Assembly: GCA_017522795.1 (NCBI GenBank)
Contig: JAFWXZ010000028.1
Location: forward strand, 1 to 39,632
Source of the DNA: Clostridia bacterium
GTDB lineage: Bacteria; Bacillota; Clostridia; Oscillospirales; CAG-272
DNA: 39,632 nt
Direction: 5' to 3'
Shown here: positions 1-39,632 of the stretch, piece by piece
Position numbering within the stretch: the stretch's first letter is position 1
Layout of the letters: every line of letters begins with the position of its first letter
Notes under the pieces: model-generated
What the model saw: the letters and a program-made list of their open reading frames with translations, nothing else
Told to the model about the DNA's origin: nothing
Databases searched by the model: none
Program-made: the position numbers and the translations under genes

Positions 1-9
1 AATTTTCAT
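1..9 (-). CDS. Start of a downstream gene, possibly etfB (partial)
   Basis: Reading the minus strand, an AAGGTGA ribosome binding site lies seven bases before an ATG, and the first codons read Met-Lys-Ile before the window ends. The site follows the stop of the acyl-CoA dehydrogenase gene directly. Clostridial EtfB proteins usually begin Met-Lys-Ile-Val and etfB commonly follows bcd, so electron transfer flavoprotein beta subunit is a reasonable guess. Only three codons are visible, so the identity is inference from context. Confidence 0.35.
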
Positions 10-20
10 AGTCATTCACC

Positions 21-1157
21 TTACTTTCTGAGAAGTGCGCCCGAGATAACCATTCTCTGAACCTCCGAGGTTCCCTCGTAGATCTCGGTGATCTTTGCAT
101 CTCTCATCATTCTCTCTACGGGATACTCACGGGTGTATCCGTATCCGCCGTGAAGCTGAACGCACTTTGTGGTAACCTCCATAGCGGTTTCTGCCGCAAA
201 GAGCTTTGCCTGCGCCGCATTTACGGAAAGAGTGGGAGCCTTGTTCTGCTTTGCGTCGCAAGCGATATAAACAAGAGCCTTTGCCGCTGCAACTCTGGTT
301 GCAAGATCCGCAAGAACAAACTGAGTGTTCTGGAACTGGCAAATTGATCTGTTAAACTGCTTTCTCGACTTAACGTAAGCAATAGTTGTGTCAAGCGCGC
401 CCTCTGCAATACCGAGAGCCTGCGCAGCGATACCGATACGACCGCCGTCAAGTGTCTTCATTGCGATCTTGAAGCCGTCGCCGCGCTTGCCAAGCAGGTT
501 TTCCTTGGGAACCTTAACGTTCTCAAAGATAAGCTCGCAGGTGGAGGATCCGCGGATACCCATCTTCTTCTCCTTCTTACCTACGGAGAAGCCCTCGAAG
601 CCGCTCTCTACGATGAACGCGGACATCTCGGGACCCTTGGGGCCCTTGCCTGTGATAGCGATAATTATGTAAGTGGACGCGTAGCCTGCGTTGGTAATGA
701 AGATCTTGCTACCGTTAAGCAGGTAATGATCCTCCTTTTCAACCGCGGTTGTCTGTTGGTTCGCAGCGTCTGTGCCTGCGTTGGGCTCGGTAAGACCGAA
801 TGCGCCGATCTTTCTACCACTGGCAAGATCGGGAAGATACTTTTGTCTCTGCTCCTCTGTACCGTACTCAAGAATGGGAGCAACACAGAGGGACGTATGT
901 GCGGAAAGAATAACACCCGTGGTACCGCAAGCCTTAGAAAGCTCCTCTACCGCAGAGATGTACATACGGTAGTTTCCGCCCGCACCACCGTACTGCTTGG
1001 GAACGATAATACCCATAAGACCGAGCTTTGCCATCTTCTCTACGGTCTCAGCGGGGAAATGCTCCTGCTCGTCAACCTCCTGAGCGAGAGGCTTAACCTC
1101 ATTCTCAGCGAAGTCCTTGATCATCTGTTCAAACAGAATTGACTTGTAATCTGCCAT
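21..1157 (-). CDS. bcd: Acyl-CoA dehydrogenase, butyryl-CoA dehydrogenase type
   Basis: This 378-residue FAD enzyme is expected to interconvert a short-chain acyl-CoA and its 2-enoyl-CoA, in clostridia typically crotonyl-CoA to butyryl-CoA with electrons supplied through EtfAB. The whole fold is present: an N-terminal helical domain, the middle beta domain with the FAD-contacting GLTEPNAGTD segment near residues 120-130 and KIFITN near 150, and the C-terminal helical domain with the KTLDGGRIGIAAQALGIA segment. The catalytic base is probably Glu361 in YEGTSE. Length and sequence follow clostridial Bcd closely. It lies 42 bases after the MaoC-type hydratase gene and has its own purine-rich ribosome binding site, so the two are probably co-transcribed. 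Exact chain-length preference cannot be read; other short-chain acyl-CoA dehydrogenases remain possible. Confidence 0.9.
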   Translation of the reverse strand: MADYKSILFEQMIKDFAENEVKPLAQEVDEQEHFPAETVEKMAKLGLMGIIVPKQYGGAGGNYRMYISAVEELSKACGTTGVILSAHTSLCVAPILEYGTEEQRQKYLPDLASGRKIGAFGLTEPNAGTDAANQQTTAVEKEDHYLLNGSKIFITNAGYASTYIIIAITGKGPKGPEMSAFIVESGFEGFSVGKKEKKMGIRGSSTCELIFENVKVPKENLLGKRGDGFKIAMKTLDGGRIGIAAQALGIAEGALDTTIAYVKSRKQFNRSICQFQNTQFVLADLATRVAAAKALVYIACDAKQNKAPTLSVNAAQAKLFAAETAMEVTTKCVQLHGGYGYTREYPVERMMRDAKITEIYEGTSEVQRMVISGALLRK

Positions 1158-1199
1158 TTCCTATTTCTCCTTTGCCTTTTTTGGCAATTTAATTAGTCC

Positions 1200-1601
1200 T
1201 TAGAATTTTACGGTAGCAACACCTGTGATAACTGCCTTGCCGTCCTGGTTGTAGCAGGTGGTGTTAAGCTTAACGATGTGCTTATCCTCGCGGATCTCAG
1301 CGATCTCGCACTCTGCAGTGATGTGGTCGCCAAGGAATACAGGAGCGGTAAATCTGAGCTCCTGTCCGAGATAGATAGTACCGGGGCCGGGAAGCTTATT
1401 TGCGAGAACCGCAGAAATAAGACCCGATGTGAGAATGCCGTGAACTATTCTTCTACCAAAGATAGTTGTCTTTGCATACTCCTCGTCAAGATGGATGGGG
1501 TTGGTGTCAAGACTTACCTCAGCAAATTTTCTGAGATCCGCATCGGTAAAGGTCTTCTCCACAGATGCCTTCTGTCCTACGTAAAGCTCGTTGAATGTCA
1601 T
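1200..1601 (-). CDS. MaoC-type (R)-specific enoyl-CoA hydratase
   Basis: This 133-residue single hot-dog-fold protein should hydrate a trans-2-enoyl-CoA to an (R)-3-hydroxyacyl-CoA, or catalyse the reverse. The hydratase-2 motif is clear: Asp32 and His37 in LDTNPIH, followed by DEEYA, the FGRRIVHG segment near residues 49-55 and LYxGQ-like residues at the N-terminus. The length matches PhaJ-like proteins. It starts at an ATG behind a strong GGAGG site and is the first gene of a transcript with a consensus promoter. Its pairing with a butyryl-CoA-dehydrogenase-like gene puts a hydratase of R stereochemistry where clostridial butyrate clusters usually have the S-specific crotonase Crt. The physiological direction is inference. 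Confidence 0.88.
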   Translation of the reverse strand: MTFNELYVGQKASVEKTFTDADLRKFAEVSLDTNPIHLDEEYAKTTIFGRRIVHGILTSGLISAVLANKLPGPGTIYLGQELRFTAPVFLGDHITAECEIAEIREDKHIVKLNTTCYNQDGKAVITGVATVKF

Positions 1602-1623
1602 TTTAAAATACCTCCGTTTTTTG

Positions 1624-1644
1624 AATATGAATATTGTTCATATT
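1624..1644. promoter_or_regulatory. Inverted repeat, candidate TetR operator
   Basis: The arms AATATGAA and TTCATATT form a perfect 8-bp inverted repeat around a five-base centre. It sits just downstream of the inferred start of the minus-strand hydratase transcript, where a bound dimer would block initiation or clearance. The divergent gene at 1815 encodes a TetR-family regulator, the obvious candidate ligand. The binding pair is inference. Confidence 0.5.
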
Positions 1645-1656
1645 TTCTACATCATA

Positions 1657-1685
1657 ATTATATCACCTTTTATACTTTTTGTCAA
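1657..1685 (-). promoter_or_regulatory. Consensus sigma-A promoter for the MaoC hydratase operon
   Basis: On the minus strand a perfect TTGACA (plus positions 1680-1685) is followed after exactly 17 bases by TATAAT (1657-1662). Transcription would start near 1650, about 50 bases before the hydratase ATG. Such a strong core promoter normally needs repression, which fits the inverted repeat just downstream and the divergent TetR gene. Confidence 0.75.
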
Positions 1686-1755
1686 TATATTATATGTAAA
1701 AGTTTTATTTTTCTAAAAGATTAGTCAAATTGTATAAAAACATTACATTAACCTA

Positions 1756-1784
1756 TTGCAAATTAACTTGAAAAATGTTATAAT
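1756..1784 (+). promoter_or_regulatory. Promoter of the TetR-family gene
   Basis: TTGCAA at 1756-1761 and TATAAT at 1779-1784 are separated by 17 bases, and TGT directly before the -10 makes an extended -10 element. The ATG at 1815 follows about 25 bases after the expected start, with an AGAGG ribosome binding site. Confidence 0.65.
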
Positions 1785-1814
1785 GTATAGAGTTTTTTAA
1801 AAAAAGAGGTAAAT

Positions 1815-2426
1815 ATGCCAAACAAAATATTAGAAGTTAAGGGAATTAATATCCCAAAAACCAAGCTTGGACAGAGCAAAATGGACAAGCTGCTTTCAGC
1901 CTCCGAGGAGCTTTTTGCCAAAAACGGCTTCTACGGCACGTCCATTTCGGATATATGCAAGCGCGCGGGAACTGCCGTCGGAACATTTTACATATACTTT
2001 GAAACCAAAACCGATGTTTACAAATATCTTATGGAAACATACAAAAAGGAGATAAAGGAACATCTTGCTGAGAGCATACGCGACTGTACGACAAGATACG
2101 AACGCGAGCGAAACGGCATCAAGTGCTTTATCAAATACGCTATGACAAAGCCTAACGTTTACAACATAATCTGGGGAAGTCTTTCTATTGACCGACAGAT
2201 GTTCGTTGACTATTACGTATCCTTCGCAGATAGCTATTCCAGAGGTCTAACCAAGGACGGTGACGAGGTTAGCATCGGTGACACCGAATCGATTGCATAT
2301 ATGCTTATGGGAATATCAAACTTCCTCGGTCTGAAGGCTATATTCAAAGATATGACCGATGAGAAGATCGACGAGATGATAGACGAAACCGTTATGCCTG
2401 CCCTGACAGGAGGAATTCTTAAGTAA
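1815..2426 (+). CDS. TetR/AcrR-family transcriptional regulator
   Basis: A 203-residue protein with a typical TetR DNA-binding domain at about residues 24-70: helix 1 with SASEELFAKNGFYG, the turn SISDICKRAG and the recognition helix with VGTFYIYF and KTDVYKYL. The C-terminal two thirds form the ligand and dimer domain, whose effector cannot be read. The gene diverges from the MaoC hydratase and acyl-CoA dehydrogenase operon, so an acyl-CoA-responsive repressor of that operon is the natural inference. The following lipoprotein gene starts 29 bases after the stop and may share its transcript. Confidence 0.85.
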   Translation: MPNKILEVKGINIPKTKLGQSKMDKLLSASEELFAKNGFYGTSISDICKRAGTAVGTFYIYFETKTDVYKYLMETYKKEIKEHLAESIRDCTTRYERERNGIKCFIKYAMTKPNVYNIIWGSLSIDRQMFVDYYVSFADSYSRGLTKDGDEVSIGDTESIAYMLMGISNFLGLKAIFKDMTDEKIDEMIDETVMPALTGGILK

Positions 2427-2455
2427 ACAAATTAACAACTGCTTTGGAGATCTAT

Positions 2456-3367
2456 ATGAAAAGAGCTATATTACTCGTAGTGGTGACTTTAGTTGCCTTA
2501 CTTTTATGCTCCTGCTACGCCACAGATAACGAGAACGGCCCGCCCGATACCTCAAAATGTTTTGACACCGATTGCGATCACAAGTGCGATGTATGCGGTG
2601 CCGTTATCAACGCTTGTATCGACACGGACAATGATCATATGTGCAACGTGTGTGAAAAAGCCTTAACGGTATGTCCCACGGATGCTGATAAAAACCATAT
2701 ATGCGATGTGTGCCTCGTTAAGTTCGGGAATTGTTATGACCTTGACAAAACCCATGTATGCGATTACTGCGGTCTACCTATGATGGACTGCAAGGATGCA
2801 GATCAGGATCACAAATGCGATTACTGCAACATAAAGCTGACAACCTGTCTTGACGATGACAACAATCACAACTGTGATATTTGCTCCAAGAAGCTGAGCA
2901 GATGCATTGACAAGGATCCGGTTGATCACGTGTGCGAGTATTGCTTTGAAACTATATCCGAATGCTCAGACAAGGATAAAAATCATATCTGCGACGAGTG
3001 CGCCAAGTTGCTTTCAACCTGTCACGATGACGTAAAGGACCATCTTTGCGATGTATGCTCCAAGGCGTTATCAAAATGCGTTGACGAAAACGAGGATTAC
3101 ATTTGCGAATACTGTCATAAGCCCACCCCCACAACAATAGTCACGGTTGCCGATGGTTGTCTGGTAAACGGATCTGAGATGGCATATAAATACCACTTTA
3201 ACGAAAGTCTTACTTTGTTTTTCAGCTATGAGGGTGACGACGGAAGAGTGGTTGATTGTTGGGTTATTTTCAATTCTGACGGCAATGAAATTGGCAGAGT
3301 TGAGCCTAACGCTTTTTACGAGTTGTTTGAGTACGGAAAGTACTATGCAGAGCCAGTGTTTGAATAA
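2456..3367 (+). CDS. Cys/Asp/His repeat lipoprotein
   Basis: I do not recognise a function. The ATG at 2456 is preferred over an upstream in-frame TTG because GGAG lies six bases before it and the protein then begins with a signal peptide ending in a lipobox-like LLLCSC, giving a 303-residue surface lipoprotein. About residues 30-225 are ten tandem units of roughly 19-20 residues, each following the pattern C-x-D-x-D-x-(D/N)H-x-C-(D/N)-x-C. The regular Cys pairs, the conserved His and the acidic run suggest metal binding, with zinc or calcium both possible. A C-terminal region of about 75 residues with beta-rich character and a pair of aromatic-rich strands follows. It probably shares a transcript with the TetR gene upstream and the AEC transporter downstream. 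Repeats of this general flavour are seen in clostridial surface proteins, but a lipoprotein made mostly of them is unusual. Confidence 0.75.
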   Translation: MKRAILLVVVTLVALLLCSCYATDNENGPPDTSKCFDTDCDHKCDVCGAVINACIDTDNDHMCNVCEKALTVCPTDADKNHICDVCLVKFGNCYDLDKTHVCDYCGLPMMDCKDADQDHKCDYCNIKLTTCLDDDNNHNCDICSKKLSRCIDKDPVDHVCEYCFETISECSDKDKNHICDECAKLLSTCHDDVKDHLCDVCSKALSKCVDENEDYICEYCHKPTPTTIVTVADGCLVNGSEMAYKYHFNESLTLFFSYEGDDGRVVDCWVIFNSDGNEIGRVEPNAFYELFEYGKYYAEPVFE

Positions 3368-3429
3368 TTTTGACAAGCATACTTTACATTTGTAACAGTT
3401 TTCTCAAAATTGGAGATAATATTACCATT

Positions 3430-4416
3430 ATGGATTCTTTAGTTTTTGCTTTCAATTCCGTCGCTCCTATAATATTCACCGTGGCTGTTGGCTACGTGCT
3501 GAAAAAGCTGGGGCTGATGAATGCGGACTTTTCAAAAAAAGCTAACAGCCTTGTCTTCCGCGTTTTCCTTCCCATTATGCTATTTCTCAATATTTACGGC
3601 ATTGAGAGTATGGCTTCGGTTGATTTGGGATACGTGTTATACTCTGTTTTGGCTCTGCTGATAATCTTTGCTCTTGCAATACCCGCTGTGATATTCCTGA
3701 CCGACAAGGAAAAATGCCGGGGTGCGCTTCTTCAGGGAGTGTTCCGCTCCAACTATGCGCTTATAGGGATCCCATTAGCTTCGTCTCTGTTCCCCGAAGA
3801 GGGCGCGGCGGTAGCAACCTTGCTCTCCGCATTTATGGTTCCCGCCTTTAATATTCTTGCGGTTATCGGTCTTTCGGTTTTTAATAACGAAGGAAAAAAG
3901 CCGAACTTTAAAAATGTGCTTCTTGGAATTGTAAAAAACCCCTTGATCATCGGTATTGCTTCGGGCCTTGTGGCGCTGCTTATTCGTCACACCCTTGTCC
4001 AGGCAGGTGTTTCCTTCAGAATTTCAGATATCCCGGCCATCTATAGCACTTTAAAAAACCTTTCAAGTCTTGCCACTCCTCTCGCGCTGCTTGTTTTGGG
4101 AGCGCAGTTTGAATTTTCCGCAATTCCCTCTCTAAAGCGCGAGATAATAAGCGGCGTGATCCTTCGTAGCGTTATTGTTCCCGTGCTTGGTATAGGAACA
4201 GCCTATATATTCTTCCAAAACACCTTCGGAGGCGCGCATTTTGCCTCGCTTGTGGCAGTATTCTGCACACCCGTAGCTGTTTCCAGCGTGCCGATGGCAC
4301 AGGAAATGGGGGCGGATGCCGAGTTGGCAGGTCAGCTTGTGGTATTCACCACCATTACATCTGCCTTTACGGTGTTCTTGGTCTCAGCGGTTCTTCGCTC
4401 GGTTGGTATATTTTAA
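3430..4416 (+). CDS. AEC-family (auxin efflux carrier-like) transporter
   Basis: A 328-residue integral membrane protein with about ten predicted spans arranged as two related halves, as in the AEC/BART superfamily. The N-terminal half has the typical VGYVLKKLGLM segment followed by a span with PIMLFLN. The second half contains LATPLALLVLGAQF near the middle and the characteristic AVSSVPMAQEMG segment near residues 280-295. Bacterial members export or import organic acids such as malate, or amino acid derivatives; the substrate here is unknown. I chose the ATG at 3430, with GGAGA upstream, over an in-frame TTG at 3370 because the 20 extra residues are hydrophilic and have no family counterpart. 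A strong terminator follows. Confidence 0.85.
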   Translation: MDSLVFAFNSVAPIIFTVAVGYVLKKLGLMNADFSKKANSLVFRVFLPIMLFLNIYGIESMASVDLGYVLYSVLALLIIFALAIPAVIFLTDKEKCRGALLQGVFRSNYALIGIPLASSLFPEEGAAVATLLSAFMVPAFNILAVIGLSVFNNEGKKPNFKNVLLGIVKNPLIIGIASGLVALLIRHTLVQAGVSFRISDIPAIYSTLKNLSSLATPLALLVLGAQFEFSAIPSLKREIISGVILRSVIVPVLGIGTAYIFFQNTFGGAHFASLVAVFCTPVAVSSVPMAQEMGADAELAGQLVVFTTITSAFTVFLVSAVLRSVGIF

Positions 4417-4422
4417 ATACTT

Positions 4423-4456
4423 AACGGTCGAAAGCGTTTGCTTCGACCGTTTTTTA
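4423..4456 (+). terminator. Rho-independent terminator after the AEC transporter gene
   Basis: A 10-bp stem (AACGGTCGAA with TTCGACCGTT) with a nine-base loop is followed by a run of T residues. It lies seven bases after the AEC transporter stop and closes the TetR-lipoprotein-transporter block. Confidence 0.85.
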
Positions 4457-4704
4457 TTTACATGTATTAATATAAAATTTCTCTTATAAAGCAATTTTCA
4501 TTTTTTTGAAGAAGGTTTAAATTTTTGTCATTTTGCACAAAAATTCTCTTCTATTTTGCACTAATGACATCACTTTTACTTAAAAATATCAAAAAAATAA
4601 AGACCAAAAAAATAGGCTGTCAAAAAAATTAAGGCAGTGTTTTTTTCCTTGTTGTAAAATAAATCAAATTTATAATGAGGAAATGTGGCTTACCAAGCAA
4701 AAAA
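4457..4704. other. AT-rich intergenic leader before the sugar-transport locus
   Basis: There is no credible gene here. The stretch is very A/T rich. The nonamer ATTTTGCAC occurs twice in direct orientation about 23 bases apart near 4530-4562, a spacing that could suit an AraC-type activator. A likely promoter lies at its end. The activator link to the AraC gene at 20274 is inference. Confidence 0.4.
4649..4676 (+). promoter_or_regulatory. Likely promoter of the pectin-oligosaccharide transport operon
   Basis: TATAAT at 4671-4676 is preceded after 16 bases by TTGTTG, a weak match to the -35 consensus. A weak -35 with a perfect -10 is typical of activated promoters. The first credible start codon lies about 30 bases downstream. 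Confidence 0.5.
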
Positions 4705-5313
4705 ATGAACAATATCACATTTAAACAATACCGAAATATTGACTTAGTTCTCTTTGGAGCACTTTTGGCGCTCTCCGAGGCCGTCACCACAGTAGCTACT
4801 AACAAATGGTTCTATGCACAGCCTGTGGCAATATCCACAACCATAGTATTCATATGTATCGTTATGATGAGGTGGGGAGGATGCGCGGTGATACACGCCT
4901 GTCTCGGCGGTCTGGTCTTCTGTATAGCGTCGGGAGCCGAGGCGCATCAATATCTTATTTATATAGTAGGAAATTGTTTCGCGCTTGTCGCTCTGCTTTG
5001 GATAAAGCTGTTCGGCAAGGAAGAAATACGCAAAAGCCCCTTCAAGCTCTTACTTTTCACGTCAAGCGCTTACATTATGATGCAAATTGGAAGATGGCTT
5101 GTGTCACTTCCTTTTGGCGGAACGTTCAGCACCCTGATCGGATACCTCGTGTCCGATATTATCTCACTTCTGTTCGTGGTAGTGGTAATGCTTCTTATGC
5201 GAAATGTTGACGGTATGATAGAGGATCAGAAATCCTATCTCTTCCGTCTCCAGAGAGAAAAAGAAGAGGGCGAGCAAACCGCGGCACCGCTGGGCTACGG
5301 CGACGATGAATAA
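4705..5313 (+). CDS. Six-span membrane protein, ECF S-component-like (uncertain)
   Basis: About 202 residues with six predicted membrane spans and a charged, Glu/Arg/Lys-rich cytoplasmic tail ending in acidic residues. Size and layout resemble the substrate-binding S components of ECF transporters, and one segment has the pattern GALLALSEAV near the N-terminus, but I cannot match it to a named family. The ATG at 4705 is preferred because an in-frame ATG at 4675 overlaps the -10 box; no strong ribosome binding site precedes either, which leaves the start uncertain. It stops 42 bases before the first ABC permease gene and points the same way, so it is probably the first gene of the carbohydrate operon. 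Confidence 0.6.
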   Translation: MNNITFKQYRNIDLVLFGALLALSEAVTTVATNKWFYAQPVAISTTIVFICIVMMRWGGCAVIHACLGGLVFCIASGAEAHQYLIYIVGNCFALVALLWIKLFGKEEIRKSPFKLLLFTSSAYIMMQIGRWLVSLPFGGTFSTLIGYLVSDIISLLFVVVVMLLMRNVDGMIEDQKSYLFRLQREKEEGEQTAAPLGYGDDE

Positions 5314-5355
5314 AAATTTACTTATTGAATTATTAACAACGGAGGAAGCACGTTT

Positions 5356-6426
5356 ATGAAAAAAATAGCATCCGATTACCTTGTATACGACGAGGCTACG
5401 GGTAAATATCGCGAGGATCCCGAGCAAAAGGTCAGAGATGACGTAGAAAAGCATTATTGGCTGAACGTTGCCCGTACGGTGATAAAGGACTGGCGACTTT
5501 ATCTTATGCTTGTGCCTATGCTCCTTGTATTCCTGTTTTGGAGATACTTCCCGATGTACGAGCTACTCGGCGCGTTCAAGGTTCCCGACGACACTCTGGC
5601 AGTTGCAGACCGACTTTATTCAGGCTTCTCCTACTTCAAGATGCTATTTGCGGGCGACTCGACTATGTCTGTGGAGTTCTGGAGAGCCTTCAGAAACACT
5701 TTCTTACTTTCCTTCTACGGTCTGTGCTTTGGCTTCCCCATGCCGATCATTATCGCGCTCTTCTTCAATGAAATCAAATCCAATATCGCGAGAAGTATAT
5801 ATCAGGTAGCAACGTATCTTCCCAAGTTTATGTCCACCGTTGTTATGACCTCTCTTATCACGATGCTTGTTCGCCGCGGATCAGAGGGTATCGGTCAGTT
5901 CGAGGGCATTGAGATGGGTATTATCTCCCAGCTACTCTGTAGCCTTGGTCTTATAACCGAGGAGGTCGGACAGGCGGGACTCCTTAACAATCCCGATTTC
6001 TTCCGCGCCATCTACCAGATAAGCGGTATATGGGAAACGGCGGGCTATGACTCGATAGTATTCTTCGCGGCTATAATCGCCATCTCACCTACAAGCTACG
6101 AAGCGGCGCAGATAGACGGCGCAGGCAAGATGGCACAGATGAGATATGTTGTGCTTCCCTCTATCCTGTCTACTATAGTAATTATGTTAATAACCCGTAT
6201 AGGCTCGCTGCTTAACGTCGGTTATGAGAAGGTTCTTCTTCTTTACAACTCTCACACCTATGTCACCGCAGACGTTGTATCCACCTTTGCGCAGAGATAC
6301 GGTATTGCGGGAACGATGATCGGCGTTGCTTCGGCGGCGGAAATGCTAAACAACATAGTTGGTATGCTGCTCGTTATAGGAGCCAACACCATAGCGCGTA
6401 AGGCATCCGACGTTTCACTTTACTAA
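5356..6426 (+). CDS. Carbohydrate ABC transporter permease, LplB/YteP type
   Basis: A 356-residue permease with six predicted core spans behind an N-terminal cytoplasmic stretch of about 45 residues. The EAA loop that docks the ATPase is visible as YEAAQIDGAGKMAQMRYVVLP (about residues 253-273), followed by the SILSTIVIMLI span. The PMPIIIALFFNEI segment and VGYEKVLLLYN near the C-terminus are typical of LplB/YteP-like permeases, the CUT1 subgroup that serves uronate-rich oligosaccharides in Bacillus and clostridia. It has a GGAGG site and is followed after 23 bases by the partner permease. The pectin substrate is inferred from downstream glycosidases. Confidence 0.92.
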   Translation: MKKIASDYLVYDEATGKYREDPEQKVRDDVEKHYWLNVARTVIKDWRLYLMLVPMLLVFLFWRYFPMYELLGAFKVPDDTLAVADRLYSGFSYFKMLFAGDSTMSVEFWRAFRNTFLLSFYGLCFGFPMPIIIALFFNEIKSNIARSIYQVATYLPKFMSTVVMTSLITMLVRRGSEGIGQFEGIEMGIISQLLCSLGLITEEVGQAGLLNNPDFFRAIYQISGIWETAGYDSIVFFAAIIAISPTSYEAAQIDGAGKMAQMRYVVLPSILSTIVIMLITRIGSLLNVGYEKVLLLYNSHTYVTADVVSTFAQRYGIAGTMIGVASAAEMLNNIVGMLLVIGANTIARKASDVSLY

Positions 6427-6449
6427 TTAAGAAAGGTTTGGAATGATTT

Positions 6450-7340
6450 ATGAAAAGAAAATTAGAAATATCCGAACTTATCTTCCAAATTTTATCCTAC
6501 ATATTCCTTACCGTTTTCGCGATATGCTGCATATATCCCTTCCTCTATGCAATATCCGCTGCTATAAGCGGACGTGAGGCGGTTGAATACGGACAGATAA
6601 TTCTATTCCCCAAGGATATTCAGTTTGAGGCCTTCGAGCTGATGTTCGGAACGAATATGTTCTGGAATGCCTACACAAACACTCTGTTCCTTACCGTTTA
6701 CGGTACCATCTGGGCGATGGGAGTTGCAATCTTCGGTGCGTATGCGCTTTCCAAAAAGCGTCTGCTTTTCCGTAAGACCTTCAACTTCTTCCTCGTATTT
6801 ACTATGTGGTTCTCCGCAGGTATCGTTCCCCAGTACCTCAACTATCTCGACACGAGAGACGTCTTTAACTCTATCGGAATTACGGACGACAAGTGGCTTA
6901 TCGTAATTGCCATGGGTATGGCTGCGATGAACATCATTCTTCTCCGTAACGCCTTTGAGGGTGTGCCATCCGAGATTGAGGAGGCTGCCATCGTAGACGG
7001 CGCAACGGAAATGCAGGTTCTTACTAACGTTTATCTTCCTATGTCCAAGTCCACTATTGCAACGGTTGCGCTCTTCTTCGCGATCTCCCGTTGGAACGGT
7101 TACTTCTGGGCGAGACAGATGATCTCTAACTCCAACGAGCATCCTCTGCAGGTATTTATCCGTCTGCAGCTCGAGTATTACAACGACTCTGAAGCTATGG
7201 TCGGCTGGAACGAGCCTTATGCAACAGACTCTGCGGTATATGCTCTTATCGTTTGCTCGGTTATCCCAATCCTCATTATATACCCCTTTATTCAGAAATA
7301 CTTTGCAAAGGGTGTAAATATGGGCGGCGTTAAGGAATAA
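6450..7340 (+). CDS. Carbohydrate ABC transporter permease, YtcP/LplC type
   Basis: A 296-residue second permease with six predicted spans. The EAA loop is present as IEEAAIVDGATEMQVLTNVYLP around residues 175-196, followed by PMSKSTIATVALFFAISRWN, a family signature. The C-terminus QKYFAKGVNMGGVKE is typical of LplC/YtcP proteins. It should pair with the upstream permease to form the membrane channel of an importer whose binding protein is encoded next and whose ATPase is MsmX-like. Start is the ATG preceded by AGAAAGG. Confidence 0.93.
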   Translation: MKRKLEISELIFQILSYIFLTVFAICCIYPFLYAISAAISGREAVEYGQIILFPKDIQFEAFELMFGTNMFWNAYTNTLFLTVYGTIWAMGVAIFGAYALSKKRLLFRKTFNFFLVFTMWFSAGIVPQYLNYLDTRDVFNSIGITDDKWLIVIAMGMAAMNIILLRNAFEGVPSEIEEAAIVDGATEMQVLTNVYLPMSKSTIATVALFFAISRWNGYFWARQMISNSNEHPLQVFIRLQLEYYNDSEAMVGWNEPYATDSAVYALIVCSVIPILIIYPFIQKYFAKGVNMGGVKE

Positions 7341-7436
7341 TATCCGCCAGATACCTATTAATTCTACTTTATTTAAGGTTATTATCGCAGCAAAATGCGC
7401 TTAATAATAAAAAATTTTAAACCGGAGGAAACCCCA

Positions 7437-9707
7437 ATGACAAAAAACAGACTCCTGGCACTACTCCTTGCGCTCGTAATGCTTATGAGCGTTGTGCTCA
7501 CCGGCTGCATAAAGCCCCCTCACGAACACAACTTCGTTGACGGCAAGTGCGATTGCGGTGAAAGTGATCCCAATTACAACCCCGATCACACCCATAACTA
7601 TGTTGATGGCAAGTGTGAGTGTGGCGCGACCGACCCCAGCTACAAGCCCGAAGAGGATCTCACCTTCAAGCTTCCCTATGCATCAGGCACCTCTCTTCGT
7701 ATGGCTACCGGCTACAACAGCAAGGCAACAGGCCTCTTCTTCCATCCCGATCAGTTCAAGAACGCCGATTCCATCACTCTCGCTGATGGTAAGACCTATC
7801 ATTCCGGCGATCTCAAGCCCACTTGGGTAGAGGTTCAGAACGTTCTTAAGGTTAATTTCGAGAACAAGTATCAGGGCAACTCTGCACAGAACGAGTTCAA
7901 GTACTGGGCAGAGAGACTTAACGAGGTAGATATGGTATCCGGTACCGCTACTCAGCTCGCAGAGGCTGGTGTAAAGGGTGACCTTATCAACCTTGCAGAC
8001 TATCTCGATGATATGCCCAACTTCAAGAAGTACCTTGACGAGAACCCCATCGTTCTCCTCTCTATCACCGGTGATACCGAAACCGGCGCGATCTACTTCT
8101 CTCCCTACTTCGACGGTGTTAACGACATCGAGCGTATGCCCCTTATGAGAACCGACTGGGTTGCTAAGCTCCTTGACGGCGAGGGCGACTTCACCGCTAC
8201 CGCTTCCAAGAATCTTGCAGCAGCAGCTTACACTCCCTACATGCCCACCAGTGGCAAGGTAGAGATCGACGTTGTTAAGCTTGACGGATCCGGAACCGAG
8301 AAGGTTACCAAGGATTATGACAAGGCAGGCAACATCGTTGCTAAGATGAACGCAAAGCTTGCAGCAGGCACCGTTTCCGGTGTTGAGGCTGTTAACATGC
8401 TTCGTGATTACATCGACGAAGCATACAACGGCTACTACGGCACCACTCGTTCCAACCTCTTCGTAGGTCAGAACGCAGCTTGGGACGCAGACGAGCTTGT
8501 AGCTCTTCTTCGTTGCGTAGTTGCTAACCCCCAGACTCTTAACGGCACCGAGAGCGTTGCAGGTCTCTTCTCCAGAGAAGACGGCAACAACCAGAGAAGA
8601 GTTGATATGTTCCGCTTTGCAGGAACTCTCTTCGGCGTACGTGGCCTTGAGTCCAGACAGGATTATCTCTATGTAGGTACCGATGGCAAGCTTCACGATG
8701 CTCGTCACGAGGTTGACACCTACGTAGCACTCGAGAGAATGAATGCTATGGTACAGGAAGGTCTTATTTCCAAGTCCTTCATCGATGACGATACCAGCGG
8801 TAAGACTCAGAACATGCTTAAGAACGACGCAGGCTTTATGCACTACGACTACAACCAGACTCAGACCGTTTACAACCAGACCGACCTTCAGAACGGCGAG
8901 AAGTACATGGCAGTTATGGTTCCCGTTGCTCACTGGTTCGACGGCACCGAGGGTGGCGTTTACATGAGATTTACCGAGTCCTGGAGATCTGTTAAGACCG
9001 ACGGTTGGGCAATCTCCAAGGCAGGTGTTAGCAATGACACCAATAAGCTTCACGCAGCTCTCGCTATCATCGACTACGCTTACTCCGAGAAGGGTCAGAT
9101 CCTTATGTCCTACGGTCCCGATGCATTCATTAAGACCAATGCAGACGGCTCTTACGCGACCTTTGACTTCAACGGCAAGCAGATGCCCATCATCGCTGAT
9201 GCTACATACGCTGAGCTTTGGGAAAAGGCTTCCGGTAACTACACCAACTACGCTCGTCAGTTCCTCGGCTCCACTCTTTCCTTTGTAAAGAGCCAGGCAT
9301 TCGAGTATCAGTGCACTCACGACGTAGGTAAGGAAGGCGCAGCCAAGATCTCCAACGCTATCAAGTACGGCACCATCAAGCATCCCGAGCTTGCTATCTC
9401 CGAGAACTCCTGGTACACCATCGTTCCTACCACTCTTCCCAACACTAAGGAAGAGAACGACGCTATCTCCGCTCTGACCGATCTTTCCTCCAACGGTAAG
9501 TTCTCTCAGTCCAAGGATGACGGCGAAAAGCATCCCGAGAACCTTCTCATCGACGTTATCGTTAAGGGTTACGTAGGTGACGGTCTCGATTCTCGCGACA
9601 ACCTTATCAATACTGTTAAGAACACCTACGGTACTACTCAGTATCTTGCTCTCAGACAGCTTGCTTGGGAGAGACTTGTTGAGTACTATCAGTCTCTTAA
9701 CAAATAA
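7437..9707 (+). CDS. Large solute-binding lipoprotein of the carbohydrate ABC transporter
   Basis: A 756-residue extracellular lipoprotein. The start at 7437 has a GGAGGA site and yields a signal peptide with lipobox LTGC, cysteine near residue 22. Directly after the anchor come two copies of a short unit, H-x-H-(N)-(F/Y)VDGKC-x-CG-x-x-DP, giving Cys-x-Cys pairs; these may act as a spacer or a metal site. The remainder resembles the large extracellular binding proteins of the LplA/YtcQ group, with KTDGWAIS and a YSEKGQILMSYG segment near residues 520-560. Codon use is strongly biased compared with neighbours, which suggests high expression. It follows the two permease genes. Oligogalacturonides or rhamnogalacturonan fragments are the likely ligand by context. 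Confidence 0.88.
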   Translation: MTKNRLLALLLALVMLMSVVLTGCIKPPHEHNFVDGKCDCGESDPNYNPDHTHNYVDGKCECGATDPSYKPEEDLTFKLPYASGTSLRMATGYNSKATGLFFHPDQFKNADSITLADGKTYHSGDLKPTWVEVQNVLKVNFENKYQGNSAQNEFKYWAERLNEVDMVSGTATQLAEAGVKGDLINLADYLDDMPNFKKYLDENPIVLLSITGDTETGAIYFSPYFDGVNDIERMPLMRTDWVAKLLDGEGDFTATASKNLAAAAYTPYMPTSGKVEIDVVKLDGSGTEKVTKDYDKAGNIVAKMNAKLAAGTVSGVEAVNMLRDYIDEAYNGYYGTTRSNLFVGQNAAWDADELVALLRCVVANPQTLNGTESVAGLFSREDGNNQRRVDMFRFAGTLFGVRGLESRQDYLYVGTDGKLHDARHEVDTYVALERMNAMVQEGLISKSFIDDDTSGKTQNMLKNDAGFMHYDYNQTQTVYNQTDLQNGEKYMAVMVPVAHWFDGTEGGVYMRFTESWRSVKTDGWAISKAGVSNDTNKLHAALAIIDYAYSEKGQILMSYGPDAFIKTNADGSYATFDFNGKQMPIIADATYAELWEKASGNYTNYARQFLGSTLSFVKSQAFEYQCTHDVGKEGAAKISNAIKYGTIKHPELAISENSWYTIVPTTLPNTKEENDAISALTDLSSNGKFSQSKDDGEKHPENLLIDVIVKGYVGDGLDSRDNLINTVKNTYGTTQYLALRQLAWERLVEYYQSLNK

Positions 9708-9754
9708 TTGATCTTTATTACTAATTAACATATAGTAATCAGAACAATCTCAAT

Positions 9755-9780
9755 GCAAGGGGAGCTGCGGCTCCCCTTGC
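9755..9780 (+). terminator. Perfect stem-loop after the binding-protein gene
   Basis: An 11-bp perfect GC-rich stem (GCAAGGGGAGC with GCTCCCCTTGC) closes a TGCG tetraloop 47 bases after the binding-protein stop. No continuous T run follows; the next bases are CAAACAAAAATTTTT. It is better read as a partial terminator or mRNA-stabilising structure that keeps binding-protein transcripts in excess over downstream genes. A second, weaker hairpin (GTTGCC with GGCAAC) lies near 9799-9820. Confidence 0.65.
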
Positions 9781-9853
9781 CAAACAAAAATTTTTGCCTG
9801 TTGCCGGCATATAGGGCAACAAATACTGCCGTATGGCATAACGGAGACAGACC

Positions 9854-10441
9854 ATGTACAAGAAACAAATGATTCTCCAGCGTATAACAAGCTTTCTTCT
9901 GCTCGCAGCAGCCGCGCTTGTATTCGTTTATTCTCTCGGTATCATCACCGATCTTTATGATAGCCTTTACCTGGTGTCCAGCTATAAGGAAACCAGCAGT
10001 ATGTACGTTGAGGGCTCGTACGTATACCTCCATATGCAGGAATTCAATAGACAGTTTACCGCCGCGAGTATCGTTCTTATACTCACCGCTGTAGCTCTAT
10101 TTGTGTTCAAATCTCACGATAGAAGAAAATATTACATAGCTAATTATATTACGATTGCTGTAAACGCCGTTGCCAACATTGCAGTTTCGGTCTGGGCGCT
10201 TACCAACGTATTCAAATATAAGGCAGAGTTCCTTTTGGTCGATTTTGCAAAGCTTAAGGAAATCTCGCTTCTGCTTCCCAACTCTGTATCCTACACCGAA
10301 TCTACCTTCTGGTTTGATATCAGCATCTTTATTTTCGGCATTGTGTTCGCCGTTACACTGCTCAGCCTCGTTAACCTTGTATGGAAGATGGTTCTTATGA
10401 ACGCCGAGAAGAAGCTGATCAACGAAGGAAAGGAGGCATGA
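9854..10441 (+). CDS. Four-span membrane protein of unknown function (A)
   Basis: No family is recognised in this 195-residue protein. Four membrane spans are predicted at about residues 11-32, 68-88, 96-120 and 150-178. A long extracytoplasmic loop rich in Tyr, Ser and charged residues lies between spans 1 and 2 and another between spans 3 and 4, with a basic C-terminal tail inside. The start has GGAG eight bases upstream. The next gene starts four bases after its stop, with the AGGAGG site for that gene inside this gene's end, so the two are translationally coupled. It is one of four genes with this topology in the transporter operon. Confidence 0.8.
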   Translation: MYKKQMILQRITSFLLLAAAALVFVYSLGIITDLYDSLYLVSSYKETSSMYVEGSYVYLHMQEFNRQFTAASIVLILTAVALFVFKSHDRRKYYIANYITIAVNAVANIAVSVWALTNVFKYKAEFLLVDFAKLKEISLLLPNSVSYTESTFWFDISIFIFGIVFAVTLLSLVNLVWKMVLMNAEKKLINEGKEA

Positions 10442-10444
10442 CAA

Positions 10445-10930
10445 ATGACTAACGATGCTAACCGCACAAAAAAAGACAGGATGCGCTTTACGAAGAACAC
10501 CGTTTCTTCAACACTCTGCTACATTGCCATCTTGTTTAACGTTCTTTACTTTGTGAACATCTATTCGTCAGACGTGGGCGACTACTTCTATAACATCAAT
10601 ATCGGTATGTCTGTAATTTACAACCTACTCTTTCTTCTCTTTACCTTCCTCTGCTCTGAGGGTGTAAAGAACTATAGCAAGGGTTATTCGATATTCACTA
10701 TCATTATCGGCGCATTACAGATCGTTCGTATTTTTGAGATCCCTATGAAGGCTCACAATGCAATCATTTCTCTTAACAAGGTTGACGTTCAGGTTATGGA
10801 TGACGCCCAATTTACTACCGTTGTTATTTTCCTCGTGATTTCAGCAGCTTGCTGCCTAACTGCAGGCGTTATAGGTCTTGTCAAGACGACAATTCTTGAG
10901 AACTATAAAAAAGAAACAGGACTCAACTAA
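10445..10930 (+). CDS. Four-span membrane protein of unknown function (B)
   Basis: A 161-residue protein with four predicted spans at about residues 19-41, 57-74, 81-100 and 122-148. The layout matches the upstream protein: short cytoplasmic basic N-terminus, loops outside after spans 1 and 3, and a basic C-terminal tail. No known domain is apparent. It is coupled to the upstream gene and precedes an MsmX-type ATPase gene by 42 bases. Its position inside a sugar ABC operon suggests a membrane partner of the transporter or a sensor, but no residue pattern supports a specific role. Confidence 0.8.
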   Translation: MTNDANRTKKDRMRFTKNTVSSTLCYIAILFNVLYFVNIYSSDVGDYFYNINIGMSVIYNLLFLLFTFLCSEGVKNYSKGYSIFTIIIGALQIVRIFEIPMKAHNAIISLNKVDVQVMDDAQFTTVVIFLVISAACCLTAGVIGLVKTTILENYKKETGLN

Positions 10931-10972
10931 TATTCCCTCATCTCTTAAAGTCTATAGGAAAGGCTAAGGATT

Positions 10973-12034
10973 ATGGCTTCATTAAGTTTGAAAAATCTTA
11001 ACAAAATATACGACAACAACGTCCAGGCGGTCTTTGATTTTAACATTGATATCAATGATGGCGAGCTGATCGTTCTTGTCGGTCCCTCCGGCTGCGGTAA
11101 ATCCACTACTCTTCGTATGGTAGCGGGTCTTGAGGATATTTCCTCGGGAACTCTTATCATTGACGGTAAGGATGTGACCAAGATGCCACCCAAGGACAGA
11201 GATATCGCTATGGTATTCCAAAACTACGCGCTCTACGCACATATGACCGTATATGAAAACATGGCATTCTCTCTTACTCTTCTGCACGAGAACCCCAACG
11301 TTATTCACGAGAAGGTTATGGCAGCGGCAGAGATCCTTGGACTCACCGATCAGCTTAACAAAAAGCCGAAGCAGCTCTCGGGCGGTCAGCGCCAGCGTGT
11401 TGCAATGGGACGCGCTATCGTTCGTACTCCCAAGGTATTCCTCTTCGACGAGCCCCTCTCCAACCTTGATGCAAAGCTCAGAGGTGCTACCAGAAGAGAG
11501 ATCCTTCTACTTCACAAGCGCCTTGGCGCAACAATGCTCTACGTAACTCACGACCAGACAGAAGCTCTTACCCTTGCCGACAGAATAGTTTGCATGTCTA
11601 TGGGCTACGTTCAGCAGATTGGAACTCCCCTCGAGCTTTACGATACTCCCGCAAACGTTTTTGTTGCAAGCTTTATCGGTCTTCCCCCTATGAATTTCTT
11701 TGACGCTACCGTATGCGGAGGTAAACTTCTCCTTGACGGCGGTGCAAGTGTAAGTCTTTCCGACGAGGAGGCAAAGCTTCTTTCCTCTTACGACGGCAAG
11801 ATGATCACTCTCGGTGTAAGACCTGAAAATATTACTATTGGCGACGACGTTAAGGTTAAGGTTAACAACTGTGAAAACCTTGGTCAGACCACCCTTGTTC
11901 ACGGAACAATGAACGGTCACAAGATCACCGCCAAGCTGCGTGAATGGTGCAACTATAAGCATGGTGAGGAGATTACCGTATCCTTCAACCGCAAGCACTT
12001 CTTCGATAAGGAAACCACCAACGCTATAAGATAA
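10973..12034 (+). CDS. Carbohydrate ABC transporter ATPase, MsmX/UgpC type (copy 1)
   Basis: A 353-residue ATPase that should energise the sugar importer. Walker A GPSGCGKST is at residues 37-45, the Q-loop VFQNYALYAHM near 81-91, the signature LSGGQRQRV at 135-143, and Walker B FLFDEPLSNLDAK at 156-168 with the switch histidine in YVTHDQTEA. A C-terminal TOBE domain of about 115 residues follows, normal for the family. It lies between two pairs of small membrane-protein genes. A second complete ATPase of the same type is encoded at 16840, so which one serves the LplB/YtcP permeases is unclear. Confidence 0.95.
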   Translation: MASLSLKNLNKIYDNNVQAVFDFNIDINDGELIVLVGPSGCGKSTTLRMVAGLEDISSGTLIIDGKDVTKMPPKDRDIAMVFQNYALYAHMTVYENMAFSLTLLHENPNVIHEKVMAAAEILGLTDQLNKKPKQLSGGQRQRVAMGRAIVRTPKVFLFDEPLSNLDAKLRGATRREILLLHKRLGATMLYVTHDQTEALTLADRIVCMSMGYVQQIGTPLELYDTPANVFVASFIGLPPMNFFDATVCGGKLLLDGGASVSLSDEEAKLLSSYDGKMITLGVRPENITIGDDVKVKVNNCENLGQTTLVHGTMNGHKITAKLREWCNYKHGEEITVSFNRKHFFDKETTNAIR

Positions 12035-12046
12035 GGAAAAGCTGAT

Positions 12047-12625
12047 ATGAAAAACAATAATTCTAAAAACATATTCAAGGTATTCGGCGCTTGGTTGAAG
12101 GAAAGGGTGCGTAAGTTCTTCGTTGCACTTAAGAAAAATCCTCAGTACATTCCTACCGCAGCGCTCGCTGCCGCATTCCTTCACTATTCGCTGAATCTTA
12201 CCCACATTTCCGATACCACCGCAAAGCTCCAGGGCTCGAATATGGGACTCTCGGCGTTTATTACCATGCTCTTCTTGATCCTCTCGTTTGTTTGTATGCT
12301 CAGCGCATTTCCCAAGCGTCAGAAGCCCAAGATCAGTATGATAATTATAATGATCGTGCTGTATGTGTCGGTTATAATTTCTGACATCCACTACATGAGC
12401 TGTATCTACACCGCGCTTTATCGTCCCGTAGATCCCATCAAGCCCGCTGATTACATTTTCACAGCATACAACACGGTTCTTGTCAACATTATTCTCGTTG
12501 CCATTACAATTCTCTGTGTTCTTCTCGAACCTGTTTATGCAAAGCTTATCAAGAAGATCAACACCTCTATTGAGGTTGAGGATAGCGGTGATATTGGAGC
12601 TATTGATATCTCTGGCGAGGATTAA
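12047..12625 (+). CDS. Four-span membrane protein of unknown function (C)
   Basis: A 192-residue protein with a basic N-terminus of about 30 residues and four predicted spans at about 34-54, 66-88, 95-118 and 140-165. The first outside loop contains NLTHISDTTAKLQGSN and the second begins with SDIHYMSCIYTALYRP. The cytoplasmic tail is acidic, ending GED. The start is 12 bases after the ATPase stop and has AAGGA upstream. Topology resembles proteins A and B in the same operon, though clear sequence identity is not visible by eye. Function unknown. Confidence 0.8.
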   Translation: MKNNNSKNIFKVFGAWLKERVRKFFVALKKNPQYIPTAALAAAFLHYSLNLTHISDTTAKLQGSNMGLSAFITMLFLILSFVCMLSAFPKRQKPKISMIIIMIVLYVSVIISDIHYMSCIYTALYRPVDPIKPADYIFTAYNTVLVNIILVAITILCVLLEPVYAKLIKKINTSIEVEDSGDIGAIDISGED

Positions 12626-12631
12626 TTCTAA

Positions 12632-13267
12632 ATGTCTGAAAATAAAAACACCAATAAAAATCAAGCTTCTGTCACAAACGGCTACGATCTTAAGACCGAC
12701 GCTGTCGACAGACTTGTAAACGCTGATAAAAAAACATACTCGGGTTCTAAGATTGATCCCGGAAAGAAATATCGTTCCAAAGGGTTTATAGACAAGATCC
12801 CCGATCCGATAAAGGCGCTGTTTATCAAGTTCTGGTTCAGCGGAGCCGTTTGCTTCTTTATCTACTGGGGACTTGGAATGTATATCTGGGACACTCTCGA
12901 TATGATGGTTGTCCTCGGTATCGTTATGGGTATGGTGACCGATGTTCTTGTAAACAATGCTTTTCATTTCTTTGCAGTTACAAAGGGCAGCAACGATAAA
13001 TGGATGATGTTTCCGAAGAGAAAGTTCTGGACATTCTTCGCTAATATTATCTACGGTTTTATAATCGTATATCTGGTCGCATCTACCTATACCGCGCTTA
13101 ACGCTCTTCTGAACACTGTCAGCGGCACCGACGGTACGGTATACGTTGGCGTTGAGCCTATTCTCTTTGGAATTCTGTATGTCGCATTCGATATGCTCTT
13201 TATCGGCATAAAAAATCTGACTCTCAAGATCATCTCAGATGCAAAGAAAAAGGTAGACTCTAAGTAA
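12632..13267 (+). CDS. Four-span membrane protein with long cytoplasmic N-terminus (D)
   Basis: A 211-residue protein. The first 60 or so residues are hydrophilic with many Lys and Asn. Four spans are predicted near 65-87, 90-112, 130-154 and 172-195, and the C-terminus is short and Lys-rich. The start lies six bases after the upstream stop and its GAGGA site is inside the upstream gene, indicating tight coupling. No family is recognised. The GH28 gene begins one base after its stop, which ties these membrane proteins firmly to pectin use. Confidence 0.8.
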   Translation: MSENKNTNKNQASVTNGYDLKTDAVDRLVNADKKTYSGSKIDPGKKYRSKGFIDKIPDPIKALFIKFWFSGAVCFFIYWGLGMYIWDTLDMMVVLGIVMGMVTDVLVNNAFHFFAVTKGSNDKWMMFPKRKFWTFFANIIYGFIIVYLVASTYTALNALLNTVSGTDGTVYVGVEPILFGILYVAFDMLFIGIKNLTLKIISDAKKKVDSK

Positions 13268-13268
13268 A

Positions 13269-14813
13269 ATGATTAAAACACTTTTTATTTCATCAACATC
13301 AGCCTGCTTTGAATGGCAGAATGACCTTGCATACTATAAAGAAAAAGAATATTTGATTTTACTTGACGGAAAGCAGGCCCTTTCGGGAAATACAAACGTA
13401 TTTTCGCTTTTCAATCTGCTTCCCGACACCGAATATACTATAACCTCTCCATCTATGGAGGGCAGCCTTGTATTTAGAACCAAGCCTGAGAGTGCGGCAA
13501 TAAACGTGCGTGATTTTGGTGCGGTTGGAGATGGCAGGACTGACGACACCGTAGCCGTGCAGGCTGCTATCAACTGTCTTCCCAGAGGTGGCAGACTATA
13601 CTTCCCCGAAGGAACGTATCTCGTTGCCCCGCTCTGCCTCAAGAGTCATATTACCCTTGATATTTCAAAGAATGCTTGTATTCTCGGGTCGTCCGACAGA
13701 AGTCGATATCCCGTTATTCCCGGTAAGACGGTTGATATGGTAAACGGCGAGGAGCATTTCTTTGGCACCTGGGAGGGTAATGCTGTTCCTATGCATCAGG
13801 CTCTTATTTTTGCCGAGTATGCCGAGGATATCACCATTGTCGGTCAAGGTATGATCAACGGAAACGCGCCTGAGGCAGGTTGGTGGATAGACGTTAAGTC
13901 ACAGCCTAACGGACGCCCAAGACTGATGTTCTTCAATCGCTGTGAGGGCATCCGTGTTCACGGTATCCACGCATGCGATGCGGCCTCCTGGCAGATGCAT
14001 CCCTATTTCTCCAAGCAAGTTGATTTTCTTGATATGTTTATCTCTGCCCCCAAGGACAGTCCCAATACCGATGCTATCGATCCCGAGGCCTGTGACAGAG
14101 TTGATATTATCGGCTGTCGCTTCAGCGTCGGTGATGACTGTATCGCGGTAAAATCAGGCAAAATCGAAATTGGTAGAAAGTTCAAGACTCCTGCAAACGG
14201 ATACACCGTGCGCAACTGTCTTATGGAATTCGGTCACGGCGCAGTCACACTCGGCAGCGAGATGGCCGGCGGTGTCACCAATCTGACGGTAAACCGTTGT
14301 GTTTTCAGAAAGACCGACAGAGGTCTTCGTATCAAAACGCGCCGAGGTCGCGGAAAGGATGCGATAATCGACGGAGTCGTGTTTGAAAATATAAAAATGG
14401 AGGGTGTTCTTACCCCCATTGTAATGAATATGTGGTATAACTGCTGTGATCCTGACAGAAATTCCGAGTATGTCTGGTCAAGGAATCATCTGCCAGTTGA
14501 TGACAGAACTCCTTATCTCGGCAAATTTACCTTCAGAAATATGGTCTGTGAGGATTGCGAGGCGGCTGCATGCTATTGTGACGGACTACCCGAGCAGCCT
14601 ATCGATCAGATTGCCGTAGAAAATATCAAATTCACCTACTCTCCCGACGCAAAGCCCTCACTTCCCGCTATGCGTGAGTATATGAAGGCGTTTTGCCGTG
14701 TTGGAATGTATTTTGACAATGAAAAAACGCTTATAATTGACAACGTAACGCTTGACGGTGTTGCGGGTGAGGAGCTTGTTCTTCATAACATTGGGGAGCT
14801 TATCAGAAAATAA
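13269..14813 (+). CDS. Glycoside hydrolase family 28, intracellular polygalacturonase-like
   Basis: A 514-residue protein expected to hydrolyse alpha-1,4 galacturonosyl linkages, probably as an exo-enzyme on short oligosaccharides. A fibronectin-type or similar beta domain of about 75 residues is followed by the right-handed beta-helix beginning DFGAVGDGRTDD at 82. The GH28 catalytic set is complete: NTD at 266-268, the Asp pair at 289-290 in VGDDCIAVKSG, His323 in FGHG, and RIK at 354-356. No signal peptide is present, so it should act on imported oligosaccharides in the cytoplasm. The gene starts one base after the upstream stop, with the GH105 gene 15 bases downstream. A rhamnogalacturonan-directed activity cannot be excluded. 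Confidence 0.92.
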   Translation: MIKTLFISSTSACFEWQNDLAYYKEKEYLILLDGKQALSGNTNVFSLFNLLPDTEYTITSPSMEGSLVFRTKPESAAINVRDFGAVGDGRTDDTVAVQAAINCLPRGGRLYFPEGTYLVAPLCLKSHITLDISKNACILGSSDRSRYPVIPGKTVDMVNGEEHFFGTWEGNAVPMHQALIFAEYAEDITIVGQGMINGNAPEAGWWIDVKSQPNGRPRLMFFNRCEGIRVHGIHACDAASWQMHPYFSKQVDFLDMFISAPKDSPNTDAIDPEACDRVDIIGCRFSVGDDCIAVKSGKIEIGRKFKTPANGYTVRNCLMEFGHGAVTLGSEMAGGVTNLTVNRCVFRKTDRGLRIKTRRGRGKDAIIDGVVFENIKMEGVLTPIVMNMWYNCCDPDRNSEYVWSRNHLPVDDRTPYLGKFTFRNMVCEDCEAAACYCDGLPEQPIDQIAVENIKFTYSPDAKPSLPAMREYMKAFCRVGMYFDNEKTLIIDNVTLDGVAGEELVLHNIGELIRK

Positions 14814-14828
14814 ACGAGAGGATCAGCT

Positions 14829-15980
14829 ATGCAGGGTAATAACGCTTACGCAAATATCGACAGATACATAGACCGCCTTATTACCGAGTCTACTCCCGAT
14901 CTTCCTATATGGAATATTGAGAGCATCAGACAGGGTAAAAAGCCCCATTGGAACTACATAGACGGATGTATGATCACCTCTCTCCTGCAGATGAGCGAGA
15001 TTACGGGTGAGAAAAAGTATTTTGATTTTGCCGAAGGCTTTATTGACTACTACGTATCCGAAAACGGTGATATACTCGGCTATGATATAGAAAAGTATAA
15101 CCTCGACGATATTAATGAGGGACGGGTACTCTTTGAGCTTTACGCACAGACCGGTAAAGAAAAATACCGCCTTGCAATAGAAAAACAGAAGGCTCAGCTG
15201 GACGGTCAGCCCAGAACCGACACGGGCAACTTCTGGCATAAGCTGATATACCCAAATCAGATCTGGCTTGACGGCATATATATGGCACAGGTTTTCAGCA
15301 CACTTTATTCCAAGGAATATGGTGGCAAAAACTACGCAGATATGCTCTCACAGATTGAAAATGTAAATAAATATATGCAGGACAAGACTACAGGACTTTA
15401 TTATCACGGTCTTGACTGCTCTAAATCTATATTCTGGGCTGATAAGGAGACCGGATTGTCAAGAAACTTCTGGCTTCGCTCTATCGGTTGGTTTACCGTA
15501 GCTCTCGTTGACATCATTGAGATAATTGATGACGAGGATGCAAAAGGCAGACTGACGCGTATATTCTCCGACCTTATCGACAGCATTACAAATTTCCGCG
15601 ACGAAAGCGGTCTTTATTGGCAGGTCGTTGACCAGCCTGGCAGAAATGGCAACTACCTTGAAACCAGTGGCTCGTCTATGATAGCCTACGCGCAACTGAA
15701 GGGAGCGCGCCTCGGCGTGCTGGACAGCTCCTATGCCTCGCTTGGAAAAGCAACCTTTGACGGAATATGCGCAAAGTATCTCAAGGTTAACGACGTTGGC
15801 GAGCTTAATCTCGGCGGCATCTGCCTTGTGGCAGGACTTGGCCCCGAAAACAACACTCGCCGCGACGGATCCTATGAGTATTACATATCCGAGCCTATCG
15901 TTGAGAACGATGCCAAGGGTGTTGCGCCATTTGTACTTTGCTATACCGAGATACTCAGAACAAGAGGAAACAACCGATGA
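14829..15980 (+). CDS. Glycoside hydrolase family 105, unsaturated glucuronyl/galacturonyl hydrolase (YteR/YesR type)
   Basis: A 383-residue (alpha/alpha)6-barrel protein of the family that removes delta-4,5-unsaturated galacturonic acid from the non-reducing end of pectin fragments made by lyases. Family segments include YIDGCMITSLLQM near residue 40, WLDGIYMAQVF near 145 (containing the likely catalytic Asp), FWLRSIGWFTVALVDIIE near 215 and LETSGSSMIAYA near 275. There is no signal peptide, so the substrate is imported. The stop overlaps the start of the next gene (ATGA), so both are translated from one transcript. Confidence 0.92.
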   Translation: MQGNNAYANIDRYIDRLITESTPDLPIWNIESIRQGKKPHWNYIDGCMITSLLQMSEITGEKKYFDFAEGFIDYYVSENGDILGYDIEKYNLDDINEGRVLFELYAQTGKEKYRLAIEKQKAQLDGQPRTDTGNFWHKLIYPNQIWLDGIYMAQVFSTLYSKEYGGKNYADMLSQIENVNKYMQDKTTGLYYHGLDCSKSIFWADKETGLSRNFWLRSIGWFTVALVDIIEIIDDEDAKGRLTRIFSDLIDSITNFRDESGLYWQVVDQPGRNGNYLETSGSSMIAYAQLKGARLGVLDSSYASLGKATFDGICAKYLKVNDVGELNLGGICLVAGLGPENNTRRDGSYEYYISEPIVENDAKGVAPFVLCYTEILRTRGNNR

Positions 15981-16837
15981 AACTGATGATACGCGCCCAC
16001 GACCTCGGTGCTCGGGGCGAGGTGGCTGTTGCCGAGGCACTTCGTGCGAAAGGTCTTGACGGCGTACAGCTTGTTGTATACAAATGCACCGATGACGTTA
16101 AGTATGAGAAGGGCTCTATAAATTCCGTTCGCGCTACTGAAATCGGTAAAGCCATAAGGACATACGGCGCAGAGATTCCCCTTGTCGGAGCATACTTTAA
16201 CTGTGTGCATCCAAACGAGGAAAAGATTGAGCGCGGTATTGCCGTGTTCAAGGATTATCTTGATGTGGCAGGTGAGCTTGGATGTGATACGGTAGGCTCC
16301 GAAACAGGCTCCTACAACGGTGACCCCTGGATCTATCATCCTATGAATCACTCAAACGAGGCTCTTGACCGCGTTGTGTCAACCTTTACCGAGCTTGCCG
16401 ACCACGCGATGGCGCGCGGAAGATTTATCGGTATGGAGGGCGCTTTCGGCCACGTTTGTCATACCCCAGAGCGACTTGCCGAGGCAGTTAGCCGCATTGA
16501 CAGAAGCAATATCCGCATTATTTTCGATCTATATAATTACCTTGATATTTCAAACGTAGAAACAGCCTATGAGATTCTGGACAGAGGACTTGAGATTTTT
16601 GGACAGAACATTCTTTTATTCCACATCAAAGACTTCGTTATTGCCGACGGAAAGCTCAAGCAATGCGGCGTTGGCAAGGGCGTTCTTGATTTTACCAGAA
16701 TCCTCGGCAAAATTTACGCACATAACCCCGACGCTATCCTCGTGCTTGAGGGTACAACGGGCGAGGATATAGACTACGCTATATCCCATCTTAACAAAAT
16801 AATAAATGAAATTAATCGACCTGAAAGGAATGATTAA
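15977..16837 (+). CDS. Sugar phosphate isomerase/epimerase-like TIM-barrel protein
   Basis: A 286-residue member of the AP-endonuclease-2 TIM-barrel superfamily. Candidate metal ligands occur in the expected strands: Glu in VGSETGSY, Glu in IGMEGAFGH, Asp in IIFDLYNY, His in LFHIKDF and Glu near the C-terminus in VLEGTTGED. The ATG at 15977 overlaps the GH105 stop as ATGA, which decides the start over an upstream in-frame ATG. Placed among pectin genes, it could isomerise or epimerise a uronate, 5-keto-4-deoxyuronate or rhamnose, but the exact reaction cannot be read. Confidence 0.8.
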   Translation: MKLMIRAHDLGARGEVAVAEALRAKGLDGVQLVVYKCTDDVKYEKGSINSVRATEIGKAIRTYGAEIPLVGAYFNCVHPNEEKIERGIAVFKDYLDVAGELGCDTVGSETGSYNGDPWIYHPMNHSNEALDRVVSTFTELADHAMARGRFIGMEGAFGHVCHTPERLAEAVSRIDRSNIRIIFDLYNYLDISNVETAYEILDRGLEIFGQNILLFHIKDFVIADGKLKQCGVGKGVLDFTRILGKIYAHNPDAILVLEGTTGEDIDYAISHLNKIINEINRPERND

Positions 16838-16839
16838 AC

Positions 16840-17928
16840 ATGGCATATCTTTCACTTAGAGAAATCAACAAAATTTATCCCAACGGATTCCACGCCGTAC
16901 ACGATTTCAACCTTGATATCGAGCAGGGCGAGTTTATCTGTCTGGTAGGTCCCTCGGGATGTGGAAAGTCCACTACTCTGCGTATGATTGCAGGCCTTGA
17001 AAACATAAGCAAGGGTGACTTCCTTATCGACGGCGTACGCGCAAACGAGATGGGTCCGAGAGAAAGAGAAATAGCGATGGTGTTCCAGAGCTATGCGCTA
17101 TACCCTCATATGTCTGTTTATGACAACCTTGCCTTCGGACTTTCTCTTCAGGGTGTTGATGAAGATATAATCGACGAGAAGGTAAATAATATTGCAAGAA
17201 TTCTCGGTCTTACCGATTATCTTGACAGAAAGCCGAGAGCTCTCTCGGGCGGTCAGCGTCAGCGTGTTGCCGTAGGCCGCGCAATTATCCGTAAGGTTGG
17301 TATCTTCCTTATGGATGAGCCTCTCTCCAACCTTGATGCAAAGCAGAGAGTTACCATGCGTTCTGAGATCACAGATATTCACCGTAAGGTCGGCTCTACC
17401 ACCATATACGTAACCCACGATCAGACAGAGGCTATGACTATGGCTGACCGAATAGTGGTTATGAAGGAAGGCTATATCCAGCAGGTCGGCACGCCCTACG
17501 AGCTTTACTTCAACCCTGTAAATATGTTCGTTGCAGGCTTCATCGGCGAGCCTCCCATGAACTTTATCCGCACCAACGTTCACGACGGAAAGATTACCGT
17601 TCTCGGCAAGGACATTGAGCTTTCTCACATCATTTCCGATGAAAACGTCAGCGCACACGAGGGTAAGCCTGTGGCGCTCGGCTTCCGTCCCGAGGGCATC
17701 GTTCTCGGTGAGCAGGAGAATTTCTACGTATTCGAGGCAACCGTTGATCTTACCGAGCTTCTCGGCGACAACACCAACGTATACGTAAGCGACGGTGACA
17801 CCAATCTCATTCTTAAAGTCGATCCCCACGATACTCCCAAGATGGATACTAAAATCGTGTTCTCCGTTCCCTACGCTAACGCATACCTCTTCGATGGCGA
17901 GAGCGAAATGGTTATTGAAAAGAAGTAA
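16840..17928 (+). CDS. Carbohydrate ABC transporter ATPase, MsmX/UgpC type (copy 2)
   Basis: A 362-residue ATPase collinear with copy 1. Walker A GPSGCGKST is at 37-45, signature LSGGQRQRV at 135-143, Walker B FLMDEPLSNLDAK at about 156-168, and YVTHDQTEA carries the switch His. A TOBE domain completes the C-terminus. It differs from copy 1 in the Q-loop (VFQSYALYPHM) and throughout the TOBE region, so it is an older paralogue and not a recent duplication. It is the last gene of the block and is followed by a strong terminator. MsmX-type ATPases often serve several importers, so it may act beyond this operon. Confidence 0.95.
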   Translation: MAYLSLREINKIYPNGFHAVHDFNLDIEQGEFICLVGPSGCGKSTTLRMIAGLENISKGDFLIDGVRANEMGPREREIAMVFQSYALYPHMSVYDNLAFGLSLQGVDEDIIDEKVNNIARILGLTDYLDRKPRALSGGQRQRVAVGRAIIRKVGIFLMDEPLSNLDAKQRVTMRSEITDIHRKVGSTTIYVTHDQTEAMTMADRIVVMKEGYIQQVGTPYELYFNPVNMFVAGFIGEPPMNFIRTNVHDGKITVLGKDIELSHIISDENVSAHEGKPVALGFRPEGIVLGEQENFYVFEATVDLTELLGDNTNVYVSDGDTNLILKVDPHDTPKMDTKIVFSVPYANAYLFDGESEMVIEKK

Positions 17929-17939
17929 TTTTTATAGTA

Positions 17940-17975
17940 AAAAGGGTGAGCTGATGCTCACCCTTTTATTTTTGA
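17940..17975. terminator. Bidirectional terminator between ATPase copy 2 and the methyltransferase gene
   Basis: A perfect 11-bp stem (AAAGGGTGAGC with GCTCACCCTTT) around TGAT is followed by T-rich sequence on the plus strand and by five T residues on the minus strand. It serves the convergent genes on both sides, and its right arm touches the minus-strand stop codon. Confidence 0.88.
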
Positions 17976-18742
17976 TATTCATATAGTCTGTATAGCTTTT
18001 TAGACGCGCCGCCACCGTAGAGCGTTTTAAATATCGCCCTCTCTGCTCCCGTTAGCTCGTTTATAAGTGATATGGGAGTCATATCAAGCTCGCGCAGATA
18101 TTCCATACCCGTTATTGTGAGAGACCTAGGCTCGTCCATTCCGTAAACCTGTGTCACACCCACATCGTTTATGGGATTTTTTATTTTTGACATTTTTGCG
18201 GCAAAAGTAGTATAGCAATCCATGAGAAGATAAACTCTGCCAAAACGTCCCCAAATATTGCTAAACAGCGACGACAGCTCGTCGTAGGTGAGATACATGC
18301 TTACCCCCTCCATAATTACTATGGCGACATCACCCACAACCGAGTCAAGAGTGTTCGTTTCCCGCGCATCACCGGGAAGCATAATGTACCTCTCGCTATC
18401 GGTATAGTATTTTCGTCTCTCACGGATAACATCAACAAAGTCTATGTCATACCAGCGGTGCGCCCCGCCGACCCTCTCTACCCTGCTATCAAGTCCGCAG
18501 CCAATATGCAGTACTGTGGCGGTTGGGTGTTCAAGAAGCCTGTCCCTCGTCCAATCGTCAAACACCCTGGCGCGCATACCCATATAATATGCCAACCATT
18601 TTGACTTGGATTTTCCGCGAAGGGCGAAGCCCTCACTCTCCCATATTTTCTCTGCTTTCTTGTCCTCAAGAATGATCCCCTTTTTACTTACATATGACTT
18701 GCCGAAAAGGGGGATATACAGCGTTTTGTTTACTTCATTCAT
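17966..18742 (-). CDS. LCM/TcmP-type SAM-dependent O-methyltransferase
   Basis: A 258-residue class I methyltransferase of the leucine carboxyl methyltransferase superfamily, which methylates carboxyl or hydroxyl oxygens. SAM-binding motif I is VLHIGCGLDSR near residues 76-86, followed by WYDIDFVDVIRERR with the acidic residue for the ribose, GDARET for the next motif and EGVSMYLTYDEL near 165-176, a family hallmark. The gene overlaps the end of the GH4 gene by four bases, so they form one operon. A carboxyl methyltransferase beside a galacturonidase could act on galacturonate carboxyls, but that link is speculative. Confidence 0.85.
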   Translation of the reverse strand: MNEVNKTLYIPLFGKSYVSKKGIILEDKKAEKIWESEGFALRGKSKSKWLAYYMGMRARVFDDWTRDRLLEHPTATVLHIGCGLDSRVERVGGAHRWYDIDFVDVIRERRKYYTDSERYIMLPGDARETNTLDSVVGDVAIVIMEGVSMYLTYDELSSLFSNIWGRFGRVYLLMDCYTTFAAKMSKIKNPINDVGVTQVYGMDEPRSLTITGMEYLRELDMTPISLINELTGAERAIFKTLYGGGASKKLYRLYEYQK

Positions 18743-20118
18743 CTTATGTACTCCAAAAGATATTTCTTAGTATTTTCAACCATCTCATCAAAGAGAGCTC
18801 TGGCAGTTGGGATATCAAGACCTACAAGAGGATCGTTTACAAATGCCTTGAATGCAAGATCAAGATCTCTCTCCCTGGCAGCTCTTGCCATAATGAGCTG
18901 CGAATCAGCCGAGCGGGAAACCAGCTGCCATACTCCCTCGGGTACTTCACCTGCAAAGACCGGATCAACCGCATCATCGCGGAAGGTAGCATTGGTCTCA
19001 ACGATCAGACCGAGAGGAAGATTAGGAATCTGTCCTCTGTTAGGCAGATTTACATTAGTGATAAAATCCTCAAGACCGAGCAAAGCGCGGATCTGTCTTA
19101 CACCGTCCTCCCCTGTGTTCTCTATTTTTACCTCCTCAGCACCGGTACGAAGACGCTCGCTGCGTGCGCGTCTCTCACAAAGGTCACCCTTTCGATAGCT
19201 GACGGGTGTACGGGCAAAGCCCCAGTCATGAATCTGCTCGTCATCCTTCAAATACCAGCTGCCCTCGCAGAACTCGGCAAGGTGTCTGTCACCCGCCGCA
19301 GCAATAACGCCGTATCTTCGGTATAGATCAAACTTTACCTTATGTGCGCACTCAAAGGTAGAGGCGGGATTTTCCTTGGGCAGGCCGTCCTTATAATGCC
19401 TTTCAACAAAGTCGGCATATATTTTGTTTACATCATAATCGTGATAACTTGCATCTGTGATCCAGGTGAAGTGGTTTACACCCACAACATTTGTCTTTAT
19501 TGCCCTGTGATCAGCAACCTCCTCCCCCGTTGCCTCTCTTATAGCCTTAGCGATCACCTTCTGAGCGCCAAACACCTCGTGACAACAGCCAAACGCCTTA
19601 ATCTCCGGGAAGGTATCGTAGAGTGCCTTTACACAGAGTGCCATCGGGTTAGTGTAATTGATGACCCAAGCCTTCGGGCAATGCTCCTTGATCGCCTCTG
19701 CAATTACCTCCATCATAGGAACGGTACGAAGAGCGCGGATAATTCCACCGGGTCCCGTGGTGTCTCCTACGGGCTGAAAAATGCCGTATTTCTCGGGGGT
19801 ATGTACATCGCTCTCCATTTCATCAAACGTGCCGGGCAGAATGGATATTACAACAAAATCCGCGCCGCAAAGTGCCTCGTCAATAGTTCTCCTTGCGTTA
19901 TATGTCCATGTTGATTTTGCGCCCTTGGCAGAGTTGAATTTGTTTCCGATTATTTCGTTATGTAAAGATGCCTCGTAATCGATATCGTAAAGATCGACCT
20001 GACCGCTGATATCCTCTGCAACAGCAAGATCACTCATAAGCTTCCACGCCCATCCTCGAGATCCACCGCCAATATATGCTATTTTCAGATTTTCAACTCC
20101 GTGATCGGTATATTTCAT
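18739..20118 (-). CDS. lplD: Glycoside hydrolase family 4, probable alpha-galacturonidase
   Basis: A 459-residue NAD- and metal-dependent glycosidase. The N-terminal Rossmann motif IAYIGGGSRGW is at about 13-23, VINYTNPMA at 152-160, the metal-ligand motif Cys179-His-Glu-Val, and GVNHFTW near 213. In GH4 the residues after Cys report specificity, and the CHEV form is associated with Bacillus LplD alpha-galacturonidase, which fits this pectin locus. The ATG at 20118 has a GGAGGA site; an upstream in-frame ATG overlaps a -10-like TATAAT and has no site. It is divergent from the AraC gene and leads a two-gene operon with the methyltransferase. Substrate is inferred from the motif and context. 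Confidence 0.88.
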   Translation of the reverse strand: MKYTDHGVENLKIAYIGGGSRGWAWKLMSDLAVAEDISGQVDLYDIDYEASLHNEIIGNKFNSAKGAKSTWTYNARRTIDEALCGADFVVISILPGTFDEMESDVHTPEKYGIFQPVGDTTGPGGIIRALRTVPMMEVIAEAIKEHCPKAWVINYTNPMALCVKALYDTFPEIKAFGCCHEVFGAQKVIAKAIREATGEEVADHRAIKTNVVGVNHFTWITDASYHDYDVNKIYADFVERHYKDGLPKENPASTFECAHKVKFDLYRRYGVIAAAGDRHLAEFCEGSWYLKDDEQIHDWGFARTPVSYRKGDLCERRARSERLRTGAEEVKIENTGEDGVRQIRALLGLEDFITNVNLPNRGQIPNLPLGLIVETNATFRDDAVDPVFAGEVPEGVWQLVSRSADSQLIMARAARERDLDLAFKAFVNDPLVGLDIPTARALFDEMVENTKKYLLEYIR

Positions 20119-20273
20119 AACGCTTTCCTCCGAAAAATTTTTTCTATCCATCACCATTATATATCAATAAAATCAAAGTCGCCTTAAAATTTATAGCATT
20201 TTTGCATATTTTCCTTGATTTTTTTGATGTTTTGTGATAAACTATATCTATCTTGATTAAGGACGCAAGGGAT
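20119..20273. promoter_or_regulatory. Divergent control region between GH4 and AraC genes
   Basis: A TATAAT on the minus strand (plus 20156-20161) is a likely -10 for the GH4 operon, but no good -35 lies 17 bases upstream, as expected for a promoter that needs an activator. The divergent AraC gene would supply one. A/T-rich tracts fill the rest. Confidence 0.45.
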
Positions 20274-21065
20274 ATGGAACAGAAAATCAACGGCAAAATC
20301 GAAAATTACTATTTCAGCAAGGCTATTGACCGCCGATATAGCGAGTCTACACAGCACTACCACCCACACTTTGAGATTTATTATATGAAGGACGGCAGCT
20401 GCCGATATTTCATTGACGATCGCTCCTTTGATGTAGAGGCGGGGGATGTGATTTTTATTCCGAAAGGGATAATTCACCGCACAAACTACACTACTGCATC
20501 TCATAGCCGTCTGCTGATAAACTTTACCGACGAGTTTATTCCCCAAAACGTTATAGAAAATCTTATGGAATCGAGATATCTTTACCGCTCGAGAGAGATC
20601 GCAAAGAATATTGAGGAATTGTTTAATAAAATTGAACGCGAGTATACCAACCCCGACAAGTATACCAGGGATCTGCTTTGCTGTCATACAGCCGAGATGC
20701 TATACCTTATCGCTCGTCACCCAGGAACCGTTGAGGAGGCAACCACAGGAAATGAACTTATTGACAGTATAGTCAAGTATATCAAGCATAATTATATGAG
20801 TGATATTAAGCTCTCAAGTGTGGCAAAAATGAAGTCTGTAAGCCCCGAGCATCTGTCAAGAACCTTCAAGTCCTGCACAGGCCTTGGCTTTAACGAGTAC
20901 GTTACCCTGCTACGACTTAAGAAGGCGGAGGAAATGATCAAGACCGAGCCTGACAAAACAATCAGCGATATAGCCTATGAGTGTGGATTTAACGACGGAA
21001 ACTATTTTTCTTACAAATTTAAGAAGATGTACGGCATATCTCCCATCAAGGCGAGAAATAGTTGA
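20274..21065 (+). CDS. AraC-family regulator with cupin sensor domain
   Basis: A 263-residue regulator. The N-terminal half is a cupin-type sugar-sensing domain with HYHPHFEIYYMKDG near residues 26-39 and AGDVIFIPKGIIH near 62-74. The C-terminal 95 or so residues hold the two helix-turn-helix motifs: LSSVAKMKSVSPEHLSRTFK and, after RLKKAEEMI, TISDIAYECGFNDGNYFSYKFKK. It is divergent from the GH4 operon and next to the transporter locus, so it is the probable activator of pectin genes in response to a uronate or oligosaccharide. The ATG at 20274 is chosen with AAGGA about ten bases upstream. Confidence 0.9.
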   Translation: MEQKINGKIENYYFSKAIDRRYSESTQHYHPHFEIYYMKDGSCRYFIDDRSFDVEAGDVIFIPKGIIHRTNYTTASHSRLLINFTDEFIPQNVIENLMESRYLYRSREIAKNIEELFNKIEREYTNPDKYTRDLLCCHTAEMLYLIARHPGTVEEATTGNELIDSIVKYIKHNYMSDIKLSSVAKMKSVSPEHLSRTFKSCTGLGFNEYVTLLRLKKAEEMIKTEPDKTISDIAYECGFNDGNYFSYKFKKMYGISPIKARNS

Positions 21066-21079
21066 TTCAATATATAGAG

Positions 21080-21110
21080 AAAGCGGCTTTTATCAAAAAG
21101 CCGCTTTTTG
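21080..21110 (+). terminator. Terminator after the AraC gene
   Basis: An 11-12 bp stem (AAGCGGCTTTT with AAAAGCCGCTT) is followed by TTTTTG on the plus strand. On the minus strand the T run is poor, so it mainly serves the AraC gene, while convergent metH ends immediately beyond it at 21111. Confidence 0.82.
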
Positions 21111-23474
21111 TTAATTTTTGTTTACATTTTCCGCATATCTGACAGCATCCATAGCATCCTTGCCATAAAAATCTGCGCCAATTTCTCTTGCATATTCCTC
21201 GGTTAAAACCGCGCCGCCAACCATAATTTTACAAGCAGGAGCTTTTTTCTTTAAAAGCTTAACCGTTTCTGCCATAGCAGTTAGGGTTGTGGTCATAAGC
21301 GCACTAAGGCCTACAATCCTCGCGTCAAGAGATATTGCCTCCTTTACTATCCGCTCAGGAGACACATCCTTACCAAGATCTGTCACGTCAAAGCCATAGT
21401 TTTCCAGTATAAGCTTCACGATATTCTTTCCAATATCGTGAATATCCCCCTTTACGGTAGCAAGAACTATTCTGCATCCTACCGACTTTTGCTCAGGTGG
21501 CATAGCCGATTTGATAACCTCAAAGGCAGCACCTGCCGCCTCCGCACTCATAAGAAGTGAGGGTAAAAATACCGTCTTTTTTTCAAAGCCGTCACCCACT
21601 GTGTTTAGTGCGGGTATAATCTCACCGTTTATAATGTCAAGAGCCGCTTTTCCCTTAAGAAGCTCTGCTGCAAGGATGGCGGACTTTTCCTTCATTCCCT
21701 TGATTACTGCGGTTTTGAGATCGGTAATATTATATTCTACGTTATTTTTCTGCTCTGTGACAGACGTAATATATCCTTCAAAATTGACATCGTAGCCCGA
21801 CAGAGCAAGATGTGCGCGATAGACGTCTAAAACCTCTGCTGAATAGGGATTTACAATAGCTGCGGAAAGCCCCCGTTCAAGTGCAGAAACAAGAAATACC
21901 GCATTAAGCTTATCTCTGGCGGGCAAACCGAATGACACGTTGGAGATGCCAAGAGATGTGTGAGCGTGAAGCCTTTTGCTTATCATTTTCACCGCACAAA
22001 GCGTTTCGATTGCCGCATCTTTATCCGCGCTGACCGCCATTGCCAAAGGATCAAATATTATGTTTTTCTTATCTATTCCATATTTTTTTGCCTCGACAAG
22101 TATCCTTCTTGCGATCTCCACCCTGCCCTCCGCGGTTTTGGGAATACCGTTCTCGTCAAGAGTAAGAGCAACCACAAGTCCGCCGTATTTTCTTACAAGA
22201 GGGAATACCGCCGCCATGCTCTCGGTCTTACCGTTTACGGAATTAATCATAGCCTTACCGTTATAGCGGCGAAGAGCGGATTCCATAGCGCAAGTATCGG
22301 CAGTATCTATCTGAAGCGGAAGTGAGGTCACCTCCTGCAAGCGACATACCGCATCGGTAAGAGTAGTTGCCTCGTCAATACCTGGAATACCGAGATTAAC
22401 GTCAAGAATATGCGCTCCGGCCTCTTCCTGACCGATGCCCTCGCGGAGAATGTACTCCAGATTTCCCGATTTGACCGCCTCCCTGAAGCGAGGCTTGCCC
22501 GTGGGATTGATCCTCTCGCCAATTAGCACTGGAGCATCACCGAAGCGGACTGCGTGAGTATATGATGACGCGAGGGTGATTTTCTTCTTTTTAACGGGGA
22601 GAGGATTTATATCTGCCACTCTGCTGACAAGCGCGCTAATATACTCGGGTGTAGTGCCGCAGCAGCCACCGACCGCACGAACGCCGCGCTCTGTAAGGCG
22701 GCCTACGGAGTCAGCAAAATCACCGGGTGAAAGATCATAAAACGTTCTGTCCCCGTTCACCCTTGGAAGTCCCGCGTTCGGCTTCAAAATTACGGGGAGA
22801 GAGGAATATTTAAGATAATCCTCCACCACCGAAGTAAGCGCATCGGGACCAAAGGAGCAATTTACACCGATGGCATCTGCACCCATACCCTCAAGCAGAG
22901 CGATCATAGCCAGCGGATCTGCGCCCGTCATAAGCTTGCCATCCTCGCCATATGCATTTGACACGAATACAGGCAGCTTTGAGTTTTCTTTAGCGGCAAG
23001 CAGCGCCGCCTTCGTCTCATAGCAATCCGACATTGTTTCTATAAATATCAGATCCACGCCGTATTTTACGCCAAGCCTGACCGTTTCGGCAAATACCGCC
23101 ACCGCATCCTCAAAATCAAGATCGCCGAGGGGCTTTAGCATTCTGCCCGTCGGGCCTATATCAAGAGCTATCCATTTTTTCTGACTGCCCTTGCTCGTCA
23201 TTGCAGCCGCTCGTGCATTTTTCACAGAAGCGGATATTATTTTTTCAAGCTCTTCTGCAGAGAACTTCAGAATATTTGCTCCAAAGGTATTGGTACAGAC
23301 CATATTGCTGCCCGCATCAAAATATGCTCTGTGAACGCTCTCAATGATATCGGGATGTGTGACGTTCCACCCTTCGGGCATCTCGCCTGCCGAAAGCCCT
23401 GCTCCCTGAAGCAGAGTACCCATTGCTCCGTCAAGAATGAGAGTATTTTTCTTTATATATTCGGTAATTTTCAC
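21111..23474 (-). CDS. metH: B12-dependent methionine synthase, short form without reactivation domain
   Basis: A 787-residue enzyme that transfers a methyl group from 5-methyltetrahydrofolate through cobalamin to homocysteine. The homocysteine domain carries the zinc ligands Cys206 (NCSFG) and Cys271-Cys272 (GGCCGTTPEYI). The pterin domain starts near residue 318 with GERINPTGKPRF, and the cobalamin cap and binding domains follow, with the base-off ligand His679 in DIHDIG. The chain stops after the B12 domain, so it lacks the C-terminal AdoMet-binding reactivation domain of the E. coli enzyme; a separate gene just upstream supplies a relative of that domain. Last gene of the metF operon. Confidence 0.95.
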   Translation of the reverse strand: MKITEYIKKNTLILDGAMGTLLQGAGLSAGEMPEGWNVTHPDIIESVHRAYFDAGSNMVCTNTFGANILKFSAEELEKIISASVKNARAAAMTSKGSQKKWIALDIGPTGRMLKPLGDLDFEDAVAVFAETVRLGVKYGVDLIFIETMSDCYETKAALLAAKENSKLPVFVSNAYGEDGKLMTGADPLAMIALLEGMGADAIGVNCSFGPDALTSVVEDYLKYSSLPVILKPNAGLPRVNGDRTFYDLSPGDFADSVGRLTERGVRAVGGCCGTTPEYISALVSRVADINPLPVKKKKITLASSYTHAVRFGDAPVLIGERINPTGKPRFREAVKSGNLEYILREGIGQEEAGAHILDVNLGIPGIDEATTLTDAVCRLQEVTSLPLQIDTADTCAMESALRRYNGKAMINSVNGKTESMAAVFPLVRKYGGLVVALTLDENGIPKTAEGRVEIARRILVEAKKYGIDKKNIIFDPLAMAVSADKDAAIETLCAVKMISKRLHAHTSLGISNVSFGLPARDKLNAVFLVSALERGLSAAIVNPYSAEVLDVYRAHLALSGYDVNFEGYITSVTEQKNNVEYNITDLKTAVIKGMKEKSAILAAELLKGKAALDIINGEIIPALNTVGDGFEKKTVFLPSLLMSAEAAGAAFEVIKSAMPPEQKSVGCRIVLATVKGDIHDIGKNIVKLILENYGFDVTDLGKDVSPERIVKEAISLDARIVGLSALMTTTLTAMAETVKLLKKKAPACKIMVGGAVLTEEYAREIGADFYGKDAMDAVRYAENVNKN

Positions 23475-23503
23475 TTTATTTACCTCAAAAAGTAATGTAT
23501 GAT

Positions 23504-24109
23504 TTACATTTTAATACCAATTATTGCCGTCACCGACTTTGACGGTGTCATTATCAGACTCTCGTTTAATACAACACCGATTCTTGCCTCGGGGTTAAGT
23601 GCCGAAAAAATGTCTCTTTGCAAAGCAAGTGGCAGGTCGGAATATCCCGGACTAAACCGCTTTGTGACAGACTGACCGAAGGAGATCTTTTCTTCTTTAA
23701 TCTGCTTACAAAACTCATCACACAAAGTCTCTACCCTCTCGGTTCCTATTGCCTGAAGCATCACTGAGCGAGATGGAGATGCGATCGAATATCTTGCAAT
23801 CAATCTATCCATATCCACGCCTACCGTTGCGCAGAAAAGAATTATTTTTTTGCAGCCGTCAAGCGCTTTTCTTAGAGCGCTGGAGTCTGTTCTCGCAAAT
23901 CCGAGATCCAAATAAGCGTCAAGGGTGCTTAGCTCATACTCTCTGTAGCACACCTTGGCGGAAAGTCTTCCATCCACCTCGACAATACAGCTGTCAAGCA
24001 GAGACGTGATCTCAGGAATCTCCTCTCTCACACCCGCATAGCGAAGCGCCTCCCGTCTGTCAACAGGTGGTAGATAAAAGCTTTTTACAAAAACCAAATT
24101 ATCAATCAT
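23504..24109 (-). CDS. Separate MetH activation-domain protein
   Basis: A 201-residue protein resembling the AdoMet-binding activation domain of MetH, as in the stand-alone Thermotoga protein encoded beside its short MetH. Recognisable segments are the central ATVGVDMDRLIARY near residues 95-108, then SPSRSVMLQAIGTERVETLCDEF and the C-terminal RFSPGYSDLPL, equivalent to the RxxPGY motif of the E. coli domain. It should support reductive methylation that rescues oxidised cobalamin in the neighbouring MetH. It overlaps metF by four bases and precedes metH by 29 bases. Confidence 0.88.
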   Translation of the reverse strand: MIDNLVFVKSFYLPPVDRREALRYAGVREEIPEITSLLDSCIVEVDGRLSAKVCYREYELSTLDAYLDLGFARTDSSALRKALDGCKKIILFCATVGVDMDRLIARYSIASPSRSVMLQAIGTERVETLCDEFCKQIKEEKISFGQSVTKRFSPGYSDLPLALQRDIFSALNPEARIGVVLNESLIMTPSKSVTAIIGIKM

Positions 24110-24969
24110 TTTAAAATATCCGATACGTTATTAAGTATTGCCCTTGCAACCTCGGGCTTGTTCATTGAGTAAACGTGGACGTTTCCGACCCCATTTTCAT
24201 AAAGCTCGGTTATCTGCTCCGTGGCGTATTCAATTCCGACCTGCGTCATTGCCACGGGATCGTCACCAAACCTTTCCACAAGCGAGAGAAAGCGCCTCGG
24301 CATATACGAGCCCGAAAGGTTGATCGCCCTTTCCACTTGACTTGCCCTAGTTATAGGCATAACACCCGGAATTATGGGAAGACTTATTCCAGCGCCTCTT
24401 GCTTTTTCAACGAAGCGGTAGTAAATACCGTTATCAAAAAACATCTGAGTGGTAAGAAAATCACAGCCCGCATCCGCTTTTGCACGAAGATGTATAATAT
24501 CCTCCTCTGAGTTTTTGCTCTCGGGATGGACCTCAGGGTAGCAGGCACCGCCTATGCAGAAATCTCCCGCAGAGCGCAGCTCTCTGACAAGCTCCAAGGC
24601 ATATTTATAATCCCTCGGCATATTCTCCATATCTACGGGAATATCACCGCGCAGAGCCATAACATTTTCTATCCCCGCCACTTTCATTTCAGCAATCCGC
24701 GTCAGTACCGTAGCTCTCGTTGACGACACGCAGGTAAGGTGCGCCAGGGTGGGTACACCGTAGTTTTTCTCAATATTCTCGGCAATATCCAAAGTATATT
24801 TGCTCGTTCCGCCTCCCGCGCCGTAGGTGACGCTCATATACGCGGGAGAAAGCCCTGCGATCTCCTCGGTAGCGAATCTTATGCTATCAAACGCCGTCTC
24901 GGTCTTCGGGGGAAAGACCTCAAAGGATATCGTCTGCTTATTCTGTTTTAAAATTTCTGATATCTTCAT
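24106..24969 (-). CDS. metF: Methylenetetrahydrofolate reductase
   Basis: A 287-residue TIM-barrel flavoprotein that reduces 5,10-methylene-tetrahydrofolate to the 5-methyl form used by MetH. Family segments are present: FEVFPPKTE near the N-terminus with the catalytic Glu, LRGDIP near residue 115, GGACYPEVHPES near 143-154 and FLTTQMFFDN near 175-184. The ATG at 24969 is preferred to an in-frame GTG nine bases upstream because AAAGG lies eight bases before it. It is the first gene of a three-gene methyl-transfer operon. Confidence 0.95.
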   Translation of the reverse strand: MKISEILKQNKQTISFEVFPPKTETAFDSIRFATEEIAGLSPAYMSVTYGAGGGTSKYTLDIAENIEKNYGVPTLAHLTCVSSTRATVLTRIAEMKVAGIENVMALRGDIPVDMENMPRDYKYALELVRELRSAGDFCIGGACYPEVHPESKNSEEDIIHLRAKADAGCDFLTTQMFFDNGIYYRFVEKARGAGISLPIIPGVMPITRASQVERAINLSGSYMPRRFLSLVERFGDDPVAMTQVGIEYATEQITELYENGVGNVHVYSMNKPEVARAILNNVSDILK

Positions 24970-24995
24970 AGCCTTCACCTTTTTCTTGATATCTA

Positions 24996-25024
24996 ATTAT
25001 AACACTTATTTTTATTTTGCACAA
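24996..25024 (-). promoter_or_regulatory. Promoter of the metF operon
   Basis: On the minus strand TTGTGC (plus 25019-25024) and TATAAT (24996-25001) are 17 bases apart, about 27 bases before the metF ATG. The transcript leader is too short for an S-box or other known riboswitch, so no RNA-based methionine control is visible. Confidence 0.65.
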
Positions 25025-25032
25025 GTACAAAT

Positions 25033-25068
25033 ATGAAAAAACCGCCTTTTGCTTTCAAAAGGCGGTTT
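25033..25068 (-). terminator. Terminator of the GlpA-like/FAD/DUF1667 operon
   Basis: A perfect 12-bp stem (AAACCGCCTTTT with AAAAGGCGGTTT) with a six-base loop lies just past the DUF1667 stop, and on the minus strand it is followed by a run of T residues. Confidence 0.85.
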
Positions 25069-25074
25069 ATCTTT

Positions 25075-25431
25075 TTAATGATTACTGGTAGCTACTACGT
25101 TTGCGCCTGTGTCGCATACGTTCTCGATAATTATATCACCGATTTTGACGTTGTCATCAGCAAGCACGCTATTGATCTCTACCATAACCTCCAACATCTT
25201 GCCCTTGGGAACGGTTCTGTCGGTCTTTACCGAAACCACATCACCCGACTTGCATCTAACGGTAGAGGTGACGGTTCTCTTGGGATTGGTGCACTCGTCG
25301 TTCGCATAAGTAGCACCTCTCTTACAGAAGTTGCCCTCAACTGCGGTGGGCTTGCCATCATCAGAAAGAGTCACCTTCATCTGACAACCGCGAGGACATA
25401 CTATACAAGTTAAAAGTCTTTCCTTTGCCAT
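25075..25431 (-). CDS. DUF1667 cysteine-motif protein
   Basis: A 118-residue protein. It starts with Cys9, Cys12 and Cys16 in TCIVCPRGC and has a further Cys near residue 36 (NFCKRG), a pattern that could hold an iron-sulfur cluster, then a small beta-rich domain. DUF1667 proteins are regularly encoded after a glycerol-3-phosphate-dehydrogenase-like FAD protein and a second FAD oxidoreductase, exactly the order here, so they are thought to form a complex. It starts behind GGAGG. Confidence 0.88.
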   Translation of the reverse strand: MAKERLLTCIVCPRGCQMKVTLSDDGKPTAVEGNFCKRGATYANDECTNPKRTVTSTVRCKSGDVVSVKTDRTVPKGKMLEVMVEINSVLADDNVKIGDIIIENVCDTGANVVATSNH

Positions 25432-25445
25432 AACTTACGTCCTCC

Positions 25446-26687
25446 TTACATTTCTATCGAGAATGAAAGCTCGCCACCCGAAAGAGCCGAGATCATCTCT
25501 GCCGTAAGCTCAACCTTCTCCATCTCTGCGGGAGCAAGGCGCTGTTTTTTCTTTGAAATAATAACCTTATCACCGTCGCGAACAACGATCCTTGCATCTC
25601 TGTAAACGTCGGCTACTCTGAAATAAACAGAGGTATTTGCGATCTCGGTAAGTCGCTGGGGAACTGTATAACGAACTCTGCCATCGGTTTTAAGAGAAAC
25701 AGAAATCTCCTTGTTGCTCTTACCCTGAAGATACTTTGCCGCCGCATTACCCGCGATAGCAGATTCCTCCGAAACGTAGTCAACCAGGTCGTGAACGTGA
25801 AGCACATTTCCGCAGGCGAAGATACCCTCTATAGCAGTCTCCCTCTCGCCGTTTACGCTTGCACCACCCGTCACTCTGTCAAGAGTGATGCCCGCGCCCT
25901 TGGTAAGCTCATTCTCGGGAATAAGTCCACAGGAGAGAAGCAAGGTGTCGCAGGGAATGTACTCCTCGCTCTCCTTGATAGGACGGCGATTCTCGTCAAC
26001 CCTCGCAATAGTGACGCCCTCAAGACGCTCTCTGCCGTGAATATTAACTACCGTGTGGCTAAGGCGCAGGGGAATGTTGAAATCGTTAAGGCACTGCTCG
26101 ATATTTCTTGCAAGACCGCCCGAATAAGGCATAAGCTCACAGACCGCCTTAACCGATGCGCCCTCAAGTGTCATACGGCGCGCCATAATAAGACCGATAT
26201 CACCTGAGCCGAGAATTACAACACTCTTACCCGGCATATAGCCCTTCATATTAACGAACTTCTGCGCTGTTCCCGCGGTAAATATACCCGCAGGACGGTG
26301 ACCCGCAATGTTAAGCGCACCCTTAGGTCTCTCGCGGCAGCCCATAGCAAGAATAACCGCGCCCGCCTCAATGGTGAAAATACCGTTCTCGCGGTTCATA
26401 GCGGTGATAACTCTATCGGGCGAAACCTCGATTACCATAGTGTCGAGCATATAGGGAATACCAAGCTCGCCTACCATCTTCTCATATCTGTAAGCGTACT
26501 CGGGACCCGTAAGCTCCTCGCCAAAGCGATGAAGACCGAAGCCGTTGTGAATACACTGTCTTAAAATACCTCCGAGAGCATTATCTCTCTCAAGTATAAG
26601 AATATCTCTGACACCCGCCTCGTGCGCTGCAACAGCCGCAGCCATGCCCGCAGGACCGCCACCGATTATAACTAAATCCTTTTTCAT
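25446..26687 (-). CDS. FAD-dependent pyridine nucleotide oxidoreductase
   Basis: A 413-residue two-dinucleotide-fold flavoprotein. The FAD site GGGPAGMAAA is at about residues 8-17, the second nucleotide-binding motif ILGSGDIGLIMARR near 157-170, and the FAD-closing segment GIFACGNVLHVHD near 300. No redox-active CxxC is seen between the folds, so it is not of the thioredoxin-reductase type. In this conserved gene trio it probably passes electrons between the GlpA-like protein and NAD(P) or another acceptor. It starts 10 bases after the upstream stop, behind AGGTGG. Confidence 0.88.
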   Translation of the reverse strand: MKKDLVIIGGGPAGMAAAVAAHEAGVRDILILERDNALGGILRQCIHNGFGLHRFGEELTGPEYAYRYEKMVGELGIPYMLDTMVIEVSPDRVITAMNRENGIFTIEAGAVILAMGCRERPKGALNIAGHRPAGIFTAGTAQKFVNMKGYMPGKSVVILGSGDIGLIMARRMTLEGASVKAVCELMPYSGGLARNIEQCLNDFNIPLRLSHTVVNIHGRERLEGVTIARVDENRRPIKESEEYIPCDTLLLSCGLIPENELTKGAGITLDRVTGGASVNGERETAIEGIFACGNVLHVHDLVDYVSEESAIAGNAAAKYLQGKSNKEISVSLKTDGRVRYTVPQRLTEIANTSVYFRVADVYRDARIVVRDGDKVIISKKKQRLAPAEMEKVELTAEMISALSGGELSFSIEM

Positions 26688-26697
26688 TTTCCACCTC

Positions 26698-28122
26698 TTA
26701 CTTCGTCTTGCCGAAATTGATGTAGGAATTGCCGCCGAACTTGGTGACGGCGGTGTAATCTACGCCCATCTCCTGAGCTAACAGATCAATAATATAAGGA
26801 GTGCAGAAGCCGCCCTGGCATCTACCCATAGACGCTCTGGTTCTGCGCTTTATGCCGTCCACATCGGTGGGACGGGGATTCGTACGGATAGCATCAAGTA
26901 TCTCGCCCTCGGTGATCGTCTCACATCTGCATATTACGTGAGCGTACTCGGGGCGCTCCTTAATAAGCGCGTTCTTTTCCTCCACAGAAAGAGAGGAGAA
27001 GAAGTGCATCGGACGTCTTGTGCCGTTAAAGTCGGCTCTTGCCTCTGCCTCATATCCCGCATCAAAGAGAAGTGACAGGACGTACTCTGCAATAGCAGGC
27101 GCGGAGGAAAGACCGGGACTCTCGATTCCCGCTACATTAAGGAAGTGGGGACGGGGCATATTAATAATGAAATCACCCGTGCTGCCTGTTGCACGAAGTC
27201 CTGTAAAGGAGGTGATAACCTTGCTGAAATCTATACGCGCTACCTGTGCCGACGCGAAAGCTCTTACCTTAGCAAGTCCCTCGGCGGTGGTCTTGGTATC
27301 CTCTTTATCATCAATGTCCTCTGCAGTAGGACCAACGAGCAGGTTGCCATCTACGGTAGGAGTGACAAGAACACCCTTACCCATCTTGGAGGGACAGCGG
27401 AAAACGGTATGGCTGATGTGATCGCCAACCTCGCGGTCAAGAAGCATATACTCGCCTCGTCTGGGACGAACGGTAAAGGAAGCATCACCCGCCATAGCCG
27501 AAACCTCGTCGGAATAGACACCAGCGCAGTTGATAACCCACTTTGCGAGAATAAAATCATCATCTGAAGAAAGCTTATAACCGTCCTCTGCCTTTTCGAT
27601 CTTTTTTACCTCAAAGCTTGTCCTGAGGGTAGCGCCGTTGTCCATAGCGTTTCCTACAGATGCCATACAAAGCTCGTAGGGACAAACTATAGCACCCGTG
27701 GGAGCGTGAAGCGCAACTGTAACCTCGTCGCCGATATTGGGCTCAAGAGCAAGTATCTCATCGCGGTAGATAACTCTCACACCGTCAACTCCGTTGATCT
27801 TACCTCTCTCACACAAAGAAATCAACGTCTGCTCGTCCTCATCGTTGAAGCCAACGACCAGCGATCCGTTGTTCTTGTACTTTACGCCAAGATCACGGCA
27901 AACCCCTGCCATCATTTTCGAGCCGCGAACGTTCATTCTCGCCTTGAGGCTTCCAACAGCCGCATCATATCCTGCGTGAACTATCGCGCTGTTTGCTCTC
28001 GTTGCGCCAAGAGCAACGTCGCTTCCTTTTTCAAGAATGCAAACGCTGCTTGTGTACTTGGTAAGCTCGCGAGCTACCATACCTCCCACAACGCCTGCGC
28101 CTATTACTGCAAATTCAAACAT
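26698..28122 (-). CDS. Glycerol-3-phosphate dehydrogenase-like FAD protein with C-terminal [2Fe-2S] domain
   Basis: A 474-residue protein of the GlpA/DAO fold. FAD binding is shown by VIGAGVVGGMVARELTKY at the N-terminus; GLRATGSTGDFIIN near residue 310-325 and the AGIESPGLSSAPAIAEYV segment follow. A BFD-like domain ends the chain, with four cysteines at about 398, 400, 435 and 440 (CRC and CQGGFC) able to hold a [2Fe-2S] cluster, as in GlpA. No glycerol kinase or facilitator gene is near, so glycerol-3-phosphate is a likely but unproven substrate; L-2-hydroxyglutarate-type oxidases share the fold. First gene of its operon. Confidence 0.85.
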   Translation of the reverse strand: MFEFAVIGAGVVGGMVARELTKYTSSVCILEKGSDVALGATRANSAIVHAGYDAAVGSLKARMNVRGSKMMAGVCRDLGVKYKNNGSLVVGFNDEDEQTLISLCERGKINGVDGVRVIYRDEILALEPNIGDEVTVALHAPTGAIVCPYELCMASVGNAMDNGATLRTSFEVKKIEKAEDGYKLSSDDDFILAKWVINCAGVYSDEVSAMAGDASFTVRPRRGEYMLLDREVGDHISHTVFRCPSKMGKGVLVTPTVDGNLLVGPTAEDIDDKEDTKTTAEGLAKVRAFASAQVARIDFSKVITSFTGLRATGSTGDFIINMPRPHFLNVAGIESPGLSSAPAIAEYVLSLLFDAGYEAEARADFNGTRRPMHFFSSLSVEEKNALIKERPEYAHVICRCETITEGEILDAIRTNPRPTDVDGIKRRTRASMGRCQGGFCTPYIIDLLAQEMGVDYTAVTKFGGNSYINFGKTK

Positions 28123-28150
28123 ATTTCAATCTCCGTTTTAAGTAATTTGC

Positions 28151-28179
28151 TTGACTTTTTCATATTTCACCACTATAAT
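28151..28179 (+). promoter_or_regulatory. Promoter of the M16C peptidase gene
   Basis: TTGACT at 28151-28156 and TATAAT at 28174-28179 are 17 bases apart. The -10 shares two bases with the -10 of the divergent minus-strand promoter, so one polymerase should exclude the other. The ATG at 28239 follows about 53 bases after the start. Confidence 0.78.
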
Positions 28180-28206
28180 TATAATATAAAAAAATAGGTA
28201 TGTCAA
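28178..28206 (-). promoter_or_regulatory. Perfect consensus promoter for the GlpA-like operon
   Basis: On the minus strand TTGACA (plus 28201-28206) and TATAAT (28178-28183) are separated by exactly 17 bases. The start of transcription would be near 28171, about 50 bases before the GlpA-like ATG. It overlaps the promoter of the divergent gene. Confidence 0.78.
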
Positions 28207-28238
28207 CGGCATTGACAAAAGATTTAAGGAGAAAAAGA

Positions 28239-31115
28239 ATGACTAATATAGAAAAACATGGATTTCGGCTTGTCAGAGAGAGGGAGCTGTCCGAGCTTGA
28301 CGCCACTCTCTATGAGCTTTCGCATATAAAAAGCGGCGCATCGCTTATATACCTTGACCGCGAGGATGAGAACAAGACCTTTTCTATAGGCTTTCCCACC
28401 CCGCCCGAGAACGATACCGGAGTGTTTCATATTATTGAGCACTCGGTGCTTTGCGGCTCGAAGAAATACCCGCTTAACGATCCATTTGCCGAGCTACTCA
28501 AGGGCTCGCTCAACACCTTCCTCAACGCAATAACCTATGAGGACAGAACGATTTATCCCGTGTCTTCCAGATGTGAGAAGGATTTTCTTAACCTCGTTGA
28601 CGTATATATGGATGCGGTATTCTCGCCCAATCTACTTAGCAATCCTAACATTTTCAGACAGGAGGGATGGCATTATGAGTATGACGGGGAGACTGACGCA
28701 CTGAAGCTTAACGGCGTAGTTTACAACGAGATGAAGGGCGCCTATTCTTCACCCGACGAGCTTGGCGGCATAGCCCTTAACCGCGCGCTCTACTCGGGCA
28801 CTCCATATTGCCGCGACAGCGGCGGTGATCCCGCCCATATTCCCTCTCTCACCTACGAGGACTTTAAAGCAACCCACGAAAAATATTATCATCCTTCGGG
28901 AGCAAAGATAATTCTTGATGGAAAAATGGATATTGAGGCGGTGCTATCGCTTCTTGACAGCCACCTATCAAATTATGAAAAGCGAGAGAGCATATCTCTT
29001 GCAGGCAAAAGCGAGGCAAAGATTGCCCCAGATACCCGTATAAGCTATGAAATATCCGAAAACGAGGACGAAAATGGCAAGGCAAGAGTGCTTTACGGAT
29101 ACGTTTTCGCCGATTTTTCAGATAGCGAGGCGCATCTAACTATGTCAGTGCTGGCGGATATTCTCTGCGGCTCAAACGCTTCTCCTCTCAAAAAGGCACT
29201 GCTCGACCGCGGACTTGCCAAGGATGCGGCTATGTACTCTATAAAATCGAGAGAGCATACGGTAGTTATCGAGGTGCGTGATGCGGACGAGAAAAGACTT
29301 GACGAGATCGACGAGGTAGTAAACGAGGTTATCCTCTCGCTTTCCCGTGATGGTATCGACAAAAAAATGATAAGCTCCACCCTGAACAGCATTGAATTCA
29401 GACTTCGCGAGCGCGACTTCGGCACCCTGCCCACAGGCATAGCCTTCGCTTTGTCGATTTACGGAGTATGGATGTACGGCGGAATGCCCGAGGATGCTCT
29501 GCTACTGAATGATACCCTCGCTTCGGTCAGAGGTAAGATAGACGGTAGTTATTTTGAGGATACGCTCCTTAATATGACTGTCAATAACCCTCACAGAGCG
29601 ACTGTAATTATGCTGCCCGACAAGACACTTGCAGAGAAAAATGCGAGGGAAGAGAGCGAAAGACTTGCAAGCATTCTCGCCTCTTTGAGTAATAGCGAGC
29701 TTGAAAGGATCAAGCGTGAGGAAAGCGAGCTTCGCATATGGCAGCAGGCCGAGCCCACCGAAGAGGCAATGACATCTCTGCCCACCCTCTCTATTGATGA
29801 TATTCCCAAGAAGATCTCCCGCCCCACGGCCGAAGAACGCATTATAAACGGGGTAAAAGTTCTTAAATGTCCCATCAAAACGAACGGTATTGTTTATATT
29901 TCACTGCTTTTTGATGCGTCTGATCTGCAAAAAGAGGAGCTGCTTCAGCTCTCAATGCTGACAAGCGCCCTGCTCAACTTCCCTACCGAAGGCTACGATG
30001 CGCTATCATTGCAAAACGAGATTAAGGCAAATCTCGGCAGTCTGTTCAGTTCCTTTACGGTTGGAACAAGAGGAAGTGTCACTATTCCCTATCTTAAGAT
30101 CGGCGTAAGCGCTCTTATCAGCAAGACCGACGAGCTGATAAGACTTGTGCGCGAGCTGCTTATGACCTCAAAAATAGATAACGCAGGTGAAATCAAGAAC
30201 ATTGCTATGCAGGCAAAGGCACACATTGAGGATATGATGATATCCTCGGGCGAGTCGGTTGCACTCTCACGCGTTGAGGCAGGTCTTAGCGATGCCGGCG
30301 CAATGTCCGAATATCTCTCGGGCTATGAGGCGTACCGTCTGCTCTGCGAAATCTGCAAGGATGACGAGAAAATCGCAAGACTGACCGAGGATATTTCTAC
30401 TCTTCTCGGCCGCATTATTGACAGGCGCAGGCTGACTATTGCTGTGACGGGTGATGCAAGAGATGATCTTATTGAAAGAATAACAGAGATATTCCCAATA
30501 GGTATAGGAGAGATTCAAAGAAAAAACACGCCTGCGTGTGCCGAAAAAAGCGAGTTTGTTCTTATTCCATCAAAGGTCGCATACGCGGTAATAGGCGGAA
30601 AGAGTGAGCTTGTAGGCAAGAACCTCGGACTTATGCGCGTGGTGCGCTCAATTCTATCCTACGAGTATCTTTGGAACACCGTCAGGGTACAGGGTGGCGC
30701 ATACGGCACAGGCTTCGTACCAAGAAAGGACGGCAGTCTGTCCTTCTACTCCTACCGTGATCCCTCTCCCGCGCGCTCACTTGTGGCATACCGAGACAGT
30801 GTGGCATATCTGCGCACAATTTCCGAAAGCGATGAGGATATTACTAAATTCATTATTGGAGCAATCGGAGAATACGACACGCTTATCACACCCAGAACCG
30901 CATCACTGATCTCCACCTCCGATCATCTTAACGGCTGGTCGAGTGAGGACGAGGCGGCGGTTCGCGCGCAGATGCTGAGTGTCAAGGCGCGTGACCTTGC
31001 ATACGCTGCAGATATTATCGAAGATGCGCTTGGCAACGAGAGAATTGCCATCGTTGGCGGCACAGAGCATCTCAATTCGCTTGATAAAAAGCCCGAAAGA
31101 ATAATAAGAATATAA
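28239..31115 (+). CDS. M16C insulinase-family metallopeptidase (PreP-like)
   Basis: A 958-residue zinc peptidase. The inverted zinc motif HIIEH is at 64-68 and the distal Glu164 lies in YNEMKGAYS, giving the complete metal site. Four roughly 230-residue domains, a connecting hinge and the C-terminal RVQGGAYGTGF segment match the PreP/M16C group, which degrades unfolded peptides in a closed chamber. No signal peptide is present, so it is cytoplasmic. The ATG at 28239 has AAGGAG seven bases before it and is preferred over an in-frame ATG at 28200, which would lie close to the transcription start with no ribosome site. Confidence 0.93.
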   Translation: MTNIEKHGFRLVRERELSELDATLYELSHIKSGASLIYLDREDENKTFSIGFPTPPENDTGVFHIIEHSVLCGSKKYPLNDPFAELLKGSLNTFLNAITYEDRTIYPVSSRCEKDFLNLVDVYMDAVFSPNLLSNPNIFRQEGWHYEYDGETDALKLNGVVYNEMKGAYSSPDELGGIALNRALYSGTPYCRDSGGDPAHIPSLTYEDFKATHEKYYHPSGAKIILDGKMDIEAVLSLLDSHLSNYEKRESISLAGKSEAKIAPDTRISYEISENEDENGKARVLYGYVFADFSDSEAHLTMSVLADILCGSNASPLKKALLDRGLAKDAAMYSIKSREHTVVIEVRDADEKRLDEIDEVVNEVILSLSRDGIDKKMISSTLNSIEFRLRERDFGTLPTGIAFALSIYGVWMYGGMPEDALLLNDTLASVRGKIDGSYFEDTLLNMTVNNPHRATVIMLPDKTLAEKNAREESERLASILASLSNSELERIKREESELRIWQQAEPTEEAMTSLPTLSIDDIPKKISRPTAEERIINGVKVLKCPIKTNGIVYISLLFDASDLQKEELLQLSMLTSALLNFPTEGYDALSLQNEIKANLGSLFSSFTVGTRGSVTIPYLKIGVSALISKTDELIRLVRELLMTSKIDNAGEIKNIAMQAKAHIEDMMISSGESVALSRVEAGLSDAGAMSEYLSGYEAYRLLCEICKDDEKIARLTEDISTLLGRIIDRRRLTIAVTGDARDDLIERITEIFPIGIGEIQRKNTPACAEKSEFVLIPSKVAYAVIGGKSELVGKNLGLMRVVRSILSYEYLWNTVRVQGGAYGTGFVPRKDGSLSFYSYRDPSPARSLVAYRDSVAYLRTISESDEDITKFIIGAIGEYDTLITPRTASLISTSDHLNGWSSEDEAAVRAQMLSVKARDLAYAADIIEDALGNERIAIVGGTEHLNSLDKKPERIIRI

Positions 31116-31124
31116 TAAAACAAA

Positions 31125-31152
31125 AAAGAGCCTTGAAAATCCAAGGCTCTTT
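31125..31152. terminator. Shared terminator between M16C peptidase and small membrane-protein genes
   Basis: An 11-bp perfect stem (AAAGAGCCTTG with CAAGGCTCTTT) lies between convergent genes. A run of T residues follows on the minus strand; on the plus strand the run is only three T residues after the stem, so it acts best for the minus-strand gene. Confidence 0.75.
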
Positions 31153-31164
31153 AATAATGCGTTG

Positions 31165-31497
31165 TTATTTTGCATTAAGCTCAATTATGTTGCTCGCCTC
31201 ATCCCACTTGAAGGTGACGAGATTGAGGAGAACGGTAGTGGCAATGTGAAATCTAAACTCGGGAGTGTCACCGAATTCCTTCTCGTTGCCCTCCTCGCCG
31301 TAGGTATAAACGTTGTCATCCCCCTCGGGAACAGTCAGCTCGGAGAAAACGCTTACGTCATCAAGACGGTAAACCTGTCTTTCGCCCTGCTTAAATACAA
31401 TATCTACACTGCCGAGCGCGGTGTATATGCAAATAATAATAACTAATGCGAGTATTGCCGAAACCAAACCCGCATTGCGGGGAGATATGTCCTTCAT
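31165..31497 (-). CDS. Small single-span membrane protein of unknown function
   Basis: A 110-residue protein starting at an ATG behind GAGAGGAG; an upstream in-frame start without a site is not used. A basic N-terminus, one predicted span at about residues 9-28 and an outside domain of about 80 residues are visible. The outer part has acidic stretches such as PEGDDNVYTYGEEGNEKEFG and ends with a beta-like segment. No family is recognised. It is a single-gene unit with its own promoter. Confidence 0.75.
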   Translation of the reverse strand: MKDISPRNAGLVSAILALVIIICIYTALGSVDIVFKQGERQVYRLDDVSVFSELTVPEGDDNVYTYGEEGNEKEFGDTPEFRFHIATTVLLNLVTFKWDEASNIIELNAK

Positions 31498-31534
31498 AAT
31501 AAACTCCTCTCGAGAGATGATATTTTCTAAAATA

Positions 31535-31563
31535 ATTATATCACCCCAAAAAAGAAAAGTCAA
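31535..31563 (-). promoter_or_regulatory. Promoter of the single-span membrane-protein gene
   Basis: On the minus strand TTGACT (plus 31558-31563) and TATAAT (31535-31540) have a 17-base spacer, with the ribosome site about 25 bases further on. The GGTGATATAATTAT context repeats that of the MaoC operon promoter. Confidence 0.72.
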
Positions 31564-31617
31564 TATATAATACCATTTTAAAGCAGTTAAAAATCACATA
31601 AGATTATTATAACAATC

Positions 31618-31646
31618 TTGACTTTTACACTATTTTGTTGTATAAT
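31618..31646 (+). promoter_or_regulatory. Promoter of the pyruvate formate-lyase operon
   Basis: TTGACT at 31618-31623 and TATAAT at 31641-31646 are 17 bases apart, with the pflB ATG about 68 bases past the start. The flanks carry short inverted repeats (AGATT with AATCT upstream, CTTG with CAAG downstream), but none matches a Rex or FNR site well enough to claim. Confidence 0.75.
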
Positions 31647-31720
31647 CTTGTGTTGGCAAGAATTGTTTGGTCCAAAAGGATACAAACTTATCAATATAAG
31701 ACTAAGAAAGGAAAAACCAA

Positions 31721-33852
31721 ATGAACTACAAATACGATGCATGGTCGGGCTTTGAAGCCGGCACTTGGGTTAAGGAAGTCAACGTGCGCAGCTTTATCCG
31801 ACACAATTATACACCCTACGATGGCGATGAGAGCTTCCTTGAGGCTCCCACGAAGGACACTCTCTCGCTCTGGGATCAGGTAATGGAGCTTACAAGACAG
31901 GAAAGAGAAAAGGGCGGAGTTCTTGATATGGACACCAAGATAATCTCCACCATTACCTCTCACGGCCCCGGTTATCTTAACAAGGATATAGAGAAAATCG
32001 TCGGCTTCCAGACCGACAAGCCCTTCAAGCGCGCGCTTATGCCCTATGGCGGTATCCGTATGGCAGAAAAGGCTTGTGCTGACAACGGCTATACCATCGA
32101 CCCTCAGGTAAAGGAGTTCTTTACCATACACAGAAAGACACACAATTCCGGCGTTTTTGATGCCTACACCCCCGAGATGAAGGCATGCAGAAACAGCCAT
32201 ATCATTACAGGTCTGCCCGATGCCTACGGACGAGGCAGAATTATAGGTGACTACAGACGAGTTGCGCTCTACGGCGTTGATCGTCTCATCGCCGATAAGG
32301 AGGAGCAGAAGAGAACCACCCGTTCCGCTATGTACTCAGAGGTTATCAGAGCAAGAGAGGAGCTTTCCGAGCAAATCCGCGCTCTCGGCGATCTGAAAAA
32401 GATGGCTGCAAGCTACGGATGTGATATTTCCCTTCCCGCAAAGGATACCAAAGAGGCTATTCAATGGCTCTACTTCGGTTATCTCGCAGCGGTTAAGGAG
32501 CAAAACGGCGCGGCTATGTCGCTTGGCCGTACCTCCACCTTCCTTGACATCTACTCCGAGAGAGATATCAGAGAAGGAAGATATACCGAGAGCGAGATAC
32601 AGGAGTTTGTTGACCAGTTCATTATGAAGCTCCGCCTTATCAAGTTTGCTCGTACTCCCGAGTACAACGCGCTCTTCTCGGGCGATCCCCAGTGGGTGAC
32701 CGAGTCTATCGGCGGTATTGCAATCGACGGTCGTCATATGGTAACGAAGATGTCCTACCGTTATCTCCATACCCTCACAAATCTCGGTCCTGCTCCCGAG
32801 CCCAACCTCACGGTTCTCTGGTCCACAAGACTTCCTATGAACTTCAAGCGCTACTGTGCTAAAATGTCTATTGAGACCTCCTCTATCCAGTACGAAAACG
32901 ACGATATGATGCGCTTTACCCACGGTGACGACTACGCCATCGCCTGCTGCGTATCCTCTATGAGAGTTGGTAAGGAGATGCAGTTCTTCGGCGCGAGAGC
33001 TAATCTTGCAAAGTGCCTGCTCTATGCTATTAACGGCGGCGTTGACGAGATAAACGGAAAGCAGATTGGCCCCGAGTACAGACCTATCACCAGCGAATAT
33101 CTTGACTACGACGAGGTTATCGTTAAGTACGATGCAATGCTCAAGTGGCTTGCGGGCGTATACGTAAACACCCTTAACGTAATTCACTATATGCACGACA
33201 AGTATTGCTACGAGAAGATACAGATGGCCCTTCACGACAAGGACGTCACCCGTTGGTTTGCCACGGGTATTGCGGGACTGTCGGTTGTGGCAGACTCCCT
33301 CTCTGCAATCAAATACGCGCGCGTTAAGGTTATCCGCGACGAAAACGGACTTGCCACCGACTATGAGATCGAGGGCGACTTCCCAAGTACGGAAACGACG
33401 ATGATCGCGTTGACTCTATCGCATATGATATTGTTCACAGATTTATGGAGCATATCAGAAAGAACCACACCTACCGCGATTCTATTCCCACCACTTCTAT
33501 CCTTACAATTACCTCTAACGTCGTTTACGGTAAGGCAACTGGAGCAACTCCCGACGGACGTAAGAGAGGCGAGGCGTTCGCTCCCGGAGCTAACCCTATG
33601 CACAGAAGAGATACCCACGGTGCTATTGCATCTCTTTCATCTGTTGCGAAGCTTCCCTTCATCGACTCTCAGGACGGTATTTCCAATACCTTCTCCATCA
33701 TTCCCGGTGCGCTCGGCAAGGACGATCAGATCTTTGCAGGCGACATTGAGGTAAACCTTGATTGCTCAAACGGCGCCTGCGGCACTCCCACTCTCTTTGA
33801 AGGACTTGACACCGACGCATACGGCTACGAGTTTACCGAGAACAACGGCTAA
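31721..33852 (+). CDS. pflB: Pyruvate formate-lyase main body, lacking the glycyl-radical domain; reading frame interrupted
   Basis: With the frame restored the product is about 710 residues and covers the PFL barrel, including Cys409-Cys410 in IACCVS, which carry acyl transfer in the cleavage of pyruvate with CoA to formate and acetyl-CoA. An apparent one-base loss at 33383-33386 throws the frame after EGDFP; read as written, it ends in nonsense at 33754. One base back, the expected sequence resumes as KYGNDDDRV and runs through [18 protein letters not shown] to [13 protein letters not shown]. Where canonical PFL continues into the glycyl domain, this chain ends in a 40-residue tail with two Cys and many acidic residues. 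The glycyl domain is encoded next. The deletion may be a sequencing or assembly error. Confidence 0.85.
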
Positions 33853-33923
33853 AGTGACCTCGTCACAGAAAAGTGCCGACAAATGTGCTACACTTAAAGC
33901 AGTAAAACGAAAGGATAACTATA

Positions 33924-34166
33924 ATGGCAGCAACACAAAATCAGATAGATAATCTTGTTTCTCTCCTTGACGGCTACGTACAAAAGGGTGGACACCACCT
34001 TAACGTAAACGTTTTCAGCCGTGAGACTCTCCTTGACGCTCAGGCTCACCCCGAGAGATATCCCCAGCTCACCGTACGCGTAAGCGGTTATGCGGTAAAC
34101 TTCGTTAAGCTCACAAAGGAGCAGCAGGACGAGGTTATTTCCAGAACCTTCCACGATCAAATTTAA
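33924..34166 (+). CDS. Stand-alone glycyl-radical domain of pyruvate formate-lyase (GrcA-like)
   Basis: An 80-residue protein matching only the C-terminus of [12 protein letters not shown] at 10-18, [10 protein letters not shown] at 22-31, HPERYPQLT, and Gly55 in [10 protein letters not shown], the residue that carries the radical, followed by [13 protein letters not shown]. It has its own AAAGGA site eight bases before the ATG and begins 71 bases after the stop of the PFL body, so it is a designed small gene and not a chance fragment. It resembles E. coli GrcA (YfiD), which replaces a broken PFL C-terminus, but here it should be the only glycyl domain of the adjacent enzyme. PflA would activate it. 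Confidence 0.88.
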
Positions 34167-34183
34167 TTTTTTATCAAAAAATG

Positions 34184-34208
34184 AACGGCGGTTAAAATAA
34201 CCGCCGTT
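34184..34208 (+). terminator. GC-rich hairpin between the glycyl-domain gene and pflA
   Basis: A perfect 10-bp stem (AACGGCGGTT with AACCGCCGTT) with a five-base loop is followed by TAAAATAAAAAG, not a T run. It is more likely a partial terminator or mRNA-processing structure that lowers pflA expression relative to the lyase. Confidence 0.6.
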
Positions 34209-34234
34209 TAAAATAAAAAGACAAGGAGGTAGAT

Positions 34235-34987
34235 ATGGTCGGCTATATACATTCGAAAGAGAGCTTTGGCACGGTTGACGGGCCCGGAATACGCTACGTC
34301 CTATTTATGCAGGGCTGTCCTATGAGATGTCTGTACTGTCATAATCCCGATACATGGGAGATGAGTGGCGGCACCAAAGTGACGGTGGATGAGATAATCG
34401 AGGAATATTGGAACAACCGCCATTTTTACCGCGACGGCGGAATTACCGTCACGGGCGGAGAGCCGCTTTTGCAGATAGATTTCCTTATTGATCTTTTCCG
34501 CGCGGCAAAGGCAAAGGGTATTCATACCTGCATTGACACCTCCGGCATCACATATACAAACAAAGACACCGATTACCGCGAGAAGCTGGATGCGCTGATG
34601 ACCCTTACTGACCTTGTAATGCTTGATATAAAGCATATTGACTCCGCGAGGCATAAAGAACTGACCGCACATTCAAACGAGCGTATTCTCGCCTTTGCAA
34701 AATACCTTGAGAAAAAGAAGATTCCTGTATGGATCCGTCACGTGGTAGTAGAAGGATATACGGATGACAGTGAGCATCTTTTCAATCTCGGTAGGTTTAT
34801 CGGTAGCCTTAAAAATCTGCATGCATTAGACGTTCTTCCCTATCACACGATGGGCGAGAGCAAATACGAGCGGATGGGTATTCCGTACCCATTGAAAGGC
34901 ATTCATGCCACCTCAAAGGAAAAGGCGCAGGAAGCAAAGAACATAATTCTGAAAGGCATCTACTCAGTTAGAGGACAGAAAAAATAA
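34235..34987 (+). CDS. pflA: Pyruvate formate-lyase activating enzyme
   Basis: A 250-residue radical SAM enzyme that makes the glycyl radical on PFL. The [4Fe-4S] site is Cys28, Cys32 and Cys35 in GCPMRCLYCHNP, preceded by GTVDGPGIRYVLFMQ, a PflA hallmark. GGEPLLQ near residues 76-82 contacts SAM, and the LPYHTMGESKYE segment near 210-221 is also typical. It starts behind AGGAGG. Here it would have to act on Gly55 of the separate glycyl-domain protein. Confidence 0.95.
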   Translation: MVGYIHSKESFGTVDGPGIRYVLFMQGCPMRCLYCHNPDTWEMSGGTKVTVDEIIEEYWNNRHFYRDGGITVTGGEPLLQIDFLIDLFRAAKAKGIHTCIDTSGITYTNKDTDYREKLDALMTLTDLVMLDIKHIDSARHKELTAHSNERILAFAKYLEKKKIPVWIRHVVVEGYTDDSEHLFNLGRFIGSLKNLHALDVLPYHTMGESKYERMGIPYPLKGIHATSKEKAQEAKNIILKGIYSVRGQKK

Positions 34988-35030
34988 CAGGCTAAATCGG
35001 CGAAAGCTGAAATAGCCTGTTTTAATTTTA
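34986..35030. terminator. Bidirectional terminator between pflA and the Nudix gene
   Basis: An outer 9-bp stem (AACAGGCTA with TAGCCTGTT) encloses an inner 5-bp stem capped by a GAAA tetraloop, with symmetrical AA/AA internal loops. T-rich sequence follows on both strands, serving convergent genes. Confidence 0.82.
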
Positions 35031-35519
35031 GTAAAATAGTCTATCGCGATAGACGAGATAGCGCGTTTTGCAGTTCTTGCAAAGCTGGTTTGCCATAGCG
35101 TCAAGCTCGGCTCTGCTCACTAACTTATAGCCGATAACCTCGGTTGGCTGAAGCTTCAGCTCTGGGAGAGACTCGAGCTTGAGAAGATAGGTCACCGCAT
35201 AATGACGCCCTGCGCCAACCGCACCGATAAACTCAAGGTTTTCGGGAGTTGTAAATATTCCAACCTCCTCGGCAAGCTCTCTCACAGCTCCATCGGGAAT
35301 GCTTTCACCTGCGAGCACCGCGCCGCCCGGAGCATCATACTTCAGTCCCTCGCTCTTGTCGGGATGGCGGTGCGCAACGAGCAGTCTGTCGCCAACCCTT
35401 ACCCACACCTCAACGCAGGGGTGGTAAAGTCCCTCGGGTATGTTATCGTGATCTGCTCGAGGCCATTGTATGCCAACTTGCTTTCCGTCCTTGTCCACAA
35501 GATCCCAAATCTCAGCCAT
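35028..35519 (-). CDS. Nudix hydrolase
   Basis: A 163-residue phosphohydrolase. The Nudix box fits fully: Gly66, Glu72, Arg80-Glu81, Glu84-Glu85 and Gly87, as GX5EX7REUXEEXGU. The N-terminal WDLVDKDGKQVG resembles the YfcD/IPP-isomerase-like branch, which leaves the substrate open between nucleotide derivatives and other diphosphates. It follows the MscS gene by 13 bases and probably shares its transcript. Confidence 0.92.
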   Translation of the reverse strand: MAEIWDLVDKDGKQVGIQWPRADHDNIPEGLYHPCVEVWVRVGDRLLVAHRHPDKSEGLKYDAPGGAVLAGESIPDGAVRELAEEVGIFTTPENLEFIGAVGAGRHYAVTYLLKLESLPELKLQPTEVIGYKLVSRAELDAMANQLCKNCKTRYLVYRDRLFY

Positions 35520-35532
35520 TTTGCCACCCGCT

Positions 35533-36387
35533 TTACGAATTTTTTACGTTAACGTCAATCTTATTGTAAGGTATCTCGATATTGTTTTTGTCAAACATCA
35601 GCTTGCTTGCCTCAAGAATATCCCATTTTACAGTCCAATAATCCTCACTGTTTACCCAAACGCGAGCGGTAATGTTTACTGCGCTATCGCCGTGTCCGCT
35701 CATTCTTACAACGGGTGCGGGATCGTCAAGAGTCAGCTCGTGAGATGCGAGAAGATTGTAGATAAGCTCTCTCGCCTTCTCAAAATCACTCTCGTATGCT
35801 ATTCCGAAGTCAAAGTCAACTCGGCGGGTAGGCTTCTCGGAGTAGTTAATAATATTGGAATTGGAAAGAGTACCGTTGGGAACATAGATAACCTTGTTGT
35901 CGGGAGTGCGAAGCTTGGTGCTGACGATGCGGATCTCCTCAACCGTACCTGCGATAGAGCTACCCTCAACCTCAACATAATCGTCAACCTTAAAGGGTCG
36001 GGTAAAAATGATCAGCACACCGCCTGCAAGGTTTGAAAGCGCGCCGTTCACAGCCAGACCTGCACAAACGCCGAGGGAGGTAACAAGTGCGGTAAGTCCG
36101 CTGGTATCAATTCCGAGATAGCCAACCAGGCAAATAGCAACGATTATCTTTGCCGCAATTTTACCCACGTAGGTAAGGGTTTTTACAAGAGTTTTGTCAA
36201 GCTTTTCATTATTTTTTGACTTTTTCTCTATTCTTTTTGCTATGGCGTTAATAACGCGGAAGCTAACGAATAGTATAAGCAGGGAAATAAGAATCTTTAT
36301 TCCCGTGTCAAGACACCATGATAATACAGTGTCAAGTACCGCAGACCAATTAATAGTCTCGGTAGTGGTTTCAAGTAAAAAGTTCAT
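35533..36387 (-). CDS. Small-conductance mechanosensitive channel, MscS family
   Basis: A 284-residue channel that releases solutes on osmotic down-shock. N-terminal spans lie near residues 25-45, 75-95 and 100-125. The pore-lining helix is recognisable as GVCAGLAVNGALSNLAGGVLIIF, with the Gly/Ala pattern of MscS TM3, followed by the beta domain FKVDDYVEVEGSSIAGTVEEI and the VIYVPNGTLSNSNIINYS segment typical of the family. The length is normal. GGAAGGAAAG precedes the ATG. Confidence 0.92.
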   Translation of the reverse strand: MNFLLETTTETINWSAVLDTVLSWCLDTGIKILISLLILFVSFRVINAIAKRIEKKSKNNEKLDKTLVKTLTYVGKIAAKIIVAICLVGYLGIDTSGLTALVTSLGVCAGLAVNGALSNLAGGVLIIFTRPFKVDDYVEVEGSSIAGTVEEIRIVSTKLRTPDNKVIYVPNGTLSNSNIINYSEKPTRRVDFDFGIAYESDFEKARELIYNLLASHELTLDDPAPVVRMSGHGDSAVNITARVWVNSEDYWTVKWDILEASKLMFDKNNIEIPYNKIDVNVKNS

Positions 36388-36520
36388 TTTCTTTCCTTCC
36401 TTTGAAAATGTTCTGAATTATTACGTTAGTTATTATATCAAAAAACGCAAATCATTTCAATACAACCAACAAAAAATTCACAAAAAATAAGAAAAAATAC
36501 GCATTTTGCAAACCAAACAT

Positions 36521-36555
36521 AACAAAAAGGCGGTCTGCTTCAAAGCATACCGCCT
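36521..36555 (-). terminator. Terminator of the DUF4760-like gene
   Basis: A 12-bp stem with one mismatch (AGGCGGT...GCTT) between plus 36528 and 36555 is followed on the minus strand by five T residues, just past the stop at 36563. Confidence 0.82.
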
Positions 36556-36562
36556 AAATAGC

Positions 36563-37294
36563 TTAATTGACAAGCTCTTCTGCAGGACAATTTTCGGGGA
36601 TGGATTCCTCAGGAATAGCTTCTTTTCTTTCTTTTAAGTATTCCTTTACGCTTTTCATTTTAATATTATTTCTCTTTCTGATCTTTTCACACATATCAAC
36701 AAATTCGTTTCCGTAAAGGCTGTTTTTCTCTCGCTTTGCGTCAATAATATCCTCTATGGTATCGTAAATTCTGACAAGGTTCTCTCCCGAGGAGGTATTG
36801 AATACCCATATAGGAAGCAGGCCATTTTTATGTAAGAGTCCCCACATCTGATAAAAATTCGCCATCTTTGATGCAGCTTCTCGAATGTTTTTCTCGGTTA
36901 ATGGTGTTTCGTCCTCATCGCTTGAATAATTGCTTGCAATCTCGTCAAAGCGTGGGTTTTTATGGCAGACACTTATTCCCTCTTCAAACATAAAATCTCT
37001 GTACTTATAGAGCAGGTGTCTTGCCTTTACTATCTTTTCATCCTCAACCGCCTCGTAATATGTTCTGACATTTGAGACCGAGTCGTTTACTATTGTGAAT
37101 ATTGCCACAACCAAGCTGCCTATTGACGTCAAGCCCGAAACAACCGAGAACAATGCTGCCGCAAACGCCAGATCAATCGTTCCGATCTGATAGGTTTGAA
37201 CGATTCCAATGACGCCTATAATCGTGACAAGCAGTGCAATGGACATACAAACCAGCACGCCCACAAACAAAATATCCTTGATGACTCTTCTCAT
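36563..37294 (-). CDS. DUF4760-like membrane protein
   Basis: A 243-residue protein. Two predicted spans at about 9-32 and 42-68 are followed by a soluble, mostly helical cytoplasmic domain. The segment AASKMANFYQMWGLLHKNGLLP near 140-161 resembles the DUF4760 family, whose function is unknown. A Lys/Arg-rich stretch and an acidic Pro/Glu tail end the chain. It is alone between the MscS-Nudix pair and the divergent XRE gene. Confidence 0.75.
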   Translation of the reverse strand: MRRVIKDILFVGVLVCMSIALLVTIIGVIGIVQTYQIGTIDLAFAAALFSVVSGLTSIGSLVVAIFTIVNDSVSNVRTYYEAVEDEKIVKARHLLYKYRDFMFEEGISVCHKNPRFDEIASNYSSDEDETPLTEKNIREAASKMANFYQMWGLLHKNGLLPIWVFNTSSGENLVRIYDTIEDIIDAKREKNSLYGNEFVDMCEKIRKRNNIKMKSVKEYLKERKEAIPEESIPENCPAEELVN

Positions 37295-37647
37295 TTTTCT
37301 GCCAACCTTTGTTTTTTCTTACATTATATCACATTTTTCGAGCCCAGTCAATAGCCCGCGCTACTGAAACTTTGCCGTGGAAAAAGAAAGTAAAATTAAA
37401 ATATGAGTAAATGGTCAATTCAAAAACATTGCTATTGTGACAAAGATATTATATAATCAAATTGCTAAATAACTATGCTAACAGAAAAAATGTGCACAAC
37501 TTATAAAGACAATGATTAAAAATCTGTTGTGAAGGTTGCGAAAAAATATTTTATTCTCGCTTTCAGAGAGTAATTCCTTTGTTTAGGGGTGGAATTTTCA
37601 CTGACATAATGGTAGAATTATGACAGTAAGAAAGGAAATTTTAAACA
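37295..37647. other. Long divergent intergenic region
   Basis: No gene is credible in these 353 bases. They hold the minus-strand leader of the DUF4760-like gene, a likely plus-strand promoter (37429-37457) and then about 180 bases of untranslated leader for the XRE gene. Weak inverted repeats such as ACAAC with GTTGT occur, but no riboswitch or named RNA is recognised. Confidence 0.6.
37429..37457 (+). promoter_or_regulatory. Possible promoter of the XRE membrane regulator
   Basis: TTGCTA at 37429-37434 and TATAAT at 37452-37457 are 17 bases apart. A start near 37465 would give an unusually long leader of about 180 bases before the ATG at 37648, so a second promoter closer in may exist. Confidence 0.5.
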
Positions 37648-38919
37648 ATGGAAAGAAAAACTATAGGTAAATTTATATCCGTTTTACGAAAGGCAAACGG
37701 CATGACACAAAGAGAACTTGGAGACAAACTTTTTGTTTCTGATAAAACCGTTAGCCGATGGGAACGCGACGAATGTACGCCTGAATTATCATTAATACCC
37801 TCAATTGCTGAAATATTCGGAATAACAACCGACGAGCTTCTGCGCGGTGAACGAAGCAATTCGGATCGAGAAACAACATCGGACAATGGTACGAGTAGGC
37901 AGAAGGCAAAAAGCGACAAGCAATTTAAACTGATGCTTCATAGTAGAAAGAAAAGGTTTACCAACCTTTCCTTTATTTCAATAGGTCTATGTCTGGTAGG
38001 ACTTATAGCCGCTATGATATGTAATCTCGGCTTCTCAAAGGGTATGCTTGGCTTCTGCCTTGCAAGCGTATTCTTCGTAGCAGCTACGATATGTCAGATA
38101 TGCTTTACGGTAAGTTTCAGATTTCTCATCGATGAAGAAGAAGCAGAACACGCCGAAGAAACAAAGAAAGCGAACACTGACATGGTGTTCAGCTCAGTAA
38201 AGATATTTTTCGGAATACTTCTGATTTTTGTATTCTGTTTGCCGACAGCGCTTTTGCCGCCCGATAGCTACTACGTACTCATTATTGAATCTTGGCTTTT
38301 GTTCGGCACTTTATTCGCCGCCGTCGCATTTCTCCTTGCGTTCTGTGTATATAAAATATTCGTATTTAAGGCGTTGATAAGAAAAGAAATAGTATGGCTT
38401 GACGAACAAGCAGTTAGCAAAGCGAATGACGACGGCAAGCTTCTTGGAAAAATCTGTATCGTATTCGTTGCCGTACTTGCAATCATTTTGCTTGCAATAT
38501 ATATTATCACCTCTTCCGTTAGTGAATCTACCTTCATAGAACGTGAAAGATTTGATGATCCCGATAAATTCATTGAGTATATGCAAAGCGAGTATGACGC
38601 TTGGTATGAAGAAGCGTATAGCAATTTGCCGTCAGCTCCCGATGCCGAGGGAATGAAACCCACCTATGAACCGCACAAAAAATGGTCGGAGATCGACGGC
38701 AAGCGATATTATTTCTGCGAGCATTTATACGAATCAATTACCATTTTACAGCATGAAAACGGTGATTGGGAAATTATTGTAATAACCAACGATGCCTACC
38801 AAAACGGAATGGCAATGTATGATATACTAAATGCAAGCTTACTGTTCTTACACGTAATCAATCTTGTGGCATGCATTGCTTGGTATCTTATAAAAACAAA
38901 GAAGCACAGAATAACATGA
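37648..38919 (+). CDS. XRE-family regulator fused to a polytopic membrane domain
   Basis: A 423-residue protein. Residues 5-65 form a Cro/C1-type helix-turn-helix: FISVLRKANGMTQRELGDKL, VSDKTVSRWERDE and SLIPSIAEIFGITTDELL. A charged linker to about residue 105 is followed by spans near 110-130, 135-160, 190-210, 213-245 and 270-290, then an outside domain of about 100 residues rich in Glu and Tyr, and a last span near 390-412. DNA-binding and outside domains in one chain suggest a membrane-bound one-component sensor. The signal is unknown. It has AAAGGA 12 bases before the ATG and is monocistronic. Confidence 0.85.
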   Translation: MERKTIGKFISVLRKANGMTQRELGDKLFVSDKTVSRWERDECTPELSLIPSIAEIFGITTDELLRGERSNSDRETTSDNGTSRQKAKSDKQFKLMLHSRKKRFTNLSFISIGLCLVGLIAAMICNLGFSKGMLGFCLASVFFVAATICQICFTVSFRFLIDEEEAEHAEETKKANTDMVFSSVKIFFGILLIFVFCLPTALLPPDSYYVLIIESWLLFGTLFAAVAFLLAFCVYKIFVFKALIRKEIVWLDEQAVSKANDDGKLLGKICIVFVAVLAIILLAIYIITSSVSESTFIERERFDDPDKFIEYMQSEYDAWYEEAYSNLPSAPDAEGMKPTYEPHKKWSEIDGKRYYFCEHLYESITILQHENGDWEIIVITNDAYQNGMAMYDILNASLLFLHVINLVACIAWYLIKTKKHRIT

Positions 38920-38922
38920 GTT

Positions 38923-38957
38923 AAGCCCTCTATCCAATTTTGGAAGAGGGCTTTTTA
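38923..38957 (+). terminator. Terminator of the XRE membrane regulator gene
   Basis: A 9-bp stem (AAGCCCTCT with AGAGGGCTT), extended by an inner TCCA/TGGA stem, is followed by five T residues four bases after the stop. Confidence 0.88.
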
Positions 38958-39211
38958 TATATTAAGTGCATACCGCAACAGTACCTTGTAACTTTGAACC
39001 CTGGACCCTTGCATACCACCGCAGGTGGTATCTTGCCAATTCGGAGATGGTGCTTCTGGTTAGTACAACAGGTGTGAAAATAAAAAACAACCGACCCGAA
39101 TGGCAAATTCAGAGTTAGTTGCGAACTATGTTAGTACTTGCTACGGTAGGAAAAGCCTAAAGGTGTGTTTGCACTAACAAAGGTCAAAGAAAAAAAGAAA
39201 ACCATTTTTAT
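38958..39211. other. Gene-free region with palindromes and a tRNA-like fragment
   Basis: No gene is seen. CATACC-type palindromes are present, including ATACCACC with GGTGGTAT around 39014-39032. A segment near 38993-39008 (TTTGAACCCTGGACCC) resembles the T-arm of the nearby tRNA-Lys. TTGCCA-A-TTCGG near 39033 and CCGAATGGCAA near 39097 form a bulged long inverted repeat, and GTTAGTAC occurs twice. It looks like debris of small palindromic repeats near tRNA genes. Confidence 0.45.
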
Positions 39212-39287
39212 TGGTGCACCTCCAGGGACTCGAACTCTGGACCCACTGATTAAGAGTCAGTTGCTCTACCAACTGAGCTAGAGGTGC
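39212..39287 (-). tRNA. tRNA-Lys(CTT)
   Basis: The cloverleaf is complete on the minus strand. The acceptor stem is GCACCTC with GAGGTGC, the D-arm contains AGCTCAGTTGGTAGAGC, the anticodon loop CTCTTAA gives anticodon CTT, the T-loop is GTTCGAGTC, and the encoded CCA is at the 3' end. Loop sizes are normal. Confidence 0.95.
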
Positions 39288-39306
39288 ATATGCAAGATTT
39301 TACGGT

Positions 39307-39352
39307 TTTTCTTTATGGCTCCCCGAACTGGGCTCGAACCAGTGACATCATG
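39307..39352. repeat. 46-bp direct repeat, copy 1 (candidate attachment site)
   Basis: This copy covers the tRNA-Asn 3' half plus nine bases beyond its CCA end and is identical to 39564-39609. Duplication of a tRNA 3' end is the usual trace of site-specific integration by a tyrosine recombinase. Confidence 0.8.
39316..39352 (-). pseudogene. tRNA-Asn 3'-half remnant
   Basis: On the minus strand this is the last 37 bases of tRNA-Asn: four bases of the anticodon stem, variable loop, T-arm, 3' acceptor strand, discriminator G and CCA. It is identical to the intact gene at 39573. The D-arm and anticodon are missing; instead a palindrome CATACCGCTTGCGGTAT begins. It cannot make a tRNA. Confidence 0.85.
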
Positions 39353-39563
39353 CATACCGCTTGCGGTATTGGGCGAAGCGAGGAGAAGTTGTTAATAAGT
39401 AGTGCAACAAGTGTAATCAGATGAAATATCATCCCGAGCCGCCCTTTCACAGTCCGTTCGCGTAGCGAACAATGATCTGTTAAGCTGGTGGCACTGTTTG
39501 TTCGAGCCCAAAGATGAATACAAACGAAAAAGCAAAGAAAAAACACCGCATAGTTGCGGTGTC
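39353..39563. other. Segment between the 46-bp repeats
   Basis: These 211 bases hold no credible gene. They contain the palindromes ATACCGC-TT-GCGGTAT at the left edge and GTTCGC-GTA-GCGAAC near 39460, an 11-base match to the tRNA-Asn T-loop in inverted orientation near 39501, and the terminator at the right edge. An open frame across the region on the minus strand merely reads through the tRNA sequences. Confidence 0.5.
39535..39562 (-). terminator. Terminator following the intact tRNA-Asn
   Basis: A perfect 8-bp stem (ACACCGCA with TGCGGTGT) around TAGT is followed on the minus strand by six T residues, about 10 bases after the tRNA-Asn 3' end. It would cut off transcription before the downstream tRNA-Lys. 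Confidence 0.75.
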
Positions 39564-39609
39564 TTTTCTTTATGGCTCCCCGAACTGGGCTCGAACCAGT
39601 GACATCATG
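39564..39609. repeat. 46-bp direct repeat, copy 2
   Basis: Second identical copy, lying within the 3' half and immediate downstream flank of the intact tRNA-Asn gene. Confidence 0.8.
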
Positions 39610-39632
39610 ATTAACAGTCATGCGCTCTACCG
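39573..39632 (-). tRNA. tRNA-Asn(GTT), partial at window end
   Basis: On the minus strand the 3' 60 bases are visible. The anticodon stem-loop with CTGTTAA gives anticodon GTT, then come the variable loop, a T-arm with GTTCGAGCC, discriminator G as usual for Asn, and an encoded CCA. The acceptor 5' strand and most of the D-arm lie outside the window. Confidence 0.92.

Follow-up and report, generated by a model that had tools for sequence, protein, structure and literature searches.

A separately encoded glycyl-radical domain beside the pyruvate formate-lyase body points to a two-chain enzyme conserved across many species

INTRODUCTION

Pyruvate formate-lyase (PFL) splits pyruvate into acetyl-CoA and formate; it is a central enzyme of fermentation and a textbook case of oxygen sensitivity. 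In the canonical enzyme (E. coli PflB, model TIGR01255) the glycyl-radical domain lies on the same chain as the body. In the stretch of Clostridia DNA analysed here (39,632 nucleotides, hereafter the window), this domain is encoded by a gene of its own, and a cysteine-containing tail takes its place at the end of the body. The locus raises the question of whether the small chain is a subunit of a two-chain enzyme, a replacement part serving some complete PFL encoded at another locus, or the product of a broken gene.

Stand-alone glycyl domains serving a PFL body without its own are known from GrcA/YfiD (TIGR04365; PDB 6OWR) and the phage protein Y06I. According to PMC8683613, YfiD rescues intact PFL that has been cut by oxygen, and its N-terminal 60 residues are disordered, whereas the small chain described here adjoins the gene of its body. 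The reading that we favour, with a probability of roughly 85%, is that of a naturally split PFL whose activity is predicted from sequence: the large chain would be the barrel body, containing the catalytic Cys pair, ending around E. coli residue 680 and bearing a short Cys tail, and the small chain would be the glycyl-radical domain.

RESULTS

The small glycyl-radical gene lies between the PFL body and pflA

The features of the locus are collected in Table 1. The small gene starts with an ATG at 33924, 71 bases after the stop of the body, and comprises 80 codons with the stop ending at 34166. The codon of Gly55 (34086–34088) was located in the 10-residue glycyl loop. The product of the following gene, pflA, carries the CxxxCxxC motif of activases as CPMRCLYC. 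The preliminary description of this DNA had listed the 71-base gap, the AAAGGA site, the separate start, the 80 codons, Gly55 and the adjacent pflA, and all of these were found in place.

The small chain exceeded the cut-off of the GrcA3 family and was below those of GrcA (TIGR04365, 92.9 versus 170 bits) and GrcA2 (104.1 versus 145 bits). It also aligned with residues 68–125 of YfiD, and no long N-terminus of the YfiD kind was present. The divergence of the small gene at codon positions 1, 2 and 3 was 0.113, 0.072 and 0.504, respectively, over 65 comparisons that are related and non-independent. This weighting towards the third position indicated that the open frame is not due to chance.

Table 1. 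Coordinates of the split PFL locus in the window
Feature	Position	Strand	Evidence
Large chain (PFL body), part in the first frame, before the one-base break	31721..33388	+	PF02901, 655.9 bits; TIGR01255 positions 1-550
Rest of the PFL body in the second frame, with the C-terminal tail and its stop (33850-33852)	33367..33852	+	161-residue open frame
Split-type C-terminus: GALGKDD, then acidic two-Cys tail with PTLFEGLD	33706..33849	+	Last 48 body codons, alignment with relatives
Ribosome-binding-like site AAAGGA of the small gene	33910..33915	+	Read directly
Small chain, stand-alone glycyl-radical domain, GrcA3 family	33924..34166	+	NF038360, 166.9 bits versus cut-off 158
pflA, radical-SAM PFL activase	34235..34987	+	TIGR02493, 310.3 versus 231.75 bits

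The body is broken by one base in the window and intact in its relatives

Inspection of the reading frames showed that the open reading frame 31721–33754 encodes the first ∼555 residues of the body, and that a second frame, open from 33367 and ending at 33852, encodes the rest. The catalytic Cys pair (in IACCVSSM) is inside the first frame, and the shifted-frame part from 33445 onwards aligned with columns 576–714 of eight intact relatives. The two frames are separated by a one-base break near 33,380, within about 33377–33388. The broken body scored 903.2 bits with TIGR01255, below the cut-off of 994.2 bits, and the body of the relative L039, which has no glycyl domain, scored 1105.1 bits. At the position of the break the frame was unbroken in all eight relatives, showing that intact copies exist, and 70 complete bodies, a set that overlaps with these eight, ran through it uninterrupted. 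A programmed frameshift was ruled out on these grounds. The break in the window stems either from a lesion of one base or from an error in the sequence and is unrelated to the split, which lies ∼460 bases further on. The preliminary description had overlooked this frameshift, while its account of a C-terminal tail on the body and a separate gene for the domain was borne out.

No glycyl domain was present on the body chain, its place being the separate gene at 33924. On E. coli PFL, the large chain of the relative L069 aligned with residues 11–681 and the small chain of the window with residues 683–756, which puts the gene break near residue 680, ahead of the entire glycyl domain. The Cys pair (C407/C408) was invariant in 52 of 52 aligned bodies.

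The split is conserved in many species

The same body, tail and small gene were found at all eight relative loci, and in seven of them an activase motif was within 1.2 kb of the small gene. At least 7 of 48 same-genus relatives, and also the genome G059 of another family, contained a stand-alone glycyl chain. Of 394 genomes of the order, 21 were matched by a profile built on the tail, in 17 cases along nearly the full length of the tail. The preliminary description had proposed asking whether a GrcA-like gene always follows bodies with this tail; a scan of genome contigs placed a glycyl gene downstream in 80 of 80 tail-bearing loci, two of which are cut by a contig end. The small gene had a clear ATG at 79 of the 80 loci, with gaps of −17 to 329 bases (median 25), and at 29 loci it was in the frame of the body. 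A match resembling a ribosome-binding site was observed in 77 of 79 relatives with a loose, purine-rich pattern that had no shuffle control, and the activase motif was within 1.5 kb in 65 of the 70 loci with enough sequence.

The titles of the records with split loci name Robinsoniella peoriensis, [Clostridium] asparagiforme, [Clostridium] citroniae, Claveliimonas bilis and Lachnospiraceae bacterium CE91-St56, and the majority of the remaining records are gut metagenome bins. In an even sample of the class, a stand-alone chain (open frame of at most 106 residues) occurred in at least 23 of 391 genomes, including that of the window. A GrcA3 search of the phylum sample gave only 2 of 398 genomes over the cut-off, namely that of the window plus a second genome of the class, together with two further matches in short open frames (252 aa in G1013 and 198 aa in G846). 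The distances among bodies correlated with those among small chains (Mantel r of 0.775 over 70 loci, with 0 of 1000 permutations as high).

The one-base break might be taken to suggest that the split itself reflects a normal fused PFL that has decayed to a pseudogene or been misread in sequencing. This explanation is highly improbable, being contradicted by the split at all 80 loci, in many assemblies including complete chromosomes and with its clear start codon in all but one, as well as by the unbroken bodies of the relatives and the mostly third-position divergence of the small gene. Sequencing error and pseudogene formation were accordingly rejected as the cause of the split. As judged from these comparisons, the split PFL is natural and conserved across many species.

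Two further observations were made on these loci. At the locus L124, from a record titled Erysipelotrichaceae, the PFL is split and its tail reads IPNLTEGIE, which may be due to transfer or misbinning. Hairpins between the body stop and the start of the small gene were seen in several loci (L039, L040 and L041; 33854–33866 in the window) and might set the ratio of the chains. In six loci that were folded, their z scores ranged from −0.15 (the window, not significant) to −2.87, and because of this spread no common element is claimed.

In most genomes the small chain appears to be a subunit rather than a spare part

The split form was collected from 50 genomes, comprising all those found among the same-genus relatives, the tail-profile sample of the order and the class sample; many of them are incomplete or fragmented. 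A match to TIGR01255 over the cut-off was obtained in 45 of the 50. Full-length PFL1 (TIGR01255) was not found in 48 of these genomes, nor in 28 of the 30 that are at least 90% complete; G693 and G792 were the only ones that contained it as well. The 48 include the genome of the window, in which the preliminary description had called for a search for full-length PFL; that genome is 78% complete and, taken alone, could hide an intact copy. Among eight further genomes, both forms were present in C. bilis, An118 and ER2 (the full-length copy of ER2 being in two contig-end pieces), and the other five, two of them complete chromosomes (L132 and L143), had the split form only.

These results bear on the alternative that the small protein is a spare of the GrcA/YfiD type, serving a complete PFL encoded at another locus. 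The NCBI name of its family, autonomous glycyl radical cofactor GrcA3, agrees with such a role, and in the five genomes with both the split form and full-length PFL1 the small chain could also act as a spare. Against it stand the 48 genomes in which no full-length PFL1 was seen, the neighbouring body that lacked a glycyl domain at all 80 tail loci, and the small chain itself, which fails the GrcA and GrcA2 cut-offs and is without the long N-terminus of YfiD. We consider this alternative improbable for the locus, and as the general case a spare part for a hidden intact PFL was ruled out by the 48 genomes.

The failure to find a full-length PFL1 in nearly all split genomes argues that the small chain is a subunit. 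In contrast to GrcA/YfiD, it is the only PFL1 glycyl domain found in most of them. From the gene content, the enzyme appears to be two-subunit by design, with the small chain a required subunit in most of these genomes. The two-subunit design put forward in the preliminary description thus gained support from the recurrence of the same tail and split in many species, from the scarcity of full-length PFL1 and from the co-divergence of the two chains. The small chain is a member of NCBIfam NF038360 (GrcA3), a curated model; the name speaks of an autonomous cofactor, yet the genomic partner has no glycyl domain of its own. Such a name can mislead metabolic annotation, because in most of these genomes the supposed spare seems to be a subunit that the enzyme requires. 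A PFL body without a glycyl domain should not be equated with a broken gene.

The C-terminal tail of the body is related to a third protein

The end of the body in an acidic, two-Cys tail with the stop at 33850–33852, as noted in the preliminary description, was read directly from the window and is conserved in relatives. In the tails of nine of nine aligned loci, C20, C25, P28, L30, E32, L34 and D35 (alignment numbering) were invariant. At least two Cys were present in the tail at 76 of the 80 loci from the contig scan, and the remaining four were three-gene loci. An AlphaFold model of the large chain of L069, computed with 52 alignment rows, had a pLDDT of 71.7, with residues 653–698 (the tail) below 50, so that docking by the tail has no structural support in this model. 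A profile search of the PDB yielded no relative of the tail (best E value of 0.1).

In the three-gene loci the body ends early, and a protein of ∼60–90 residues is encoded between the body and the glycyl gene. This third protein was found in 16 distinct cases. In 14 of these its gene lies between those of the body and the glycyl chain; in G643 it precedes the small gene, the body being off the contig, and in G594 it is downstream of the small gene. Examples are L143:4147-4356, L145:4100-4297, L147:4103-4360 and L148:4093-4293, besides 12 further loci. The third protein of L189, which is labelled type C in the trees, is located downstream of the small gene. Full-length third proteins occurred in 7 of 274 class genomes, all seven with split PFL, and were absent from the other 267; as five of the seven had supplied query sequences, only G643 and G594 are new finds.

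The N-terminal half of the third protein is similar to that of GrcA3 (hhalign probability of 92%, E value of 5e-7) without the Gly loop, and its end matches the window-type body tail (94.6%, 6.5e-8). A Cys...Cys-x2-Pro core was present in 16 of 16 third proteins and a PTLxxG(L/M/I)D end in 11 of 16. No Pfam family was matched above threshold, and matches to GrcA3 were sub-threshold only; AlphaFold prediction was poor (pLDDT of 54.7). Because of the match at its end, the tail of the window looks like a piece of the third protein attached to the body, or the reverse. In six of seven type C split loci, neither a PTL-type tail nor a third gene was seen in the available sequence, three of these six ending in a short CC-containing tail, which implies that the tail/third-protein module is common and not universal among split PFLs.

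Two proposals for the function of this module were weighed. In one, the Cys tail and the third protein would have no part in docking and would instead form a cap that senses metal or redox state and closes the empty barrel until the glycyl chain arrives. Most tails and third proteins carry just two or three Cys, probably too few for cluster-binding subunits of the benzylsuccinate synthase kind. Moreover, no homology of either to Fe-S accessory subunits was seen in Pfam, NCBIfam or the PDB, and some split PFLs show no such Cys module. The cap proposal draws on the recurrent Cys of the tails, on the glycyl-domain-like first half of the third protein that has no Gly loop and on its invariant Cys...Cys-x2-Pro core. 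It also has a parallel in benzylsuccinate synthase, whose accessory subunits, according to PMC12590467, bind [4Fe-4S] clusters and regulate the radical step, one of them promoting the thiyl radical step. Unlike in split PFL, the glycyl domain of benzylsuccinate synthase is on the large subunit (aligned in chain 4pkc_A). On balance, a cap in place of docking parts seems rather unlikely.

The other proposal, equally tentative, is a PFL with an exchangeable radical that consists of three modules: the body, the radical chain and a docking/cap module. The last would be half a glycyl domain in which the docking helix and strand were retained, the Gly loop disappeared and a Cys-Cys-Pro end, mostly of the form PTLxxGLD, was acquired. 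Some lineages would have it as a separate protein, and in others, such as that of the window, only its end would remain, as the tail of the body. Such a cap might close the barrel and recruit fresh glycyl chains, so that oxygen would cost 80 residues and not the whole enzyme.

One fission and at least one return to the fused form fit the tree best

A tree of body pieces was made from 99 rows, 41 fused and 58 split. It used 38 of the 85 type A rows; five long-branch and three near-identical fused rows were left out, and two type labels were set by hand, L136 becoming A (previously C) and L065 becoming C (previously A). All split rows together with seven fused rows formed one clade (support 100/95), with two state changes overall. 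The nested fused rows were L016, L020, L021, L006 and L015, all five from the window's genus, and L200 and L201, their grouping having a support of 63/60, and a constraint separating the 58 split rows from these seven was rejected (AU p of 0.010). Those nested fused PFLs whose ends were inspected had no Cys tail. On this tree, one fission and at least one return to the fused form fit best, and gene conversion or transfer could mimic such a return. The preliminary description had held that single-chain close relatives would speak against the split. They do exist in the same genus, but since they are nested inside the split clade, they do not refute it.

Proposed mechanism and its precedent in E. 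coli

In the two-chain enzyme that we favour, the small chain would dock on the body, possibly by means of the tail. PflA would then install the radical on Gly55 of the body-bound small chain, that is, activation would take place in trans. The Gly loop is expected to sit in the barrel and to pass the radical to the Cys pair, whereupon pyruvate and CoA would be converted to formate and acetyl-CoA. Oxygen would cut the 80-residue chain only, and the body of ∼700 residues could take a fresh small chain.

Engineered and mutant E. coli systems provide a precedent. According to PMC8683613, E. coli PFL truncated to residues 1–695 and combined with truncated YfiD was competent once activated, with a kcat of 204 ± 32 per s. 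The same paper identifies residues 696–733 as a recognition element, the removal of which made YfiD binding undetectable and lowered activation 32-fold. In PMC12338860, E. coli with only PflB G734A made formate with GrcA and none without it. By analogy, the split enzyme looks like the E. coli arrangement of body and YfiD made permanent, with the tail or the third protein at the place of the recognition element. The tail, or the separate third protein in sister lineages, most likely stands in for element 696–733 of the E. coli body in recruiting a loose glycyl chain.

If the small chain is such a subunit, a native two-chain PFL, present in no fewer than one in seventeen of the sampled species of the class (23 of 391), would make swapping of the radical domain testable in a native enzyme and not in a repair reaction. 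A separate gene for the radical-bearing part could let cells replace just the piece damaged by oxygen.

Related structures and other glycyl radical enzymes

The closest solved sequences to the large chain were 38LA and 38LB, both named 'Formate acetyltransferase' (1123.9 and 1162.5 bits, respectively, for L069), and no glycyl domain was matched in either. In a quick tree, 38LB fell inside and 38LA beside the split clade, neither placement being starred, and the 18 best class-sample matches of a 38LB piece were without exception bodies encoded in split genomes. For 38LA, an engineered truncation is conceivable. The resemblance of both entries to split-type bodies suggests that such bodies have probably already been worked on by someone. 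Neither was among the fold-search matches of the predicted large chain (library dated to 2026-04-08), and no separate GrcA3-like chain beyond YfiD was found in the PDB. A description of a two-chain PFL was not found in open-licence PubMed Central papers. The word 'split' in passages of PMC11528403 and PMC12150765 refers to EPR lines and to the splitting of pyruvate, not to split PFL. What is already known is the GrcA3 family model, the trans-acting YfiD/GrcA precedent and the two split-like PDB bodies.

Elsewhere in the window, two long open frames of 770 and 682 codons (7395–9707 and 7683–9731) overlap on opposite strands; for neither was a Pfam match obtained at 1e-5. Breaks were also observed in other glycyl radical enzymes (L045/L046): in G010 the frame is broken before a C-terminal frame of 219 residues, and in G040 the gene is cut short by the end of the contig. 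These breaks were attributed to lesion or assembly rather than to a split of the PFL type.
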